Source: Candidatus Magnetocorallium paracelense (GTDB lineage: Bacteria > Nitrospirota > Thermodesulfovibrionia > Thermodesulfovibrionales > Magnetobacteriaceae). From it: 64,000 nucleotides of DNA. Each line of letters begins with the position of its first letter. The first letter of the stretch is position 1. The notes under the pieces were generated by a model. It ran no database searches. It saw nothing but the letters and a program-made list of their open reading frames with translations, and was not told the origin of the DNA. Both the position numbers and the translations under genes were made by a program. Location: NCBI GenBank assembly GCA_029001845.1, contig JAREWP010000033.1, positions 62,001 through 126,000 on the forward strand, read 5' to 3'. This document shows positions 1-64,000 of the stretch, in pieces.

Positions 1-1150
1 CTACATAAACCTTTTCCACTATTTCCACGGAGTTAATGGTTTTAACAATAAATACACACCTTCCTTTCCCGTCCTCCGTAACGGCTGAAAAAGGCACTAC
101 AAATGAAGTCTCCGGTTCCAGTTCTCTTACATGGATATTTAAAAATATTCCCGCCATGACAGGTACTGAGGGATCATTGTTATCGATATAAATTTCAGCG
201 GCAAAAAGTCTTGTTTCCATATCGGCTTCAGGGGCGACATATTTGAGTTCACCCCTAATGGCGCCGTCAGAATACGGCGAATGTACCGACACCTCTACCC
301 CCTTATTTATGAAATCTATTTTTGAAGCAGCGATCCCTGTCTTAATTACAATGGTACTGTAATCTATGATTTCAAACAAAAGGTCTTTTTGGCTGACAAA
401 AGTGCCGCGGTCTACATGGCGTCGCTGCACGACTCCGCTAAATGGAGCGCTAATCGTAGTTTTATCGAGATTTAATTTTTCCATATCTCTCCTGGCAATG
501 GCTGCTGCAAAGGAGGCTTCCGATTTTTTTAACAGCCCTTCAGAGGATTGCACTCTGTAAAGCTGCGCCAGGTATTGTTCCTTTATACCGGCATAAAGGG
601 CTTCCTCTCTGTTATACTCGGAGCGTGAAATTATCATTTGAGTAAGCAGGTCTTTCTTTCTGTTCAGTTCCTTTTCAGCAGTGCTTAATTCGGTTTTGAT
701 CTGTTCAAATCTCTTGTTTTGAAGTCTGTTGTCAAGTTTCTGAAGTTCCAGCTCCGCTTCGGCGCGACGCACATTGGCCTCTTCTATGTCTAAGGAAATC
801 CTGAAAGCTCTGTCATCGATTCGAATAAGGGGATCATCCTTTTTCACTTTCCTGCCGGGCTCTGCTTTGGGAGCTGTATACACGACAACTCCCGACACCT
901 CGGACCTGACCAGCGCCTTATGCCGTGGAAAGGCATTCCCCATAATATTTATTTCCCGCCTGAAGGGGTGTTTTTTAAGCCTCATGACCGTTACAGGAAC
1001 CCTCAGATCCTCTTTGGATTCGACGGGCTCGATCTCTCTTTTCGTGGAAAAGATGTAGGCTATAATAAGGGCGGCAATCGTTAATATGAAAAATATTAAC
1101 AGCAGGCTTTTTCTAAGGGAGATATTATCGGTATTGCCGGAAATGGACAT
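1..1150 (-). CDS. HlyD/RND-type membrane fusion protein (3' end beyond window)
   Basis: The reading frame is open from an ATG at 1150 to the window edge, giving 383 residues without a stop; the C-terminus is missing. Visible order: a short cytoplasmic N-terminus, one hydrophobic anchor at about residues 12-32, a first beta/lipoyl half with VRSEVSGVVV near residue 70, a coiled-coil hairpin rich in E, K, L and R at about 90-190, the second lipoyl half (ISAPFSGVVQRRHVDRGTFV), then beta-barrel sequence. This is the standard plan of periplasmic adaptor subunits that link an inner-membrane RND or ABC pump to an outer-membrane channel. The partner pump would lie downstream, outside the window, so the substrate is unknown. 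Two palindromes in the leader could bind a local repressor. Confidence 0.85.
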   Translation of the reverse strand, partial: MSISGNTDNISLRKSLLLIFFILTIAALIIAYIFSTKREIEPVESKEDLRVPVTVMRLKKHPFRREINIMGNAFPRHKALVRSEVSGVVVYTAPKAEPGRKVKKDDPLIRIDDRAFRISLDIEEANVRRAEAELELQKLDNRLQNKRFEQIKTELSTAEKELNRKKDLLTQMIISRSEYNREEALYAGIKEQYLAQLYRVQSSEGLLKKSEASFAAAIARRDMEKLNLDKTTISAPFSGVVQRRHVDRGTFVSQKDLLFEIIDYSTIVIKTGIAASKIDFINKGVEVSVHSPYSDGAIRGELKYVAPEADMETRLFAAEIYIDNNDPSVPVMAGIFLNIHVRELEPETSFVVPFSAVTEDGKGRCVFIVKTINSVEIVEKVYV

Positions 1151-1161
1151 TTACTGAAATG

Positions 1162-1231
1162 AGATAATTGCTCATAGAGGTCAATTATCTGAGGTCGGTC
1201 TTTTGTTAGAAATAGTTTCTTCAAACTATTT
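1162..1231 (-). promoter_or_regulatory. Two perfect palindromes upstream of the adaptor gene
   Basis: Two inverted repeats with 9-base arms lie in the leader of the HlyD-like gene: AGATAATTG/CAATTATCT at 1162-1190 with an 11-base spacer, and AAATAGTTT/AAACTATTT at 1210-1231 with a 4-base spacer. Paired operators of this size are typical for TetR- or MarR-type control of efflux genes. No regulator gene is adjacent in the window, so the role is inference. Confidence 0.4.
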
Positions 1232-1372
1232 TGACACTTGTAATAAATATGTAACATTTAAAGGGCGGTGACAGTTGTCGTATTTAGGCATATACAGGTA
1301 GTAATATTTCGCTGTCGGCCTGAGTCTCCACCCCCCTGCGAGCAGATGCAATAGATGTTTCGTATTCTTGAA

Positions 1373-1537
1373 TTAAACCATTGTTGCTTCTTCTTTTTCG
1401 GGATGCGACTCAAAGCAGTTTTTAACATCGTCCTGTGTAAAGTATTTCTGACCGCAAACACTGCAAACGTACTTTGCTCCGTCTCGATGAAATGGTTCCT
1501 GTCCCGGTGTTCTGCATAGTTCCTTACTGTCTGCCAT
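1373..1537 (-). CDS. 54-residue zinc-finger-like protein
   Basis: A small gene starts with ATG at 1537 behind a good ribosome site (AAAGGAG, 7 bases upstream) and ends in TAA at 1373. The protein begins MADSKELCRTPG and carries VCSVCGQKYF followed by NCFESHPEKEE, a C-x2-C ... C-x3-H pattern that could hold one zinc ion as in C2H2-like treble motifs. It lies 20 bases after the stop of the preceding 161-residue gene and is probably co-transcribed with the ParA-like gene. The function is unknown; a DNA- or protein-binding adaptor is possible. The codon frame, ribosome site and conserved-looking metal ligands support a real gene despite its size. Confidence 0.65.
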   Translation of the reverse strand: MADSKELCRTPGQEPFHRDGAKYVCSVCGQKYFTQDDVKNCFESHPEKEEATMV

Positions 1538-1557
1538 AAAATTCTCCTTTACATATT

Positions 1558-2043
1558 CTATTGAGAGAACATCTCCCTGAAATTTTTTATCTTTTGTATT
1601 GCGGCAGTAAATTTTTTTAAGAATTTTCTAAACAGTTCCCTTCTGCTGAGATCATTCATAAAAGAGAGAAGCATAAGTTTCACAGCCCTTACATACGTTT
1701 CATCGTCTGTCATTTGACAGAGTGCGTCAATTCCTGCGGGACCGCACTGTTCAAGAAGTTTAAGGGCCTTTTTTTGCTTATCCGAAAGCGCCGCGAATGT
1801 TTTCAGGTCCTCAGGGGCAATATCGGTTTGGATTAAAATATCCAGGTTTTCACGAACGGCAGGCGGAATACTCTCCGTTTTTATATTGGCATCTTTCGTA
1901 CTTTCATTTTTCTTTGCATTGTCATGATTTACACAGTCTTGTTTTACGGGATCAGTCTTTATTTCTCTGGGCAACTCCTCTTTGATCTGTTTATTGATCC
2001 TGGATTGGCCATCGGTCATTAACTTTTTTATTTTACTGGACAT
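1558..2043 (-). CDS. Hypothetical helical protein in the ParA-like operon
   Basis: The 161-residue product is not recognised. The N-terminal 65 residues are charged and low complexity (many K, E, D, N) and look disordered. The rest is predicted helical, with AALSDKQKKALKLLEQCGPAG around residues 85-105 and a basic tail. The start overlaps the end of the ParA-like gene by 16 bases, so translation is probably coupled. Position and size fit an accessory partner of an orphan ParA/MinD-type ATPase, filling the place where ParB or an adaptor would be expected, but there is no ParB motif. This partnership is inference from the operon alone. Confidence 0.6.
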   Translation of the reverse strand: MSSKIKKLMTDGQSRINKQIKEELPREIKTDPVKQDCVNHDNAKKNESTKDANIKTESIPPAVRENLDILIQTDIAPEDLKTFAALSDKQKKALKLLEQCGPAGIDALCQMTDDETYVRAVKLMLLSFMNDLSRRELFRKFLKKFTAAIQKIKNFREMFSQ

Positions 2044-2795
2044 TTTTTACTAAATTCTTCTGCAAGATTGGTTATATTCCCGATTGCCTTATTGGCTCTT
2101 GGAAAATCGTAAACAGGAATGCCTGCGATCTGAGATTGATTGACAGCCTCTCTTTCATATACTCTGGTATCGAGGATCCTCTCTTTGTATTCCGATAACT
2201 TCTCTTCTATTACTTCATTTGTCAGCTTTGCAGCCTTTTTTACTCTTGACAGGACTATAAACCAATTATCATTGAGCTCTCCCTCTCTGACCTCCTGCAT
2301 CTTTTTAATAAAATCCGCCAAACCGTCTATTGAACGACTTGAAGGCTCACATGGAATAAGGCAGTAATCCGTTACTGTAAGGGCGTTTTCCACCAAAGGG
2401 CCCAGTGACGGCGGACAGTCAATAAAAATAATGTCATACCTGCCTTCCTTAACTATGCTTTCCATGGATTTCAGGAGTCTTCTCTCTCTTTTAAATGTAT
2501 TATAAAGGTTTTCGTTAACAAGGCTGAGTTTTATATTGGAGGGAGCGAGGTCAAGTCCTTCTATGGGAGTCGGAGTAATAATAGAGGCGATATCCTCCTG
2601 GTTTGCGAGAATGTCAGCGATAGATCTGTCATTATAGCCGATCTGCACTCCTATCCCGGGGGAGACGTGGCCCTGGGGATCCATGTCGATTATCAGAACA
2701 CGGTATCCCTTTCTGGCGTAATAGACACAGAGGTTAATACAGAGGGAGGTCTTTCCTGTTCCTCCCTTATGATTTGCAAGAGTTATTACTGTCAG
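2028..2795 (-). CDS. ParA/Soj-family ATPase with apparent CTG start
   Basis: The product is a deviant-Walker ParA-type ATPase, which forms ATP-dependent dimers on DNA or membrane to position cargo. Visible motifs are the P-loop NHKGGTGKTS, the second Walker segment IIDMDPQGHVSPG, and FIDCPPSLGPLVENAL. The first ATG in frame (2684) would remove the P-loop. The frame is open upstream to TGA, and the only plausible start is CTG at 2795, six bases after AAGGAG, giving MTVITLANHKGG, a canonical ParA N-terminus and 255 residues. No ATG, GTG or TTG exists in that stretch. The gene leads an operon with a hypothetical helical protein and a small zinc-finger protein. With no ParB or parS nearby, it may position a protein assembly rather than the chromosome. 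Confidence 0.85.
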   Translation of the reverse strand: MTVITLANHKGGTGKTSLCINLCVYYARKGYRVLIIDMDPQGHVSPGIGVQIGYNDRSIADILANQEDIASIITPTPIEGLDLAPSNIKLSLVNENLYNTFKRERRLLKSMESIVKEGRYDIIFIDCPPSLGPLVENALTVTDYCLIPCEPSSRSIDGLADFIKKMQEVREGELNDNWFIVLSRVKKAAKLTNEVIEEKLSEYKERILDTRVYEREAVNQSQIAGIPVYDFPRANKAIGNITNLAEEFSKKCPVK

Positions 2796-3097
2796 GGCGG
2801 ACTCCTTGAATTTATTTTAGGACTGCTTACTCTAACAAAAGAGTCTGTCCTATGTCAATTTCATCAAAAAAAGCAATTACATGCCAGGTATTGGAAATCA
2901 GGAGTCAGGCGGAAATAAGCTGCTCAAGTCGTAAAACCTCAATATAAGTGCAGGAAATCGTATGCCTTTGATACATTTTGGGGTAACAGGGTTTGAAAAA
3001 ATGCTTGTATTATTAAATGAAAACAAGTTACAATTCATCTGCATTCATAAATGTAATCATGATATTGAGATCGGGATATAAAGCGAAAGAGAGATTA
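2796..3097. other. Intergenic region between the ParA-like operon and a zinc-ribbon gene
   Basis: About 300 bases without a convincing gene. It must hold the promoter of the leftward ParA-like operon and that of the rightward zinc-ribbon gene. No clear terminator, palindrome or repeat was recognised. Confidence 0.4.
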
Positions 3098-3307
3098 ATG
3101 ACAGTTGCTTTAAGAGGCGGAGTTGTTAAAAAGCTGACAGATCGAGATAAAGACGGTAATCTTCGTGTTTGGCGACTGGTTGAGGGAAGTTGTCCTGACT
3201 GTGAGGAGCTTTGTACGATTAAGGTTCCCGAATCCCTTACATCGGACGAAATTATTCACTGTTATTCCTGTGGTTACAGGGCAGTGCAAAACATTGCACA
3301 ATCATAA
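3098..3307 (+). CDS. Small zinc-ribbon protein
   Basis: From the ATG at 3098 the product has 69 residues, MTVALRGGVVKKLTDRDKDG..., with two cysteine pairs, CPDC near residue 36 and CYSC near residue 58, the spacing of a zinc ribbon. An upstream in-frame ATG at 3017 would add 27 residues of poorer quality, with no better ribosome site. The gene stands alone, 400 bases before the PilZ-like gene. The function is unknown; zinc ribbons of this size often bind nucleic acid or act as protein adaptors. The call rests on the CxxC pairs and the lack of any competing frame. Confidence 0.5.
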   Translation: MTVALRGGVVKKLTDRDKDGNLRVWRLVEGSCPDCEELCTIKVPESLTSDEIIHCYSCGYRAVQNIAQS

Positions 3308-3491
3308 ATAAACATAATCATACATTATTCGACATTGTCGACCTGCCGCTAAACAGTAAAAGTATTACTCACCTCAAATTTCTGCATCTGCATTCATTAT
3401 TTTTTAAATAACGGAAAATGCTATTTTCTAATTAAAACAACTAAATCCAAAACTAAAAAGTCAAATTAGTTGTAACCTTTTCTCACATTAT

Positions 3492-3520
3492 TTGACAAAG
3501 TTTCCCGGATATGTTATCTT
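3492..3520 (+). promoter_or_regulatory. Strong sigma-70-type promoter
   Basis: A consensus -35 box TTGACA (3492-3497) and a -10 box TATCTT (3515-3520) are separated by exactly 17 bases. A hairpin CCGGATA/TATCCGG (3505-3532) overlaps the spacer and -10 and could affect initiation. The transcript would have a leader of about 180 bases before the PilZ-like gene. Confidence 0.6.
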
Positions 3521-3712
3521 TCAATTATCCGGAGCCATGGCTGAACAGGATTGGAACAGTTAATAAATATTACACGCAAAAGACAACAATATTTTTTATT
3601 TACTGCAAACGTAACAGATTACGGAAATTTTTAATCTGCAGTTTTAATTGCTTTCAGATTCACCAAGACTGAAAGTAATCGAAAGAACATTTATTCGGGT
3701 TTGAGGAAGAGG

Positions 3713-5863
3713 ATGAAAGAAAATGAGAAAAAAGAAAATAAGAGTGAAGAAAAAAAGTCCCCCGATCCGAAAAGCGAAGTAAAAAAAACAACAGGAACTA
3801 TTGTCATAAATGAAAGAAAAGACCTCAGATATTTTATAAAACAACACCCCGTAGGCAGAATAGGAAGTATTGTTGAAGCCGGCAGAGGCGGCGCTCGGAT
3901 AGAGAAGCTGGGGAAAAAAGAAATTGATGAAAAACACCTTGATGTAATTATAAATTTCAATAAAAGAGGCGCCGCCGTCGTCTGGCAGGACGAAAAAAAT
4001 ATTGGATTAAAATTCGATGAACCGATTAATAACTTTTTATTTTTTAAAAGCAACACTCTTTGTATACTATCCATCAGTTTCCATCCCATAAACAAGCAAC
4101 CTCTCGATTTGCCTGAGAAAATATCTCTTTTCGAAAACGTCGTATATATACTCTTTATCAATCTCTTTTCCGAACTGGAAAAGTCCGATGTCGATATCTA
4201 TAAAGTTGAGGCATTAATAAACGATATAACAGGGAAATGCGCCGATATATCGCCTGAAAAGGGACAGGTAATGGTAAAAATCACCTCGCCCGACGATAAT
4301 GGCAGGGACAGGCACAAACCTTTTAATTTAAAGGATTTTCTTTTAACAAAGGCAAACTCCGCGGAAGCGGCGGCTAAGGTGAAGATTATCGACGCCGGCA
4401 CCGCCATCAGGAGACTGGGGCGCGACAAAGCCAGAGCTATTGCAGGGGCCTTTTATAACGAAACAGTTGCAGCCATGGACATAAGAATAAAGGAGTTTGA
4501 TAATTTCCACGCCTTTAACGTATTTAAACTTGTAACGATCAAGCAGTTCATGATTTACTTTAATCTCCAGGGTTATCACGATAAAAAAGGCGCCGGAATC
4601 CTGCTTTTTTGTTATGAAACTGCGGGACTGCCTTCCATGCTCGAAAAGTACGCTGTTTTACGAAAATATTATACAGGCCCTATGAACCTCTACTCGGAGT
4701 TAACGAGGATGTACGAGACTCTTTACATGGGAAAAGATATGCTTACCATTGACAATGAAATTTTTAAAGGTTTGCGAGATCTCGATCTGAGTCTGGCTGA
4801 CGGCTATTTTTTGGCCCATATGAATCTCAATCCCCACTACAATCTCCCCTCCGACATCGAAATCACTTTGGAAAAAAATGCTCTCATATACTCATATATG
4901 GTGTTTCTCGTTTTTCTCGCTGCCAGATATATTATGGACAGAGACGTTGAAAGCGGCGCCATACTTTTCAAGAGACTCCAGAAAAGAACGGGCATGAAGT
5001 CAGGCAAAGCCGTTACCTTTATTAACTCTCTGGCCAGATATGTTCAGGGTATATTGAAAAGAATGGGGGTAAACGATATTGTAAATCCCGTTGCTTTTCC
5101 TACATTTTCATATAATATCGACGAGTTGATGCCTACAACGGAGTTGCACTGTAGTTTTTTTCTCGATACTATCAAATCACTGCAGTCATCGAACATAAAA
5201 AGACTGGCCATACGATATGAAGATGAGCAGTATACGCACTTCACTCTTAACAAACTGCTTGATTCACCAACCATAGGACTGGATAAGCTTTCATACTGCA
5301 TAATCCCCTGCGGTAATGTGGCGAAAAAAGTGTTCTCCATAGAGGATGTCGCTTTTTTCGATATTCTTGTTTTTAAAAATATCGACAGGCTCCCTCCGTC
5401 TCTTGCAGGCGATTTCGTAAAGATATGGGAGGATTTCGAAGGCAGAATTATTGTAACTTTCAGTGTCTTGAAATTTCTGGACTTTGAAAACGAAGCTCTT
5501 TACAAATTTCTGAGAAAAAATATTATCGACTTCCCTTCCTATATTACAAACAGCGAGTTGTATGAAAATATGATAGACCACGCCGTAAACAGTGTAATAC
5601 CTTTAGTGGAGAAAATTGCATTCAGACAGAATGAGCAGTTTCTTTCCATTGCAAGGGCGAAAAAGGCCGATTTTATTAAAGGTTTCTATTCAATGGACTA
5701 TATAAAAACCGATCTTTTACAGAGATTCATAATGATGATTGACGAAGAGGAGATTCAAAGCGAGATCGAAAGTAGTGAAGCGGAAATCGAAGAAGGCAGC
5801 GAGACGAAAGACTCTCTTGAGCAGGAACAATCAAAAATGCAGAGAAACCGATTCAGTATGTAA
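3713..5863 (+). CDS. Large PilZ-like domain protein of unknown function
   Basis: The ATG at 3713 follows a GAGGAAGAGG-type ribosome site; a TTG at 3701 in the same frame is the alternative. The 716-residue product starts with about 35 charged residues. A PilZ-like barrel then follows at about 38-105: RKDLRYF, then EAGRGGARI, then WQDEKNIGLKFDEPI. The c-di-GMP signature is degenerate: the usual [D/N]xSxxG reads E-A-G-R-G-G, so binding may be lost or altered. Residues about 205-245 (NSAEAAAKVKIIDAGTAIRRLG) faintly resemble an HDOD module. The C-terminal third (IRYEDEQYTHFTLNKLL; FDILVFKN; WEDFEGRIIVTFSVLKF) is conserved-looking but not recognised, and it ends in an acidic tail. The last 11 bases overlap ogt tail to tail. 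A c-di-GMP-linked signalling role is inference. Confidence 0.75.
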   Translation: MKENEKKENKSEEKKSPDPKSEVKKTTGTIVINERKDLRYFIKQHPVGRIGSIVEAGRGGARIEKLGKKEIDEKHLDVIINFNKRGAAVVWQDEKNIGLKFDEPINNFLFFKSNTLCILSISFHPINKQPLDLPEKISLFENVVYILFINLFSELEKSDVDIYKVEALINDITGKCADISPEKGQVMVKITSPDDNGRDRHKPFNLKDFLLTKANSAEAAAKVKIIDAGTAIRRLGRDKARAIAGAFYNETVAAMDIRIKEFDNFHAFNVFKLVTIKQFMIYFNLQGYHDKKGAGILLFCYETAGLPSMLEKYAVLRKYYTGPMNLYSELTRMYETLYMGKDMLTIDNEIFKGLRDLDLSLADGYFLAHMNLNPHYNLPSDIEITLEKNALIYSYMVFLVFLAARYIMDRDVESGAILFKRLQKRTGMKSGKAVTFINSLARYVQGILKRMGVNDIVNPVAFPTFSYNIDELMPTTELHCSFFLDTIKSLQSSNIKRLAIRYEDEQYTHFTLNKLLDSPTIGLDKLSYCIIPCGNVAKKVFSIEDVAFFDILVFKNIDRLPPSLAGDFVKIWEDFEGRIIVTFSVLKFLDFENEALYKFLRKNIIDFPSYITNSELYENMIDHAVNSVIPLVEKIAFRQNEQFLSIARAKKADFIKGFYSMDYIKTDLLQRFIMMIDEEEIQSEIESSEAEIEEGSETKDSLEQEQSKMQRNRFSM

Positions 5864-6329
5864 CTTCGCACCCCTCGAGTTGCAGAAGTTTTTTCTTGAT
5901 ATCCACTCCCGGTGTAAACCCTCCAAGCGAACCGTCTGAGGCGATAATCCTGTGGCAAGGTACGATGATAGGAAGCGGATTTCTCCCTAACGCCTGTCCT
6001 ACTGCCCTTGAGGCGCCGGGAGTTCCTACTTTTGCTGCAAGCCACTTATACGTCCTTGTCTCACCGTATGGCGCATCTCGAAGAGCGGCCCAGACCGATT
6101 GGTAGAATTTTCCAGCCTTCCCGAAGGAGATATCCATATCAAAGGAGTGTCTTTTGCCTCTAAAATACGCATCTATCTGTTGCGCGATCCTGTGAGGCAG
6201 GTCGTCTTTTTTTACTTCCGGCTCATGAAAAGTTACAGAGGTTACAGTGCTTCCCGTGAAAGTAAAAAAAATCATCCCTATGGGAGATTCCATGTAATCG
6301 TAGCTCAGTTCACGATTATAGATTGTCAT
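5853..6329 (-). CDS. ogt: Methylated-DNA--protein-cysteine methyltransferase
   Basis: The 158-residue protein has the suicide-alkyltransferase active site, IIVPCHRIIASDGSLGGF near residues 115-132, where the cysteine takes the alkyl group from O6-alkylguanine in DNA. The winged-helix stretch (SVWAALRDAPYGETRTYKWLA) and the arginine-finger region (GASRAVGQALGRNPLPI) are both present, and the length is normal for Ogt. The start follows an AAGGA site. It lies five bases after the DUF3553 gene and is likely co-transcribed; its 3' end overlaps the convergent PilZ-like gene by 11 bases. The enzyme repairs alkylation damage in the cytoplasm. Confidence 0.93.
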   Translation of the reverse strand: MTIYNRELSYDYMESPIGMIFFTFTGSTVTSVTFHEPEVKKDDLPHRIAQQIDAYFRGKRHSFDMDISFGKAGKFYQSVWAALRDAPYGETRTYKWLAAKVGTPGASRAVGQALGRNPLPIIVPCHRIIASDGSLGGFTPGVDIKKKLLQLEGCEVTY

Positions 6330-6333
6330 TTTT

Positions 6334-6552
6334 TTACAAAATCCTTATTCCCGAAAAATAGCAGCAGCAATCATGATCGAGATCGTTAACAAAGGAACGG
6401 TCTTCTCCGTCTTCAAAGGCGATCTTTACAAAGCAGAAGCCGCCGGACAGAGAAGAGTGTTTTTCCTCTATCACCTCTCCTTCCCCCCAACGCTCATACC
6501 TCAAATGTCGCACCCTGTCACCGACTTTCAGATATAAACGTTTAAATTTCAT
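6334..6552 (-). CDS. DUF3553-like small protein
   Basis: The 72-residue protein reads VGDRVRHLRYERWGEGEVIE near the N-terminus and VKIAFEDGEDRSFVN later, the SH3-like barrel pattern of DUF3553 and CarD/UvrD-tail-type modules (VGDRVxHxxxGxGxVxxxxG ... VxFxDGxxRxF). Such modules bind proteins such as RNA polymerase, or DNA repair partners. It lies directly upstream of ogt, which agrees with a role in DNA repair or transcription-coupled stress response, but that link is inference. The cysteine cluster HDCCCYF near the C-terminus is unusual. Confidence 0.65.
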   Translation of the reverse strand: MKFKRLYLKVGDRVRHLRYERWGEGEVIEEKHSSLSGGFCFVKIAFEDGEDRSFVNDLDHDCCCYFSGIRIL

Positions 6553-6568
6553 AACTCTACCTCAATAC

Positions 6569-6690
6569 CATTAACTTAAGGGGTGAAGCACCTTCCGACG
6601 TAAGCGGGTCATGTTTGAGAAGGCGCAGCGAAGCGAAGCCTTCGAGTTTAGCCGCTGAAGGCGGATGGTGCTTTGCTCCTTAAGTTAATG
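6569..6690. repeat. 122-bp imperfect palindrome (MITE- or REP-like)
   Basis: The outer 13 bases are perfect inverted repeats (CATTAACTTAAGG / CCTTAAGTTAATG). The inner sequence continues to pair: AGCACC/GGTGCT, TCCG/CGGA, AGCGG/CCGCT, GAAGGC/GCCTTC, so the whole segment can fold into one long hairpin. It lies between the start of the DUF3553 gene and the end of the 325-residue secreted protein gene. No other copy was seen in the window. Confidence 0.6.
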
Positions 6691-6785
6691 ACATTGAACT
6701 CCACCTGGAAAAAATCAGTCAACCGAATCCGAAGTTCTTAACTGACCTCTCTGACCTTGGAATCCCTTTAACGGGCGAAAAACAA

Positions 6786-7763
6786 TTACCTCGATAAAAG
6801 CGACCTCAATAAGCTGTCCATTAACATGCTCTCGCCTTCGGGAGAATTGCTTTTTATGACAAGGGAGCCGCTTTGTATGCGCTTTGCCGTATAGTCGGCC
6901 GATAATAAGCAGTCTAACGTCATACCAAAGCAATTTCCGGACATATCAAGATCGCCGGATATATATCCTGAAAAAGAGTCGGTATCAATGTTATCGCCAA
7001 CCAGAATTATATCGGCGGTCATATCGCAACCGCTCATAGATTCGAAAGTACTGTATTCGGAGGTAAATCCATCGTTGTTCATGGCGCCTTCAAAAGTGTA
7101 CCACTCCGGCGATTCCGAGCCTTTTACTTCTATTGCAATATTGTCTCCTCTTTGGGTTACATTCATTTCACCGTCCGTTCCTATGATCGTACAGTCGGAA
7201 GTACAGCCCAAAAAGAGAGTTATCAAATCGCAACTGCCGGATAATTCCGGATTGAATGTCTCATAAGTGTAATTACCCGATAAATCTACATCCTCGGAAG
7301 TTACCGTGTCAGAAGTTACTGTGACGGTTACACTATCGGAAAATGCGTTCTCCTGTAAAACGCCATCCCTCTCCGTATCGACTGCGAATAAGAATTCATG
7401 TGCGCCTTCCGACAGATCGGACAAAGCGACCAACTCCAAAGCGCCAAAATCAAAGAGAGGGCCCTGATATGTCGGCTGCACGACAGGGTCGACTCCCAGA
7501 TCACGGAGTTCCCAAGTCAGAATATCAAAATAATAAATACTGCCATCGGGCATATAATGCAAAAACCACCAGTCTGCATCTTGATTGGCAAAATCCCCTG
7601 TATCCAGTGCCAGCGTAATTGACAACTCTTCGCCTGAAGCAATTGCCATGTTATTGTCAAAGCCGTTAACTTTAATGTCGGGCGATGGCGAAAGGGCAAA
7701 GACACTGACCGGAAAACAGACAAAGACCAATAAAAACGATAATATAAAAATAACGCCTCTCAT
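6786..7763 (-). CDS. Secreted hypothetical protein
   Basis: The 325-residue product has a clear Sec signal peptide (hydrophobic stretch at 4-23, cleavage likely after VFA). The mature part is acidic and beta-rich. Residues 30-150 resemble an Ig-like or bacterial pre-peptidase-type beta domain (DIKVNG..., GAHEFLFAVDTERDGVLQEN). Residues 155-290 contain six cysteines (GSCDLITLFLGCTSDC; MSGCDMTAD; GNCFGMTLDCLL) that could form disulphides. It follows the lectin gene by 34 bases and is probably co-expressed with it as an exported or cell-surface product. No enzyme motif was seen. Confidence 0.75.
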   Translation of the reverse strand: MRGVIFILSFLLVFVCFPVSVFALSPSPDIKVNGFDNNMAIASGEELSITLALDTGDFANQDADWWFLHYMPDGSIYYFDILTWELRDLGVDPVVQPTYQGPLFDFGALELVALSDLSEGAHEFLFAVDTERDGVLQENAFSDSVTVTVTSDTVTSEDVDLSGNYTYETFNPELSGSCDLITLFLGCTSDCTIIGTDGEMNVTQRGDNIAIEVKGSESPEWYTFEGAMNNDGFTSEYSTFESMSGCDMTADIILVGDNIDTDSFSGYISGDLDMSGNCFGMTLDCLLSADYTAKRIQSGSLVIKSNSPEGESMLMDSLLRSLLSR

Positions 7764-7797
7764 AATATAATTCCTCCTTTTTTCTGTTATGAAACAG

Positions 7798-8523
7798 TTA
7801 TTTTATGTTTACATCTGCTGCTTCAAAATCCGACAGCCATACTTCATACATTATGTCGTCATATTCAAAACAGGGAATATATATTCGATTTGAGGAAAGG
7901 TCATATGTGCTTACACACTCGCCCTCTGCGGCAGCAGCGGAACATCCGTTGGAATAAACAGCCGATCCTTGGGGAGTTTCAGGGCACTCGTCAAGGGTAT
8001 CTATAACGCCGTCGCTGTCAGAGTCTGCGATATCGGTGTTGCAAGTCTCTTCATCCAGAGAATCGTATTCCACAATATATCCGTTATTGTCTTCCCACAT
8101 ACAGTGGATATCGTTCCACTCGTACCTGATATTATAGTAATGCAGACAATTTTCAAGATATTCTCCATTCGGCTCTTCCGGGGACCAATTCGTAAAGCTC
8201 CACTCCTCACCGGTGATCCAGGCCCAATCTCCATCTGACTCTTCGTCCGTACCGCCTAACCAATAATCATCACCTTCTCCTATGCCCACATTATCGTATA
8301 CCCAGATATTTTCGTCGCTCGATGTTATAGTAGCCAGATAGCCGCCCGCCTCTTCTGCAAAAGTTTTTGCAGTATACCAGTCTATTCCGTAATCTTGTAC
8401 GCGCTCATACCAATGTCCGTTGCCGCCATCCTCTGTCTTCCATTGAATATGTTTGGCGCTTGATGTGCCGGAGATTATTAATACTAATCCCAATACAACT
8501 ATCAGGATGTTTAAGGGCTTCAT
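7798..8523 (-). CDS. Secreted C-type lectin domain protein
   Basis: The 241-residue protein has a signal peptide (residues 1-23), then a C-type lectin fold at about 30-150: WYTAKTFAEEAGGYLATI, WLGGTDEESDGDWAWITGE, NWSPEEPNG and EWNDIHCMWEDNNGYIVEY. The EPN and WND motifs that ligate calcium and bind mannose-type sugars are both present. A thrombospondin type-3-like calcium repeat follows (DSDSDGVIDTLDECPETPQG, about 167-190), and the protein ends with a short cysteine-containing domain. It heads an operon with the 325-residue secreted protein. It probably binds glycans outside the cell, for adhesion, matrix or prey/host contact; the actual ligand cannot be told from sequence. Confidence 0.85.
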   Translation of the reverse strand: MKPLNILIVVLGLVLIISGTSSAKHIQWKTEDGGNGHWYERVQDYGIDWYTAKTFAEEAGGYLATITSSDENIWVYDNVGIGEGDDYWLGGTDEESDGDWAWITGEEWSFTNWSPEEPNGEYLENCLHYYNIRYEWNDIHCMWEDNNGYIVEYDSLDEETCNTDIADSDSDGVIDTLDECPETPQGSAVYSNGCSAAAAEGECVSTYDLSSNRIYIPCFEYDDIMYEVWLSDFEAADVNIK

Positions 8524-8734
8524 ACTTTAATCTACCTCCTTAATATATCGACTAAGTACTTAAATTATAAAATAAAATATCCCTTGAAATCTAAAAAAAA
8601 AAAAGTGTGGAGTTTCCGGTTATTAAAGCCATTTATGACTTATTTACACACTTTTTCCACAATGAGGTTTCAAGTTAACGTCCTTCACTGAATATTCAAC
8701 GATCCTTATACCCGAAACCACGACAACTTTACGA

Positions 8735-10183
8735 TCACTCCTCTTTGGCGGCGACTCTTTCCTTTATAATATATGAAAGGCTGAATTTTTCCGGTGAACC
8801 GGGAGCAATTCGTAATGAGATCGAGTTTAGTAAGGGTTCGACTTCGATCTTGCCTGACTGACTGAAATCGGAGATGTCGATTTTTTTGGAATAAATCGTA
8901 GATATCTTTTCCAAAATCAAATTACCGCCTGTTACTGCAATTTTATCGGGTTCTGTCACGATTTCCGTGAGAATCAGATTTTCAGGAAGCTTTCCTGTTA
9001 AATCGGCTTGCAAAGGAATTTCCTTTGTAGTAGCAATATCAATGGTAGCCTCGACAACAGGGGGGGTCACTTTTTTTAAAAAAATACCTGGAGGAAGCTT
9101 GATTGTGTCCAAAGTGATTGGAAAGGTATTCAGTCCGACAACAGCTTTATCGAGGTCCAGACGAACACCCACCTGTTCCGGTCTCATTGCCTTAATCAGC
9201 GTTTCGGGACCACTGAGTTGAAGGCTTACTGTATTTACGGAAGTATCAATTATTTCAAGCTTGGAAGCGCGTGTCGTATATTCGACGGGAGTATCCAGTG
9301 TGATAAAGGTATCGGGACCTCTTGAGAAGCTGAACCACAGGGATGTTATAAATATAAAAGAAGCCAAAGCCGCCGCGCATAATTTCAGTGTTTCTTTTTT
9401 AATTTCCCATTTCGCCTTTTCCGATGAACCTGCATGTTTTTGTAATATTCTTACAAGCACATCGTCATCTGTAATTTCTGTAAAATCGGCGTCTTTGGCG
9501 GCTGCTACTTTGCCGCTCTCCTCCGATACGACAAGAATCAGCGCATCCGATATCTCGGCCAGACCAAGTGCGGCGCGGTGGCGTGTTCCGTAGCGAAGCG
9601 GCAGGTCACTGCGGTGAGACAATGGAAGTATCACTCCTACTTCCGAAATCCTGGTTCCCTGGATAATTGCCGCACCGTCGTGGACAGGGCTGCTGTTTAA
9701 AAAAACAGAGGTAATCATCTCTCCTGATAATAATCCGTTCCAGGGTATGCCCGGTTGTACAAAATCGCCGGGATTGTCTCTTGCCGGGAATACCAGTAAT
9801 GCGCCGATGTGCTTTTTCGATAACGCATTAATACTCTTAACGATGACTTCAACAGGAGTTAAGTCCCCTTTATGTGAGAATCCCCATAAAAAGGTTTGAA
9901 AATTTTTACCCTGAAGAACGTTCCGTATTTCATTTCTGAAAACGATGATAATAATAAGAGCAGCAACCGCCATAATACCTCTCAGCGCCCAACTGGTTAA
10001 AATAAGACCGAGGGAGATGGCGAATTGTTGAAATATCCAGAGCACGGCAATCCCTGCTATTACACGAAAGGCATAGGTGTCTCGAAAGATCACATATAAT
10101 CTGAATAAAATATAGCTTAATAGCAGGATATCCACAATATCCTGCCATCTGATGCTTGCAATAGAGGATAAAAACATTTCCAT
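8735..10183 (-). CDS. cdaA: Membrane diadenylate cyclase fused to YbbR domains
   Basis: The 482-residue product joins two proteins that are usually separate. Residues 1-90 hold three transmembrane helices like CdaA. Residues 95-240 form the DAC catalytic domain, with the DGA motif (PVHDGAAIIQG), the RHR motif (GTRHRAALGLAEISDA) and LVVSEESGKV. This domain makes c-di-AMP from two ATP. A fourth membrane helix at about 268-288 is followed by two YbbR-type beta domains (about 295-375 and 380-465), which are exported and match CdaR, the regulator of CdaA in Firmicutes. The gene follows two secreted-protein genes with short spacing. c-di-AMP normally controls potassium and osmotic balance; here the extracytoplasmic sensor is covalently fixed to the cyclase. 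Confidence 0.92.
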   Translation of the reverse strand: MEMFLSSIASIRWQDIVDILLLSYILFRLYVIFRDTYAFRVIAGIAVLWIFQQFAISLGLILTSWALRGIMAVAALIIIIVFRNEIRNVLQGKNFQTFLWGFSHKGDLTPVEVIVKSINALSKKHIGALLVFPARDNPGDFVQPGIPWNGLLSGEMITSVFLNSSPVHDGAAIIQGTRISEVGVILPLSHRSDLPLRYGTRHRAALGLAEISDALILVVSEESGKVAAAKDADFTEITDDDVLVRILQKHAGSSEKAKWEIKKETLKLCAAALASFIFITSLWFSFSRGPDTFITLDTPVEYTTRASKLEIIDTSVNTVSLQLSGPETLIKAMRPEQVGVRLDLDKAVVGLNTFPITLDTIKLPPGIFLKKVTPPVVEATIDIATTKEIPLQADLTGKLPENLILTEIVTEPDKIAVTGGNLILEKISTIYSKKIDISDFSQSGKIEVEPLLNSISLRIAPGSPEKFSLSYIIKERVAAKEE

Positions 10184-10235
10184 CAGAGTTTCTTTTCGAT
10201 AAAGTATCGAGAATTTACCGGAGGGACTTCATTGT

Positions 10236-10664
10236 CTACTCCGTTATGCTGAACCTTAATATTTTCAGAAGCTTTCCTTTGTCATCATAAATCTCGACAC
10301 GCCACGGCCCGATATCGGTCTCACGAAGCTGAATACTGCTGTATGTAGACCAGCGAGGGGGGTAAAGAAGAAGCCTCTTTTTTGTGCTGAGCTTATCTTT
10401 GTAATACCATTTATGGTATATATATGTTTTTCGGGGAACAGGATCAAAGGAGGTAAAACATGAGACCTTCCCAATGGCAGTGGAAAAAACCACAGCCTCG
10501 TTATGGGGAGTATAATCTTTGATTGCTTCACACATGGAAGCATGATCGAGTGTGAGAAATTGTGAATCCTGGTGTAAGGCGAAATATGTCTCCTTCTCTT
10601 CCGAAAAGGCTGAGGAAAACAAAGCAAGTACAATACATATCGGCAATAGGATAGTATATTTCAT
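10236..10664 (-). CDS. Secreted DUF2914-like protein
   Basis: The 142-residue product has a signal peptide (residues 1-21). The remainder matches the DUF2914 pattern: an early EAVVFSTAIGKVSCFTSF, a central YIYHKWYYKDKL, and a final IGPWRVEIYDDKGKLLKILRF. This domain is found in periplasmic parts of predicted membrane or redox proteins of unknown function. The start is two bases after the stop of the preceding small secreted-protein gene, so the two are translationally linked, and cdaA follows after about 50 bases. A role in envelope homeostasis upstream of c-di-AMP signalling is only suggested by context. Confidence 0.75.
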   Translation of the reverse strand: MKYTILLPICIVLALFSSAFSEEKETYFALHQDSQFLTLDHASMCEAIKDYTPHNEAVVFSTAIGKVSCFTSFDPVPRKTYIYHKWYYKDKLSTKKRLLLYPPRWSTYSSIQLRETDIGPWRVEIYDDKGKLLKILRFSITE

Positions 10665-10666
10665 CG

Positions 10667-11062
10667 TTAATCTTTAAATAATTTTAGCAATTCTCCCTTG
10701 GGGAGCTTTTGTATGTAACTGAACTTCGGTCTCTTTAAAATCAAAGTGAATCCCTTGTTGTCTTTATCTATCCAAAAACACTCCCACCTGTCATTGCCGG
10801 ATTCGTTTAATATTTTCTCCAACTTGCCGATAGCATTGTATTCAATTTCTATTACCTTGTATTCCCAGTCTCCGATTTTTTTTATATCTTCGTCTATCCA
10901 CTTCAGCGCCTTTTTCCTCAACTCATTATCGTCAGATTTTGCATCATCAAGCGCGCTCTTCAACTTCTCCCAATAATTAGGTTTCACGCTTTTCTCTTCC
11001 GGGAAAGAGAGGCTGACAGATGAAAAAAAGAACAGCAAAAAAAAAGAGACTATTATCTTCAT
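10667..11062 (-). CDS. Small secreted hypothetical protein
   Basis: The 131-residue product has a hydrophobic signal sequence (residues 3-20), then a lysine- and aspartate-rich helical stretch (SALDDAKSDDNELRKKALKW) and a beta-rich end (DRWECFWIDKDNKGFTLILK). No family was recognised; the last part faintly resembles DUF4177-type small beta proteins. It opens a three-gene operon with the DUF2914-like gene and cdaA. Confidence 0.65.
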   Translation of the reverse strand: MKIIVSFFLLFFFSSVSLSFPEEKSVKPNYWEKLKSALDDAKSDDNELRKKALKWIDEDIKKIGDWEYKVIEIEYNAIGKLEKILNESGNDRWECFWIDKDNKGFTLILKRPKFSYIQKLPKGELLKLFKD

Positions 11063-11383
11063 AAATTACAAACGACCGAGGATTTACCGGCATTAAAAAT
11101 AAAAATATTAAAGGTAACTACTTAGGTGTATAGACTGAAGGCTGGAGACTATTAGGTAAAATATGGGTTATCGATAAAAAATCTAAAATTTTTTTTTGAC
11201 CGACACTCCCAAGCCATCAGATTTTTTGCTTCAGTCTTCAGCCTTGTATGCCTTGAGTAATTACGAAAGTTATATTATACAACAATTCTTAAAAACCGCT
11301 CCTAAAAACCTTTTTCGAGGCAGTCGGTTGCCCTGGTCTTTATCGACCGGCTTCTGATAAAATTACATCCTTAGAGGATAGAG
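11063..11383. other. Divergent promoter region with repeat fragments
   Basis: This gap separates the leftward secreted-protein/cdaA operon from the rightward DUF2254 gene, so it should hold both promoters. It contains two facing fragments of the dispersed GCTGAAGGCTG repeat: GACTGAAGGCTGGAGAC near 11131 and CTTCAGTCTTCAGCC near 11230. A TATTAT-like box lies near 11270. Confidence 0.4.
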
Positions 11384-12865
11384 ATGATTTTATTAAAAGA
11401 TAAAACAAATCAAACGGCGATTCCCATAACCGTATTCTCTATTGTCTTTTATATGGGGATAGGATTTTTCTTTTGGGAGTGGGGACTTGAAGTCGATTTT
11501 GAAATCGATGTGCTTGGGAGTTCAAGTCGCCTTGCTCACGGTGTCTTAACAGGTATGTTAACTGTTACCGCCGTTGTTATTTCTCTTGCTTCCAATCTCT
11601 ATACACCGAGACTGGCGAAGCTGTATGTCAAGCATCCCGTTGTTGTAGGCAGTGTCGGTTTTATTCTCTTTGCTCACCTTATTCTGATTCTCGATAATCT
11701 GATTACACCGGAACATCCCTGGTATCGTGCTGTTTTAAGCCTTTCCTTCTTCGTAAGCTGTTTGTCCGTCACGGTGATGCTCCCCTTTTTATATTATGTA
11801 AGCCAGTTATTACGGCCGCTTTTTTTTATGCAGGGCTTGAAAAAGGTATGTGTAAAGGGTCTCAATAATCTTGGAAAAGGGACCATTTCCGAAAAGAGCG
11901 GTATCCAGGTCTTTGACAATATCGATGTCATATCGAATGTAACGTTGACTGCTCTAAAACGTGACGACAGAAAGCTCGTAATTTTGGGTCTCAGAATTTT
12001 GCAGGATATATTAAACGAAACCATAAATAATGTAGATAAAGAAGAAAACAGATGGAGATATCTCCTTGAAGGTTTTTATCTCCCGGGACTCTCCATAGAG
12101 GGCAGAGAATTTTTAAAAATTAAAAACTGCTGGCCCGAAGCGTTTATCTTGGGTAAAAAGATTCAAATCCTAATCGCTTTAAACGAAACACAGCAGGAGA
12201 TCATTCCCGATGAGTGCAGGCATCTGAGAGAATCTCTGGAACTTTGCGTTACACATAAGAATCATAATTTAATCGAAATGCACCAAATGGCCTTTAATAC
12301 GATCACAAGAAGAGCGCTGAACAAAAAAAATCCGGGCATATTCCAGTCCCTTTCCTATAATTACAGACTCCTTGCCGTTATGCTCATAAAAATACCTTTA
12401 CAGCTGCATTCAGTGCTTTCCAGTTGGTTTTATTATGCCGGCCTTGCTAAAAAGAACGATATAGACTTCGGCTATGAAACCGTTGTATACGACTCGGCAA
12501 GGCTGCTTTTGCATATAGCGGGAATCGAAATGAAATATGCGATGGATATGTATAGATATTATATCGAAGAGTTTTGGCAGAACTCTGTAGAAAAAGACGG
12601 GCGTATTAAACAGATTACGATCCGAGCGAGCGTAATCGTTTATTGGGAAGGCAGAGCGCTGGGATTTGACGAACTTTCCGATATTGTGAGAAACAAATTC
12701 CTCGACAATGACGATGAACACAAAGACTATCTCAAGGGTATTCTTTCTATTAATTCTCCAATGCACTGGGAGTTTAACGATCGTTTTATTCGTTTCACCT
12801 ATTTATCTGACGAAGCCATAAACGAATCGAGAAGTTTCTATTCATATATAGACGGACTCAGATAA
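11384..12865 (+). CDS. DUF2254-like membrane protein
   Basis: The 493-residue product has four hydrophobic segments in the first 150 residues: about 15-32, 50-70 with LTGMLTVTAVVISLASNLYTPRLAKLY, 85-103 and 112-136. The serine-rich second helix followed by a PR motif is characteristic of DUF2254 predicted membrane proteins. The remaining 340 residues are a soluble helical region, with LRILQDILNETINNVDKEEN near residue 206 and further helices to the end. The function of the family is unknown. It appears to be a single gene with its own promoter. Confidence 0.7.
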   Translation: MILLKDKTNQTAIPITVFSIVFYMGIGFFFWEWGLEVDFEIDVLGSSSRLAHGVLTGMLTVTAVVISLASNLYTPRLAKLYVKHPVVVGSVGFILFAHLILILDNLITPEHPWYRAVLSLSFFVSCLSVTVMLPFLYYVSQLLRPLFFMQGLKKVCVKGLNNLGKGTISEKSGIQVFDNIDVISNVTLTALKRDDRKLVILGLRILQDILNETINNVDKEENRWRYLLEGFYLPGLSIEGREFLKIKNCWPEAFILGKKIQILIALNETQQEIIPDECRHLRESLELCVTHKNHNLIEMHQMAFNTITRRALNKKNPGIFQSLSYNYRLLAVMLIKIPLQLHSVLSSWFYYAGLAKKNDIDFGYETVVYDSARLLLHIAGIEMKYAMDMYRYYIEEFWQNSVEKDGRIKQITIRASVIVYWEGRALGFDELSDIVRNKFLDNDDEHKDYLKGILSINSPMHWEFNDRFIRFTYLSDEAINESRSFYSYIDGLR

Positions 12866-12928
12866 GGTTTATTCCAAAAAGTGTTCGCTAATGAGCGCTA
12901 TTTAAACAATAACAATATGGAGGTCATT

Positions 12929-13570
12929 ATGAAACGAACTGTATTAGGTCTATTGGTGTTTTCGTTGATTGCTTTTGTAACAATCAACAGTGCTTCTGCA
13001 TTCCCCTCTACCATTACTCGTTATATTGAGAGATGCAATGCTGTAGAAAACGGAGATCCCAGACTTGCACAGGTGATGTTGGATCATCTTGGAGCATCTT
13101 GTGCAGGGGATAGCTTGTCATATGGCGATATGACTTATGATCTTTCCGACGGGTCGGTGGAAATCTACATAGAGGGCACCCATGCTTTTGTATTGTATGA
13201 GGTATATTGGGTAACCATAGGTATGACAGATGCCGATTCCGAGGCGATTTATGTAGGAAATTTTGTCACCAATATAGATGGTAATTCCGATGGGGAAAAA
13301 CTGCGTGCAATAAATTATGTAGATGATATCGATCTTGCTCCTGCTATCGATGTGCTTGCGAGAAAAGTTGACGGAGGCTATGGAATTAAAACAATAGGCT
13401 GGTTTTTATTTTACAGCAGAGGGCCTTATGCGGAAGACAGTAATAGTAACGGGGTAATAGATGATGACGAGTACAATACCGGAGGCGGAGGGACCAGCGA
13501 ATTGGCGAATCCCGATTTAGGCAGTCTGGCAACAGGTGTTCAATATGTTTCCACGGGCTTGGTAAGGTAA
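12929..13570 (+). CDS. Secreted hypothetical protein
   Basis: The start at 12929 follows a strong GGAGG site seven bases upstream; a longer in-frame start at 12881 would spoil the signal peptide. The 213-residue product has a textbook signal peptide ending ASA (residues 1-24). The mature protein is acidic, with a beta-rich core and a tail containing DSNSNGVIDDDEYNTGGGG, an EF-hand-like or dockerin-like calcium loop. No enzyme motif was seen. A weak hairpin follows the stop. It may be a calcium-binding exported protein; confidence in function is low. Confidence 0.7.
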   Translation: MKRTVLGLLVFSLIAFVTINSASAFPSTITRYIERCNAVENGDPRLAQVMLDHLGASCAGDSLSYGDMTYDLSDGSVEIYIEGTHAFVLYEVYWVTIGMTDADSEAIYVGNFVTNIDGNSDGEKLRAINYVDDIDLAPAIDVLARKVDGGYGIKTIGWFLFYSRGPYAEDSNSNGVIDDDEYNTGGGGTSELANPDLGSLATGVQYVSTGLVR

Positions 13571-13680
13571 GAATTTATTTTTAAAATTGGAATATCTGAT
13601 TCCAACACCTCTAAGTTTTTGTTTTCAAATGAATTGCATACTTGAATCGGGAATTTAATTTATTACCAAAGCACGAATCG

Positions 13681-13704
13681 TCATTCCGGTGAAAACCGGA
13701 ATGA
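13681..13704. repeat. Perfect 10-bp hairpin with GAAA loop
   Basis: TCATTCCGGT and ACCGGAATGA flank the tetraloop GAAA. This hairpin type is common as an interspersed repeat in environmental proteobacterial genomes. There is no T-tract after it, so it is not a clear terminator. Confidence 0.6.
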
Positions 13705-13798
13705 CAGTATTGTATGGTTTTACTTTTGGATGAATCAGTATCAAGTTAGCTTCCTTCGAACAGACTTTTCTTTTTAGGAGAGCCCCATGAAGAAACTT

Positions 13799-13846
13799 CG
13801 GTACGTAGGAGAGGCGAGACGCCTGTCCTACGTACCGTTTTTCTTT
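13799..13846 (+). terminator. Hairpin with T-tract, REP-like
   Basis: Arms of about 18 bases (CGGTACGTAGGAGAGGCG / CGCCTGTCCTACGTACCG, one mismatch) are followed by TTTTTCTTT, as in a factor-independent terminator. The stem belongs to the same GGACAGGCGTCTCGCCTGTCC-like family seen at 29845-29870 and 35518-35548, so it may be a mobile repeat that also stops transcription. Confidence 0.5.
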
Positions 13847-14189
13847 ACTTTGAAATTCCTTTTACATCAAGTTACTTTCCGTGAGACCAGGTCTTCTGAA
13901 AATAGACTAATGCGCATCGGCCTGAAGAGCTGTTTCCTTTCTTCCTTTCATATGCCTGTGGTAATGCTCCTTTTTACTTTAATATGCATGATGGCGCATA
14001 TTTATGAATTATTATTCATACAGCTAAACACCTGATGAACCCGCCTTTATTCAATAACAATATGGCATATTTTTTAATTCAATAAAAAACTGCTTTGTAA
14101 CTACTCAGGAATTCAGGCTGAAGGCTGACCGCTGATAGCTGACTGCTGTTCTTTAGGATAAAACGAATTCTTCAATGGCAAATAAGATA

Positions 14190-14220
14190 TTGACAACATT
14201 GTTAATATTAGTGCTATTAT
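14190..14220 (+). promoter_or_regulatory. Possible promoter of the chemoreceptor gene
   Basis: TTGACA (14190-14195) is followed by GCTATT after 17 bases, or by TATTAT (14215-14220) after 19 bases. The position, about 70 bases upstream of the start codon, is reasonable, but the spacing to the better -10 is not ideal. Confidence 0.3.
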
Positions 14221-14288
14221 TTTAGAGTGATACGACTCTGAGCGATTACATATTTTTCTAATTTTGAAACATAAAGAAGGAGGTAATT

Positions 14289-16418
14289 ATGGGACTTGGT
14301 AACATGAAATTCAAGACGCAATTAATATTCGGTTATGCCGTTATATTAATCGCAATGGCAGTTATTTCATCGACCGTGTACAGCAATGTAAAACACTTGA
14401 TTACAATTTCCGGGTGGGTTGAGCACACACACAAAGTGATAGGAGAGGCGGAAAAGATCGTAGCCTCCCTGGTGGATCAGGAAACCGGAGTCAGAGGATT
14501 TCTGGTAACAGGAATAGAAGAGTATCTGGAACCCTATAACGGAGGTCAGCAGATATTTAGCAAAACCATAACGGCTCTAAAGCAGACTGTCAATGACAAT
14601 CCGGCTCAGGTCAGTCGTCTGGAGAAGGTGGAGGCAATGGCCGGCGACTTGGACAAGGAGTTTTCCGCGGCTGCCATAGAGCTGAGGAGAGTGGTCGTAC
14701 AAGGCGAAAAGGCGGCCATGCACTTTAAGGAGGTGCGGTCCAGGATCATAGGGAAGCAGATATTTGACAGTCTCAGAGGAGTTCTCGGCGGAATCGACAG
14801 TAAGTTTGAAAGGGCTGACGATCTCATGGGAAGGCATCTGATCGCCCTGACCACAATGGATATGGTGAATATGGAGACCGGGCAGAGAGGATTTCTGTTA
14901 ACAGGGCTGGAAGAATCCCTTGAACCCTATCACGGCGGAAAGGAGTCATTAAAAGGACATCTTTCGGAACTGCGCGATTATGTCAATAATTATCCCCATT
15001 TTGGAGTCAGTCTGTCGGACATAGACGAGATAGAGAAGGTGGCGAATTCGTGGATGGAAAAGGCGGCTAATCCTGAAATAGAGGCCCGTCGGGAAATGAA
15101 CAAGGTAAAGGCCTCCATGGACGATATCATTGCCTTTATGGGCAAAGGTACGGGAAAAAAGTATATGGATCAGTTGAGGGTAATGCTCAATGAATTTGTA
15201 ACCATAGAAGCCGGGCTGTTGGATGTGAGGTCAAAGGAAGCGAAAGATACGGCGGACATGACTACCAATATTTCTATATTTGGCACGCTGATAGCGATCG
15301 CCATCGGCATCATCGTCGTCATATTCATCACACGATCTTTAATGGGCCGATTGGGAGGAGAGCCTGCCGTAGTCGTGGATATGGCCAGGAAAATATCGGA
15401 AGGCGATCTGACCATGAAGTTCGATTCGAGCACAAGCAGAGTCGGGTTATATGGCGCTATGGTGGAGATGGTGGAGAAATTGCGAGAGGTAGTAGGAAAC
15501 GTGAGAAGCTCCTCCGATAATGTAGCCTCAGGGAGTACGGAGATCAGTGCGAGTTCACAACAGATGTCTCAGGGAGCAACCGAGCAGGCGGCGGCGGCTG
15601 AAGAGGCGTCCTCATCGATGGAGGAGATGGCTTCCAATATCAGGCAAAACACCGATAACGCCAGGCAAACGGACCAAATCGCTTCAAAGGCGGCCCAGGA
15701 CGCTCAGGAAGGCGGCAAAGCCGTTAGCCAGGCAGTGACGGCAATGAAAGAAATTGCAGACAAAATATCCGTTATTGAAGAGATCGCCAGACAGACGAAT
15801 CTCCTGGCGTTGAATGCCGCGATAGAGGCAGCCAGAGCCGGAGAACATGGCAAAGGGTTTGCCGTTGTCGCCTCTGAGGTAAGAAAGCTCGCAGAACGCA
15901 GTCAGACCGCAGCCGGCGAGATCAACCAGCTGTCGTCATCGAGTATGCAGGTAGCCGAGGAAGCCGGTGTCATGTTGAACAAACTGGTCCCCGATATTCA
16001 GAAGACAGCGGAACTTGTACAGGAGATAACAGCGGCCAGCAACGAACAGAATAGCGGAGCCGAGCAGATAAACAAAGCGATTCAGAATCTGGACAATGTC
16101 ATACAGCAAAACGCCTCGGCGGCGGAAGAGATGTCATCGACCTCTGAGGAGTTGAATTCACAGGCTGAACTGCTTCAGGATGTCATCGCTTTTTTCAGAA
16201 CGGGAAATGAAGGCGCCGGAAGAACCGCAACCGGAAGCGTAAGACAAAAGCCAAAAGCAAAGATCGCCCATATTGCAAAGGCGGGCAGCGAAAAAACACC
16301 TGCAACCAAACACGAAGTAAAGGCGATTTCCCATAAACCCGCCGAAGACGCCGGTATAGATCTCGATATGGATCAAGGCGGAAGCGATGCCGACGACAGC
16401 AGTTTTGAAAGGTATTGA
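14289..16418 (+). CDS. Methyl-accepting chemotaxis protein with tandem CHASE3 domains
   Basis: The 709-residue receptor starts 5 bases after AAGGAGG. Order: membrane helix at about 12-32; two CHASE3 repeats (the first with [20 protein letters not shown] and [20 protein letters not shown], the second with [20 protein letters not shown]); membrane helix at about 328-350; HAMP at 350-400; then the cytoplasmic hairpin. The hairpin tip is [20 protein letters not shown] followed by [21 protein letters not shown] near residues 495-540, the site that contacts CheA and CheW. The C-terminal 70 residues are a flexible K/A-rich then acidic tail without a CheR-binding pentapeptide. No cheA, cheW, cheR or cheB lies nearby, so it must use a remote array. 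A strong terminator follows. Confidence 0.95.
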
Positions 16419-16461
16419 CGATTAACGGCTGAGTGTTTTTTTTAATAAAATATCTCTAAAG

Positions 16462-16508
16462 GCCCGGTAAAATCCTCACCTCAGGATTTCACCGGGCTTT
16501 TTCTTTAT
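16462..16508 (+). terminator. Factor-independent terminator after the chemoreceptor gene
   Basis: Arms GCCCGGTAAAATCCT / AGGATTTCACCGGGC with one A-C mismatch and a 6-base loop are followed by TTTTTCTTTAT. It lies about 45 bases after the stop codon, so the chemoreceptor gene is monocistronic. Confidence 0.85.
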
Positions 16509-17277
16509 AATCTCTGCTCAGGTATTTCAACTCTGCATTTTCTGCCCTTAAACCTGCAAACAGTAGTCAGCTGTCAGCCCTCTGTTTTCAACGTTTTGCA
16601 TAAAAACCGGCATATCACTTTTAGTCGCTTATAAGGGAATTTTTTTGAAATTCCCCGGCGTTAGATCAAACCTTTTTGGTTCCGGCTACGCCGGGTTGAG
16701 TGAGGCTATTCTTAACATGACGCTTTGTTTTTTCTCAGCTGACTGCTGATAGCTGACCGCTGACAGCTTTTTTTAGGTTAAATCGCTTTACCCCTTATCC
16801 GGGCAGCTTACCTTTCACGCCTTGTAGTTCACGATCTGACAGCCGGATTTCAGTAGTAATCTTAAACATGCTATAATAGAAATGCACTTTTGCCGGTTTA
16901 GATAATTCAAAAATGCAGTCAGCCATCAGTGCTCCGCCTTTTTATTAAGAAAACTCCTGACACTATTCTACTGACAGATAACGTCTTTAGTTGAGCGGAA
17001 ACAAGTAGAAATCTCAGTTCTCTTGATTTTAAGGAAACAGAATTTACACCATTAGATATTGGAAAGATTTAAAAGAATTGCGCCTTCTTTTAAACCTAAA
17101 AAAAGCATTTAGCTGTCAACGATCAGCAGTCAGCTAAGAAAAATCAATACCTTACGTTAAAAACAAGGTTCACCCAAAAATGATGCGCCTATTGTCAGAC
17201 ACTATGAGGAAAACAGAGAGCTGATAGCTGAATGCTGATGGCTGAATGCTGTTTTTAGGTTAAAGAGATATTCAATT
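16509..17277. other. Intergenic region built of dispersed repeats
   Basis: No gene is convincing here. It contains several copies of the AGCTGACTGCTGATAGCTGA repeat (about 16736-16776 and 17217-17262 in forward sense, 17100-17136 inverted). It also has a TTTAGTCGCTTATAA segment (16619-16634), which is the reverse of a motif repeated at 31000, 33960 and 35450, and a hairpin around GGGAATTTTTTTGAAATTCCCC (16636). A GGTTCCGGCTACGCCGGGTTG segment (16678-16698) recurs near 31170. Confidence 0.55.
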
Positions 17278-20200
17278 ATGAGAATGAAATCTTTGGAACA
17301 CATTTTTATAAAGAAAATATGTTTAATTACTCTGCTCACCTGCCTGCTGTCTTCAATATTTGTCGAATTGGCTTATGCCGATCACCGTAATGTCCTTGTT
17401 TTACTCTCCTATCACAAAGGACAATCCCTGACAGATAACATCCTGTCCGGGATTGAAACTGTTATAAAAAGGTCAGATAATAGGGAGCTTTATGTGGAGT
17501 ATATGGACAGGAAAAGCAATACTCCCAATCACTCCTTTTATTATAAATACAAGATTTGGATATGGCTGATTTTTTCGATCATTACAATATTGATTTTCGC
17601 CATTATAATTTTGATAAAAGGTCTTATGAAACAAAAAGAGGCGGACAAAATCATGAAGGCGGACAAAAATGAACTTGAATTAAGAGTACAGCAGAGAACG
17701 ACCGAGCTGAAAGAGATGAATGACAGACTGAACCATAAAATTATGGAGTGTCAACAAGCTGAATCATCTTTAAAAAAATCGGAAGAGAGATTCAGGGCGA
17801 TATTTGAGCAGGCAAACGATTCCATTGTACTGATAGATACGGAAACCGGAGGTTTTACAGAGTTCAATGAGGCGACTCATATAAGCCTTGGTTACACTCA
17901 TAAGGAGTTTCGTAAATTAAAAGTGTCCGATATAGAAGCAACAGAATCACCGGAAGAAGTTCAAAAACATATAGAAAAAGTAGTTGTTGAAGGTAGTGAT
18001 GTTTTTGAGACAAAACACAGAACAAAAACAGGAGAAATCAGGGATGTACTGGTTAGTATCAGAACGATTGAGATCGATAATAAGGTGTTTCTTATAGATA
18101 TCTGGAGAGATATCACCGAGAGAAAGAGGATGGAAGAATACCTCAAGACTTCTCTTTCTTTGCTCAACTCTACAATGGAATCAACAGCGGACGGATTGTT
18201 GGTTGTCGGCCATGATAGAAAAGCCAGGCTTTATAATAAACCCTTTACCGAAATGCTGAGAATCCCCGAGGATATTCTCTCGACAAATAACGATGAGAAG
18301 ATGATTGCCTGTGTTTTGGACCAGTTAAAGGCCCCCGATGAATTTCTTGATAAGTTAAAGGAGTTATATAACAATCCCGAGATGAATAGTTTTGATGTAC
18401 TTACATTTAAGGACGGAAGGATATTCGAAGGGTACTCACAACCTCAAAAAATCGATGATCAAATTGTTGGAAGAGTGTGGAGTTTCCGTGATGTTTCGAC
18501 AAAACAGCAGAGTATCGAGTACTTCAAAGGGCTGTTCGAACAAAGTAAGTCCATTATGCTTCTTTTAGACCCCGATACCGGCGATATAGTGGACGCCAAT
18601 GAAAAATCTTGTTCTTTCTACGGATACACGAAAGAAGAACTAACAGCTATGAAAATAACCGATATCAACACCCTGCCAAGGGATGAAGTGTTTAAGGAGA
18701 TGGAAAAAGCATGGACAGAAAGGAGTGAACATTTCCAGTTTCGTCACAGGCTCGCCAACGGGGAAATGCGCGATGTGGAAGTGTACAGTGGTCCGGTTTA
18801 CAGAAAAGGAAAAAAACTGCTTTATTCCATAATTCACGATATAACGGAACGTAAGCGTATGGAGGGGGAACTGGAAAAGGAAGCGGAATTGCAAAAAGCC
18901 GTTTCCAAAGTAACGGAGGCTCTTTTACGTTCGGCTATAGATATCCATGAAACAGCAAGAATCGTTCATAAACAGGCGCTACAGTTGACGGACAGCATCC
19001 ACGGATATGTGTCCATGATCGATGAAAAGACAAAAGACGAAGTAAGTCTCACCATAACGGACATGATCGATAAAGAGTGTAAGGTTGCAAAGGAAAAACG
19101 ACAAATCGTCTTTCCAAAGGGGCCGGAAGGATATAATGCTTTATACGGTCATTCCTTAAATACGCTTGCCGGCTTTTATACGAATTCACCGGAAGATCAA
19201 GAAGCCTTTCAAAACTGCACTCCCGCCGGTCATATTCCTGTAAAACGTTTCCTGGCCGTTCCGGCATTGATAACAGGCAGACTGATCGGCCAAATCGCTT
19301 TGGCCAATTCAACAAGGGATTATACAGATAAGGATCTAAATCTGATAGAACGACTCGCATCGGTTTACGCCATTGCGATTGACAGGAAACGAATAGAGAA
19401 CCGACTGAGGGAAGGGCAGGAGAGGCTTCAGTTGATTATGGACAACTCCACGGCTCCGATTTATATTAAAAACGAAAAAGGCCAATATATAATGTTCAGC
19501 AAAGATTTTGAGTCAATCTTTGGGATTAAAAATGAAGAGATTCTGTATAAAACCGACTATGACATTATGCCCCGTGAACCGGCGGACCGTTTAACTGAAA
19601 ATGACAGAGAAGTGCTTGAGAAAGGAAAATCCATTCGTGTCGAGGAGAGAATCGTCCACAAGGACGGAATAACGCATACTTATCTGACAGTGAAGTTTCC
19701 TCTGGTGGACTCTTCAGGCGCCGTTCGCGCCGTGTGCGGGATATCGACAGACATATCTGACCGTAAAAGGAATGAAGAGAGATTGGCAAAAGAGGCAGGG
19801 ATGAATGAAGCCATGGCCGAATTGTCAACATCGATTCTCTCCGGCGAATACAGTTTTCATGAATTATCCGATTTGGTGCTGGGCCAGGCTTTGAAGTTGA
19901 CTGAAAGCACGCACGGGATTGTAGCGGAAGTATGTCAAAATACCGGAGACCTTATCGGTCATGCCTTAACCGGTATCGGGAACATGGATTGTAAAATCGC
20001 CGGGAAAGAGCAAAACATAACCTTGCCCAGAGGAACAAGAGGATATAGTGCACTTTGGGGACATGCTCTGAACACTCTGGAGAGTTTTTATACAAACAAT
20101 CCGATAAAACATGAGTCCTATAAAGGGTGCTCACCGGAAGGCCATATTTCTTTGGACCGCTATTTAAGCGCTCCCGCCACAATTGAAGGGAGGCTTGCAG

Positions 20201-21912
20201 GTCAGATTGCATTGGCGAATTCATCGCGTGACTACAATGAAAGCGATATTGAAACCGCTGAAAAGCTGGCTGTTATATATGCGATCGCTATTGAAAATAA
20301 AAAAGCTGAAAAACTGCTGAAATATAGAAGCGACATGGCCAGACTGGTTTCCGAAATCTCAACGCGTTTTGTAGACATACCTGTCGAAAATATCGATTCT
20401 GAAATAGAAAAGGCTCTGAAGGAGATGGTAACGTTTATTTCCGTAGATTCCGGGTATATATTTCGTTTTTCTGACGATTACAAGATGTTTTCAATGACAC
20501 ATCTCTGGCATACGGAAAGAGTCACGACCTTTAAGAAAGAGCTGCAGAATCTTGAAGCCGCCACTATGCCATGGTGGATGGAGCAATTGAAGCAGCAAAA
20601 AGAAGTAGCCCTTAATAACCTGGACAATCTGCCTGAAGAGGCTGCTGTGGAGAAAAGGATTATCCAATCCCAGGGGATAAAGTCGATTGTCGATGTTCCC
20701 TTAAATTATCAGGGGAGAGTAACAGGTTTCATGGGATTTAGTTCTGCTAAAACGATTTCACAATGGAGTGAAGATGAGATTAATCTGCTTAAGATTACAG
20801 GGCAGGTTTTTTTTAATGCGATCCAACGGAAAAAAGATGAATATAAACGAAGAAAAGCGGAAATAACTATACGGGAAAGTGAAAGAAGATTTCGCAGCAT
20901 TTTCGATTTGGCGCCTGTGGGCATTGCATTAATCGATTCATCTACAGGCGTTTTTATTAAAATTAACAAAAAGTATTGTCAGATCGTTATGTATAAAGAA
21001 GAAGAGATGCTAAACAAAGACTTTATGAACATCACCCATCCCGACGATCTGAAAGAGGATCTCGATAATATGGAAATGTTGAGAAAGGGGGAGATCGATT
21101 TTTTCAATATGGAAAAGCGCTACTACCGAAAAGACGGCGCCATTGTGTGGGTGAACCTGACGGTTGTGCCTTTATGGCGGGCAGGTGAAGAACCTTTCTC
21201 CCATATCGCTATTGTCGATGATATTACGGAAAGAAAAAAAATGGAAGAACAAATACAGGGTTCCCTTAAAGAAAAGGAACTCCTTCTTTCCGAGATACAC
21301 CACAGAGTCAAGAATAACCTTGCCATTGTGTCAAGTATATTGAGTATGCAGAGAACCTATATCACCGACGAAAAACATCTGGAGCTCTTCAGAGAGAGCG
21401 AGAGCCGAATCAAATCGATGGCCCTGATACATGAGAAGCTGTATAAGTCGGAAGATATGGCAAGAATCGATTTCAGGGACTATATACAAAGTCTGTCGAA
21501 TAATCTCTTTAACACATACAGAACGGTGGGATTAGGGAAAGTCGAATTGAGAGTAGATGTAAAGGATGTCTGTCTCGGAATCGATATGGCCGTTCCATGC
21601 GGTTTATTAATAAATGAGCTGATTACCAATGCCCTAAAGTACGCCTTCCCCCAAAAAAGAGCGGGGGAACTTTACATCGGAATGCATAAAGAAAAAGATG
21701 AAAATATTGAATTGATCGTACAGGACAATGGCATCGGGATACCGGGAGAACTGGACATCAAACAGACAAAGACTCTGGGCTATCAGTTGATTACAGGCGT
21801 ATCGGAGAGTCAGTTGGGAGGCGAGATCAAGGTAAACAGAGAGGGCGGAACCAAAGTGACGGTAACGTTCAGGGAGACAGAGAAAAGGAGGAGACCTTTC
21901 AATGAGCTATAG
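17278..21912 (+). CDS. Multi-PAS/GAF sensor histidine kinase (HisKA_2 type)
   Basis: The 1544-residue kinase has a signal peptide (1-34), then only about 45 residues of an ABC_sub_bind-like periplasmic domain (VLVLLSYHKGQSLTDNILSG ... ELYVEYMDRK), and a membrane helix at 92-114. Next come a coiled coil, three PAS domains (about 170-525), GAF (540-700), PAS (712-825), a second GAF (835-1005) similar to the first, a third GAF (1020-1175) and PAS (1190-1310). The kinase core is HisKA_2, with EIHHRVKNNLAIVSSILSMQ near 1339, and an HATPase with the N-box LLINELITNALKYAF near 1443 and DNGIGIP. HisKA_2 kinases pair with stand-alone receivers or output regulators. The periplasmic domain is normally near 300 residues, so this copy has lost most of it. 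The stop overlaps the next gene by 11 bases. Confidence 0.93.
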   Translation: MRMKSLEHIFIKKICLITLLTCLLSSIFVELAYADHRNVLVLLSYHKGQSLTDNILSGIETVIKRSDNRELYVEYMDRKSNTPNHSFYYKYKIWIWLIFSIITILIFAIIILIKGLMKQKEADKIMKADKNELELRVQQRTTELKEMNDRLNHKIMECQQAESSLKKSEERFRAIFEQANDSIVLIDTETGGFTEFNEATHISLGYTHKEFRKLKVSDIEATESPEEVQKHIEKVVVEGSDVFETKHRTKTGEIRDVLVSIRTIEIDNKVFLIDIWRDITERKRMEEYLKTSLSLLNSTMESTADGLLVVGHDRKARLYNKPFTEMLRIPEDILSTNNDEKMIACVLDQLKAPDEFLDKLKELYNNPEMNSFDVLTFKDGRIFEGYSQPQKIDDQIVGRVWSFRDVSTKQQSIEYFKGLFEQSKSIMLLLDPDTGDIVDANEKSCSFYGYTKEELTAMKITDINTLPRDEVFKEMEKAWTERSEHFQFRHRLANGEMRDVEVYSGPVYRKGKKLLYSIIHDITERKRMEGELEKEAELQKAVSKVTEALLRSAIDIHETARIVHKQALQLTDSIHGYVSMIDEKTKDEVSLTITDMIDKECKVAKEKRQIVFPKGPEGYNALYGHSLNTLAGFYTNSPEDQEAFQNCTPAGHIPVKRFLAVPALITGRLIGQIALANSTRDYTDKDLNLIERLASVYAIAIDRKRIENRLREGQERLQLIMDNSTAPIYIKNEKGQYIMFSKDFESIFGIKNEEILYKTDYDIMPREPADRLTENDREVLEKGKSIRVEERIVHKDGITHTYLTVKFPLVDSSGAVRAVCGISTDISDRKRNEERLAKEAGMNEAMAELSTSILSGEYSFHELSDLVLGQALKLTESTHGIVAEVCQNTGDLIGHALTGIGNMDCKIAGKEQNITLPRGTRGYSALWGHALNTLESFYTNNPIKHESYKGCSPEGHISLDRYLSAPATIEGRLAGQIALANSSRDYNESDIETAEKLAVIYAIAIENKKAEKLLKYRSDMARLVSEISTRFVDIPVENIDSEIEKALKEMVTFISVDSGYIFRFSDDYKMFSMTHLWHTERVTTFKKELQNLEAATMPWWMEQLKQQKEVALNNLDNLPEEAAVEKRIIQSQGIKSIVDVPLNYQGRVTGFMGFSSAKTISQWSEDEINLLKITGQVFFNAIQRKKDEYKRRKAEITIRESERRFRSIFDLAPVGIALIDSSTGVFIKINKKYCQIVMYKEEEMLNKDFMNITHPDDLKEDLDNMEMLRKGEIDFFNMEKRYYRKDGAIVWVNLTVVPLWRAGEEPFSHIAIVDDITERKKMEEQIQGSLKEKELLLSEIHHRVKNNLAIVSSILSMQRTYITDEKHLELFRESESRIKSMALIHEKLYKSEDMARIDFRDYIQSLSNNLFNTYRTVGLGKVELRVDVKDVCLGIDMAVPCGLLINELITNALKYAFPQKRAGELYIGMHKEKDENIELIVQDNGIGIPGELDIKQTKTLGYQLITGVSESQLGGEIKVNREGGTKVTVTFRETEKRRRPFNEL

Positions 21913-24577
21913 GGGTGTTAAAAAAAATACTTTTATTGAAGTCTTGAAGTCGGGACTCTCCCTTTCCGGGGACAAAGCTGTTTTATTCGTTGCTCTGTTT
22001 TTAATCTTTGTCATATTCCTCTCCTGGGGAGCGTTAAACAGAATCAGGAAACAGATTCGGTTCGATATTCAGGAGACATTACAGAAAGTCCTCTATACGA
22101 CCAATGAGATAGTGGAACAGTGGATTGAAGATCGATTCGAGGATTCTGCAATGGTTGTTGAAAGACCGGATGTAAAGACGTTGATTAGTGAATTACTCGC
22201 TTTGCCAAGGGAGAAAGATGTGTTGGCCAAAAGTGCTTCTCTCCGTCGACTTCGCGCCATTATTAAACCCCTCCTTGACCGACACTCCGATCCGGGTATG
22301 TTCGTCATTGCACCCGATGGCGTCAATATCGGGTCCATGCGTGATGAGAATCTTGGAAAAATGAATTTTTTTGCCAACTATGGCGATTATTTCGATAACA
22401 TACTCAAAGGAGAGCCCCAAATTGTTCTTCCCCTGCGCTCCGATGTCGTTCTGCCCGATTTGACCGGCAGGCTTGCCAAAGGTCAACCCACAATGTTTGT
22501 GGGAGTGCCGGTAATGGATAAAAAAGGATCGGTGATTGCCGCATTCACAGTCAGGATTAACCCGGCTCTCCATTTTACCAGGATCGTTCAGATGGCTCGC
22601 ACCGGTCTGACCGGCGATGCCTATGCCTTTAACAAAGAGGGGTATTTTATTTCAGAGAGCCGTTTTGACGATCACCTCCGTCTGGTCGGTCTTATTGATA
22701 ACGATCAGCGGGCCATCCTTAACCTTAAGCTGCTTGATCCCGGAGGCAATCTTCTCGAAGGCTTTCAGTTGATAACACCAAGGGAAGAGCTCTCTTTTAC
22801 TTTTTTGGCGCAGGAAGCGATTAATGGTAAGGCAGGTTTCAATCTGGATGGTTACCGCGATTACAGAGGCGTACCGGTTATTGGCGCCTGGCACTGGCAT
22901 GAAAAATATAATTTTGGCCAGGCCTTTGAAATCGATGTTTCCGAGGCATATAGATCTTATTTTTCAATCCGACTTACCGTTACAGCTGCTATAGCGATTA
23001 CAATCATACTTTTTCTGGTCCTCTCTGCCGGGCTTGTGAGAAGGAAACGTCGTGCCGAAATCTATAACCTGCAACTGGCCCGTGAAGTTGAAGAACGAAA
23101 AAAAGGCGAAGATAAATTTAGAACACTCCTTGAGTCGTCGCCCGACGGGATGATAATCACAGATAAGACAGGTGAAATTCTCTTAATAAATCGACAAGTA
23201 GAAGAATTGTTTGGTTACGCTCCGGAGGAATTGCCGAGTCAAAAAATCGAATGCCTTATTCCTGACCGTTTTTCCCCGGAACACCCGAAAAAGAGGGATT
23301 CTTTTTTTGAAAACCCCCACTTACGTCGTATGGGCGGGGAACTGGAGTTAAAGGGGAAACGCAAAGATGGCAGTGAATTTCCCGTTGAGATTGCCTTGAG
23401 CCCTGTTGAAGCAGAAGGCAAAACTGCAGCGATCGCTTCTGTTCGAGACATCAGTAAAAGAAAAGAGGCAGAGGAAGAGATCAAAATATTCAGGCGTTTT
23501 GCAGAAGCCTCAGGCCAGGCTTTGGTCATGGCCGATCTGGAGGGAAAAATCACCTATGCCAATCCCGGTCTTTGCAGGTTACTTGGAGATGAGAGCCAGG
23601 AAAATGTAATCGGGAAATCATTTCTGTCATACTATTCCGGAAAACAAAGGGAACGGCTGGAAAATATTGTGATCCCCGCCCTGCGAAAAGAGGGACGCTG
23701 GGAGGGGGAGCTGGAGCTTCGTTCAAGAGACGGTCGCCACACATCAACTTTTGAAAGCTATTTCTTCATATTTAATGAAAAAGGCGACCCCCAATATATT
23801 GCTGACATAATAACGGATATTACGGAAAAAAAACGGATCGAAGAAGCAGCACGATTACAAGCGGAACGGCTTACCCGATATAATCTGGCTTTGCAAAAAC
23901 TTGCCAGGATCGAGATTGCCGATTTTGAAACGGCAATCAGGGCCGTAACAGAGGAATCGGCTACCGCCCTTGATGCGGAGAGAGTGAGTGTCTGGCTTTT
24001 AAATGAGGATTTTTCAAGGCTTGTTTGTAAGGATTTATTTATATTGAACAGTAAAACACATGACCTTGGCGCAGAGTTGAAGAAAACCGACTATCCCGCT
24101 TACTTCAAAGCAGTGGGAATGAGCAGAATCGTTGTTGCAGACGACGCCCAAAACGATCCGAGCACCAGAGAATTTACGGAAGCCTATTTGAAACCCTATG
24201 GCATAACCTCTATGCTCGATGCAGGTATTTTTTCCCATTCAACACTGATCGGGGTTGTATGTGTCGAGCATACAGGCATGAAACGGAGCTGGTTATATGA
24301 GGAACAGACTTTTATTACCTCTATTGCCGATATTGTCACATTGGCCATAGAGTCCTCTGAGCGTCAACGCGCCGAAGAGGAGCTGGAAAAACATAAGGAG
24401 CATCTGGAGGTTTTGGTTGATATACGTACAGCAGAACTGAGCCGCAAAATGGATGAACTGGAAAGATTCGGAAGGCTGGCAATAGGCCGGGAAAAACAGA
24501 TGATCAGGCTCAAAGAGGAGATCAACGAGTTGCGGGAGCAACTGGGGCTCGAGGAGAAGTATCGGATTGTGAAGTGA
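21902..24577 (+). CDS. dCACHE-PAS-PAS-GAF membrane sensor without output domain
   Basis: The 891-residue protein has a membrane helix at about 24-44, an extracytoplasmic double-CACHE-type region at 45-360 (FVIAPDGVNIGSM; TGLTGDAYAFNKEGYFISES; GKAGFNLDGYRDYRGVPVIG), and a second membrane helix at about 358-382. PAS domains follow at about 397-515 (FRTLLESSPDGMIITDKTGE) and 520-640, then GAF at 655-815, and a final coiled coil (820-891). No kinase, GGDEF, EAL or receiver follows. It overlaps the preceding kinase gene, so it may supply ligand sensing to that kinase, whose own periplasmic domain is largely deleted, or to the hybrid kinase encoded 27 bases downstream. That partnership is inference from operon structure. 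Confidence 0.88.
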   Translation: MSYRGVKKNTFIEVLKSGLSLSGDKAVLFVALFLIFVIFLSWGALNRIRKQIRFDIQETLQKVLYTTNEIVEQWIEDRFEDSAMVVERPDVKTLISELLALPREKDVLAKSASLRRLRAIIKPLLDRHSDPGMFVIAPDGVNIGSMRDENLGKMNFFANYGDYFDNILKGEPQIVLPLRSDVVLPDLTGRLAKGQPTMFVGVPVMDKKGSVIAAFTVRINPALHFTRIVQMARTGLTGDAYAFNKEGYFISESRFDDHLRLVGLIDNDQRAILNLKLLDPGGNLLEGFQLITPREELSFTFLAQEAINGKAGFNLDGYRDYRGVPVIGAWHWHEKYNFGQAFEIDVSEAYRSYFSIRLTVTAAIAITIILFLVLSAGLVRRKRRAEIYNLQLAREVEERKKGEDKFRTLLESSPDGMIITDKTGEILLINRQVEELFGYAPEELPSQKIECLIPDRFSPEHPKKRDSFFENPHLRRMGGELELKGKRKDGSEFPVEIALSPVEAEGKTAAIASVRDISKRKEAEEEIKIFRRFAEASGQALVMADLEGKITYANPGLCRLLGDESQENVIGKSFLSYYSGKQRERLENIVIPALRKEGRWEGELELRSRDGRHTSTFESYFFIFNEKGDPQYIADIITDITEKKRIEEAARLQAERLTRYNLALQKLARIEIADFETAIRAVTEESATALDAERVSVWLLNEDFSRLVCKDLFILNSKTHDLGAELKKTDYPAYFKAVGMSRIVVADDAQNDPSTREFTEAYLKPYGITSMLDAGIFSHSTLIGVVCVEHTGMKRSWLYEEQTFITSIADIVTLAIESSERQRAEEELEKHKEHLEVLVDIRTAELSRKMDELERFGRLAIGREKQMIRLKEEINELREQLGLEEKYRIVK

Positions 24578-24604
24578 TCCGGTGATTAACGCCATCTCTT
24601 TATC

Positions 24605-27600
24605 ATGAATAGAGAACACAACCATATAATTTGCGAGTCCCTTAATAGAATTGTAACGACATTACTCTTTCTCATTGTGGGGATATTTTTCCTGTCGTTA
24701 CAACTGCCCGGCCCGGTTTTCGCCGCCTCTTCGATCGAACTCACTTCAAAGGAACGAGCATGGTTGGCGGATCATAAGGAAATTACCATCGCTTTTGACG
24801 GTTATTACGGACCATACAGCTATCAGAGTAACAGGGGAGAATTTTTCGGCATTGCCGTGGATATTGCCAATGAGCTGGCTCGCCGTATCGGACTGACCTT
24901 GAATGTATATCCGGAGGGGAAATGGAGAAAACTCTATCGGGCGGCTCAGGAACGCCGGGTCGATGTGATCGCCACTCTGGTCCTGCGCCCGGAACGGAGA
25001 CAGTGGTTTGAATTCACCGAGCCCTATATTTCACTTGCCCAATATATCGTCACCCGTAAGGATGTCAAAGGAATTGACAGTAGGGAAGATATTGCCGGAA
25101 AATCTGTGGCCCTGGTGGAGAGCTACTCAACAACCGGCTATGTTCTCGAGGAGTTTAGCACAGTGAAACCCCATATTGTCGGAAATCTGTCCGCCGCATT
25201 GGAGGCGGTTTCCTCAGGAAAGGCGGAGGCAACGGTCGCCGCTATGGGCATGGCCCAATATCTGATTGCTCAGACAGGTCTTACTAATATGAAATTTGCG
25301 GCGCTCTATGCACAGGGATTGTCAAAACAGCGTTTCGGCGTACGTAAAGATTGGCCCGAACTGGCTTCCATACTGGATAAGGCGCTCGCATCCCTGAATG
25401 ATGCAGAAAGACTGCAAATGTTCCAACGTTGGAGCCATCCGGAAGTCGCCAAAGTGGAAGCCGTTATGAAACCGAAATTACCGGAATTAACGGATCAGGA
25501 AAAAGATATCATTCAGGACAGACGGGTAAATCCAAATATTGAGAAGCATACCAATTGGCGGTTTCTTGGCATGATCGTTTTGATCATTCTTTTGATAGTC
25601 GGAAGTATTCTGGCTGTAATGATAATAATCTGGAACCGAAGATTGACAAGAGAGGTAAGTGAACGCAAAGAGGCTCAAAATCGTACCAAACAGTACGAAT
25701 TTATCGTTAACTCAGTCAGAGATATGATGACTTTCATTGGAAGCGATTATACCTATAAAGCCGTTAATGACACCTGGTGTGAAACCATGGGAATAAGGCG
25801 GGAAGATATGCTAGGAAAGAGCGTTATTGAGGAGTGGGGTCACGATGTTTTTGAGGGAGAAATTAAACCACAACTGGAGCGCTGCTTTGCCGGTGAAATG
25901 GCGTCCTTTAAAATCCGATTGAAACAGAGAGGGGAAAAGAGACATTTTGAAGTAAGATTTTATCCTTATATCGATTCCAACGGGAATGTTGCAAATGCCG
26001 TTGCAGTGAGTCGAGACATTACCGAAAGGACCAAAGTGCTTGAAGCACTTCGTGAAAGTGAAGCGCTTTTCATGCGCACCTTTGATCAGGCCCCTGTTGG
26101 CGCCGCCATTGTGAATATGGAAGGAGGTTTCGAAAGAGTCAATGAAAAGCTTTGCCATATACTGGGGTACAAAGAGGAAGAATTTAACGAACTGACTTTT
26201 TCCGATATCACTCATCCCGATGACCGTACGGAAGGTATCGAACAGGCGAAAGCACCGGGTCCGGGAGAGACAGACAAATATCTGGCTGACAAAAGGTATA
26301 TTCGAAAAGACGGCGACATTATATGGGCTCAACTCTCCTTACGAATGATTCACGACAGCACCGGCAAGCCTCTCTATTTTCTGCCCATGTTGGAGGATAT
26401 TACGGACCGCAAACTGGCGGAAGAGGAGCTTGACAACCTCTTTAATATGACAACGGAAGGTCTTGTTTATGTAGATAATGATTACACCATTTTGAAAGCG
26501 AACAAGACATTTCTTACTCAATGGCAGGTAAGTGAAGAGGAGATCATCGGGAAAAAGTGTCATGAATTCTTTGATTATAGCATTTGCCATTTACACTCCA
26601 AAGGCGAAGCCTGTTGCAATTTGTCCAGAACAATGACAGGACATGAAATTGTCGAAAATGAGATACAAATTATCGATAAAGAGGGGGTTGTCAAATTTTT
26701 TGTAGAATCAGGTGTGCCCTTTGTGACGCCTGAGGGCTCTGTAAAGGGGCTGTTGAAGAGTTTCAGAGATATTACTGAGAGAAAGAGGTCAGAGGAAGAA
26801 TTGTTAAAACTCTCCCGCGTCATTGAACAAACCCCTGTCTCCATTGTAATAACCGACCTGGACGGGATAATAGAGTATGTGAATCCCTACTTCTGTGAGG
26901 TCAGCGGTTACCGCGCCAATGAGGTGATCGGGCAGAATCCGAAGATACTGAGTTCAGGAGAGCAGTCCAAAGAATACTATCACGATCTATGGAAAACCAT
27001 TAAATCGGGCAATGTTTGGCAAGGTGAATTTTCCAATAAAAAGAAAAACGGCGAGAAGTATTGGGAAAGCGCTTCCATTTCCCCAATCAGGACCCCTGAT
27101 GGAGAAACATCCCATTTTGTGGCCGTTAAAGAGGACATAACGTTACGGAAAAAAACAGAAGAAGCCCTTAATCAACGTGTCGAGGAACTCGATGACGCCA
27201 GGCTTACCATGTTGAACATGATGGAGGACTTTGATGAGGCGAAAAAAGAGGCTGAAAAAGCAACGCTTGCCAAAAGCGAATTCCTGGCGAATATGAGCCA
27301 TGAAATCCGTACGCCGATGAACGCCATTATCGGTATGAGCCACCTTGCTCTTAAAACCGAGTTGTCGCCAAAGCAGCAGGATTACCTCCATTCAATTCAG
27401 AGCGCTTCCAATTCCCTTTTGGGAATTATTAATGATATTTTGGATTTTTCCAAAATCGAGGCCGGCAAACTGGAAATCGAAACAGTGGATTTTCAGTTGG
27501 AAGATGTGATGAACAATGTCTCCAACATGGTCAGCCTGAGGGCTCAGGAAAAGGGGATTGAACTGCTCCTTTCCATCCCGGCCAATATTCCGTTGTCTCT

Positions 27601-29575
27601 AAAAGGCGACCCCCTCCGTCTCGGACAGGTACTGATCAATCTGGCGACCAATGCCGTTAAATTCACTGACAAGGGTGAGATCGTTATCTCTGTGGAACTT
27701 GAGGAAGAGGATGGCGCTTCAATCACACTCCGTTTCTGTGTTCGCGATACCGGCATCGGTATGAGTAAAAAACAGACAGCGAACCTGTTTCAACCCTTCA
27801 GTCAGGCCGATTCTTCAACGACACGTAAGTACGGAGGCACCGGCCTGGGGCTTTCCATCTCCGGGAAGCTTGTTGAGATGTTGGGCGGCAAAATCACAGT
27901 GGATAGCACAATAGGAGAGGGAAGTCTCTTCTGCTTCACCACTTTGCTTAAAATGCAATCGGTGCAAAAGCGTAAAAAAACGTATTTATCGGAAGCATTC
28001 ACCGGATTACGAGCCCTGGTGATTGACGATCAGGAATCATCCCTTGAGATTCTTAGTGAAATGCTGGAGTCATTCACAATCAATGTGGTTGTGGCCGATT
28101 CCGGTGAAAAGGGTTTAATGGAATTAAAAAACGCCTCTACTGCCAACGTTCCTTTTGATCTGGTCCTTGTTGATTATAAGATGCCTGATATTGATGGCAT
28201 CGAGACATCTCGTCGGATCAACGCTGACAGGCATTTAATAAAAACACCTGCTGTCATCGTGGTGTCAGCCTATGGACGGGAAGAGATTCGCCGACAGGCC
28301 GAGGATGCCGGTATAGACGGTTTTTTAGTCAAGCCTGTCACTTCTTCGATAATGTTCAATACCATACTTCAGGTAATGAATATGGAGCCCGAAGAGAAAG
28401 CTTTTATTGCAGCAAAAGAAACTCCCCTGCCTGATCGGCTGTCAGATCGACTGAGAAGTATTCAGGGCGCCAGAATTCTTGTGGCCGACGACAATAAAAT
28501 CAATCAGCAGGTGGCCGGGGAGCTCTTGGAGCAGGCGGCGCTTATTGTCGAGGTCGCAAATAACGGAAAAGAAGCCATAGAGATGGCCGAAAAAAATCTG
28601 TATGACATCATCCTCATGGATATCCAGATGCCGATAATGGACGGGCTGAAAGCAACCAGGGAAATCAGAGCACTGGGAGTGTCGGCTATGGGTTCTCTGT
28701 CATTAGGTGACGGAAACAAATCAAAGGAGACAAAAAAGCCGATTCCAATTATCGCCATGACAGCCCACGCCATGGCCGGTGATCGGGAAAAGAGCCTTAA
28801 GGCAGGTATGAACGATCATATTACAAAGCCCATAGAACCGGAAAAGCTCTATGACTGCCTTGTTCGTTGGATACCTTCAAAAGGAAATGATCCGTTCACG
28901 CCCGACATTCAGCAAAACCGAGGCGAAACCGGAAATATTGAGGATATCGAAAAAGAGGACCGGTTAATTGATTTACCGGAAAGAATTCCGGGAATCGATA
29001 TCGAGGTCGGATTAAAACGAGTTCTATACAACAAAAAGCTCTATCTAAACCTGTTAAGGAATTTTCTGAAAGAGAATGCCGATTTTTCGGAAAAGGTTAG
29101 GGAAACACTGAATAACAATGATATTGAAACAGCAGGAAGGCTGGTTCATACCCTAAAGGGAGTTTCCGGTAGTATCGGGGCTGTGATTTTACAACAAAAG
29201 ATATCTGACCTGGAGAGCAGCATTGTTGAGCAGAGGGACGACATGTATCCTCTGTTGGAAGATGTCAGTAATTCTTTGCAGATTTTGTTAAATGATATTC
29301 ATGAAGCACTTCCCGCTCAACAGCACGGGCGTACAGGGATTCCCTTACCTGACGATTTTGATTCGGAGATTATTCGTCCCAAAGTGGCTGAACTCGTGAA
29401 TTTACTGGAAATAAGCGATATGAAGGCCCTTGCCTGTTATTCGGATATTAAGATCCATTTAATATCCGTTGATTCTGAGATTACTGAAAAGATACAGCAA
29501 CAATTAAATCTTTTCGATTTTAAAGGAGCTTTGAAAAGTGTATTGGCTATCGGGAAGTTGATAGAGAAAATGTAA
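24605..29575 (+). CDS. Hybrid histidine kinase with SBP3, PAS, REC and Hpt domains
   Basis: The 1656-residue BvgS-like protein has an N-terminal membrane signal (13-41), a periplasmic family-3 solute-binding domain (about 55-275: [52 protein letters not shown]), and a membrane helix at 322-345. Four PAS domains follow (365-850), then HisKA ([19 protein letters not shown], His near 898), HATPase (1005-1120; [18 protein letters not shown]), REC1 (1137-1260; [10 protein letters not shown]), REC2 (1290-1425; [11 protein letters not shown]) and Hpt ([11 protein letters not shown], His near 1515). This is a complete multistep phosphorelay. PAS3 carries a cysteine cluster (CHEFF ... [11 protein letters not shown]) found in several kinases here. 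REC2 has about 12 extra residues after its phosphorylated strand. The ligand is probably a small polar metabolite or amino acid. Confidence 0.94.
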
Positions 29576-29937
29576 TCACCTTGCTTAGGACTGCTTGGAC
29601 TGAAGGCTCGATAAACCCGGGTGCAGGCTGAAACTTGCGCGAACCGTTGGTTACCGCCCCCGGCGCAGGCTGAAGCCTGCGGCTACATTTATAAAGTTCG
29701 CCGAAAGCATTATGTTTATGCAGGAATTTCAAAGAAATTCCTTGTAAGTCTCCTCTCCCCTTGAGGGGTGAGGGAGTAAAAGAAATGTCGCTGCCAGAGG
29801 CAGCTTAACTTGAATATATAGGAATTTGAAAATAACAACGAATCCCGGGACAGACGTCTCGTCTGTCCTTTCTGTATGCGGAACTGCAAACTGCTGCGAA
29901 CAGAGGCGGTTTGTTGTATTGAAAGGGAGGGAAAATA
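29576..29937. repeat. Intergenic cluster of three repeat types
   Basis: 29626-29688 is a palindromic element (GCAGGCTGAAACTTGCGCGA ... CGCAGGCTGAAGCCTGCGG), present inverted at 60153-60211. 29723-29815 is a shortened copy of the 200-bp direct repeat found at 35168 and 36669, starting with the hairpin GGAATTTCAAAGAAATTCC. 29845-29870 is the GGGACAGACGTCTCGTCTGTCC hairpin. The GTG start of the HD-GYP gene has AAAGGGAGG just upstream. Confidence 0.6.
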
Positions 29938-30975
29938 GTGGAGGAAAAGCAAAGAATCCTCGTTGTAGACGATACGCCTGCAAACATCCAAATTTTAACC
30001 AATCTCCTGATGGATGAATATGACATCAGTATTGCAACCAATGGCGTTGATGCGCTGGCCCTGGCAAATTCATCAAAAAGTCGCCCGGACCTTATTCTGC
30101 TCGATATTATGATGCCTGATATGGATGGCTACGAAGTCTGCAAGCGCCTTAAAAAAGAGGAAACAACAAAAAAAATCCCGGTTTTATTTGTCACAACCAA
30201 GGGAGAAACAGAGGACGAAACAAAGGGATTGGAGCTTGGCGCCCTGGATTACATAACAAAACCGATCAGTCCGCCCGTTGTCAAAGAGAGAGTCCGTAAC
30301 CACATGAAACTCTATCTCCACCAGGAGCAGCTGGAAAAGCTTGTCGATCAACGAACAAAACAGCTTCGAAAAGGCTATATCGATACGATTCATCGTCTGA
30401 CTTTAGCTTCCGAATATAAAGACGAAGACACCGGCGGTCACATTAAGCGGATCAGCTACTATACAAAGGAGCTCTCTCAACAATTGGGCATGGATAATAA
30501 ATTTTGCGACGCTATCTTCTATGCTTCGCCTATGCACGACATCGGTAAGGTTGCGATTCCGGACTCGATTCTTTTAAAACAGGGACCATTGAACGATGAA
30601 GAGTGGAAAACCATGAGAACTCATACAGAAATCGGCGCAAAAATCCTGGAGGGATCTGAATCGCCCTTTCTTCAAATGGCCGTGGATATTGCAAGATGTC
30701 ACCATGAACGATGGGACGGGAAAGGATACCCCCAAGGACTTAAAGGGGAAGAAATACCTCTTACAGCCCGTATTATGAACATTACGGATCAGTACGACGC
30801 TTTGCGCAGCAAGAGGCCCTATAAACCTGCATTTGATCATGAAAAGGCCGTATCGATTATCACGGAAGGCGATGATCGTACAACCCCTGACCATTTCGAT
30901 CCGGAAGTGCTGGGGGCCTTTAAGAAAAGGACAGATATATTTCATGATATTTTTGAAGAGCACAAAGATGAGTGA
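29938..30975 (+). CDS. REC-HD-GYP cyclic-di-GMP phosphodiesterase
   Basis: The start is GTG, seven bases after GGGAGG. The 345-residue protein has a receiver at 5-120 (VVDDTPANIQIL; phospho-Asp in LLDIMMPDMDG, near residue 55; Lys in YITKPISPP), a linker helix, and an HD-GYP domain at about 145-330. The signatures HDIGKVAIPD (about 200) and HHERWDGKGYPQGLKGEEIP (about 260) are complete, so it should hydrolyse c-di-GMP (to pGpG or GMP) in response to phosphorylation. It follows the hybrid kinase gene, a natural phosphodonor candidate, though repeats separate them. It opposes the two GGDEF proteins encoded in the window. Confidence 0.95.
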   Translation: MEEKQRILVVDDTPANIQILTNLLMDEYDISIATNGVDALALANSSKSRPDLILLDIMMPDMDGYEVCKRLKKEETTKKIPVLFVTTKGETEDETKGLELGALDYITKPISPPVVKERVRNHMKLYLHQEQLEKLVDQRTKQLRKGYIDTIHRLTLASEYKDEDTGGHIKRISYYTKELSQQLGMDNKFCDAIFYASPMHDIGKVAIPDSILLKQGPLNDEEWKTMRTHTEIGAKILEGSESPFLQMAVDIARCHHERWDGKGYPQGLKGEEIPLTARIMNITDQYDALRSKRPYKPAFDHEKAVSIITEGDDRTTPDHFDPEVLGAFKKRTDIFHDIFEEHKDE

Positions 30976-30993
30976 GGTGTTAAAATATAATAT

Positions 30994-31140
30994 TACTCGC
31001 TTATAAATGAAATTGTACGCAAAAAAGCAACAATATTTAAAAATGTCAAATGTCAAAGCTCAAATATCAAAAAATGGAAGTGAGCAGTTTTTGACATTTA
31101 GTCATTTGGATTTGATTTGAAATTTGGATTTTGTCATTTA
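30994..31140 (-). repeat. Composite intergenic repeat, inverted copy
   Basis: Read on the minus strand, this segment runs from an AAATGTCAAAAACTGCTCAC part, through TTTGAGCTTTGACATTTGAC, to ACAATTTCATTTATAAGCGA. The same order occurs on the plus strand at 33845-33974. The pair therefore forms long inverted repeats around the REC-kinase and REC-GGDEF genes. The TTTGACATTTGA-rich part resembles sequence that also flanks the four-helix-bundle gene at 52.4 kb. Confidence 0.6.
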
Positions 31141-31203
31141 TCATTAAAACACAACAGGAAACCTGCTTTGGTTCCGGCTATACCGGGTTGGGAATATTAT
31201 AAG

Positions 31204-32442
31204 ATGGAAACAAAAAAAATATTAATAGTAGAGGACGAATTTTTTATCGCTAATAACATAAAGGTGATATTGGAAAGCAGCGGATATACGGTAACATCCA
31301 TTGTAGCGACAGGTGAAGGGGCGATCCAAAGAGTCGAAAGGGAGACTCCCGATTTGGTGCTGATGGATATCGAGCTGAATGGGGAAATGGACGGTATAGA
31401 AACAGTTAATGAGATACACGCTCGATATGATATGCCGGTAATATACATGACTGCCTATACAGATGAAAAACTCCTTGAACGGGCTAAGCTGACAGAACCC
31501 TTCGGCTATTTGGTGAAACCCGTTAATGAGAGAGAATTACAAACCAACATCGAGATGGCGCTGTATAAACACAAAACGGAAAACAGATTAAAAGAGATGA
31601 ACAGAAACCTTGAAAAAAGAGTCCTCGAAGAGATGGAAAAACGTATTCAAAAAGAACAATTACTAATCCAACAATCCAAGATGGCGGCAATGGGAGAGAT
31701 GATTGGAGCAATCGCTCACCAGTGGAGGCAGCCCCTTAATTCAATAAACATTATAGCTCAGGATTTACCGGACGCTTATAAATTTGGAGAGCTCGATGAG
31801 AAATATATTAAAGAGGCCGCAGAGAAGACAATGAATCTGGTTGATTATATGTCTCAGACAATAGACGATTTCAGAGACTTTTTCAAACCAAGTAAAGAGA
31901 GAGTCCCCTTTAAAGTAAATACAGCGATAAAAGAGATTATTCAACTTCTCTATTATCAACTGATAAAGGCGGATATAGGCATATCACTATCATGTACTTA
32001 TGAGGGAGCAACAAAAAAGCCCCCCCTGGGCGACAGAGGCGAAATATGCATTTGTAAGCCTGAGATCGTGGTTACGGGATATCCGAACGAATTCAAACAG
32101 GCGATATTGAATCTGCTCACCAATGCCAGAGACGCCATTATCGACAGAAAGGAACAGGGCCTCTTAAAAGAGGAAAAGCAGGGTCTGATTTCAATAGAGA
32201 TTTCCAGGGAAAACCAATTGGCAGTAACAAAAATAAACGATAACGGCGGCGGGATTTCAGAGGAGTCATTAAAGAAAATTTTTGAACCCTATTTTACAAC
32301 AAAGGGAGACGACGGGACAGGCATTGGTCTGTATATGTGCAAAACGATCATAGAGAATCACATGGGAGGAAGAATTCGTGCCAAAAATATCGGCGAAGGT
32401 GCGGAATTCAGATTAGAGCTGAAAATGGAAAACGACTGTTAA
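31204..32442 (+). CDS. REC-histidine kinase
   Basis: The likely start is the ATG at 31204, just before METKKILIVEDEFF; an in-frame start at 31117 would add 29 residues encoded by repeat DNA. The 412-residue protein has an N-terminal receiver (4-120; LMDIELNGEMDG; LVKPVN), a coiled coil, a dimerisation/phosphoacceptor helix with SKMAAMGEMIGAIAHQWRQP (His near 169), and an HATPase with NEFKQAILNLLTNARDAI, NDNGGG and GTGIGLYMCKTII. The HQWRQP box groups it with the kinases at 43530 and 53555. It is cytoplasmic, with no membrane helix. The receiver is probably phosphorylated by another kinase and modulates this one. Confidence 0.93.
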   Translation: METKKILIVEDEFFIANNIKVILESSGYTVTSIVATGEGAIQRVERETPDLVLMDIELNGEMDGIETVNEIHARYDMPVIYMTAYTDEKLLERAKLTEPFGYLVKPVNERELQTNIEMALYKHKTENRLKEMNRNLEKRVLEEMEKRIQKEQLLIQQSKMAAMGEMIGAIAHQWRQPLNSINIIAQDLPDAYKFGELDEKYIKEAAEKTMNLVDYMSQTIDDFRDFFKPSKERVPFKVNTAIKEIIQLLYYQLIKADIGISLSCTYEGATKKPPLGDRGEICICKPEIVVTGYPNEFKQAILNLLTNARDAIIDRKEQGLLKEEKQGLISIEISRENQLAVTKINDNGGGISEESLKKIFEPYFTTKGDDGTGIGLYMCKTIIENHMGGRIRAKNIGEGAEFRLELKMENDC

Positions 32443-32495
32443 CGGTTCACCGGGATCTGAGGTCAGAGGTCAGTTGAAATTGAAGGTAAAAAAAG
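32443..32495 (+). repeat. Partial copy of the GTTCACAG repeat element
   Basis: GGTTCACCGGGATCTGAGGT, then CAGAGGTCAGTTGAAATTGA and AGGTAAAA, match one end of the 154-bp MITE-like family (full copies at 42877 and 57771). Only this end is visible here, starting directly after the stop codon of the REC-kinase gene. Confidence 0.55.
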
Positions 32496-32658
32496 GGGTC
32501 TTCCTTAATTTGGGGTAGTCAGGAGTTCTGTTAATAGTTTATATTAAATAAATAGTAACTACTCAGTTATTTAGCTGAAGACTGGAGGCTGAAGCAAAAA
32601 AACAAATGAATTTGGTGCGCTGATCAAAAAAATGCTAAAACAATCGTAAGTTAAAAAT

Positions 32659-32735
32659 AACCACGAAGCACACGAAGGGCACGAAGTTTTAAAGAATTTT
32701 TCTTTTTCTTCGCGCCCTTCGTGTGCTTCGTGGTT
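32659..32735. repeat. CACGAAG hairpin repeat
   Basis: AACCACGAAGCACACGAAGG at the left pairs with the reverse complement at the right, giving arms of about 29 bases with one mismatch around an A/T-rich loop. A degenerate copy lies at 34995-35064. The flanks (CAATCGTAAGTTAAAAATAA and CCGGATTTACTGAGTTCTGA) are also shared with the second copy, partly inverted. This REP-like hairpin occurs in many environmental bacterial genomes. Confidence 0.65.
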
Positions 32736-32833
32736 GAAAAATATTTTCTTGGATCCTTTTCATTTACGATTGTTTTTCCGGTTTTAGCCGGATTTACTGA
32801 GTTCTGAACTTAAAAGACGAAAAGGTATGTTAA

Positions 32834-33739
32834 ATGAAGATACTTATAGCTGAAGATGAAGATGTATCAAGGCTTTTGCTGAGGAAAACACTTGTCAATT
32901 GGGGTTATGATGTTATTGTTACCGAGAATGGCATGGAGGCGCTTGAAGTGCTTGAGTCTGAGGATCCCCCTAAGATTGCCATACTCGACTGGATCATGCC
33001 GGAGATGGACGGTATAGAGGTTTGTAAAAGGATCAGGACCACGAGAAAAGAACCCTATGTCTTTATCATTTTACTGACCGCTAAGGGACAGACCGATGAT
33101 GTAATCAAAGGAATGGATTCAGGCGCCGACGATTATATCATAAAGCCCTTTCACAATCATGAGTTGGAAGCACGTCTCAGGGCGGGAAAACGTATTGTCG
33201 AGCTCCTCGATCAACTAAAAATCCAGGCGACACACGATCCCCTGACAGGAATTTGGAACAGAGGAGCGATATTCGACGCCCTGGAAAAGGAGCTTAACCG
33301 CACCACAAGAGAAAAGAGACCTATGGGGATTATGCTCATTGACATCGATCATTTCAAACGCATTAATGACACATACGGACACCCTGCCGGAGATATGGTA
33401 TTGTGTGAAGTTGTAAAGAAAATGAAGACTGCTGTACGACCATACGATTTAATCGGCCGCTATGGCGGTGAAGAGTTTCTTATAATCCTTCCCGGGTGCG
33501 ATAAGCCGACTGTGGTTAAAACCGCCGAAAGACTTTGCGACCTTATCTGCGGAGAGAAAATAAATATTTCCAATGGATCGATCTGTATTACAATCAGCAT
33601 AGGCGTATCTGCCGCAGGGGATGATCACGATAATATAAATAAAGAGCAATTATTAAAGATTGCCGATAAAGCACTTTATGAAGCGAAAGAGAGCGGCAGA
33701 AATCGAGTCAAAGTCTGCATGACCTTATGCGATGAATAA
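32834..33739 (+). CDS. REC-GGDEF diguanylate cyclase (PleD/WspR-like)
   Basis: The 301-residue protein has one receiver at 2-120 (IAEDEDVSRLLL; ILDWIMPEMDG with Asp near 52; YIIKPFHNHELEARL) and a GGDEF domain at about 130-298 with HDPLTGIWNRGAIF, IDIDHFKRINDTYGHPAGD and the active site RYGGEEF near 210. The product-inhibition I-site RPYD sits exactly five residues before GGEEF, so c-di-GMP synthesis should be feedback-controlled. It should make c-di-GMP when phosphorylated. It lies about 390 bases after the REC-kinase gene, within the same pair of inverted repeats. Confidence 0.95.
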   Translation: MKILIAEDEDVSRLLLRKTLVNWGYDVIVTENGMEALEVLESEDPPKIAILDWIMPEMDGIEVCKRIRTTRKEPYVFIILLTAKGQTDDVIKGMDSGADDYIIKPFHNHELEARLRAGKRIVELLDQLKIQATHDPLTGIWNRGAIFDALEKELNRTTREKRPMGIMLIDIDHFKRINDTYGHPAGDMVLCEVVKKMKTAVRPYDLIGRYGGEEFLIILPGCDKPTVVKTAERLCDLICGEKINISNGSICITISIGVSAAGDDHDNINKEQLLKIADKALYEAKESGRNRVKVCMTLCDE

Positions 33740-33766
33740 ATTTTCGTGGAACAGGTGTAAAAAAAA

Positions 33767-33974
33767 CTGTTCACAGTGACCTGAGGTCAGAGGCCGGTTG
33801 AAGGTAAAAGGGACTTTTTAATGAATTTCAAGAGCCTGAGCCGGCAATGTCAAGAACTGCTCACTTCCCTTTTTTGACATTTGAGCTTTGACATTCATTT
33901 GGGATTTGAGCTTTGGAATTTGACATTTAAAATATGGTTGTTTTTTTCGCACAATTTCATTTAAAAGCGACTAA
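33767..33974 (+). repeat. Two abutting repeats upstream of the EB_dh-like gene
   Basis: 33767-33833 is one end of the GTTCACAG MITE-like family (CTGTTCACAGTGACCTGAGG ... AATGAATTTCAAGAG), interrupted at about 33840 by 33845-33974. The latter is the plus-strand copy of the composite repeat (TGTCAAGAACTGCTCACTTC ... ACAATTTCATTTAAAAGCGA). The ribosome site AAGGAGG of the next gene lies immediately after, so the repeat forms the gene's 5' leader. Confidence 0.6.
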
Positions 33975-33986
33975 TAAGGAGGTTTT

Positions 33987-34871
33987 ATGTCAAGATTTTT
34001 TTTGATAACTTTATGGGGACTCTTTATTGCCATCTTCTCGATAAACATTTGTCCATTGTATTCGGATCAAACGATAATCGTGCAAATGGCAACCCATCCC
34101 CCCGTCATTGACGGAAAAGGGACAGACGCCGTGTGGGCCGAGACTCAGGAGATTGTAACAAAGGATAAGATAGCCGATATCGATATAACGTTAAAGGCCC
34201 TTTATACAAAGGAGGAAATATTTTTTTTAGTCTCCTTTCCTGATCCTGAGGAATCGAGAAATCATAAGAGCTGGGTTTGGGACGAAAAGATAGGGATCTA
34301 TAAAGTGGGCGGCGATATCGAGGATGTCTTTGTCTTTAAATGGAGTATGGAGTCGGAGGCAGTGGATCTGACGCTAAAGAGCGATAGGGGACATAAGGCC
34401 GATATTTGGTTTTGGAAGGCATGCAGAACCGATCCCACAGGTTACGCAGACGACAAGCTTCATATCCTTTCGTCTGTAAAAGCTGACAGGTCAACGGAGC
34501 TTCAAAGTAATTCAGGAAAACCCATCTATTTAACCCGTAAGGGCGATAATGGAAAAAGTGCATACAAAACAGATATTGTTACCGATTATAAAGGCGATAA
34601 AATCGCAAAATATAAAAACAGAAAGCCCGCCGGCAGCCGCGCCGATGTGAGGGCCAAAGGTCTATGGGAGAATGGTGTTTGGACTATAGAGTTTGCAAGA
34701 GCCCTTATAACAGGGAATGACGACGATGTCCCTTTCGATACCTCAATGACCTATCGATTCGGGGTGTCAAAAAATGAAATAGCAGGCAGGGACATAAATC
34801 CTAAATTGGACCAGCCCCTCTACGGCAGCGGCGATCTCAGCGAGATATTGACCATGGAATTTGTCAGGTAG
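33987..34871 (+). CDS. Secreted ethylbenzene-dehydrogenase-like haem-binding protein
   Basis: The 294-residue product begins with a signal peptide (about 1-26) after a perfect AAGGAGG site. The mature part has the CBM9-like beta sandwich of the EB_dh family: PPVIDGKGTDAVWAETQEI near 38, a long central region with SWVWDEKIGIYKVGGDIEDV and ADIWFWKACRTDPTGYADD (about 140-165), and GVWTIEFARALITGNDDDV near 230. In the family this fold binds b haem as the gamma subunit of DMSO-reductase-type dehydrogenases, or stands alone as a periplasmic cytochrome. No molybdoenzyme subunits are nearby, so it is a stand-alone copy whose redox or sensor role is unclear. Confidence 0.85.
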   Translation: MSRFFLITLWGLFIAIFSINICPLYSDQTIIVQMATHPPVIDGKGTDAVWAETQEIVTKDKIADIDITLKALYTKEEIFFLVSFPDPEESRNHKSWVWDEKIGIYKVGGDIEDVFVFKWSMESEAVDLTLKSDRGHKADIWFWKACRTDPTGYADDKLHILSSVKADRSTELQSNSGKPIYLTRKGDNGKSAYKTDIVTDYKGDKIAKYKNRKPAGSRADVRAKGLWENGVWTIEFARALITGNDDDVPFDTSMTYRFGVSKNEIAGRDINPKLDQPLYGSGDLSEILTMEFVR

Positions 34872-34994
34872 TTTCATGGCAGGTCAAAACCTGTGTAAAA
34901 GGTGGGCAATGCTTGTAAACTTCAGAACTCAATAAATCCGGCTAAAAACAGAGAAAATGATCGCAAATCAAAAGTACTCAAAAAAAAATCTTAA

Positions 34995-35064
34995 AACCAC
35001 GAAGCACACGAAGGGCGCGAAGAAAAAAATTTAAAATTTCGTGAACGCCCTGGCCTTTGTGGTT
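34995..35064. repeat. Degenerate CACGAAG hairpin repeat
   Basis: The left arm AACCACGAAGCACACGAAGG is intact. The right arm has diverged (GAACGCCCTGGCCTTTGTGGTT), so the hairpin is weaker than the copy at 32659-32735. Confidence 0.6.
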
Positions 35065-35167
35065 AATTTTAACTACGATTGCTTTAACAAATTTTGTCAA
35101 ATTACTGAGTTCTGAACTTATACCCAACTCGACAAGCCGGAACCAAACAGGGTTTGATTTAAAGCCC

Positions 35168-35363
35168 GGGAATTTCGAAGAAATTCCCTTCAAGTCTCCT
35201 CTCCCCTTGAGGGGAGAGGATTAAGGTGAGGGGTGACGGTGGAGAAGCGTTACCATATCGAGAACCTTACCGACCCCCTCACCCCAACCCTCTCCCCCTT
35301 CAAAGGGGGAGAGGGAGGAAAAAAATCGCTGCTTTTGCAGCTTAACCTGAAAAGTCGGAGTAT
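35168..35363 (+). repeat. 200-bp direct repeat, copy 1
   Basis: It starts with the palindrome GGGAATTTCGAAGAAATTCCC and continues with CTCTCCCCTTGAGGGGAGAG, then GTGAGGGGTGACGGTGGAGA, CCTCACCCCAACCCTCTCCC and AGCTTAACCTGAAAAGTCGG. Copy 2 at 36669-36868 is the same along its length with only scattered differences. The copies bracket the PhnD-like gene. A shorter form lies at 29723. Confidence 0.75.
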
Positions 35364-35622
35364 TTTTCTAAATGCTTAAAAGCCTTATAAATAAAAGCTA
35401 AAACTATGACATTCAAAAATATTGGTGCTTTCTTACGCACAATTTCATTTATAAGCGACTAAAGACCTGTTTACTTTCGATTAAGTTCACATATAGGGAA
35501 TTCAAAATAACTACGACCCCTAGGACAGGCGTCTCGCATGTCCTAGGCTCCGAAGTTTTCTATGCTACACATAAACAGAAAAGTCTGTCCGAAGGACGTT
35601 AGCTTCAGTCAGGAGGAGATAA

Positions 35623-36552
35623 ATGAAAAACAGATTGTTATTCATACTGTTCCTTTTAATCTTTTTGTTGACCTTTACAGGGATAGGGAATGGGAATGCC
35701 GGAGATGTAAATAAGAAAGAATTAAAACAGTTCAAGAAGGGCGATCCCCTTATTATCGCCCTTATCCCTGAAAAGAATGTCTTTGACCAGAAAAAACGAT
35801 ACAGACATATTACAAAATATCTTTCCAAAGAGCTCGATCTCCATGTAAGAGAAAAAATCTTACCCGATTACGGCAAGATAACCGACGCCTTTATAAAGGG
35901 CGCCACAGACGCCGGTTTTTTTGGCAGTTTCGCTTACGTTTTTACAAATTCAAAAATTGCTTTGGAACCGATCGCCAGACCGGTCTGGCCTGATGGAAGC
36001 TCCACATACAGCGGATATATATTTGTCCGTAAAGACAGCGGCATAAAGAGTGTGAAAGAGATGGAGGGGAAAAGCATATCTTTGGTGCATAAAGCGACGA
36101 CTGCAGGATACATATTCCCATTGACTTACCTGACGAAACATGGCGTAAGCGACATGGAAACCTACTTTTCGAGAATCTATTACACCGGAAGCCACGACTC
36201 CGCCGCCTATGCAGTGTATATTGGCGAATCCGATGTGGGAGCCTGTAAAAACCATATATATAACGCTCTGTCCAAGAAACACCCTGACTTTAAGAATAAG
36301 ATGCTTATTTTAGCTGAATCGCCTGAAGTCCCGTCAAACGGATTGGCCGTCAGAAAGGAGATGGCGCCATCGTTAAAAAGGAGACTAAAGAGTTTTTTTC
36401 TGAACCTTCACAAGAGCGAGGAAGGAAGAGAGGTTTTAAAGAGATTCGGAGCCGAGAGATTTATCGAGACAACGAATGAGGATTACTCTTCTCTCAATCG
36501 CATCATAGAGAAGTTGGAGATAGATATGAAGGACTATCCCTATAAAGAGTAG
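35623..36552 (+). CDS. PhnD/TauA-like periplasmic phosphate/phosphonate-type binding protein
   Basis: The 309-residue protein has a signal peptide (1-26) after a strong AGGAGGAG site. The rest matches the PhnD-like solute-binding fold: DPLIIALIPEKNVFDQKKRY, YLSKELDLHVREKILPDYGK, DAGFFGSFAYVFTNSKIALE, YSGYIFVRKDSGIKSVKEME (lobe-2 start), and SDVGACKNHIYNALSKKHPD. Residues in the loop after GSF and in the central SHDSAAYAVYIGESDVG stretch would line the pocket. There is no ABC permease or ATPase beside it. Instead a hybrid kinase gene follows, so it is probably a free sensory ligand-binder for a kinase. The binding specificity, phosphonate or another oxyanion, is not predictable. It is bracketed by 200-bp direct repeats. 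Confidence 0.9.
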   Translation: MKNRLLFILFLLIFLLTFTGIGNGNAGDVNKKELKQFKKGDPLIIALIPEKNVFDQKKRYRHITKYLSKELDLHVREKILPDYGKITDAFIKGATDAGFFGSFAYVFTNSKIALEPIARPVWPDGSSTYSGYIFVRKDSGIKSVKEMEGKSISLVHKATTAGYIFPLTYLTKHGVSDMETYFSRIYYTGSHDSAAYAVYIGESDVGACKNHIYNALSKKHPDFKNKMLILAESPEVPSNGLAVRKEMAPSLKRRLKSFFLNLHKSEEGREVLKRFGAERFIETTNEDYSSLNRIIEKLEIDMKDYPYKE

Positions 36553-36668
36553 TCTATAGCTAAAGTAAAAAATCTAATGCTTTGGGAGTGCTTGCCAATA
36601 AAAGCGCAAAATTTAATCGATATCCCTTGCTTTACCTAACTCAGCATAGCCGTAACCAAAGAGGTTTG

Positions 36669-36868
36669 GGGAATTTCGAAGAAATTCCCTTTCAGTCTCC
36701 TCTCCCCTTGAGGGGAGAGGATTAAGGTGAGGGGTGACGGTGGAGAAGCGTTACCCTATCGAGTACCTTACCGCACCCCCTCACCCCAACCCTCTCCCCC
36801 TTCAAAGGGGGAGAGGGAGTAAGAGAAAAATCGCTGCTTTCGCAGCTCAACCTGAAAAGTCGGAGCAT
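36669..36868 (+). repeat. 200-bp direct repeat, copy 2
   Basis: Nearly the same sequence as 35168-35363, in the same orientation, 1.5 kb downstream. Recombination between the copies would delete the PhnD-like gene cleanly. A GGTTCCGACGATGCCTGGTG segment between the repeat and the kinase gene resembles the GGTTCCGGCTACGCCGGGTTG motif of other gaps. Confidence 0.75.
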
Positions 36869-36934
36869 ATTTCAAAATGATTAAAATCTTAGCTTCAAAC
36901 TCATATTCGGTTCCGACGATGCCTGGTGAGGATT

Positions 36935-39679
36935 ATGACATTGTCTTTCAGACTGATTAGAAATCTTGGGTTAAGCTCGCTTTTGATGATTATTATGGGA
37001 ATAAGTATTTTTACATATTCCGTTATGTCGATAAGCACCGAGAAACTGAACGACATTATCAATGTTAAAAATATGAAAGCAAAACATTGGTTTGATCTCT
37101 ACGATATCATAAGCTTCAGTAAAGACAGATTATACGATTATCGTATCGGGAGAATCGAGTTGGTTTCCCCGGTTGTCATACTTATCGAAAGGTCTTTGGA
37201 AAAACTGGAGGAGATAAGGGGGTTAACTTTCGATAATGAAGAACTGGAGCAATTACTTGAAATACAAAGGGAGTTAAAAGGATACAGACAGGTTGTTTTC
37301 GCCTATAAGGAAGAAGTAGAAGCGGGCTTCAGAGGCGGGACATCGGCTTCGGAAATGGAGGACCTGGCCCTGACAAAGGCGAAGAATATAGCTCAACTGT
37401 TAAGCGAGGCGGCGGACGATATAGATTACAGGATTAACAAAGATAACATGGAAATCCTGGAAACAACCATTTTTACTCAGAGGATACTGGGATACCTTTT
37501 ACTATTCTCTATCGTTATTACAGTGATGATCGCCTTTATCATGGGGAGGGCTCTATACAATCCTATCAGACGTCTGGCGAATATGGCCTTAAAAATATCG
37601 GAGGGAGATTTGTCGCAGCAGATAGAGATAGAGTCGAGAGATGAAATAGGATATCTGTCCGGTGTCTTTAATCGGATGGTGAGAGATTTAAGCGAATACA
37701 GGACCGAATTACTCAGGAGTCGTGAGGCCGCACTGGAGGCCTCACGTTTAAAGAGCGAATTTCTCGCAAACATGAGTCATGAAATCAGGACGCCTTTAAA
37801 CGGGATTATAGGTATGACCGAGCTTATGTATGACACCGGTTTGAGTAACGAACAGAGGGAATACCTCGATATGATAAAAAAATCGGGGGATTCTCTTCTG
37901 GATGTGATCAACGATATTTTGGATTTTTCAAAGATAGAAGCCGGCAAGCTCGATCTTGAGCCTATAGACTTCAGCCTGAGAGACAACCTGGGAGACGCCT
38001 TAAAGACCCTTGCCGTCAGAGCGCATAAAAAAAATCTGGAACTGATTTACTCCGTTTCTCACGATATACCCGATTTAGTTGTAGGAGATCCCGGCAGATT
38101 GCGTCAGATTATCATAAATCTGATAGGCAATGCCATTAAGTTCACGGAAAAAGGAGAAGTGTTTGTAGATGTAAAGAGTGAATCGCAGACAGATGGCAAG
38201 ATAAATCTGCAGTTTACGGTTAAGGATACCGGCATAGGCATCCCTGCTGACAAGCAGGAGAAGATATTTCAATCCTTTTCCCAAGCGGACGGCTCTACAT
38301 CGCGCAGATTCGGAGGAACCGGCTTAGGGCTCACAATATCGAGCAGGCTGGTAAGTATGATGGGAGGAAAGATATGGGTTGAGAGTGAGATAGGCGCCGG
38401 CTCCGCCTTTTATTTTACAGCCACTTTCGGGATAGGAGAAGGCGCCTTTGAAAAACCTTTTAAGACCGAACTGCTCGATGTGAGAGGTTTATCCGTTTTA
38501 GTAGTTGACGATAACGAAACGAACAGACGCATACTTGAAGAAGTGCTCTTACAGTGGAAAATGAAACCCAAGACTGCCGAAAGCGGTAATGCAGCCTGTC
38601 GAGTATTTAAGACAGCCATGGAACAAAGTGACGGATTCGATCTTATTATTACTGACATACAAATGCCTGCAATGGATGGTTTTGAGCTTGTGAGGCGAAT
38701 AAAAGAGGAAGATGACGAAAAGATTCCTCCCATCATAGTTCTTACCTCAGCCGGCAGTCGTGGAGATTCGGCCCGGTGCAGGGAGCTGGGCATCTCAGGT
38801 TATTTGACAAAACCGATCAAACAGTCGGAACTGCTCGATACGATAATGACGGTATTAGGGAACAAGTCGTCAAATGGAAAGCCCCCCCTGGTCACTCGTC
38901 ACAAACTCAGGGAGAGCAGTAAGAGGCTTAATATACTCCTTGCCGAAGACAATGAAGTGAACCAAAAGTTGATGATACGAATGATTAAGAGATGGGGTCA
39001 TGGAATCACCATAGCCGATAACGGCAGGGAAGCGGTCAGGATGTCAGAAGAGCAGAATTATGATGTGGTTTTAATGGATATACAGATGCCTGAGATGGAC
39101 GGCCTTGAGGCGACAAAAGCTATCAGGGAGCAAGAGGAAAAAACAGGCGGCCATATACCCATCATAGCAATGACGGCCCATGCCATGAAAGGAGACAAAG
39201 AGAGATGTCTGGAAGCCGGAATGGACGATTATCTCACAAAACCTGTACAAATAAAAGAGTTATATAATACGCTGGAAGGTATTGAAAAAGTGAGTGAGAA
39301 GCCTGGTGAGACAGAATCCTGTCAAGCTACTGAAGTAACAGAGTCCGAGACGGTGAACAAGGAAGCTGTTCTTGCAAAGGTAGGGGGCGATATGGAGTTT
39401 TTAGAGGAGTTAATTGGCGTGCTTGTAAAAAGTTCTGACAGAGATTTACAAAAAATCGAAGAGGCTGTTGCCAATGGAGATATGGAGGCCCTGAAAAGAA
39501 GCGCCCATTCCTTAAAGGGAGCTGTAGGAAATTTTTTTGCCGCCAACGCTCAAGATGCGGCATTCAAATTAGAACGAATCGCCGAAGAAGGAAAAGCAGA
39601 GGAGGCAGGTTTGGCTGTTGCAGCTTTAAAAGAAGAGATAAACAGGCTCATAGTAAAAATCAGGGAATTCATAACCTGA
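36935..39679 (+). CDS. BarA-like hybrid histidine kinase (HAMP-HisKA-HATPase-REC-REC-Hpt)
   Basis: The preferred start is the ATG at 36935, after GGTGAGG; a GTG at 36926 is possible. The 914-residue protein has a membrane helix at about 10-30, a short helical periplasmic sensor (30-180), a second membrane helix at about 187-207, HAMP (208-262), HisKA ([19 protein letters not shown], His near 282), HATPase (395-505; [16 protein letters not shown]), REC1 (515-635; [11 protein letters not shown]), REC2 (665-790; [11 protein letters not shown]) and Hpt ([12 protein letters not shown], His near 858). All phosphorelay residues are present. The small periplasmic domain could read the PhnD-like protein encoded 380 bases upstream, as LuxQ reads LuxP; that pairing is inference. 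It ends about 100 bases before a convergent kinase gene. Confidence 0.93.
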
Positions 39680-39780
39680 ATACGATAAAAAAAACTATGA
39701 ACCCACAAAAAACAGCAGTCAGCTTCATCTGTCAGCACAACTCGTGACTACCCCAACTCAGCTATCAGCTTCTTTTAGGT

Positions 39781-42735
39781 TTATTGGTTTTTCGGAATTT
39801 CTATTGTTATTGCCGTATACTCCCCTTTTTTACTATCCACAATCAGGTTCCCCTTATGATCTTTTATTATTCCGTGGCTGATACTCAGCCCCAGCCCGGT
39901 CCCCTTTCCAAAAGGCTTGGTTGAAAAGAAGGGATTAAATACTTTCTCCTTTACATTTTCAGCGATACCGGTTCCGGTATCGTGAAATGTTAACCTGACA
40001 AAGGGCGCGCCATCGAGAATTATCTCTTCGCCCGATATTATGAATTTCTTATCTCTGTTTTTTCCGGGATACTTTTCATTTAAAGCATATCTTGCGTTGT
40101 TTATGACATTAATAAAAACCTGTTGTAACTGTTGTTGGTCCGCGATGACTTCCGTAAGGTCGGAAGGCAAATTCAATTCTAAAAGAATTCCCTCTTTAAG
40201 CATCTTGGCTTCCGCCATGGAGATAACTCCTATTAAAGCCTCATTGATATTGACAGAGCTTTTTTCACCGCCCCGCTCTCTGGCGAAAGAGAGAAGACTC
40301 CTCACGATATTGGCAATACGTTCACCTTCATCGAGAATTCTATCGGCATAGTCATGTACATTGCTTACCTCTTCAATGTCATCCTTAATCAGTTGCGCAT
40401 AATTAATAATACTGTTTACCGGATTATTGATCTCATGAGCCACGCCGGCAGAAAGCTCTCCAATAGAGGCCAGATGCCCTGCATTCATGGCGCCGGCCTG
40501 TAAAGCTATTTTTTCGGTTACGTCACTAGCAACTTCCATTACGGTTCGCACTTCACCATTCTCATCATATATGGGGAAAGCCCTTACATCCCAGATCCTG
40601 CCCCCGGAGTCTATATGCTGATCGTTTTCTACACGATGACTTTCAAAGCTTCTTAATGTCTGGCAAACCTCACATGGGGATGTTCTTTCGTACCACAATT
40701 CAAAACAGAGTTTCCCTATCAGTCCATCCTCACTCAGATTCAGCGATTGAGCTGCGACTTTGTTGGCCCATTGAATTCTCAGATCAGGTGTAAGGAGAAC
40801 CAACTTGTCAGGAATGGCATCCAGGAGTGTATAAAATTTTTGTGACAACAGGCGGTATTTTTTCTCACTTTCTTTTAAAGCGATTTCGGATTTTTTCCAT
40901 TCCGTTATATCACGGGAAATGCCGATAATTCCGGTAATATTACCGTCGGAATCTTTAAAGGGGCTTCTTTTCGATAAAAAAGTCAGTTCATTTCCTTTCA
41001 ATGTATGAATTATTTCTTTAGTGATTGTCTCTTTTTCGGCAATAACACGTTCATCAATTGTCCTGACCTGGTCCAATGTATCCGGCGGCAGCAAGTCGAC
41101 TTCGTTTTTCCCGACTATTTCATCTGCACTTTTACCTAACATGTCGGCGGCAACATGGTTCATTAATAAGTAGAACCCTCCTTTATCCTTTAATGTAATT
41201 GCATCTGTCGTGCCTTCGATTACGGAATGGAGGAGATTATAATTTCTAATCATCTCCTCTTCTATTAATTTACGCTCTGTAATGTCCTCCTCAATAAGCA
41301 GAAAGTGTGTCGATACATTGTTTGAGTCTTTAATGGGTGAAATAAAAATAAAGGCTTGGTAAAGGTCGCCGTTTTTCTTTTCACTTCTCATTTCGCCACG
41401 CCATTCCCTGTCTGAAGCGATAGAGTCCTTAAAGGTTTTATAACTCTTTTCCGATTTCACGGCGTCTAATTCCCGGCCTGTTATTTCATTGGTTTCAAAG
41501 CCGGTTAATCTTGTAAACATTGGGTTCACATACTCTATTGTTCCTTCGGAATCGGTTATTATAATGGAAATGGGACTCTGCTCAACAGCATGATATAACT
41601 TTCTCAATTTCTCTGTTTCCTTTTCCAGAGCGTTACGCTGCTTGATGATCTCATCGCTCATATTGTTGTACTGCTCTTTCAGACTATACAATTCGTTTTT
41701 ATTCTCCATTTCGATCGTCCGGATTCCGAGATGATGGGATACTTTTTTTACTTCCCTGTTTAACTCTCTTAAACTGATGGTTATGCAGAGTGTAAAAAAA
41801 CCGAAAAAAACGATGAGCACTATAGCCGTGATTCCCCTTTGGATCCTCTCTCTATTGAGTATTTCTTTGTTAAGTTTCCGATATTCCTCTTTAGATATAA
41901 AAGAGGTGAGCTGCAACAAGAGATCCGAGGCGCCATAATCGAAAAAAGATTTTCCCATAATAAGATAACTGTCTTTTGTGCTGTCCACATTCGTCCCCAC
42001 TGGGAGTAAATCCGTGTTTGAACTTGCAACGATTTTGTTGTCTTCACCGGATATGAGTGTAATGATATTTCCAAAAATTCCTTCATCCCCTTGAGAGGAT
42101 TGGAGAAAGTAGTCGTCTATCGGTGATATTATCATTAATGTCGCTCTGATATTCATATGGGAATCGTATAATGACTCCGCCGTCAGCAAGAAAGGAGAAC
42201 CATCGACTTTTGTCATGAAACTTTGCTCATGACTGAGCTGTCGCAAGAGCGACGAAGGGTTGTACAGAGAGTCCGGCAAGGATGCCGGCCAGTCCCGGTA
42301 CATCTCTCTCACCTTTCCCCTGCGATCCAATAATAATATATAACGAACATGCATAAACGATCGTAACAGTGAGGGATCGGGAAACCATGGCGGGATTTCA
42401 TTGAGTTCTTTTATTTGAAAGGAGTCGTTATTCGACCACGATTGTTTGTCTATATAATCTATAAAGACCTTTTGAGAAAGAATTATTTTTGCCGCCTGAT
42501 GATTATATCGTATGTAACGATCCAGGTGCGTGCGGTGTTCCTCGGCTTGTTTAATAAGCTTTTCCTGAAGTTTTTGGTTAAAAAGTTTTTCAAGATTTCC
42601 TGTTTGGTAATAATCCAATATGCTCAGCAAAACAGCTCCTACGACAATGTTCATAAGGAGCATCTTCTTGAGCAAGGTTGTCTTTTTATTAATCAGGAAA
42701 CAGATGTTAAGCGTCAATTTTAAAAGGGTTTTCAT
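39781..42735 (-). CDS. Membrane PAS sensor histidine kinase
   Basis: The 984-residue kinase has a membrane helix at about 25-45, an extracytoplasmic CACHE-like sensor at 46-305, a second helix at about 308-328, a coiled coil, three PAS domains (about 385-500, 505-620, 635-745), a HisKA helix with [20 protein letters not shown] (His near 766), and an HATPase (865-980; [42 protein letters not shown]). PAS3 carries the cysteine motif CFELWYERTSPCEVC, close to [14 protein letters not shown] in the paralogous kinase at 47789. The kinase halves of these two proteins are very similar, which suggests gene duplication. The gene stands alone between repeats. The response partner is not evident; the sigma-54 regulator encoded at 46111 is a candidate by similarity of its own kinase. 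Confidence 0.92.
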   Translation of the reverse strand: MKTLLKLTLNICFLINKKTTLLKKMLLMNIVVGAVLLSILDYYQTGNLEKLFNQKLQEKLIKQAEEHRTHLDRYIRYNHQAAKIILSQKVFIDYIDKQSWSNNDSFQIKELNEIPPWFPDPSLLRSFMHVRYILLLDRRGKVREMYRDWPASLPDSLYNPSSLLRQLSHEQSFMTKVDGSPFLLTAESLYDSHMNIRATLMIISPIDDYFLQSSQGDEGIFGNIITLISGEDNKIVASSNTDLLPVGTNVDSTKDSYLIMGKSFFDYGASDLLLQLTSFISKEEYRKLNKEILNRERIQRGITAIVLIVFFGFFTLCITISLRELNREVKKVSHHLGIRTIEMENKNELYSLKEQYNNMSDEIIKQRNALEKETEKLRKLYHAVEQSPISIIITDSEGTIEYVNPMFTRLTGFETNEITGRELDAVKSEKSYKTFKDSIASDREWRGEMRSEKKNGDLYQAFIFISPIKDSNNVSTHFLLIEEDITERKLIEEEMIRNYNLLHSVIEGTTDAITLKDKGGFYLLMNHVAADMLGKSADEIVGKNEVDLLPPDTLDQVRTIDERVIAEKETITKEIIHTLKGNELTFLSKRSPFKDSDGNITGIIGISRDITEWKKSEIALKESEKKYRLLSQKFYTLLDAIPDKLVLLTPDLRIQWANKVAAQSLNLSEDGLIGKLCFELWYERTSPCEVCQTLRSFESHRVENDQHIDSGGRIWDVRAFPIYDENGEVRTVMEVASDVTEKIALQAGAMNAGHLASIGELSAGVAHEINNPVNSIINYAQLIKDDIEEVSNVHDYADRILDEGERIANIVRSLLSFARERGGEKSSVNINEALIGVISMAEAKMLKEGILLELNLPSDLTEVIADQQQLQQVFINVINNARYALNEKYPGKNRDKKFIISGEEIILDGAPFVRLTFHDTGTGIAENVKEKVFNPFFSTKPFGKGTGLGLSISHGIIKDHKGNLIVDSKKGEYTAITIEIPKNQ

Positions 42736-43107
42736 AAATATCTTACTGCTGAGGAAGAGTATAAATTCAGTAACAGTTCACGGGGGTCAGGGATCAGAGG
42801 TCAGTTACTGTTATAACTTCTTCATCCATTGTCCGATAGGCTATTATTACTCATAAATCCGGTTTTTTCATTGGAGGTAACTGTTCACATAGTTCAGGGG
42901 GCGGGGGTCTGTTTAAAGAGATTTGCCTTGTTTCTCAAACTAAAAACTCCAAAAAGCTTATGAAATTCAATAAAAGAAGTCCATTTTACCTTCAACTGAC
43001 CTCTGACCTCAGGTCACAGTGAACAGTTACGATTGGAGAAAGGCTCTGTTATATAAAACCGGCCTCTGATCTCCGACCCCTGTGAACTATTACTAAATAA
43101 ATTTATT
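42736..43107. other. Gap holding a full MITE-like element and single ends
   Basis: 42772-42811 and 43063-43094 are single ends of the GTTCACAG family facing each other, outside the complete element at 42877-43030. No gene was recognised. Confidence 0.5.
42877..43030. mobile_element. MITE-like element, 154 bp, copy A
   Basis: It is bounded by perfect 12-base terminal inverted repeats, GTAACTGTTCAC / GTGAACAGTTAC, with imperfect pairing further in (AGTTCAGG..., TCTGTTTAAAG against CCTTCAACTGACC). The interior includes AACTCCAAAAAG and TGAAATTCAATAAAA, and both occur in the same order in the inverted full copy at 57771-57923. It has no coding capacity. Family ends recur at 32443, 33767, 53249, 53337, 53452 and 56862. 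Confidence 0.7.
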
Positions 43108-43344
43108 TTAAGAGGATATCTTTAAATTGTCAATTTGTTTCATTAGTAATTCTATTTTTTTCACCGATGATATCACTTCATCCAGTTTTTTTTCATTCGC
43201 TCTTTCAGAAATTATTCTCCATAAGATATCGATTTCTTTTTCCAATCCATCGATATCGGGAGTGCTAAAAATTCGTTTACTAAAGGATTTAAGCTCTTCC
43301 GATGAACCATGTGAAGTAATGGAATAATCTAAATGTTCCTTCAT
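43108..43344 (-). CDS. Small helical hypothetical protein
   Basis: The 78-residue protein starts behind a very purine-rich ribosome site (GGAGAGGGGGAGAGGGA), which argues for a real gene. It is almost entirely helical, with a coiled-coil heptad pattern (DGLEKEIDILWRIISERANE, SVKKIELLMKQIDNL). It lies downstream of a REC-kinase and the remnant of another kinase, and may have been part of that operon. No family was recognised. Confidence 0.5.
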   Translation of the reverse strand: MKEHLDYSITSHGSSEELKSFSKRIFSTPDIDGLEKEIDILWRIISERANEKKLDEVISSVKKIELLMKQIDNLKISS

Positions 43345-43371
43345 TCCCTCTCCCCCTCTCCTTAAGCGGTT

Positions 43372-43560
43372 TCATTGCTTTAATGTTATTTTTACTACCG
43401 TCCCGCTCTCTCTGCTTATCGACAGATTGCCTTTTATAGTACTCCAATTTAGGTTTTTCCGGCATATATGTTGCTTCGGTTATGAATATAGCGTCCGATA
43501 TATTGCCAAGAGTCAGTTGCAATGTCGCTTCAGATTCTTTTAACGCCTCTATAACGCCCT
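43372..43560 (-). pseudogene. Remnant of a PAS-histidine kinase gene
   Basis: One frame reads ALKESEATLQLTLGNISDAI then FITEA, the typical beginning of a PAS domain. A different frame, about 70 bases further on, reads KGNLSISRESGTVVKITLKQ followed by a stop (TGA at 43372-43374), the typical last strand of an HATPase. Everything in between, normally several hundred residues, is missing and the frames do not match. This is what a large internal deletion of a PAS-kinase gene leaves behind. Its 5' end overlaps the 3' end of the REC-kinase gene. Confidence 0.6.
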
Positions 43561-44798
43561 TCAGTCGATCCGTTTTCCTCCAGCTCAATGATAAGCCTTG
43601 CTCCCTGCCCGGTATTTTTTGCATACAGTTTGCCTTTCATATTATTTTCTATTATGATCTTTGACATGTATAATCCGATTCCGGTGCCTTTGTGCTTTTT
43701 GGTTGTAAAATAAGGTTCAAAAATCCTCTCCAATATCTTTTCGTCAATCCCGCCACCGTTATCGTTTACCTCTATAACAATACGTTTATCTTTACGATAA
43801 TTGCTTATTACGATATCTCCCTCTTTCTTCCCAAGACGTCCCTTCTTTCTCGCTTCAAGTATAGCATCCATTGCATTCGTGATAATGTTTAACAATACCT
43901 GCATAAACTCATTAAGGTAGCCTTTGAATGTAAGGTTGTCTGTTGTATTAGTATCAACTTTTACCTTGATTCCATGAAAAGCAAGCTGAGCCGACATGAT
44001 GGAATTAACTTCTTTAATCGCCTTACATGTATCAAAAGCGGTTTTCTCTTTTGTGTGCTGGAAAAAGTTCCTGAAATTGTCGATTGTATCTGACATAAAC
44101 TTTATCTGATGAAAAGAATCCGATACGACTCTGTCTATAAATTTCTCATCGACTTCTTTAAATCTATATGCATCCTTTATATTCTGGATTGTGACGCCAA
44201 GAGCATTCAATGGTTGTCGCCACTGATGGGCGATGGCTGCGATCATCTCTCCCATGGCCGCCATCTTTGATTGTTGTATCAATACGGTCTCCTGATCCAG
44301 TCTCTTTTTTATCTCAGTGTTAACTTTTACTTCAAGACTTCTATTTAGTTCTACAAGTTCGTCTTCAGCTTTTCTGCGCTTTAATATATGCTGAATGCGC
44401 CGACGCAATACATGAACATTAATGGGTTTGGTTATATAATCGTCAGCTCCTGCTCCAAAAGCCCTGTCCACTGAATCCTCATCATCCAATGCAGTTACGA
44501 TAACAACAGGCGTTTCTCTTATTTTTTCGCAGGATGCGCTTTTTAACATCTTACAAGCCTGAATACCATCGATGACAGGCATAACTGCATCCATTAGTAT
44601 CAAATGAGGGGAATGCTTATGGACACTATTCAAGGCTTCTTTTCCATTGTATGCAATTAATATATTAAAGAGAGGTTCAAGATTGTGAGAGATGATTTTT
44701 AAAAAGAAGTCCTCATCGTCAACGATAAGGATTAAGGGTTTGTTATTTTCTTGATTTTTCATCTTCACCCGAAAGTTTGAAGTCTGAACGAGATACAT
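43530..44798 (-). CDS. REC-histidine kinase
   Basis: The 422-residue frame starts at 44798, six bases after the upstream small-protein gene. An ATG at 44762 (410 residues, MKNQENNKPLILIVDDED) follows GGGTGAAG and may be the real start. The receiver spans about 20-140 (LMDAVMPVIDG; YITKPINVHVL). The phosphoacceptor helix has SKMAAMGEMIAAIAHQWRQP (His near 191), and the HATPase has NEFMQVLLNIITNAMDAI, NDNGGG and GTGIGLYMSKIIIENN. The last 15 residues (STEGRYRGVKRI) look non-native and overlap a kinase remnant. It is the same subfamily as the kinases at 31204 and 53555. The gene lies in an operon behind a small helical protein whose paralogue sits upstream of the kinase at 53555. Confidence 0.92.
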   Translation of the reverse strand: MYLVQTSNFRVKMKNQENNKPLILIVDDEDFFLKIISHNLEPLFNILIAYNGKEALNSVHKHSPHLILMDAVMPVIDGIQACKMLKSASCEKIRETPVVIVTALDDEDSVDRAFGAGADDYITKPINVHVLRRRIQHILKRRKAEDELVELNRSLEVKVNTEIKKRLDQETVLIQQSKMAAMGEMIAAIAHQWRQPLNALGVTIQNIKDAYRFKEVDEKFIDRVVSDSFHQIKFMSDTIDNFRNFFQHTKEKTAFDTCKAIKEVNSIMSAQLAFHGIKVKVDTNTTDNLTFKGYLNEFMQVLLNIITNAMDAILEARKKGRLGKKEGDIVISNYRKDKRIVIEVNDNGGGIDEKILERIFEPYFTTKKHKGTGIGLYMSKIIIENNMKGKLYAKNTGQGARLIIELEENGSTEGRYRGVKRI

Positions 44799-44803
44799 GA
44801 CAG

Positions 44804-45223
44804 CTATAATTTAAGTAGTGATTTTAAGGAGTCGATATACATAAACAGAATGATTCTGAATGTTTTATCTATTTGGCTGTAACCACAGATGTCGCCGGCC
44901 AACTTGAATAGCTCTCGATTCAATTCATCATGTGTCACTTCAATATTTTGCTTTAATTTACTTACAACCTCCTCTACCATTACCGTTAAGCAGCTCTTTC
45001 CAAATTCACATGCTTTGCAGTCAACAGATAAGTAAGCATGAAGTACGTTTAGTATACTGAGATGATTGGTCAACCATGTCGTAAAATTCTCGCTTATTTT
45101 ATATCCAAGACATTCACAATCGGAAAAAAATAGAGATAAGTCATGAACATCCCACTCTTTACCGTGTGCTTCTACAAATTCTATCGAACGAAGAATTAGC
45201 TTTTTGTTTTTATCGGTTAACAC
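44804..45223 (-). CDS. Small helical protein, paralogue of the 57056 protein, paired with a REC-kinase
   Basis: The 139-residue protein is helical and cytoplasmic. It shares a clear pattern with the 144-residue protein encoded at 57056: SIEFVEAHGKEWDVHDL against SVEFIESHNGEWDVPSL, then ILNVLHAYL against VLMALHNYL, CLTVMVEEVV against CLSIISDEII, and MYIDSLKSLLKL against QYINSLKALFSL. Five cysteines (CEC, CKAC, SC) occur mid-protein. Its stop lies six bases before the REC-kinase start, so the two are co-translated. It could be an inhibitor, phosphotransfer partner or scaffold of HQWRQP-type kinases. No histidine stands out as a phospho-site. The family was not recognised. Confidence 0.75.
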   Translation of the reverse strand: MLTDKNKKLILRSIEFVEAHGKEWDVHDLSLFFSDCECLGYKISENFTTWLTNHLSILNVLHAYLSVDCKACEFGKSCLTVMVEEVVSKLKQNIEVTHDELNRELFKLAGDICGYSQIDKTFRIILFMYIDSLKSLLKL

Positions 45224-46110
45224 TTTACTCTCTAATTATATCGAAAAAAATACAGGTTTATTATTAAACATTTTTACTACTACCCTATACTCATAGCGAT
45301 TCATTATCCTAAAAGAAACATTTAGCTGTCAGCCGGCAGCTATCAGGCTTTTAATTGCAAAGCTTTACTGTTCAAAACACTTTCACCCTTAAGGTGATGC
45401 TTATTATCCTAAATTCGGCAGTTGAGCCGTAAAAGGTTTGACAGAAACGGGCTTTCACTCATTCCCGGCAGGCAGTCTCCGAGGAATCATTGCAACTCAC
45501 CATCCAGGTGAGTCTTATGTAATGATCAAAGCCGTTCAATCCCGTTCCTGTCAAACCTTTCGAACAGATTGCTTCTTTTCAACTGCCGTTTTAGGATTAT
45601 TGACACAATATCGGTATTTTCCTTAACTGAAGGCTGACCGCTGATAGCTGACTGCTGTTTTTAGTTGTATACTTGAAACTAAAGATTATACTCAAATACC
45701 ATGCCATAGTTTTTATTTTAAAGTTTGACCGCTTTATAGGGATTTTGTAACTATTCCTGATGAGTGATTAACCTACAAACAGCATTCAGCTGTCAGCTTT
45801 ATATTAATACAGCTTACAGCTGAATTTTAACTCACCTCTAAAGCGATGCTTATTTTAAGTGTAATGTCAGGAATCTTTTTAGCTGAAGGCTGACTGCCGT
45901 TTTTAAGCGTTAAATCAAACCTTTTTTGTGACCGATTGTCGGGTTAGGTTTATAGATGACAAGCTCGATTAAAAAGAAAAGTAAGCGTGGGGTTGCATAT
46001 GTGTGTATGGACAAAGGTGTGTAGACGATACACTATGTCGACTCTTTTTTATCCGAAAATAGACCCGAAGGTGCTGAACTTTCAATACTTTGTGGTGACT
46101 CGCAGAGTCA
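45224..46110. other. Long intergenic region with repeats and a structured palindrome
   Basis: 887 bases without a convincing gene. It contains AGCTGA-family repeats (45313-45345 inverted, 45625-45664 forward, further fragments near 45776 and 45878), the palindromic element 45408-45595, and an AAATCAAACCTTTTTTGTGA segment (45912) related to other gaps. It must also hold the promoter of the small-protein/REC-kinase operon near 45230. Confidence 0.5.
45408..45595. repeat. 188-bp nested palindrome (structured element or RNA candidate)
   Basis: Outer arms CCTAAATTCGGCAGTTGA / TCAACTGCCGTTTTAGG and inner arms AAAGGTTTGACAGAAACGGG / CCCGTTCCTGTCAAACCTTT (one mismatch) enclose a central part with its own small hairpin ACTCACCATCCAGGTGAGT (45495-45513). 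It could be a palindromic mobile repeat, or encode a folded RNA. The short open frame inside is an artefact of the palindrome. Confidence 0.5.
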
Positions 46111-47829
46111 TCATGGACGTTTATCCTCTATCTTGTAATTGAAAAGCTTCTTGTACAATGTCTTTCTGCTTATGCCCAACACTCTGGCTGTCTTGGCCTT
46201 ATTCCAGTCGGTCTTTTCAAGAGCATTCATTATTATCTCGATCTCCTCTTTGTTATCTGCGTCTTTATTAACGAATAGAGGCTTTTGTGTTGTAAACTTT
46301 TCAGGGATGTGATCTATTGTTATGATCGATTGATTACAGAGAATAAAAGCACTCTCAAGGCTGTGTTCCAGCTCTCTTACGTTACCCGGCCATGCATAGG
46401 CCGTAAAAATGTTCATCACTTCCGTTGAGACATACTCTATTTTCTTATGCATCTTCTTATTTAAAACCTTTATAAAATGTTCTGTAAGAAGGGGTATATC
46501 TTCGACTCTCTCTCTTAAAGGCGGGATTTGAAGCTCCACGACATGCAGTCTGTAATAGAGGTCTTCCCTGAAGGCGCCCAGGCGAACTTGTTTTGCCAGG
46601 TTTTTGTTAGTAGCCGCCAAGATTCTTACATCTATCTTTATCGGCCCCGTATCGCCTACTCTTTCGATTTCTTTTTCCTGTAATACCCTAAGAAGCCGTA
46701 CTTGTAAGGCAGGCGAGATATCGCCTATTTCATCGAGAAAAACAGTTCCCCCATCAGCTTTTTCAAACTTACCTGCTTTATTCCCGATTGCTCCGGTAAA
46801 AGAGCCTTTCACATGGCCAAAGAGCTCGCTCTCAAGAAGGTTATCGGCAAGGGCTGCGCAGTTAACTTTTACTAACGGTCTCCTGGAGGACGCTCCCAGG
46901 TGATGGAGGGCGTCGACAACAAGTTCCTTACCGGTTCCGCTCTCGCCTGTGATCAAAACCGTACTGTTTACTCTTGAAAGAGATTCAATTAATGAGAAAA
47001 CGCTTTGCATGAGTCGACTGACTCCTATCAGGTTGTGAAGTTGTCTTCTTTGACCTTTTTTATCCTCCAATTCATATAAATAGGTTTCATCTTTGATCGT
47101 CATCACAGAGCCTTGATAACTCCCTTTCCTCGTTAAAAGCGGATATGTGGACAGCGAGACGATTTGGTTTGGGCGGTCTCTCCTGACACACTCTAAGTGA
47201 TTTATTTTCGACTGTTTCCGGGTTCTTGCAGTTTCTTTCAATGCATCTATACATTTTTTGCTGCATGGCGCCCCTATTGAAGCTATGTGTTTACCTGCAA
47301 TGTTATCACGTCTGACATTACAGATAAAGGAATGCTGCTTATTCGTTTCTATTACATTCATATGGTGATTAATCGTTATAATAGCGTCTTGAGAGCTGTG
47401 AATGATTGCTTCCAAATGGATACGATAACTCTCGTTTTTATCGAGTATGTTCTTACGTTCCATCGCTTTTTGAGCAGCTCTGAGAAGAACATCTTTTTTA
47501 ACCGGCTTGGGTATATAATCATAAGCACCAAGACGTAACGCTTCGGCAGCGGTATCTATTGTCGGATAACCTGTAAACATAATCACCTGACAGTTTTCGC
47601 ACTGCTTTTTAATCTCTTTTAACACTTCTATTCCTGATTGATCTCCCAGTATAATGTCTATAAAAAAGAGATCGAACTCATGTGACTTGATGATCTCCAG
47701 GGCTTCGTTGACACCGGCTGCTGTCATAGAATCATAGCCGTCATGTTTGAAGAAAAGAGAAGCGCTGTCTCTTATTCCTTTTTCATCGTCAACTATTAAT
47801 ACTCTTGCTTTCAACTGAATCCTCTCCAA
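46111..47829 (-). CDS. NtrC-family sigma-54 response regulator with PAS domain
   Basis: The 572-residue activator has a receiver at 9-125 ([23 protein letters not shown], Asp near 56; YIPKPVKK), a PAS domain at about 140-250 with a CNVRR ... APCSKKC cysteine cluster, and the AAA+ domain at 268-500. The AAA+ part shows GESGTGKE near 295, GHVKGSFTGA as the sigma-54 loop (Ser for the first Ala), GGTVFLDEIGD and the R-finger region. A Fis-type helix-turn-helix ends the protein (NKAKTARVLGISRKTLYKKL). The start overlaps the preceding kinase gene by 41 bases, so kinase and regulator form a two-component pair. A sigma-54 target site was not found nearby. Confidence 0.95.
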   Translation of the reverse strand: MERIQLKARVLIVDDEKGIRDSASLFFKHDGYDSMTAAGVNEALEIIKSHEFDLFFIDIILGDQSGIEVLKEIKKQCENCQVIMFTGYPTIDTAAEALRLGAYDYIPKPVKKDVLLRAAQKAMERKNILDKNESYRIHLEAIIHSSQDAIITINHHMNVIETNKQHSFICNVRRDNIAGKHIASIGAPCSKKCIDALKETARTRKQSKINHLECVRRDRPNQIVSLSTYPLLTRKGSYQGSVMTIKDETYLYELEDKKGQRRQLHNLIGVSRLMQSVFSLIESLSRVNSTVLITGESGTGKELVVDALHHLGASSRRPLVKVNCAALADNLLESELFGHVKGSFTGAIGNKAGKFEKADGGTVFLDEIGDISPALQVRLLRVLQEKEIERVGDTGPIKIDVRILAATNKNLAKQVRLGAFREDLYYRLHVVELQIPPLRERVEDIPLLTEHFIKVLNKKMHKKIEYVSTEVMNIFTAYAWPGNVRELEHSLESAFILCNQSIITIDHIPEKFTTQKPLFVNKDADNKEEIEIIMNALEKTDWNKAKTARVLGISRKTLYKKLFNYKIEDKRP

Positions 47830-50779
47830 TCGGCAGATATATTATAAAAGTTGTGTATTCTCCTTCAACGCTTTCTATTGCAATCGCTCCATGATGATCC
47901 TGAATAATTCCGTGGCTAATGCTTAATCCGAGACCGGTCCCTTTGCCGGCCGGCTTTGTAGTGAAAAAGGGAGACAAAATTTTGTCTTTTATGTCACCGG
48001 GAATACCTGTTCCTCTGTCCGATACCTTAATTCTCATTGCAGAAGGAACGGCCTTGCGTAAATACTCGACAGTTATTTCGATAACTTTATTTTCTCCTCT
48101 TTGCCTGAACTTCTCATTGAGTGAATAGCGGGCATTACTGATTAAGTTCATGAAAACTTGTTGTATCTGTTGTCTGTCCATCGTTATTTCCGGTAAATCC
48201 TTTGGAATATCGATTGTAAGTCTTATTCCGTCATGTCTTAATTGAGTCCTGGCGATATTTAAAACATCGTCAAAAAGAGCGGACAGATTTGTTGGTTTTT
48301 TCCCCACGCCCGATTCTCTGGCAAAGGAGAGTAAACTTCTAACGATGTTGGAAATCCTGTCTCCTTCATTAATGATCTCTTCTGCGAACTGTCTGAAACC
48401 GGAGTCCCTGTCAGACATATCGATAATTAACTGAGCATAATTGATCATTGCCGTGACAGGGTTGTTTATCTCATGAGCAACGCCGGCCGAAAGCTCTCCC
48501 AATGAGGCCAGATGTTTTGATTGCATGGCTTTTGATTCCAATGCGATCCTTTCCGTAACATCACCGGCAAGCTCTATCACACCGGTAATTTCCCCTTTTT
48601 CGTTTTTCAGGGGAAAAGTGCGAGTCTCCCAGATCCTGTTCATAAAGTCTGTATGACGGCCCTCATCCTGCTTTCCTGTTTTAAAACTTCTCTGAGCAGG
48701 ACAATTACTGCAAGATTCTTTTCTATGCCATAATTCATAACAATAGCGTCCATTGTTCCCGGTAAATTCTATTCCTGTAGAATTCACGGCTCTTTTGTTG
48801 GCCCATACAACCTTTAAATCGGAATTCAAAAGAACTAAAGCATCCGATATGCCGTTTAAAAGTGTACTGAACTGCTGATAAAGCTCTTTGTACCTTTTTT
48901 CGCTGTCACTTAGCGCCTGAGCGGCTTTTTTTCTGGCTGAAATATCACGTATAATGATAATTATTGCATTTTGACCTTTCCATAATGTTTTAGACCATGT
49001 AACCTCTACATCTATTTGTTTTTCATCTTTGCATATTAACTGAGCATCAAACTGACTTGCCAGGTTCGCCATTATTAACAAATTAGCCGGTTTTTTAAAT
49101 GACAGAGAGGAAGAGCGAATATAAATCAACTCTCCCGATTTTTTCCGAATTATTTCTGCAGCATCATAACCGCTTAATTGACAGGCCCTTTTATTGGCGT
49201 AAACATGTTGCCCTGTTTCATAAGAAACAATAATACCGTCATTGGCGTTTTCTGCGAGAGCCTTGAAATTTACTTCGCTCTCTTTCAAGGCAGATTCGAT
49301 TTTTCTTGTTTTCGTAACATCCTGAACAGTGCCGATCATTCTTACCGCTTTGCCTTGTTCGTTAAACAACACTTCGCCATGTTCATAGACCGTTCTCTGC
49401 ACTCCGCCATTAAGCATTATTCTGTGATCCATTTTATATGGCTCGTTTTTGTGTAAAGCTTTATTCACGGCTTCTTTAACAGACTCCACATCTTCAGGGT
49501 GAACACTACTTAGAAAAGCCTCATAAGTTGCTTTAAACTCTTGCGGTTTTAATCCGAAAATACGAAAAATTTCGTCTGACCAATATACTGTATTATTCAC
49601 AATATCCCAATCCCAATTACCTATTTTAGCAATTCTCTGGGCCCTGGCGTAGCTTTCTTCGATTTTCTTTCTTTCCGTAATGTCTGTCGATATGCCGCAG
49701 GTTCCATAAAGGTTTCCTTCCCTGTCATATAAAGGAAATTTTATGGAAAGATATGTATGCAGTCCGTCATCCTGTCTGGCGGCCTCTTCTATCTCAATCG
49801 CCTTCCCCGTCTCTATTACCTTCAAATCGTTCATACGGTAATGGTCCGCCAACTCTTTAGGAAAAAAATCATAATCGCTTTTTCCTGCAATTTCCGACTT
49901 GCGAATATGAAACAGTTTTTCCAAACGTGAATTTATAAAAAGATATTTACCCTCTATATCTTTAACATAAATAATGGCGGTTGTATTGTCTATAATGGAT
50001 TGTAACAACCATCTGTTCTCCTTGAGCTTTCCTTCGATCTGCTTACGCTCCTCTATTTCATAAACCAGTCTTTTATTGGTTTCTTCAAGTTTATCAGTAC
50101 GTTCGGCAATTTTGCGGTCCAATTCATCATTGGCGTATTGCAGCTCTTTCTCCATTCGTTTGCTGTCGGCTATGTCATTTAAGCACGATCTGCTGTAAAC
50201 GATATCTCCCTGCTCATTTCTAACGGCAGTTGCGTTAAGAAGCACATCGATTTTGCCGCCGTCTTTTCTCTTTAATTGAAGTTCTGCATTATGTACTTCT
50301 CCTTTTGTTTTAAATATTTGAAAGGCCCCTTTTACGTTTGACATACAGCAGGGATGATATATTTTGTAAAGCGGCTGACCGATTAACTCACTTTTCTCGT
50401 AGCCCAGCTTATCTGCAAGGGTTCGATTACATTCATTAATTGTGCCTTTTTCAGCATCTACGGAAGCATACATGTCAGGAGCATTATCGTATAAATCCAA
50501 GTATTTAACTTCCGATTCCCTCAATTTATCTTCCAGTGTTTTTCGCCGTGTGATGTCTCTTGAGTTTACGACAGCTCCTGAAATCGTATGATCTGTTTCT
50601 CTAAAAGGATAATAATAAACATCCATGAATCTTTTACCGGTCTCAGGGAAGTCGAACCAGCTTTGGTAATGAATCTCCTCCCCCTCAAAACATCTGTCCA
50701 GGTATCCTTTTACAACAGAGGTAAAGAGTTCTTTGCCGAGCAGTTCCTCTACTGTGTGTCCTATAATCTCGTGTCCCAT
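47789..50779 (-). CDS. Multi-PAS histidine kinase with truncated first PAS
   Basis: The ATG at 50779 comes one base after the stop of the PAS-GGDEF gene; a TTG at 50797 is the only alternative, and an in-frame stop lies shortly upstream. The 996-residue protein opens in the middle of a PAS domain ([19 protein letters not shown]), so the first 35-40 residues of that fold are absent. Five complete PAS domains follow (about 85-210, 250-375, 376-495, 500-620, 630-740), then HisKA ([17 protein letters not shown], His near 768) and HATPase (865-985; [18 protein letters not shown]). The sixth PAS carries [14 protein letters not shown]. It has no membrane helix. It should phosphorylate the NtrC-type regulator encoded by the overlapping downstream gene. 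Confidence 0.9.
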
Positions 50780-50780
50780 T

Positions 50781-51692
50781 TTAAAGTTGTTGATCAACGG
50801 CGACCGTTTTGTTTCGACCGGATCGCTTTGCTTTGTAAAGAGCTTTATCCGCTTTCTCTATCAATTCACCGGGAGAGGAGGTTTCCTTGTCTGCTTCGGC
50901 AACCCCTAAGCTTATGGTAATACTTACGGAATAGTCTTTAAAATCGATCTTGTGCTCCATGACAGACCTTCTCATCCTCTCAGCAACGACCATGGCCCCA
51001 TTGATATTGGTGTTTGGCAGCAGGCAACTGAACTCTTCCCCTCCGTATCTGGCCAGTACATCCACTTCTCTCATAGCAGAAAAAGCAATTGCCGATACGC
51101 TTTTTAAAACAAAATCGCCGCATCTGTGTCCGTATGCATCATTTACATTCTTAAAAAAATCTATATCGAACATGATCAGGCTGAGGGGTTTGTAATTCCT
51201 TTTGTTTTTATCGAACTCCTCCTTAAGACGTGTTTCCAGAAATCTCCTGTTATAAATGCCTGTCAAACCGTCAGTAATTGTCATTTCACAAAGTCTGTTC
51301 TCATAAGCAACATTGGCCGTTACATCCTGTATGGTGATGAAAATATATTGGATTATATTGTTTTCATCTCTGAGAGCGCCCATGATACAGCTCTGTTGCA
51401 TATTTTCGAACTCAAGGCCTAAATGGCCCACCGGTTTAAAAGGGAATAAATAACGGTGAAGTTTCTGAGAGAAGAATACAAAGTTTCCAAACTTTAAAAC
51501 AGACTTGAAACTGCGCAGAAATTTAGGTGTTCTCAAATCGGGATAATAATTAAAAATTGACGAACCTGTTATGTCCGCCTTATCGATTCCGCTGCTTAAT
51601 TCCATCCAGCGATTCCAATAGGTAACTTTAAAATCTTTGTCAAGGACTACCAGCCCTATATTTAATACATTGAATATCTCGGAAAAAATCAT
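50781..51692 (-). CDS. PAS-GGDEF diguanylate cyclase
   Basis: The 303-residue protein has one PAS domain at about 5-125 (NIGLVVLDKDFKVTYWNRWM; GSSIFNYYPDL; ending FITIQDVT) and a GGDEF domain at 135-300 with TITDGLTGIYNRRFLETRL, FDIDFFKNVNDAYGHRCGD and RYGGEEF. The I-site REVD lies five residues before GGEEF. It should make c-di-GMP in the cytoplasm under control of the PAS ligand or a partner. Its ATG overlaps the stop of the CheC gene (ATGA), so the two are translated together. Its own stop is one base before the kinase start. The GGDEF output therefore sits in the same unit as CheY/CheC and the sigma-54 system. Confidence 0.94.
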   Translation of the reverse strand: MIFSEIFNVLNIGLVVLDKDFKVTYWNRWMELSSGIDKADITGSSIFNYYPDLRTPKFLRSFKSVLKFGNFVFFSQKLHRYLFPFKPVGHLGLEFENMQQSCIMGALRDENNIIQYIFITIQDVTANVAYENRLCEMTITDGLTGIYNRRFLETRLKEEFDKNKRNYKPLSLIMFDIDFFKNVNDAYGHRCGDFVLKSVSAIAFSAMREVDVLARYGGEEFSCLLPNTNINGAMVVAERMRRSVMEHKIDFKDYSVSITISLGVAEADKETSSPGELIEKADKALYKAKRSGRNKTVAVDQQL

Positions 51693-52333
51693 TCGAATTG
51701 CCTCAAGTAGTCGTTTAACGCCTTTTTCAGCCAGCCTATAGATTCATTGTTGGTTACCAAAAAAAGAAAGCATGTCAGATCCTGAGCTTCAAAGTGAAAA
51801 GTGCTCTTTAAGACAAGGGCCCAGTTTTTCGGGTCATGAAGTTTTTGATATACACCGGAATCCTGAATATCTTCCACTATAATCCTTGGCGGCTCGTATA
51901 TAACGCTGTCATTCAGAAGTTCCGCCATCTTTCCCACACAGGCGCCGATCAGTATATTGCCGACTTCCATCAATATCTCCTTTTCCAGCTCTCCTGTGGC
52001 GTCGCACTCATAAAACATATCCTTATTTTCTCTAAACAGAGTGATGAACTTACTTTCGTTGTCTCGCGGGAATACGACAAGGGCGAAACCGTTAAAATTC
52101 CCCAGGAAATTTTGCTCTATTATGGTGTTGTATACAATATCCTCTTTGATATTGTTTTGAATGAATTCAGGTAATTCTGCCGCCTTTATCATCTTGAGCT
52201 GTGGTACGCTCAAAACGACATATATATCTATCACCTCGGAAAGATCTGCCGCTGCATTTCCGAAAACGATATTCATCAGTTCCTGAAAGGTATCTATTTC
52301 CAGATCGGTAAATGATGATGTGTTGTTATCCAT
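51689..52333 (-). CDS. cheC: CheC-like CheY-P phosphatase
   Basis: The ATG at 52333 follows AGAGGTGA; an in-frame ATG at 52348 overlaps that site. The 214-residue protein contains two CheC-type motifs: DTFQELMNIVFGNAAADLSE (about residue 10) and EKEILMEVGNILIGACVGKM (about 113), each with E-x2-N followed by a proline some 20 residues on (LSVP; EPP). CheC and CheX proteins remove phosphate from CheY. The receiver gene two places upstream is the obvious substrate, and the PAS-GGDEF gene overlaps downstream. With no CheD or CheA nearby, this looks like a signalling switch for c-di-GMP or gene control rather than classic chemotaxis. Confidence 0.85.
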   Translation of the reverse strand: MDNNTSSFTDLEIDTFQELMNIVFGNAAADLSEVIDIYVVLSVPQLKMIKAAELPEFIQNNIKEDIVYNTIIEQNFLGNFNGFALVVFPRDNESKFITLFRENKDMFYECDATGELEKEILMEVGNILIGACVGKMAELLNDSVIYEPPRIIVEDIQDSGVYQKLHDPKNWALVLKSTFHFEAQDLTCFLFLVTNNESIGWLKKALNDYLRQFE

Positions 52334-52453
52334 AAAATCACCTCTCATAAAATGTCAAATGACAAAATCCAAATGCCAATTTAATTCCAAATGACTCAAT
52401 GTCAAAGCATGCTTAATTTGCTTTTTTGACATGAGTCTGGTATTTGAGCCTTG

Positions 52454-52843
52454 TCATTTCTTTCTTACTATTGCTGAAAATATTAAAGACAACTCCTGAG
52501 CTTCATTCCAAAGTCTTCTGCATTCTTCTTTTTTCTCAGGATTTGCTTTTGCTATCATCCGTAGCAAATGCTTTGTTTCCTTTGATTCTTTTTTGCATAT
52601 ACTTATTTTATGTTTGAAATCCCTTTTTGACTCAGCCCCGTCAGCTTCCATATAGTTAGCACCAACACTCGTTCCTGATTTTACAATTTGACTTATTAAC
52701 GGGTTGTTAACAGGACTTTGAGCTATACCTTTTGCAAGGACAATTATCTCTTCTCCAAAGAGCGCAGTCCTCTCCTCTAAGTCGAATTTTTTGTCATTTG
52801 GCCTTTGACATTGATTTGGACTTTGAACTTTGTTATTTGACAT
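52454..52843 (-). CDS. Four-helix-bundle protein (S23/IVS type)
   Basis: The 129-residue protein has the family pattern: KFDLEERTALFGEEIIVLAK, the signature SGTSVGANYMEADGAESKRD around residue 60, and KISICKKESKETKHLLRMIA. These proteins are encoded in intervening sequences of 23S rRNA genes and also, as here, as free genes between other genes; their function is unknown. It separates the cheY-like gene, whose stop codon overlaps its start, from cheC. Both flanks consist of repeated TGTCAAATG/TTTGACATT motifs, and the first 20 codons run through this repeat. That suggests the gene arrived as a cassette with its flanks. Confidence 0.85.
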   Translation of the reverse strand: MSNNKVQSPNQCQRPNDKKFDLEERTALFGEEIIVLAKGIAQSPVNNPLISQIVKSGTSVGANYMEADGAESKRDFKHKISICKKESKETKHLLRMIAKANPEKKEECRRLWNEAQELSLIFSAIVRKK

Positions 52844-53229
52844 TATTTGAGGTTATCCTCTTCCAAATACTTCCTCACCTCCGACAAAGCCTCATGAATT
52901 ACATCCTTTACAGGCGGTTTTTTAAGCACCTTAAAAGCTCCCAGTCCTGACACTCTCTCTATCGTTCTCTTTTGAATATCTGCTGTCAGTACGAGGACTA
53001 TGGCGTTTGGGTTGATTTGTTTTATTTTTTCAAGGGCCTCAAAACCGTCCATTACAGGCATGGTTAAATCCAGAAAAGTAAGGTCCGGTTTAAATTCATT
53101 GAACTGCTCAAGAGCTTCTTTCCCGTTTCCCGCTTCCCGGATTTCGTACTCCCGATCTTTTAACAGCCAGCTCCTGAGCCCTATACGTGCGGCGCGGGAA
53201 TCGTCTACTATAAGAATTTTTTTTATCAT
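52843..53229 (-). CDS. CheY-like single-domain response regulator
   Basis: The ATG at 53229 lies six bases after GGAGGT; the ATG at 53235 directly abuts that site and is less likely. The 128-residue protein is one receiver: ILIVDDSRAARIGLRSWL, phospho-Asp in TFLDLTMPVMDG (about 57), Thr in LVLTADI, and Lys in VLKKPPVKD. It has no output domain. It opens the run of genes four-helix bundle, CheC, PAS-GGDEF, PAS-kinase, NtrC-type regulator. The CheC protein should dephosphorylate it, and the PAS-kinase encoded upstream at 53555 or in the operon could phosphorylate it. Confidence 0.93.
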   Translation of the reverse strand: MIKKILIVDDSRAARIGLRSWLLKDREYEIREAGNGKEALEQFNEFKPDLTFLDLTMPVMDGFEALEKIKQINPNAIVLVLTADIQKRTIERVSGLGAFKVLKKPPVKDVIHEALSEVRKYLEEDNLK

Positions 53230-53554
53230 TGGCATACCTCCCTGTTATCGGTTCACAGGGATTTGAGGTCTGAGGTCTGTTTAAGGTAACGGAGTGTATA
53301 AGCACTGATTATACGCCGGTTTTTAGGGGAAAACACTCAAACAGACCTCCCGTCCCTGATCCCTGTGAACTGCTTTAAATTAATAATAAAAACAGCAGTC
53401 ACTGTCAGCCTTCAGCCAAGGAAATATCTGACATTATGCAATAAAAGCGAAACTGTTCACAGAGTTCAGGGATCGGTGGTCTGTTTAAGTAGTTAAAAAC
53501 TGACAGCTAAATGCTTTTTGGGGGATAATCTCTTCTTCCTCTCCTGTCTCATCG
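53230..53554. repeat. Gap with facing ends of the GTTCACAG family
   Basis: 53249-53376 is bounded by GGTTCACAGGGATTTGAGGT and its inverted counterpart CCGTCCCTGATCCCTGTGAA, forming a 128-bp element with a divergent centre. 53452-53488 is another single end, and an AGCTGA-family fragment (ACAGCAGTCACTGTCAGCC) lies at 53392-53415. No gene was recognised. Confidence 0.55.
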
Positions 53555-56509
53555 CTAACTATTTATCAGATCCAGCTCAATTGTAAACTCAGCCCCCTCC
53601 ACTACGTTTTCTACATATAGCCTGCCGTTCATGTGTTCCTCTATGACAAGCTTTGCCATATACAGACCCAGACCTGTACCCTTTCCCTGCTCTTTCGTTG
53701 TGAAATAGGGTTCAAAAATTCTGTGCCTGATCTCTTTCGCCACACCACCGCCGGAGTCTCTGATTTTTATAAAAACCCTTTTGCCTCTATTAAATACTTC
53801 CGTTATAATAACTCCTTTTGTTTCTCCTTCAAATTCATTCTCCTTAGTCGATAATACAGCCTCTTTTGCGTTGCCTATAATATTCAGGATTGCCTGTTTA
53901 AATTCGTATTGATAACCAAGCACCGGCAGGTTTTCATATGTTTTGTTATCTGTTATAAATTCCACTTTGATAAGCGCATCTTTCAGTTGCAGGCCATAGA
54001 GAGAAAGCGTTTCTTTAACAACACTTTTTACATCGAATACCTCTTTTTTGTCCGTGGCCCTGAAAAAATTACTGAAATCATCTATAGTATCGGACATAAA
54101 TCCTATCTCCCCCATCGATTCGCTTACTATCCTATCTATGTAGCTCTTATCCAGCTCTCCGTGAATATATGCATCCTCGATATCCTGTATCGATAAAGCC
54201 AGCGCAGTGAGAGGCTGACGCCAGTGGTGAGAGATCGCTATCATCAACTCTCCCATGGCTGCAAGCTTGGATTGTTGAAAAAGTAATTTTTCCTGTCTTT
54301 GAGACTTTTCAACCTCGGATTTTACTCTTCCTTCCAGGTTTTTGTTCAATTCTTCCAGCTCTTGTTTTTTGTCTTTAAGGATCTTCTCCGTTTTTACTCG
54401 CTCTGTGATATCTTCGACCATTTCTATGGCGGATATGACTCTGCCCTCATTGTCTTTAATCGGCGACGATAAAATTCTGTAGTTTCCGACCTCATTGCCT
54501 GCCGGTATATTCGCTGTGGATTCATGTACTTTGCCGTCAGCAAAAGTCTTACATGTGGGACAATAGGAACATATACCATCCTGTTGATGCTTATGAAAGC
54601 TCCTGTAACAGACAGGCCTGTTCGGCAGGTCGATATGGGGAAACCACTCTTTCATCTGCCTGTTCATCGATAATATCTCCATATTCGGGCTTATCAGTGA
54701 AATCCCTACACCTATGTTCTCTACAACACTCCTGTATTTTTCCTCGGATTCGATTAATGCTTTTTCTGCGGTTATTCGATTTGTAATATCATTCAGAACC
54801 TCAATCACGGCATATACTTTTCCCGACTCATCTTTCATGGGAAAGGACTTTGTACCCACATACACACTCTTACCATTATAGTTATGGATATGCACCGTTG
54901 AATGGGATTTCCCTGTTTCCAGGGTATGCTTTACAGTGCAATCTTCACCTTTTTCAAAGCAGGGCACTTGTATATGATGAGAAATTTCATAACAGTGTTT
55001 ACCGATAATATTCTCATCGAATTTATTAACCATCTCAAGGTATGCCCTGTTTGCCGTTATAATCTTATATTCAGGATCTACAACAATAAAACCTTCTCCT
55101 ATGCTTTCGAGGATACTTTTATTAAACTCCTCTGTCCTCTTTCGTCTGGTGATATCTCTAATGAGCGCAAGAAAAGCTTTTTTCCCTTCCCACATGGTTT
55201 CAGTAACCTGCATTTCGGCCGTGCCCTGTTCTCCGTTTTTCAGAGCGATATCTATATCGATCGACTCTTTTATACAGGAACGATTAAATTCAAACACCGG
55301 GGGGTTATTTTTGAAGAAATAGCGAGCAGCAGGGTTTTTATAGCGGACTTCACCTTTTCCGTCCGTAACGATAATACCGTCCACACTCTTTTCGACGATA
55401 TTGTGAAAGTCCTGCGTTGCCGTTTTGAGCTCTCTGGTTTGAATTTCAAGTATCTCGGCCTGCTCTATAATCTTCTTTTCATAGGCCTTTCTGTCAGAAA
55501 TATCCCTAATGATTCCAACAGTCCCGATAAACTCCTTTTTCATTGTACCTGAATTCATTTCATACATCCCTGAGCTGTTTACTTCAACGACGACCCTCTC
55601 TCCGTTTTTTTTTGTAAGTTGTACTTCAAGACCTCTTGTTCTTCTGTCTCCCGTCCTTCTCTCATCAAACAGCTTCGGAGTTTCCACGCTGTTTGTAGTA
55701 CGTCCGCTATATGCAGGTAAAACTTTTAAACGGCTGACAGATTCAATTTCCTCTTTTAGTATAATAGCGTTGAAATGCCTGCCTATTAATTCTTCCGGCC
55801 TGTAGCCAAGTCTTTCAACAGCATTATTCAGAAAAGTGAATCTTCCTTCACTATCGATTCGGTAAATAATATCCGGCGCCGTATATACAAGAGCCCTGAG
55901 CCTGTCTTCCGAGGCCTGTAATTTTTGGTTACGTTTTTCAAGAATGTTGTTGAGATATCTTAATTGATTATCCATTTTTAGTGATTCGCGATATTGATGC
56001 AAGGCGTTTTCATATGTGGAGAGCAGGAAATTTAGAACCTGCTGTGGTTCAGCCTCAACGTTAAGAAGTTCTCCCTCTATGGCGGCGACTAAACCCTTCC
56101 CCAATGTTTTATTTCTCTGTTTATGCGATGTTTCCAATATATCGCCAATCCGGGACAATAGATGTTCACGATTGTAAGGCTTAATTATATAGTTGTCCGC
56201 CCCGGCATTGAGCCCTCTTATAATATCAACAGGTTCTGACAGTTGTGTAAGTAATATCACCGGTATATCCCTAAGATTATGTTCGTTTTTAATCTTCCGA
56301 CACATTTCAAAACCATCCATCTCCGGCATAAGGACATCGCTTATAATTAGAGAGGGGCTGTGGTTCAGGGCCGAGTGAAATCCTTCCACTCCGTTTTCGG
56401 CGATAATGACTTTATATCCTTCATTTACGAATATACGTCTGAGCAGTTCCGCCTGTACTGCCGTATCCTCTACTATAAGGATTTTGAATATTGAATTATC
56501 TTTATTCAT
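53555..56509 (-). CDS. REC-PAS4-histidine kinase
   Basis: The 984-residue cytoplasmic kinase starts with a receiver (8-125; VEDTAVQAELLRRIF; ISDVLMPEMDG; YIIKPYNREHLL), a helical linker (130-200), and four PAS domains (about 205-345, 360-460, 465-590, 595-705). The phosphoacceptor helix has SKLAAMGELMIAISHHWRQP (His near 761), and the HATPase has YEFKQAILNIIGNAKEAV, RDSGGG and GTGLGLYMAKLVIEEH. Two PAS domains carry cysteine clusters (CYEISHHIQVPC ... DCTVKH; CYRSFHKHQQDGICSYCPTC). It belongs to the HQWRQP group, here with HHWRQP. It is transcribed toward the CheY/CheC/NtrC gene run, separated by repeats, and preceded by the small helical protein at 57056. Confidence 0.93.
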   Translation of the reverse strand: MNKDNSIFKILIVEDTAVQAELLRRIFVNEGYKVIIAENGVEGFHSALNHSPSLIISDVLMPEMDGFEMCRKIKNEHNLRDIPVILLTQLSEPVDIIRGLNAGADNYIIKPYNREHLLSRIGDILETSHKQRNKTLGKGLVAAIEGELLNVEAEPQQVLNFLLSTYENALHQYRESLKMDNQLRYLNNILEKRNQKLQASEDRLRALVYTAPDIIYRIDSEGRFTFLNNAVERLGYRPEELIGRHFNAIILKEEIESVSRLKVLPAYSGRTTNSVETPKLFDERRTGDRRTRGLEVQLTKKNGERVVVEVNSSGMYEMNSGTMKKEFIGTVGIIRDISDRKAYEKKIIEQAEILEIQTRELKTATQDFHNIVEKSVDGIIVTDGKGEVRYKNPAARYFFKNNPPVFEFNRSCIKESIDIDIALKNGEQGTAEMQVTETMWEGKKAFLALIRDITRRKRTEEFNKSILESIGEGFIVVDPEYKIITANRAYLEMVNKFDENIIGKHCYEISHHIQVPCFEKGEDCTVKHTLETGKSHSTVHIHNYNGKSVYVGTKSFPMKDESGKVYAVIEVLNDITNRITAEKALIESEEKYRSVVENIGVGISLISPNMEILSMNRQMKEWFPHIDLPNRPVCYRSFHKHQQDGICSYCPTCKTFADGKVHESTANIPAGNEVGNYRILSSPIKDNEGRVISAIEMVEDITERVKTEKILKDKKQELEELNKNLEGRVKSEVEKSQRQEKLLFQQSKLAAMGELMIAISHHWRQPLTALALSIQDIEDAYIHGELDKSYIDRIVSESMGEIGFMSDTIDDFSNFFRATDKKEVFDVKSVVKETLSLYGLQLKDALIKVEFITDNKTYENLPVLGYQYEFKQAILNIIGNAKEAVLSTKENEFEGETKGVIITEVFNRGKRVFIKIRDSGGGVAKEIRHRIFEPYFTTKEQGKGTGLGLYMAKLVIEEHMNGRLYVENVVEGAEFTIELDLINS

Positions 56510-57055
56510 TTTTTTTTAGTCTGTCAGTGGTGATCTGAGATCGCCTGAAGGTGAAAGAGCTGTTTATTCTTATTTACCGGGGTATGCCCCCGGTAAAGTC
56601 GGGTTCATACTGTAAGCTTTTTAAGGTGACTTTAAACATTAACTGTTCGCACTGATTTAACCCGAAAATAAGTAGGGGCAGACCTGTGTGTCTGCCCCGG
56701 CGGTGGCGAACGAACAAACGCACCGGAGTAAAGCACGCGACCGGGGCGCACACACAGGTTCGCCCCTACGAATCATCATAAATAATTTTCATGCTTTGTG
56801 GTGGCCCGGAGGTTCATGGACCTTTGCTCATAAAATATGCAACAAAACATTTTTTATCTTTAACTGACCTCTGATCTCAGATCACAGTGAACAGTTACTT
56901 TCTTAGGGTTGACTCAAAAATAAATTCGTAATTAAAAGAGACAGATTTGCATTATATTTGGATGCACTGAATGAGCAAAACCGCAGGCATAGCAGCGCTA
57001 TGTTGAGGATTTTGCGATTGAAGTGCAATCAAAGATGATGTGAAGGTGTCACCTT
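56510..57055. other. Gap with palindromic repeats before the REC-PAS4-kinase gene
   Basis: From left: a GTTCACAG-family-like end (56520-56555), a 98-bp palindrome (56672-56769), another GTTCACAG end (56862-56897), then a second MITE-like element starting at 56908. The promoter of the REC-PAS4-kinase must lie among these repeats unless the gene is read through from the small-protein gene. Confidence 0.5.
56672..56769. repeat. GTAGGGGC palindrome
   Basis: Left arm GTAGGGGCAGACCTGTGTGT plus CTGCCCCGG, right arm CCGGGGCGCACACACAGGTT plus CGCCCCTAC: about 29 bases with few mismatches around a 40-base G+C-rich centre. Related GTAGGGGC hairpins are widespread in environmental bacterial genomes. Only one copy is in this window. 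Confidence 0.65.
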
Positions 57056-57082
57056 TTAATGCGAATTTATTTTTGAGTCAAC
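56908..57082. mobile_element. Palindromic MITE-like element, 175 bp
   Basis: The ends are perfect 21-base inverted repeats, beginning GTTGACTCAAAAATAAATTC on the left and its complement on the right. Pairing continues inward: ATTAAAAG/CTTTTAAT, TGCACT/AGTGCA, GCAAAA/TTTTGC and GCATAGC/GCTATG at the centre. It carries no gene of its own. Its right 27 bases are read as the last codons and stop of the small helical protein gene, so it has inserted at that gene's 3' end. Confidence 0.75.
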
Positions 57083-57490
57083 TCTTCGTAAACTGAACAG
57101 TGCTTTTAAGGAATTAATGTATTGAGACAGGTATGATTTAATTTTAATGTGTGACTCTCCTAAGTTACACTTTTCTCGAATTTTCATATAAAGTTTCAGA
57201 TGTGTCTCATTCTCTCCCTGTTCAAAATAACCTATGATCTCATCCGATATGATTGATAAACAGTTTGCGCCTGTCTTATCGACTGTCACAATGTTATTTA
57301 TTCTTAAATAATTATGCAATGCCATTAACACGCCGATGCTGTATGTTAAATAACGAGTAAATAACTCATTTTCCTCGAACCCGATATCTTCCAAATGTGT
57401 CATAAAATGCAATAATGAAGGGACATCCCATTCTCCATTATGAGACTCTATAAATTCTACGGACTTTTCTATAAACTCTCTGTATTCCAT
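57056..57490 (-). CDS. Small helical protein, paralogue of the 44804 protein, C-terminus altered by MITE
   Basis: The 144-residue helical protein aligns with the 139-residue protein at 44804 through SVEFIESHNGEWDV, ALHNYL, CLSIISDEII and YINSLKALFSL. The paralogue ends right there, whereas this protein continues with RRVDSKINSH. Those last residues are read from the terminal inverted repeat of the MITE-like element at 56908-57082, which supplies the stop codon. Most mid-protein cysteines of the paralogue are absent. The gene lies about 550 bases upstream of the REC-PAS4-kinase, repeating the small-protein/REC-kinase order of the first locus. Function unknown; a kinase-associated regulator is the natural guess. 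Confidence 0.75.
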   Translation of the reverse strand: MEYREFIEKSVEFIESHNGEWDVPSLLHFMTHLEDIGFEENELFTRYLTYSIGVLMALHNYLRINNIVTVDKTGANCLSIISDEIIGYFEQGENETHLKLYMKIREKCNLGESHIKIKSYLSQYINSLKALFSLRRVDSKINSH

Positions 57491-58016
57491 AGATAGACCA
57501 CCGAAAATTAGGTATCAATAATTTGATCAAATCAAATATTGTACCAGACAGTTATTTAAAGAAAATGATAGGAAAAAACAGTGTTTAAGTAAGATAAAGA
57601 GCCTGAAACCGGGGATAAACATGCCTGTGGTTACATATCTGCATATGGGCATAAATGTATAGTAAGCATAGTTGTAACCAACTACTCTAAAAAAGCAATT
57701 AGCGGTCAGCTATCAGCTGTCAGCTAAATCTTTTCTAAGATTATACTCACCTGTAAGATGAAGCTTTTTTGTAACTGTTCACAGTAATCTGTGGTCAGAG
57801 GTCTTTTTTTATTAAATTTCAAGAGTATAATTGGCGTTTTCACCCTTTTTGGAGTTCTTACCGTGAAAAAAAGGAAAATCTCTTTAAAGAGACCACCGAC
57901 CCCTGAACTCTGTGAACAGTTACGCTTTTTTTGCATAATGTCTGATATTTCCTTAGCTTAAGGCTGACCGCTGACAGCTGTTTTTAGGTCTACTGATTTT
58001 TAGTATTATTTTCCTG
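57491..58016. other. Gap with AGCTGA repeats around a MITE-like element
   Basis: AGCTGA-family repeats in opposite sense at 57695-57727 and 57955-57988 enclose the full MITE-like copy at 57771-57923. No gene is credible. The promoter of the small helical protein should lie near 57500-57600. Confidence 0.5.
57771..57923. mobile_element. MITE-like element, 153 bp, copy B
   Basis: It has the same perfect 12-base terminal inverted repeats, GTAACTGTTCAC / GTGAACAGTTAC, as copy A at 42877. Read on the minus strand it follows copy A through GGTCTCTTTAAAGAGATTT, AACTCCAAAAAGG and GAAATTTAATAAAA. The two elements are thus the same family in opposite orientation, 15 kb apart. Confidence 0.7.
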
Positions 58017-60092
58017 CTAAAGAGGTATGGAAGAATTAAGAGGTATTGTGATAATAAAGGTCGTTCCTTTTCCCGGAGTGCTGTTAACACTTATCCTTCC
58101 ACCGTGCTCTTCAACAATTTTATAGCTTATGGAAAGTCCTAATCCGGTACCCTGACCAACGGGTTTTGTCGTAAAAAAGGGATTAAATATCTGCGTGAGC
58201 ATTTCCTGAGGTATTCCTTTGCCGGTGTCGCTGATATCCACTATTACCATATCCTTTTCTTCAGTTGTTGTAATCGTTATCGTTCCTGTTCCTTCTATTG
58301 CATGACAGGCATTGACAAGGAGGTTCATAAAAACCTGATTGAGTTTCGAGAGATTGCATCGCACCTGAGGAAGGGAGGCATAGTTTTTTATAATCTCTAT
58401 CCTGCCTTTATATTCATGGGTCAGAATACTTAGTGTCGTATCTATGGCGTTGTTTATATCCGCATCGGAAAATTCGGCTGCATCGAGCCTTGAAAATGTT
58501 TTTAAGTCGAGAATTATTTTTTTAATTCTGTCTATGCCTATGCCGGATCTTTCAAGTATTTTTTTAATCCGCCCATTCAGGTAGTCGTACTGGATCTCCT
58601 CTTTTTTGACCTCTATTGCTTTTGCAATATTCTCAGGAAGTTCCAGTTGATCGCCATATTCTATCAACTCTGTTATTCGCTTGAAAAATTTGTTCAGATT
58701 CTTTAAATTGGAATGGACGAATCCGAGGGGATTGTTTATCTCATGGGCTATTCCGGCAACGAGCATACCGAGAGAGGCCATTTTCTCGGACTGAACTAAC
58801 TGGTCCTGGTTATGGGTTAATTCATCGAGGAGTTTCGCCAGTTTTTCCTCTGCTTCTTTTCGTTCCCCGACTTCCTGTTGAAGCAAAAGATTCGATTTCT
58901 CTAGTTGAGACGTACGTTCCGATACCAATTTATTGAGCTGCTCGTTATACTTTTTCAGCTCTTTTTCCATATCTTTCTTTTTCGTGATATCTTCACAACT
59001 GGTAACCACGCCGATCGGTTTTCCTTTATCGTCTCTAATTACATCGGACATGAGATACACCGGGAAAGTTCTGCCGTCCTTACGGACATTTACACTTTCT
59101 CTTTTCCATATTCTGTTTCTGTCCAAATCCAGCATTTTTTGAACTGTCATTTCGGACCAGGCGTCTTTTGGAGCAAAAATTCTGACATGTTGGCCTATCA
59201 ATTCATCTGCCTTGTGCCCGTGCATTGATGCGTCAGAGGGGTTTGTATAAATAATATGGCCGTATATATCGGTAATGGTGATGCCGATTTGCATGGTTTC
59301 AGTCGCTTTTGTCAAAAGACGTCTGTACCTGTCCGCCTCCTTGGTATCCGTCATGTCTCTGATGATTTCCATGTAGCCTTCAATGTCGCCATGTTCTTGA
59401 CGCAATGCCGAAAAAGTGGCTAAAGCAGGGAACATATTATTTTCCTTGTCCACGGATATGAACTCGTCTCTGTATTTATTGTATTTGGAGGCCGCCTCTA
59501 AAAATTTCTTAATCTCATCAGGATTGTTATATATGGTTTTGATGTCCCGGCCCAAAATTTCCTCAAGACTGAATCCGTACCTATCCCGTGCGGCTTTATT
59601 GAATTCCGTTATTTCGCAATGCTCGTTTGTGGCGACGATCATATCCATGGAGGAGTCAATAAGGTTTTGCGTATAGGTCATGGCTTTTCTCAACTCCTGT
59701 TCGATGCTTTTATATTGCGCAATGTTTTTGGCGGTCAGGACGATGCCTTCGGCGAGATTTTGGTTGTCTTTTATTACAGAACTCGTTACAAGCATAGGGA
59801 CTTCAATACCGTTTTTCGAAAGATATTTCATCTCCATGTTTTTTTGAACGCCTGCATCTATTAAGTACTCTATCCATTCGTCTTCAAAGGGAAAGTCGTC
59901 GAGAATGACAATCGTATTAACAGGCTTACCGTTAAGCTCTTCTTCTCCATATTCGAGTAAGCGATATGTACTGCTGTCCGCTAATTGAATTTTGCTGTCA
60001 GGCGTTACCACGATGAGACTGTCAATCGTCTCTACAATACTGTTTATGACGTTTCTGTTCGTTATTTTAAGCGGTTTACTGTTTACTTCCAT
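58017..60092 (-). CDS. PAS3-histidine kinase
   Basis: The 691-residue soluble kinase has three PAS domains: about 12-130 (NSIVETIDSLIVVTPDSKIQ), 135-255 (LIDSSMDMIVATNEHCEITE) and 262-380 (IGITITDIYGHIIYTNPSDA). A coiled coil follows (385-440), then HisKA with EKMASLGMLVAGIAHEINNP (His near 449) and a long HisKA insert, and HATPase (580-685) with FMNLLVNACHAI, DTGKGIPQEM and [18 protein letters not shown]. It lacks the cysteine-type PAS of its neighbours. There is no partner regulator next to it, so it is an orphan kinase that may feed the receivers of the REC-kinases. It is the outermost gene of the minus-strand signalling block. Confidence 0.93.
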   Translation of the reverse strand: MEVNSKPLKITNRNVINSIVETIDSLIVVTPDSKIQLADSSTYRLLEYGEEELNGKPVNTIVILDDFPFEDEWIEYLIDAGVQKNMEMKYLSKNGIEVPMLVTSSVIKDNQNLAEGIVLTAKNIAQYKSIEQELRKAMTYTQNLIDSSMDMIVATNEHCEITEFNKAARDRYGFSLEEILGRDIKTIYNNPDEIKKFLEAASKYNKYRDEFISVDKENNMFPALATFSALRQEHGDIEGYMEIIRDMTDTKEADRYRRLLTKATETMQIGITITDIYGHIIYTNPSDASMHGHKADELIGQHVRIFAPKDAWSEMTVQKMLDLDRNRIWKRESVNVRKDGRTFPVYLMSDVIRDDKGKPIGVVTSCEDITKKKDMEKELKKYNEQLNKLVSERTSQLEKSNLLLQQEVGERKEAEEKLAKLLDELTHNQDQLVQSEKMASLGMLVAGIAHEINNPLGFVHSNLKNLNKFFKRITELIEYGDQLELPENIAKAIEVKKEEIQYDYLNGRIKKILERSGIGIDRIKKIILDLKTFSRLDAAEFSDADINNAIDTTLSILTHEYKGRIEIIKNYASLPQVRCNLSKLNQVFMNLLVNACHAIEGTGTITITTTEEKDMVIVDISDTGKGIPQEMLTQIFNPFFTTKPVGQGTGLGLSISYKIVEEHGGRISVNSTPGKGTTFIITIPLNSSIPL

Positions 60093-60456
60093 TTTTGTAT
60101 CTGTTTACAGGGTGTCGAGATATGTTTAAGGGAAAAAGACCGTTTATTTAAATGTAGCAGGCTTCAGCCTGCGCCCGGGTTCGGCTAAACCAACGGTTCG
60201 CGCAGGCTACATTTTTTGCTTATGGCTCGCAAACCTGCATAAAAAAAATGAAAATTCTTATGCATTCAAGTTAAGATTAGCAGAATAGTATTAATAAGCA
60301 AAAAGCATGCCTGATGCAAAAAAAATCACTAAAGAGGATTTAATGAAGGCTGTTAAGTATCTTAAGGGATTTGCAATCAGATGCCTGCCTTAAACAATGC
60401 TGTGACATGTTACATTGTGGTTGAACAAAACGTGACATGTCGCATGGATTAAAAAA
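60093..60456. other. Gap with a palindromic repeat and two GTGACATGT boxes
   Basis: 60153-60211 is an inverted copy of the repeat at 29626-29688 (GTAGCAGGCTTCAGCCTGCG ... ACGGTTCGCGCAGGCTAC). GTGACATGT occurs at 60402-60410 and 60432-60440, exactly 30 bases apart, just downstream of the DUF429 gene; this could be a protein-binding pair. No gene longer than about 30 codons was seen. Confidence 0.45.
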
Positions 60457-61077
60457 TCAGGCGATGTAGTCGAAGCCGTCGATACAATCTCTAAGCCACA
60501 GCCAACTTTGATTGCCTGACAGATATGCATGGCCGGCAAGGGCGCAGGCCACGGACATCAGCTCATGATCGTTTTGGGGTAAATCTATAAATTCATATCC
60601 CTTTGAACTCATGGCATTCGTCAGAGACTGGATCGCAGAAGAATCTTTTTTAATTCTTTGAATTAATTCATAATCATATCCCGACAGGACCAGCCAGGCG
60701 CCGGGATGGGTCTCGACAATTCGACAATTCTTAATTAGGGAAAGCAGTCTCGTTAAACGTATACCCCTGGCGGTCAGGTAGATCATACGATTGAAGGTGG
60801 GCACCATAACGGCGATTTTACTGAATCCCCCTGCCTTTAACCGGGTGCGTAAATCGTTGTCAGAGTTGCGACATCCCCCGTTTTCACTATATGACAATGG
60901 CGCATCTATAAAGACAAAAGGTTGTTCATATTGACTTACCAGTTCATAAATATCCGAATCGTTCAATCCCGAATGAAGTCGCAGTTGTATCTTTTCATTT
61001 AAGAGAGCCAGTGCAGTGTCTTTGGTGTTGGCAGGGCCGGAGAGGTCTATGCCGATTATCGTTTCAGGCGAAACAAT
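60457..61077 (-). CDS. DUF429 RNase H-like protein with non-standard start
   Basis: The frame encodes the full DUF429 plan: IIGIDLSGPANTKDTALALL near the N-terminus, VFIDAPLSY, GCRNSDNDLRTRLKAGG, VMVPTFNRMIYLTARGIRLT, IVETHPGAWLVLSG, and HELMSVACALAGHAYLSG. These match the acidic residues of the predicted RNase H-fold nuclease family. The first ordinary start codon (TTG at 60966) would cut off the first strand with its key aspartate. Upstream, to the nearest stop, only ATT (61077), ATC (61080) or ATA occur, with AGGAG seven bases before the ATC. The coordinates use ATT, giving 206 residues. Either a rare start codon or a sequence error is involved. Confidence 0.7.
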   Translation of the reverse strand: MVSPETIIGIDLSGPANTKDTALALLNEKIQLRLHSGLNDSDIYELVSQYEQPFVFIDAPLSYSENGGCRNSDNDLRTRLKAGGFSKIAVMVPTFNRMIYLTARGIRLTRLLSLIKNCRIVETHPGAWLVLSGYDYELIQRIKKDSSAIQSLTNAMSSKGYEFIDLPQNDHELMSVACALAGHAYLSGNQSWLWLRDCIDGFDYIA

Positions 61078-61178
61078 GATGACTATTCTCCTGCTTCCAA
61101 CAGGATTCTATGAAATAAAGGCTCGTCAATAAAAAAGCCTGCTTCATGTCTGAGTTTCAGCATTTCGTTTTTATAGAT

Positions 61179-61649
61179 TCACTTACTTTTATTAGCAGAA
61201 AATCCCTTTAGCAGATGAACGAGTTTCCAGATATCTTCGTCCTTGAGAGAGGACTTCCATTCGGTCATTACTGTGCCGGGCACGCCATTGGCTATTGTAT
61301 TGTAAATCTCTCCATCGGTGAAGCCGTGACGCCAAAGGTCGTCCGTGAAATCTGAAGGGTTGAAACCTTCTCCATAGACCCCGTCTCCTTTTCCTGAATC
61401 ACCGTGACATCCGGCGCAATTCTCTTTGTAAAGCTTAATGGCATCAAGGAGATTTTCAGGAGTAGGTTCAACTGGATTTTTTAAATGCTGATACTTTTTA
61501 TGACGATGAACGCCGGCTTTGTGTTGGTCGTGGTGACCTTTTCCTGATACCCCCTTGTCTCCGGATGCACTTTCGTTAAAAAAAATGAGTGTAAATGTAA
61601 ATAACATCATAAATGAAGCAGAAAGTGTACGGAAAGAAATTTTTTCCAT
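61179..61649 (-). CDS. Periplasmic mono-haem cytochrome c
   Basis: The ATG at 61649 follows AGGAGGG and gives 156 residues; a longer frame start at 61691 is ruled out by the signal peptide. The signal peptide spans residues 1-29, followed by a histidine-rich linker (GKGHHDQHKAGVHRHKKYQH). A cytochrome c domain spans about 65-150, with the haem site NCAGCHGDSGKGDGVYGEGF and the likely axial methionine in GVPGTVMTEWKSSLKDEDIW. The fold matches the cbb3-type class I cytochromes that carry electrons in the periplasm. The His-rich stretch may bind metal. No oxidase or reductase genes are next to it. Confidence 0.92.
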   Translation of the reverse strand: MEKISFRTLSASFMMLFTFTLIFFNESASGDKGVSGKGHHDQHKAGVHRHKKYQHLKNPVEPTPENLLDAIKLYKENCAGCHGDSGKGDGVYGEGFNPSDFTDDLWRHGFTDGEIYNTIANGVPGTVMTEWKSSLKDEDIWKLVHLLKGFSANKSK

Positions 61650-61755
61650 TATCCCTCCTTGTATTCGTTCAAAGTTGACCATTATTTGCATCGATCACGG
61701 TTTTAAATTTTTTCATCCGTAAACCGTGAACCATAAACTATTAACTGTTCTTTAA

Positions 61756-63411
61756 CTATTTTTCGATTTTGTGTCTGTGAAACTCCTTGGGAACATACCA
61801 TTGGTGCAGATTGTAGCTTATACCGATTGGGGACGGTTTTATCCCTTTAAATCTTTTATGGATAACAGGCAGAGCGTCGGGAACGTAGAGAAAAAGATAA
61901 GGTACATCTTCTGACAGAATTTCCTGAATCCTGAAATAGGCTCTCTTTCTCTCTTCCCTGTCAAACGTACTTCTTCCCTTTTCAAGGAGCCTGTCGATCA
62001 GGGGGTTTGCATAACTGATAAAATTAAACTCCTTTTCACCGGTTTTGGTCGAATGCCAAATGTCGTATTGATCGGGATCCAACCCGATGGACCATCCTAA
62101 AATGACTGCCTGGAATCTCTTTTTATCTATGAATTCGTTAATAAATGTGCTCCATTCCACTGCTCTTATATGCACCTTAATTCCGATTTTTTGGAGTCTC
62201 CACTGAATAATAGTCGCTGTTCTCATCCGGAGACTGTTTCCCATATTTGTAATAATCGTAAATTCAAAGGGAGTACCGTTTTTGTCTAGAACGCCATTTT
62301 TGTCACTGTCTTTCCAGCCTGCCTCTGAAAGAAGGCCCAGTGCTTTATCGGGATTGTAATTATATTTTTTAACATTGCCGTTATAGGGCCAGGTATCGGG
62401 TACAAAGGGGCCGGTGGCGGGAGAGCCGAGCCCGAAGAGTACAACATCTATGATTTCCTCCTTATCTACTGCATAGGCGATTGCCTGCCTTACCTTTTTA
62501 TCTTTAAAAAAGGGGTGGAGGAGATTGAATCCGAAATATGTGTACGAAAAAACAGGATAACGAAATTTTTGATAGTTTTCACTGAAATAGAGAGTGTCTG
62601 TCTGTTTAGTATACTGAATAGGCGTTAGCCCCATGTAGTCTACCCCCCCTGACTGGAGTTCGAGAAACATTGTGGCCTGATCAGGTATGATCCTGTATAT
62701 ATAGTTTTCAATAAAGGGTCTCCCCTCAAAATAATCGTGATTGGATACGAGCCTGAGTTGTTGCCCGGGCTCCCACTTATTGATTATATAAGGCCCCATC
62801 CCCACAGGCTCTCTCATAAGAGGCGTCTTTGTAATATCTTTACCTTCAAGAAGGTGTTTGGGGAGAATCGGGAGGTTTCCCCAGGAGCTCAAAGCAGGGG
62901 CAAAGGGTTTTTTATAGCTCACCCGGAATGTATACCTGTCAATGACAAGTGCACTGTCTACCTGTAAAAAATCCTCCTTATAGGGTGTCGGCGTTTTGTC
63001 GTCTATAATCGTTTTATAACCGAACATGATGTCTTCGGCAGTAAATTCTGTTTTATCGGTCCAGTAAACACCTCTTCTTAAATGGAATGTTATGGTAAGA
63101 CCGTCAGGGCTGATATCCCAGCTTTCAGCCAAATCTCCGATTATGCTCAGGTCCGTATCGTATTTTACCAATCCGTTAAATATAAGCCCGCCTACATCAT
63201 GAGATGCGCTGTCCCCTGCAAGCATTGGTATGAGTACGCTCGGTTCTCCTATTGTACCTACAATCAAAGCATCTCCATAAGAGGGAGTGCTGTTTTTGGA
63301 ATCGTATCCGGGGGATTCCGACTTTGTCAGTACCTCTGTACCGGAATCACATCCGAAACAAAAAAGCAATGAAAGCATCATTGTGCATATAAACAAACCT
63401 TTTATCATCAT
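61756..63411 (-). CDS. Oligopeptide/nickel-type ABC binding lipoprotein (SBP_bac_5)
   Basis: The 551-residue product starts with a lipoprotein signal, MLSLLFCFGC, with the lipid-anchored cysteine near residue 21. The mature protein follows family 5 binding proteins: IVGTIGEPSVLIPMLAGDSA, GLVKYDTDLSIIGDLAESWD, LTITFHLRRGVYWTDKTEFT, EDIMFGYKTIIDDKTPTPYK, RQAIAYAVDKEEIIDVVLFG, and the C-terminal ILSEDVPYLFLYVPDALPVI. These proteins hand peptides, nickel or similar ligands to DppBCDF/OppBCDF transporters. No permease or ATPase genes adjoin it in the window, so the transporter is elsewhere or the protein is a sensor subunit. The cytochrome gene follows after about 100 bases. Confidence 0.93.
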   Translation of the reverse strand: MMIKGLFICTMMLSLLFCFGCDSGTEVLTKSESPGYDSKNSTPSYGDALIVGTIGEPSVLIPMLAGDSASHDVGGLIFNGLVKYDTDLSIIGDLAESWDISPDGLTITFHLRRGVYWTDKTEFTAEDIMFGYKTIIDDKTPTPYKEDFLQVDSALVIDRYTFRVSYKKPFAPALSSWGNLPILPKHLLEGKDITKTPLMREPVGMGPYIINKWEPGQQLRLVSNHDYFEGRPFIENYIYRIIPDQATMFLELQSGGVDYMGLTPIQYTKQTDTLYFSENYQKFRYPVFSYTYFGFNLLHPFFKDKKVRQAIAYAVDKEEIIDVVLFGLGSPATGPFVPDTWPYNGNVKKYNYNPDKALGLLSEAGWKDSDKNGVLDKNGTPFEFTIITNMGNSLRMRTATIIQWRLQKIGIKVHIRAVEWSTFINEFIDKKRFQAVILGWSIGLDPDQYDIWHSTKTGEKEFNFISYANPLIDRLLEKGRSTFDREERKRAYFRIQEILSEDVPYLFLYVPDALPVIHKRFKGIKPSPIGISYNLHQWYVPKEFHRHKIEK

Positions 63412-63432
63412 TACGTTATTCCCTTCCTGCTT

Positions 63433-64000
63433 TCACTCCAGCCATCTCTCATCACCTGTATAAGCGATCCCCTTTTCATTGCAAAACTGCTCTGCTTCAT
63501 TTGTAAATCCCGATCTTGAAAAAACAAAACATATGTACTTCCCGATATTCTCCCTCTCCTTCAACTTCTCCGTTTTTTGTAATAACTCCTCCCCCTCTTC
63601 CCGGGAAAATTTCTTTGTGCTTCTGTTTTTTACCTCTCCGATTAGGGAATATCCCTCTCCCTTCGCCTTTGCGTATATGTCTATATTCAGATCCGTCGTT
63701 GCATCGGGCGTTGTCCTGTACTTCCATACCCTCTTATACTCGGTAAACTCGAAATCTTCGGGCAGATTCTCTGTCATTTTTCTAAAATACTCGTTCTCCC
63801 GAAAGGCCCTGAGCCTCAACTTGTCTATTATTAAATACTCCCCATACAAACCCTTGCGATAGTTATACTCTCCCAACAATCGATTATATCTCTCCTTCAT
63901 CTCCTCAAACATGGCCTTATACTCATTTGACAGCTCCCGAACGTCGAAAAGCTCGATCTCTTTTTGATATACTCCCCTGAATACTTTGTCGAATATATTA
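63433..64000 (-). CDS. PD-(D/E)XK nuclease-like protein (5' end beyond window)
   Basis: The frame is open from the window edge to the stop at 63433, about 189 residues, so the N-terminus is missing. The first part visible is a coiled coil rich in E, K, L and R (ELFDVRELSNEYKAMFEEMK). The last 110 residues look like a restriction-endonuclease-like fold, with TDLNIDIYAKAKGEGY, then SLIGEVKNR, the acidic residue and E-x-K typical of PD-(D/E)XK enzymes. The end (YICFVFSRSGFTNEAEQFCN) fits the last strands of the fold. Proteins of this plan are found in mobile or defence settings and as DUF3782-type domains, but the substrate is unknown. Confidence 0.7.
   Translation of the reverse strand, partial: NIFDKVFRGVYQKEIELFDVRELSNEYKAMFEEMKERYNRLLGEYNYRKGLYGEYLIIDKLRLRAFRENEYFRKMTENLPEDFEFTEYKRVWKYRTTPDATTDLNIDIYAKAKGEGYSLIGEVKNRSTKKFSREEGEELLQKTEKLKERENIGKYICFVFSRSGFTNEAEQFCNEKGIAYTGDERWLE

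Follow-up and report, generated by a model that had tools for sequence, protein, structure and literature searches.

A small minus-strand gene in the stretch of DNA analysed here (64,000 nucleotides, hereafter the window) almost certainly owes its present 3′ end to a transposition. A non-autonomous MITE would have inserted two codons before the stop codon, at a CTWAG-type target of which it duplicated the 3-bp TWA, and its right terminal repeat, which happens to be read in frame, now encodes the tail of the gene as VDSKINSH followed by TAA. In the protein, eight residues would thereby have replaced a one-residue tail (K). Most likely the element was mobilized in trans, by a DDE transposase whose type, IS5/PIF-Harbinger, is assigned solely from the GGG ends and the TWA duplication. 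The features are listed in Table 1.

Table 1. Window coordinates of the element, of the gene that it ends and of the adjoining repeat
Feature	Position	Strand	Evidence
Helical-protein gene (144 aa) with its final 8 codons and stop inside the element	57056–57490	−	Frame and flank join
Element-coded tail VDSKINSH and TAA stop	57056–57082	−	Identical in eight other full copies
Palindromic MITE, 179 bp, single long imperfect hairpin	56906–57084		Nine full genome copies; fold z −11.6
Left terminal inverted repeat GGGTTGACTCAAAAATAAATTCG	56906–56928	+	Pattern search and copy alignment
Right terminal inverted repeat GAGTTGACTCAAAAATAAATTCG, 22/23 identical to left	57062–57084	−	Pattern search and copy alignment
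Conserved hairpin tip region, about CAAAACCGCAGGCATAGCAGCGCTATGTTGAGGATTTTGCG, limits approximate	56979–57019	+	15 subfamily representatives
Target duplication, left copy TTA	56903–56905	+	Position fixed by family-wide TWA duplication
Target duplication, right copy (TTC after one change)	57085–57087	+	Flank reading
Arm of second repeat family, whose AAGTAACTG end would have supplied the pre-MITE stop	56852–56899	+	42984–43030 at 91%; 57771–57803, 32440–32478

A palindromic element and its relatives

The extent of the element, 179 bp at 56906–57084, was set by aligning its nine full copies. The preliminary description had placed a 175-bp element with perfect 21-base inverted repeats at 56908–57082. 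Those repeats (GTTGACTCAAAAATAAATTCG) are indeed found at 56908–56928 (+) and 57062–57082 (−) and the element is real, but comparison with the other copies moves its limits two bases further out on each side, to the GGG at 56906 and to 57084. The end sequence is GGGYTCACTCAAAAATAA, and at element position 178, in the right end, the window copy alone has T in place of C. The element is palindromic throughout, with 89-nt arms that are 72% complementary, and its DNA fold has an energy of −51 kcal/mol against a mean of −17.5 for shuffled sequences (z = −11.6; equalled by 0 of 200 shuffles). Short, free of any transposase gene and bounded by terminal repeats that agree at 22 of 23 positions, it has the build of a non-autonomous MITE.

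With up to three mismatches allowed, the end pattern has 24 matches in the genome, while a reversed-pattern control has none. The search for further copies of the ends, proposed in the preliminary description, recovered eight more full ones, so that three near-identical copies, including that of the window, lie on the window's contig and six on other contigs. These eight are 97.8–98.9% identical to the window element, retain both ends and stand in unrelated surroundings; private changes per full copy number only 0–3 in 179, which points to recent activity. The full copies are accompanied, dispersed over the same genome, by about 30 diverged relatives that have in common TWA-GGG, a variable stretch, TCAnAAATAA (in most) and the hairpin tip of the window element. 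A tenth place (L066, at C60:48190) holds a 46-bp remnant made up of only the two ends. Remnants of 39–54 bp with little beyond two MITE ends are seen in this and foreign genomes (L066, L094, L133, L139, L155 and L187), and have the look of elements whose hairpin was deleted.

The same type of element, with GGG-YTSAS-TCAAAAATAARTT ends and the hairpin tip, is also carried by other Desulfobacterota and by Victivallaceae/Lentisphaeria. The degenerate end AGGGYYSASTCARAAATAARTT, scanned against 84,980 named genomes, yielded at least 109 stretches; the titled rows among the matches listed are mainly from Desulfobulbaceae, other Desulfobacterales/deltaproteobacteria, Desulfobacula and Victivallaceae/Lentisphaeria, and every matched end pair recovered from the matches listed is either MITE-sized (39–203 bp) or derives from separate MITEs or remnants. 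The family seems to be undescribed, none like it having been found in the literature covered by a limited search.

Conservation of the hairpin

The ends and the tip are the best conserved parts of the element among 15 subfamily representatives. In a 15-member alignment of 61 pairs, 94% of the cells are paired, and changes on both sides of a pair are far above those in shuffled and slid controls. Such a pattern bears on whether the hairpin is kept as RNA or as a folded single strand, for example as a 3′-end stabilizer or terminator, with mobility being secondary; this is a rather unlikely reading, and one compatible with the MITE reading. In its favour, 40 of the 61 pairs have changed on both sides among 15 diverged members (covariation 0.522 versus 0.230 when shuffled), the tip is better conserved than the mid-stem, and the tip-oriented strand has 104 G-T pairs against 37 A-C mismatches, counted in a palindrome alignment with no preference for wobble pairs, a ratio about double that given by base composition (roughly 1.5 to 1 by our own estimate). 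However, arm-to-arm copying in a mobile palindrome would likewise keep the arms complementary, and an Rfam search gave only chance matches, none within the element. Constraint acting on RNA or on a folded single strand may lie behind the G-T excess; the excess is only a lead, since part of it comes from shared ancestry and from a few tip positions that are fixed.

Two loci from two genomes of the same order (L071 and L072) have quite different outer parts (CAATTTCGAGACAAGTCAG and CAAAATTGGTTCTG) around the same tip, GGAGGCGTAGCAGCGCTACGTTGAGGA. The hairpin tip may be common to otherwise unrelated MITE families.

Target duplication and the route of mobilization

The 3 bp flanking the element are identical on the left and right in 44 of 63 curated copies (23 TTA/TTA, 20 TAA/TAA and 1 TCA/TCA). 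When the right flanks were shuffled in 20,000 trials, the mean number of identical pairs was 26.1 and the maximum 40; duplications of 2, 4 or 5 bp showed no excess over shuffles in the 63 copies. The commonest reconstructed empty sites are CTTAG (12/44) and CTAAG (10/44), which define the target as CTWAG. The 3-bp TWA duplication is family-wide and imperfect in the window copy, where it has decayed to TTA/TTC. This secure duplication, together with nine copies of at least 97.8% identity scattered over unrelated contexts, bears out the preliminary description of a mobile repeat: the segment at 56906–57084 is a transposed element, not a static repeat.

The duplication also weighs against a REP/BIME-like hairpin moved as single-stranded DNA by RAYT (IS200-like tyrosine) transposases instead of a DDE enzyme. 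An element that forms one long hairpin, in a genome with several RAYT-type genes (Y1_Tnp; L076–L079 and L081), would suit such a route; however, IS200-type insertion is not known to duplicate its target, whereas the 3-bp duplication found here on either side of the element is statistically secure, and what flanks the RAYT genes is GGGACAGG-type sequence and not the ends of the element. RAYT mobilization, which implies insertion without a duplication of the kind present here, is rejected on that account as very unlikely.

Mobilization by a DDE transposase agrees with a TNA/TWA duplication and GG-starting ends, the combination that marks IS5/PIF-Harbinger. The GG-starting ends and TWA duplication of the element also resemble those of the IS1031 group of IS5, which generates a TNA duplication. 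Both features are common to Tourist-like MITEs, PIF-Harbinger and IS5 and make up the whole of the link to them; TWA duplication is documented for PIF/Harbinger elements (PMC4482050).

No transposase with matching ends was found among the PF01609, PF13586 and PF13359 loci read, which came from the element's own genome, from 24 other carriers or from both. MITEs usually have their ends in common with an autonomous transposon, although orphan MITEs need not. An own-genome search for such a partner with the 14- and 21-base ends and with the degenerate end pattern likewise gave none among the matches listed, 100 for the degenerate pattern. Within 5 kb of 109 end-bearing loci, partner ends formed only MITE-sized pairs or belonged to separate MITEs or remnants with unrelated genes between them. 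A lone MITE end (L083:2516–2567; C9:120515) directly follows the stop codon of a gene for an AAA+ ATPase, which gives a weak match to PD-(D/E)XK. This locus was rejected as an autonomous element because its second end is absent, and it is probably half a MITE.

How the element ends the gene

The minus-strand gene ends TTC AGT TTA CGA AGA / GTT GAC TCA AAA ATA AAT TCG CAT TAA, and from GTT onward these codons are the terminal-repeat sequence common to the other copies, so that the product closes with ...FSLRR-VDSKINSH-TAA. The private change at element position 178 falls in the arginine codon preceding VDSKINSH and is silent (AGG to AGA). Joining the flanks with one target copy removed predicts a protein of 137 aa ending ...KALFSLRRK*, against 144 aa now; joining with the other target copy, by eye, gives FSLLRK* and the same stop. 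The predicted empty site on the minus strand reads ...TTCAGTTTAC-(TAA or GAA)-GAAAGTAACTG.... As far as the joined flanks indicate the exact pre-insertion tail, the insertion would have swapped K-stop for VDSKINSH-stop. The preliminary description had ascribed the C-terminus to the element, which is upheld by the identity of the tail codons with the terminal repeat, by the flank join (FSLRRK*) and by the lack of the tail in homologues; of the 'about nine residues' that it had counted, the tail VDSKINSH and the new stop stand, making eight residues plus stop.

Paralogues in the same genome match the gene product with E values of 4e-16 and 5e-5. The paralogue at about 44.8–45.2 kb (minus strand, 32% identity) ends ...DSLKSLLKL*; it had been described as stopping where the element begins, and does stop near the junction, but about two residues before it, not exactly there. 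The best matches in the other genomes searched, all of them from outside the genus of the window's own, are about 25% identical. Homologues from further genomes of this bacterial family and the third own-genome copy have a common two-repeat helical domain followed by unrelated tails (after the common helix ATASGK, IQSSE, FSVKITEKK and FPPIATKLMSKVGLGKQAE), and none of those lacking the element has a VDSKINSH-like tail, which would have spoken against the element as its source. Since homologues share the domain and then diverge, the new tail lies outside the conserved part, and the insertion was probably tolerated and near neutral because what it changed lies beyond that domain. VDSKINS faintly resembles the ATKLMSK-type tails of some relatives, a similarity put down to chance, as the origin of the tail's DNA is known. 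A spurious or decaying frame, with a meaningless tail, might be supposed from a product with no Pfam or NCBIfam match, but is hardly credible given own-genome paralogues and homologues in several relatives that are open over similar length.

Other gene ends and adjoining repeats

Among 85 copies, open frames of at least 90 codons reach up to or into the element on 11 of 170 sides, and four of them encode recognizable proteins. A TetR-type regulator (L184) ends ..TIL-GLIQK*, with GLIQK* coming from the element in another frame, and a HEPN-like protein of the own genome (L004), recognized by a weak Pfam match that falls short of the curated cut-off, ends ..NLK-G* with a TGA from the element. In flhB (L106:3864–4931), the insertion point is the TAG stop itself, which is rebuilt from the target duplication and the first G of the element, and FlhB is therefore unchanged. 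The stop codon of a sigma-54 regulator (L148) is now a TAG made jointly by target and element, whereas with the flanks joined its frame would run on for another 88 codons. It is conceivable, if improbable, that this is a widespread hairpin-MITE family of Desulfobacterota and Lentisphaerae in which a CTWAG target containing a stop (TAA/TAG) in one frame and the first G of the element regenerate the stop codon upon insertion there, as in flhB, and in which the tip is functional. If so, such an element could settle harmlessly at gene ends, with its tip kept as a single-stranded or RNA structure.

The stop predicted by the flank join (AAG TAA CTG) falls on the border of a second repeat family, so the gene end may already have been repeat-derived before the MITE arrived. 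This second dispersed repeat, with the arm AAGTAACTGTTCACTGTGATCTGAGATCAGAGGTCAGTTAAAG, has copies at 42769–43030, 32440–32478 and 57771–57803, with an inverted pair at 42.8–43.0 kb. A third dispersed repeat at 56656–56827 (GTAGGGGCAGACC...GTTCGCCCCTAC and CATGCTTTGTGGTGGCCCGGAGG) is 83–89% identical at several other loci in the genome, and a fourth family, built on TCAGCTATCAGCTGTCAGC, is found at 57689–57725, 57927–57989, 16737–16778 and 53387–53488 and at many genome loci.

Known systems and implications

MITE-supplied C-termini are already known from Coxiella enhC, a Pectobacterium amidase and Rickettsia palindromic elements. QMITE2 of Coxiella burnetii is likewise a hairpin MITE, of 150–190 bp, that overlaps gene 3′ ends (PMC5896051); in strain Dugway the C-terminal 33 residues of EnhC come from it, and the stop codon follows directly downstream (PMC5896051). 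Compared by description, it makes 7–11 nt duplications of variable sequence, whereas the duplication here is a 3-bp TWA. The enterobacterial RU-1/RU-2 elements (ERIC-type; PMC2759123) are also non-autonomous hairpins found in frame at gene 3′ ends, and an RU-1 did away with the original stop of the Pectobacterium amidase ECA3499, giving the protein an extra tail past its conserved domain (PMC2759123); RU-1 differs from the window element in its length (127 bp), its TA duplication and its termini. Rickettsia palindromic elements (PMC10969869) resemble it as palindromes of about 150 bp that lie in frame in genes, but they integrate in frame within coding regions, whereas the window subfamily closes all three frames within nine codons. 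The Chunjie MITE of Geobacter uraniireducens (178–235 bp, about 38 copies, in an operon; PMC10969869) is similar by description.

The window case is ordinary in kind and unusually clean, in that the alteration of a protein end by a transposing hairpin can be written out base by base, before and after. The family offers dozens of natural replicates, the TetR, HEPN-like and FlhB gene ends included, of how far new C-termini are tolerated, and its paired arm changes and conserved tip pose a testable question, namely what keeps such hairpins intact.
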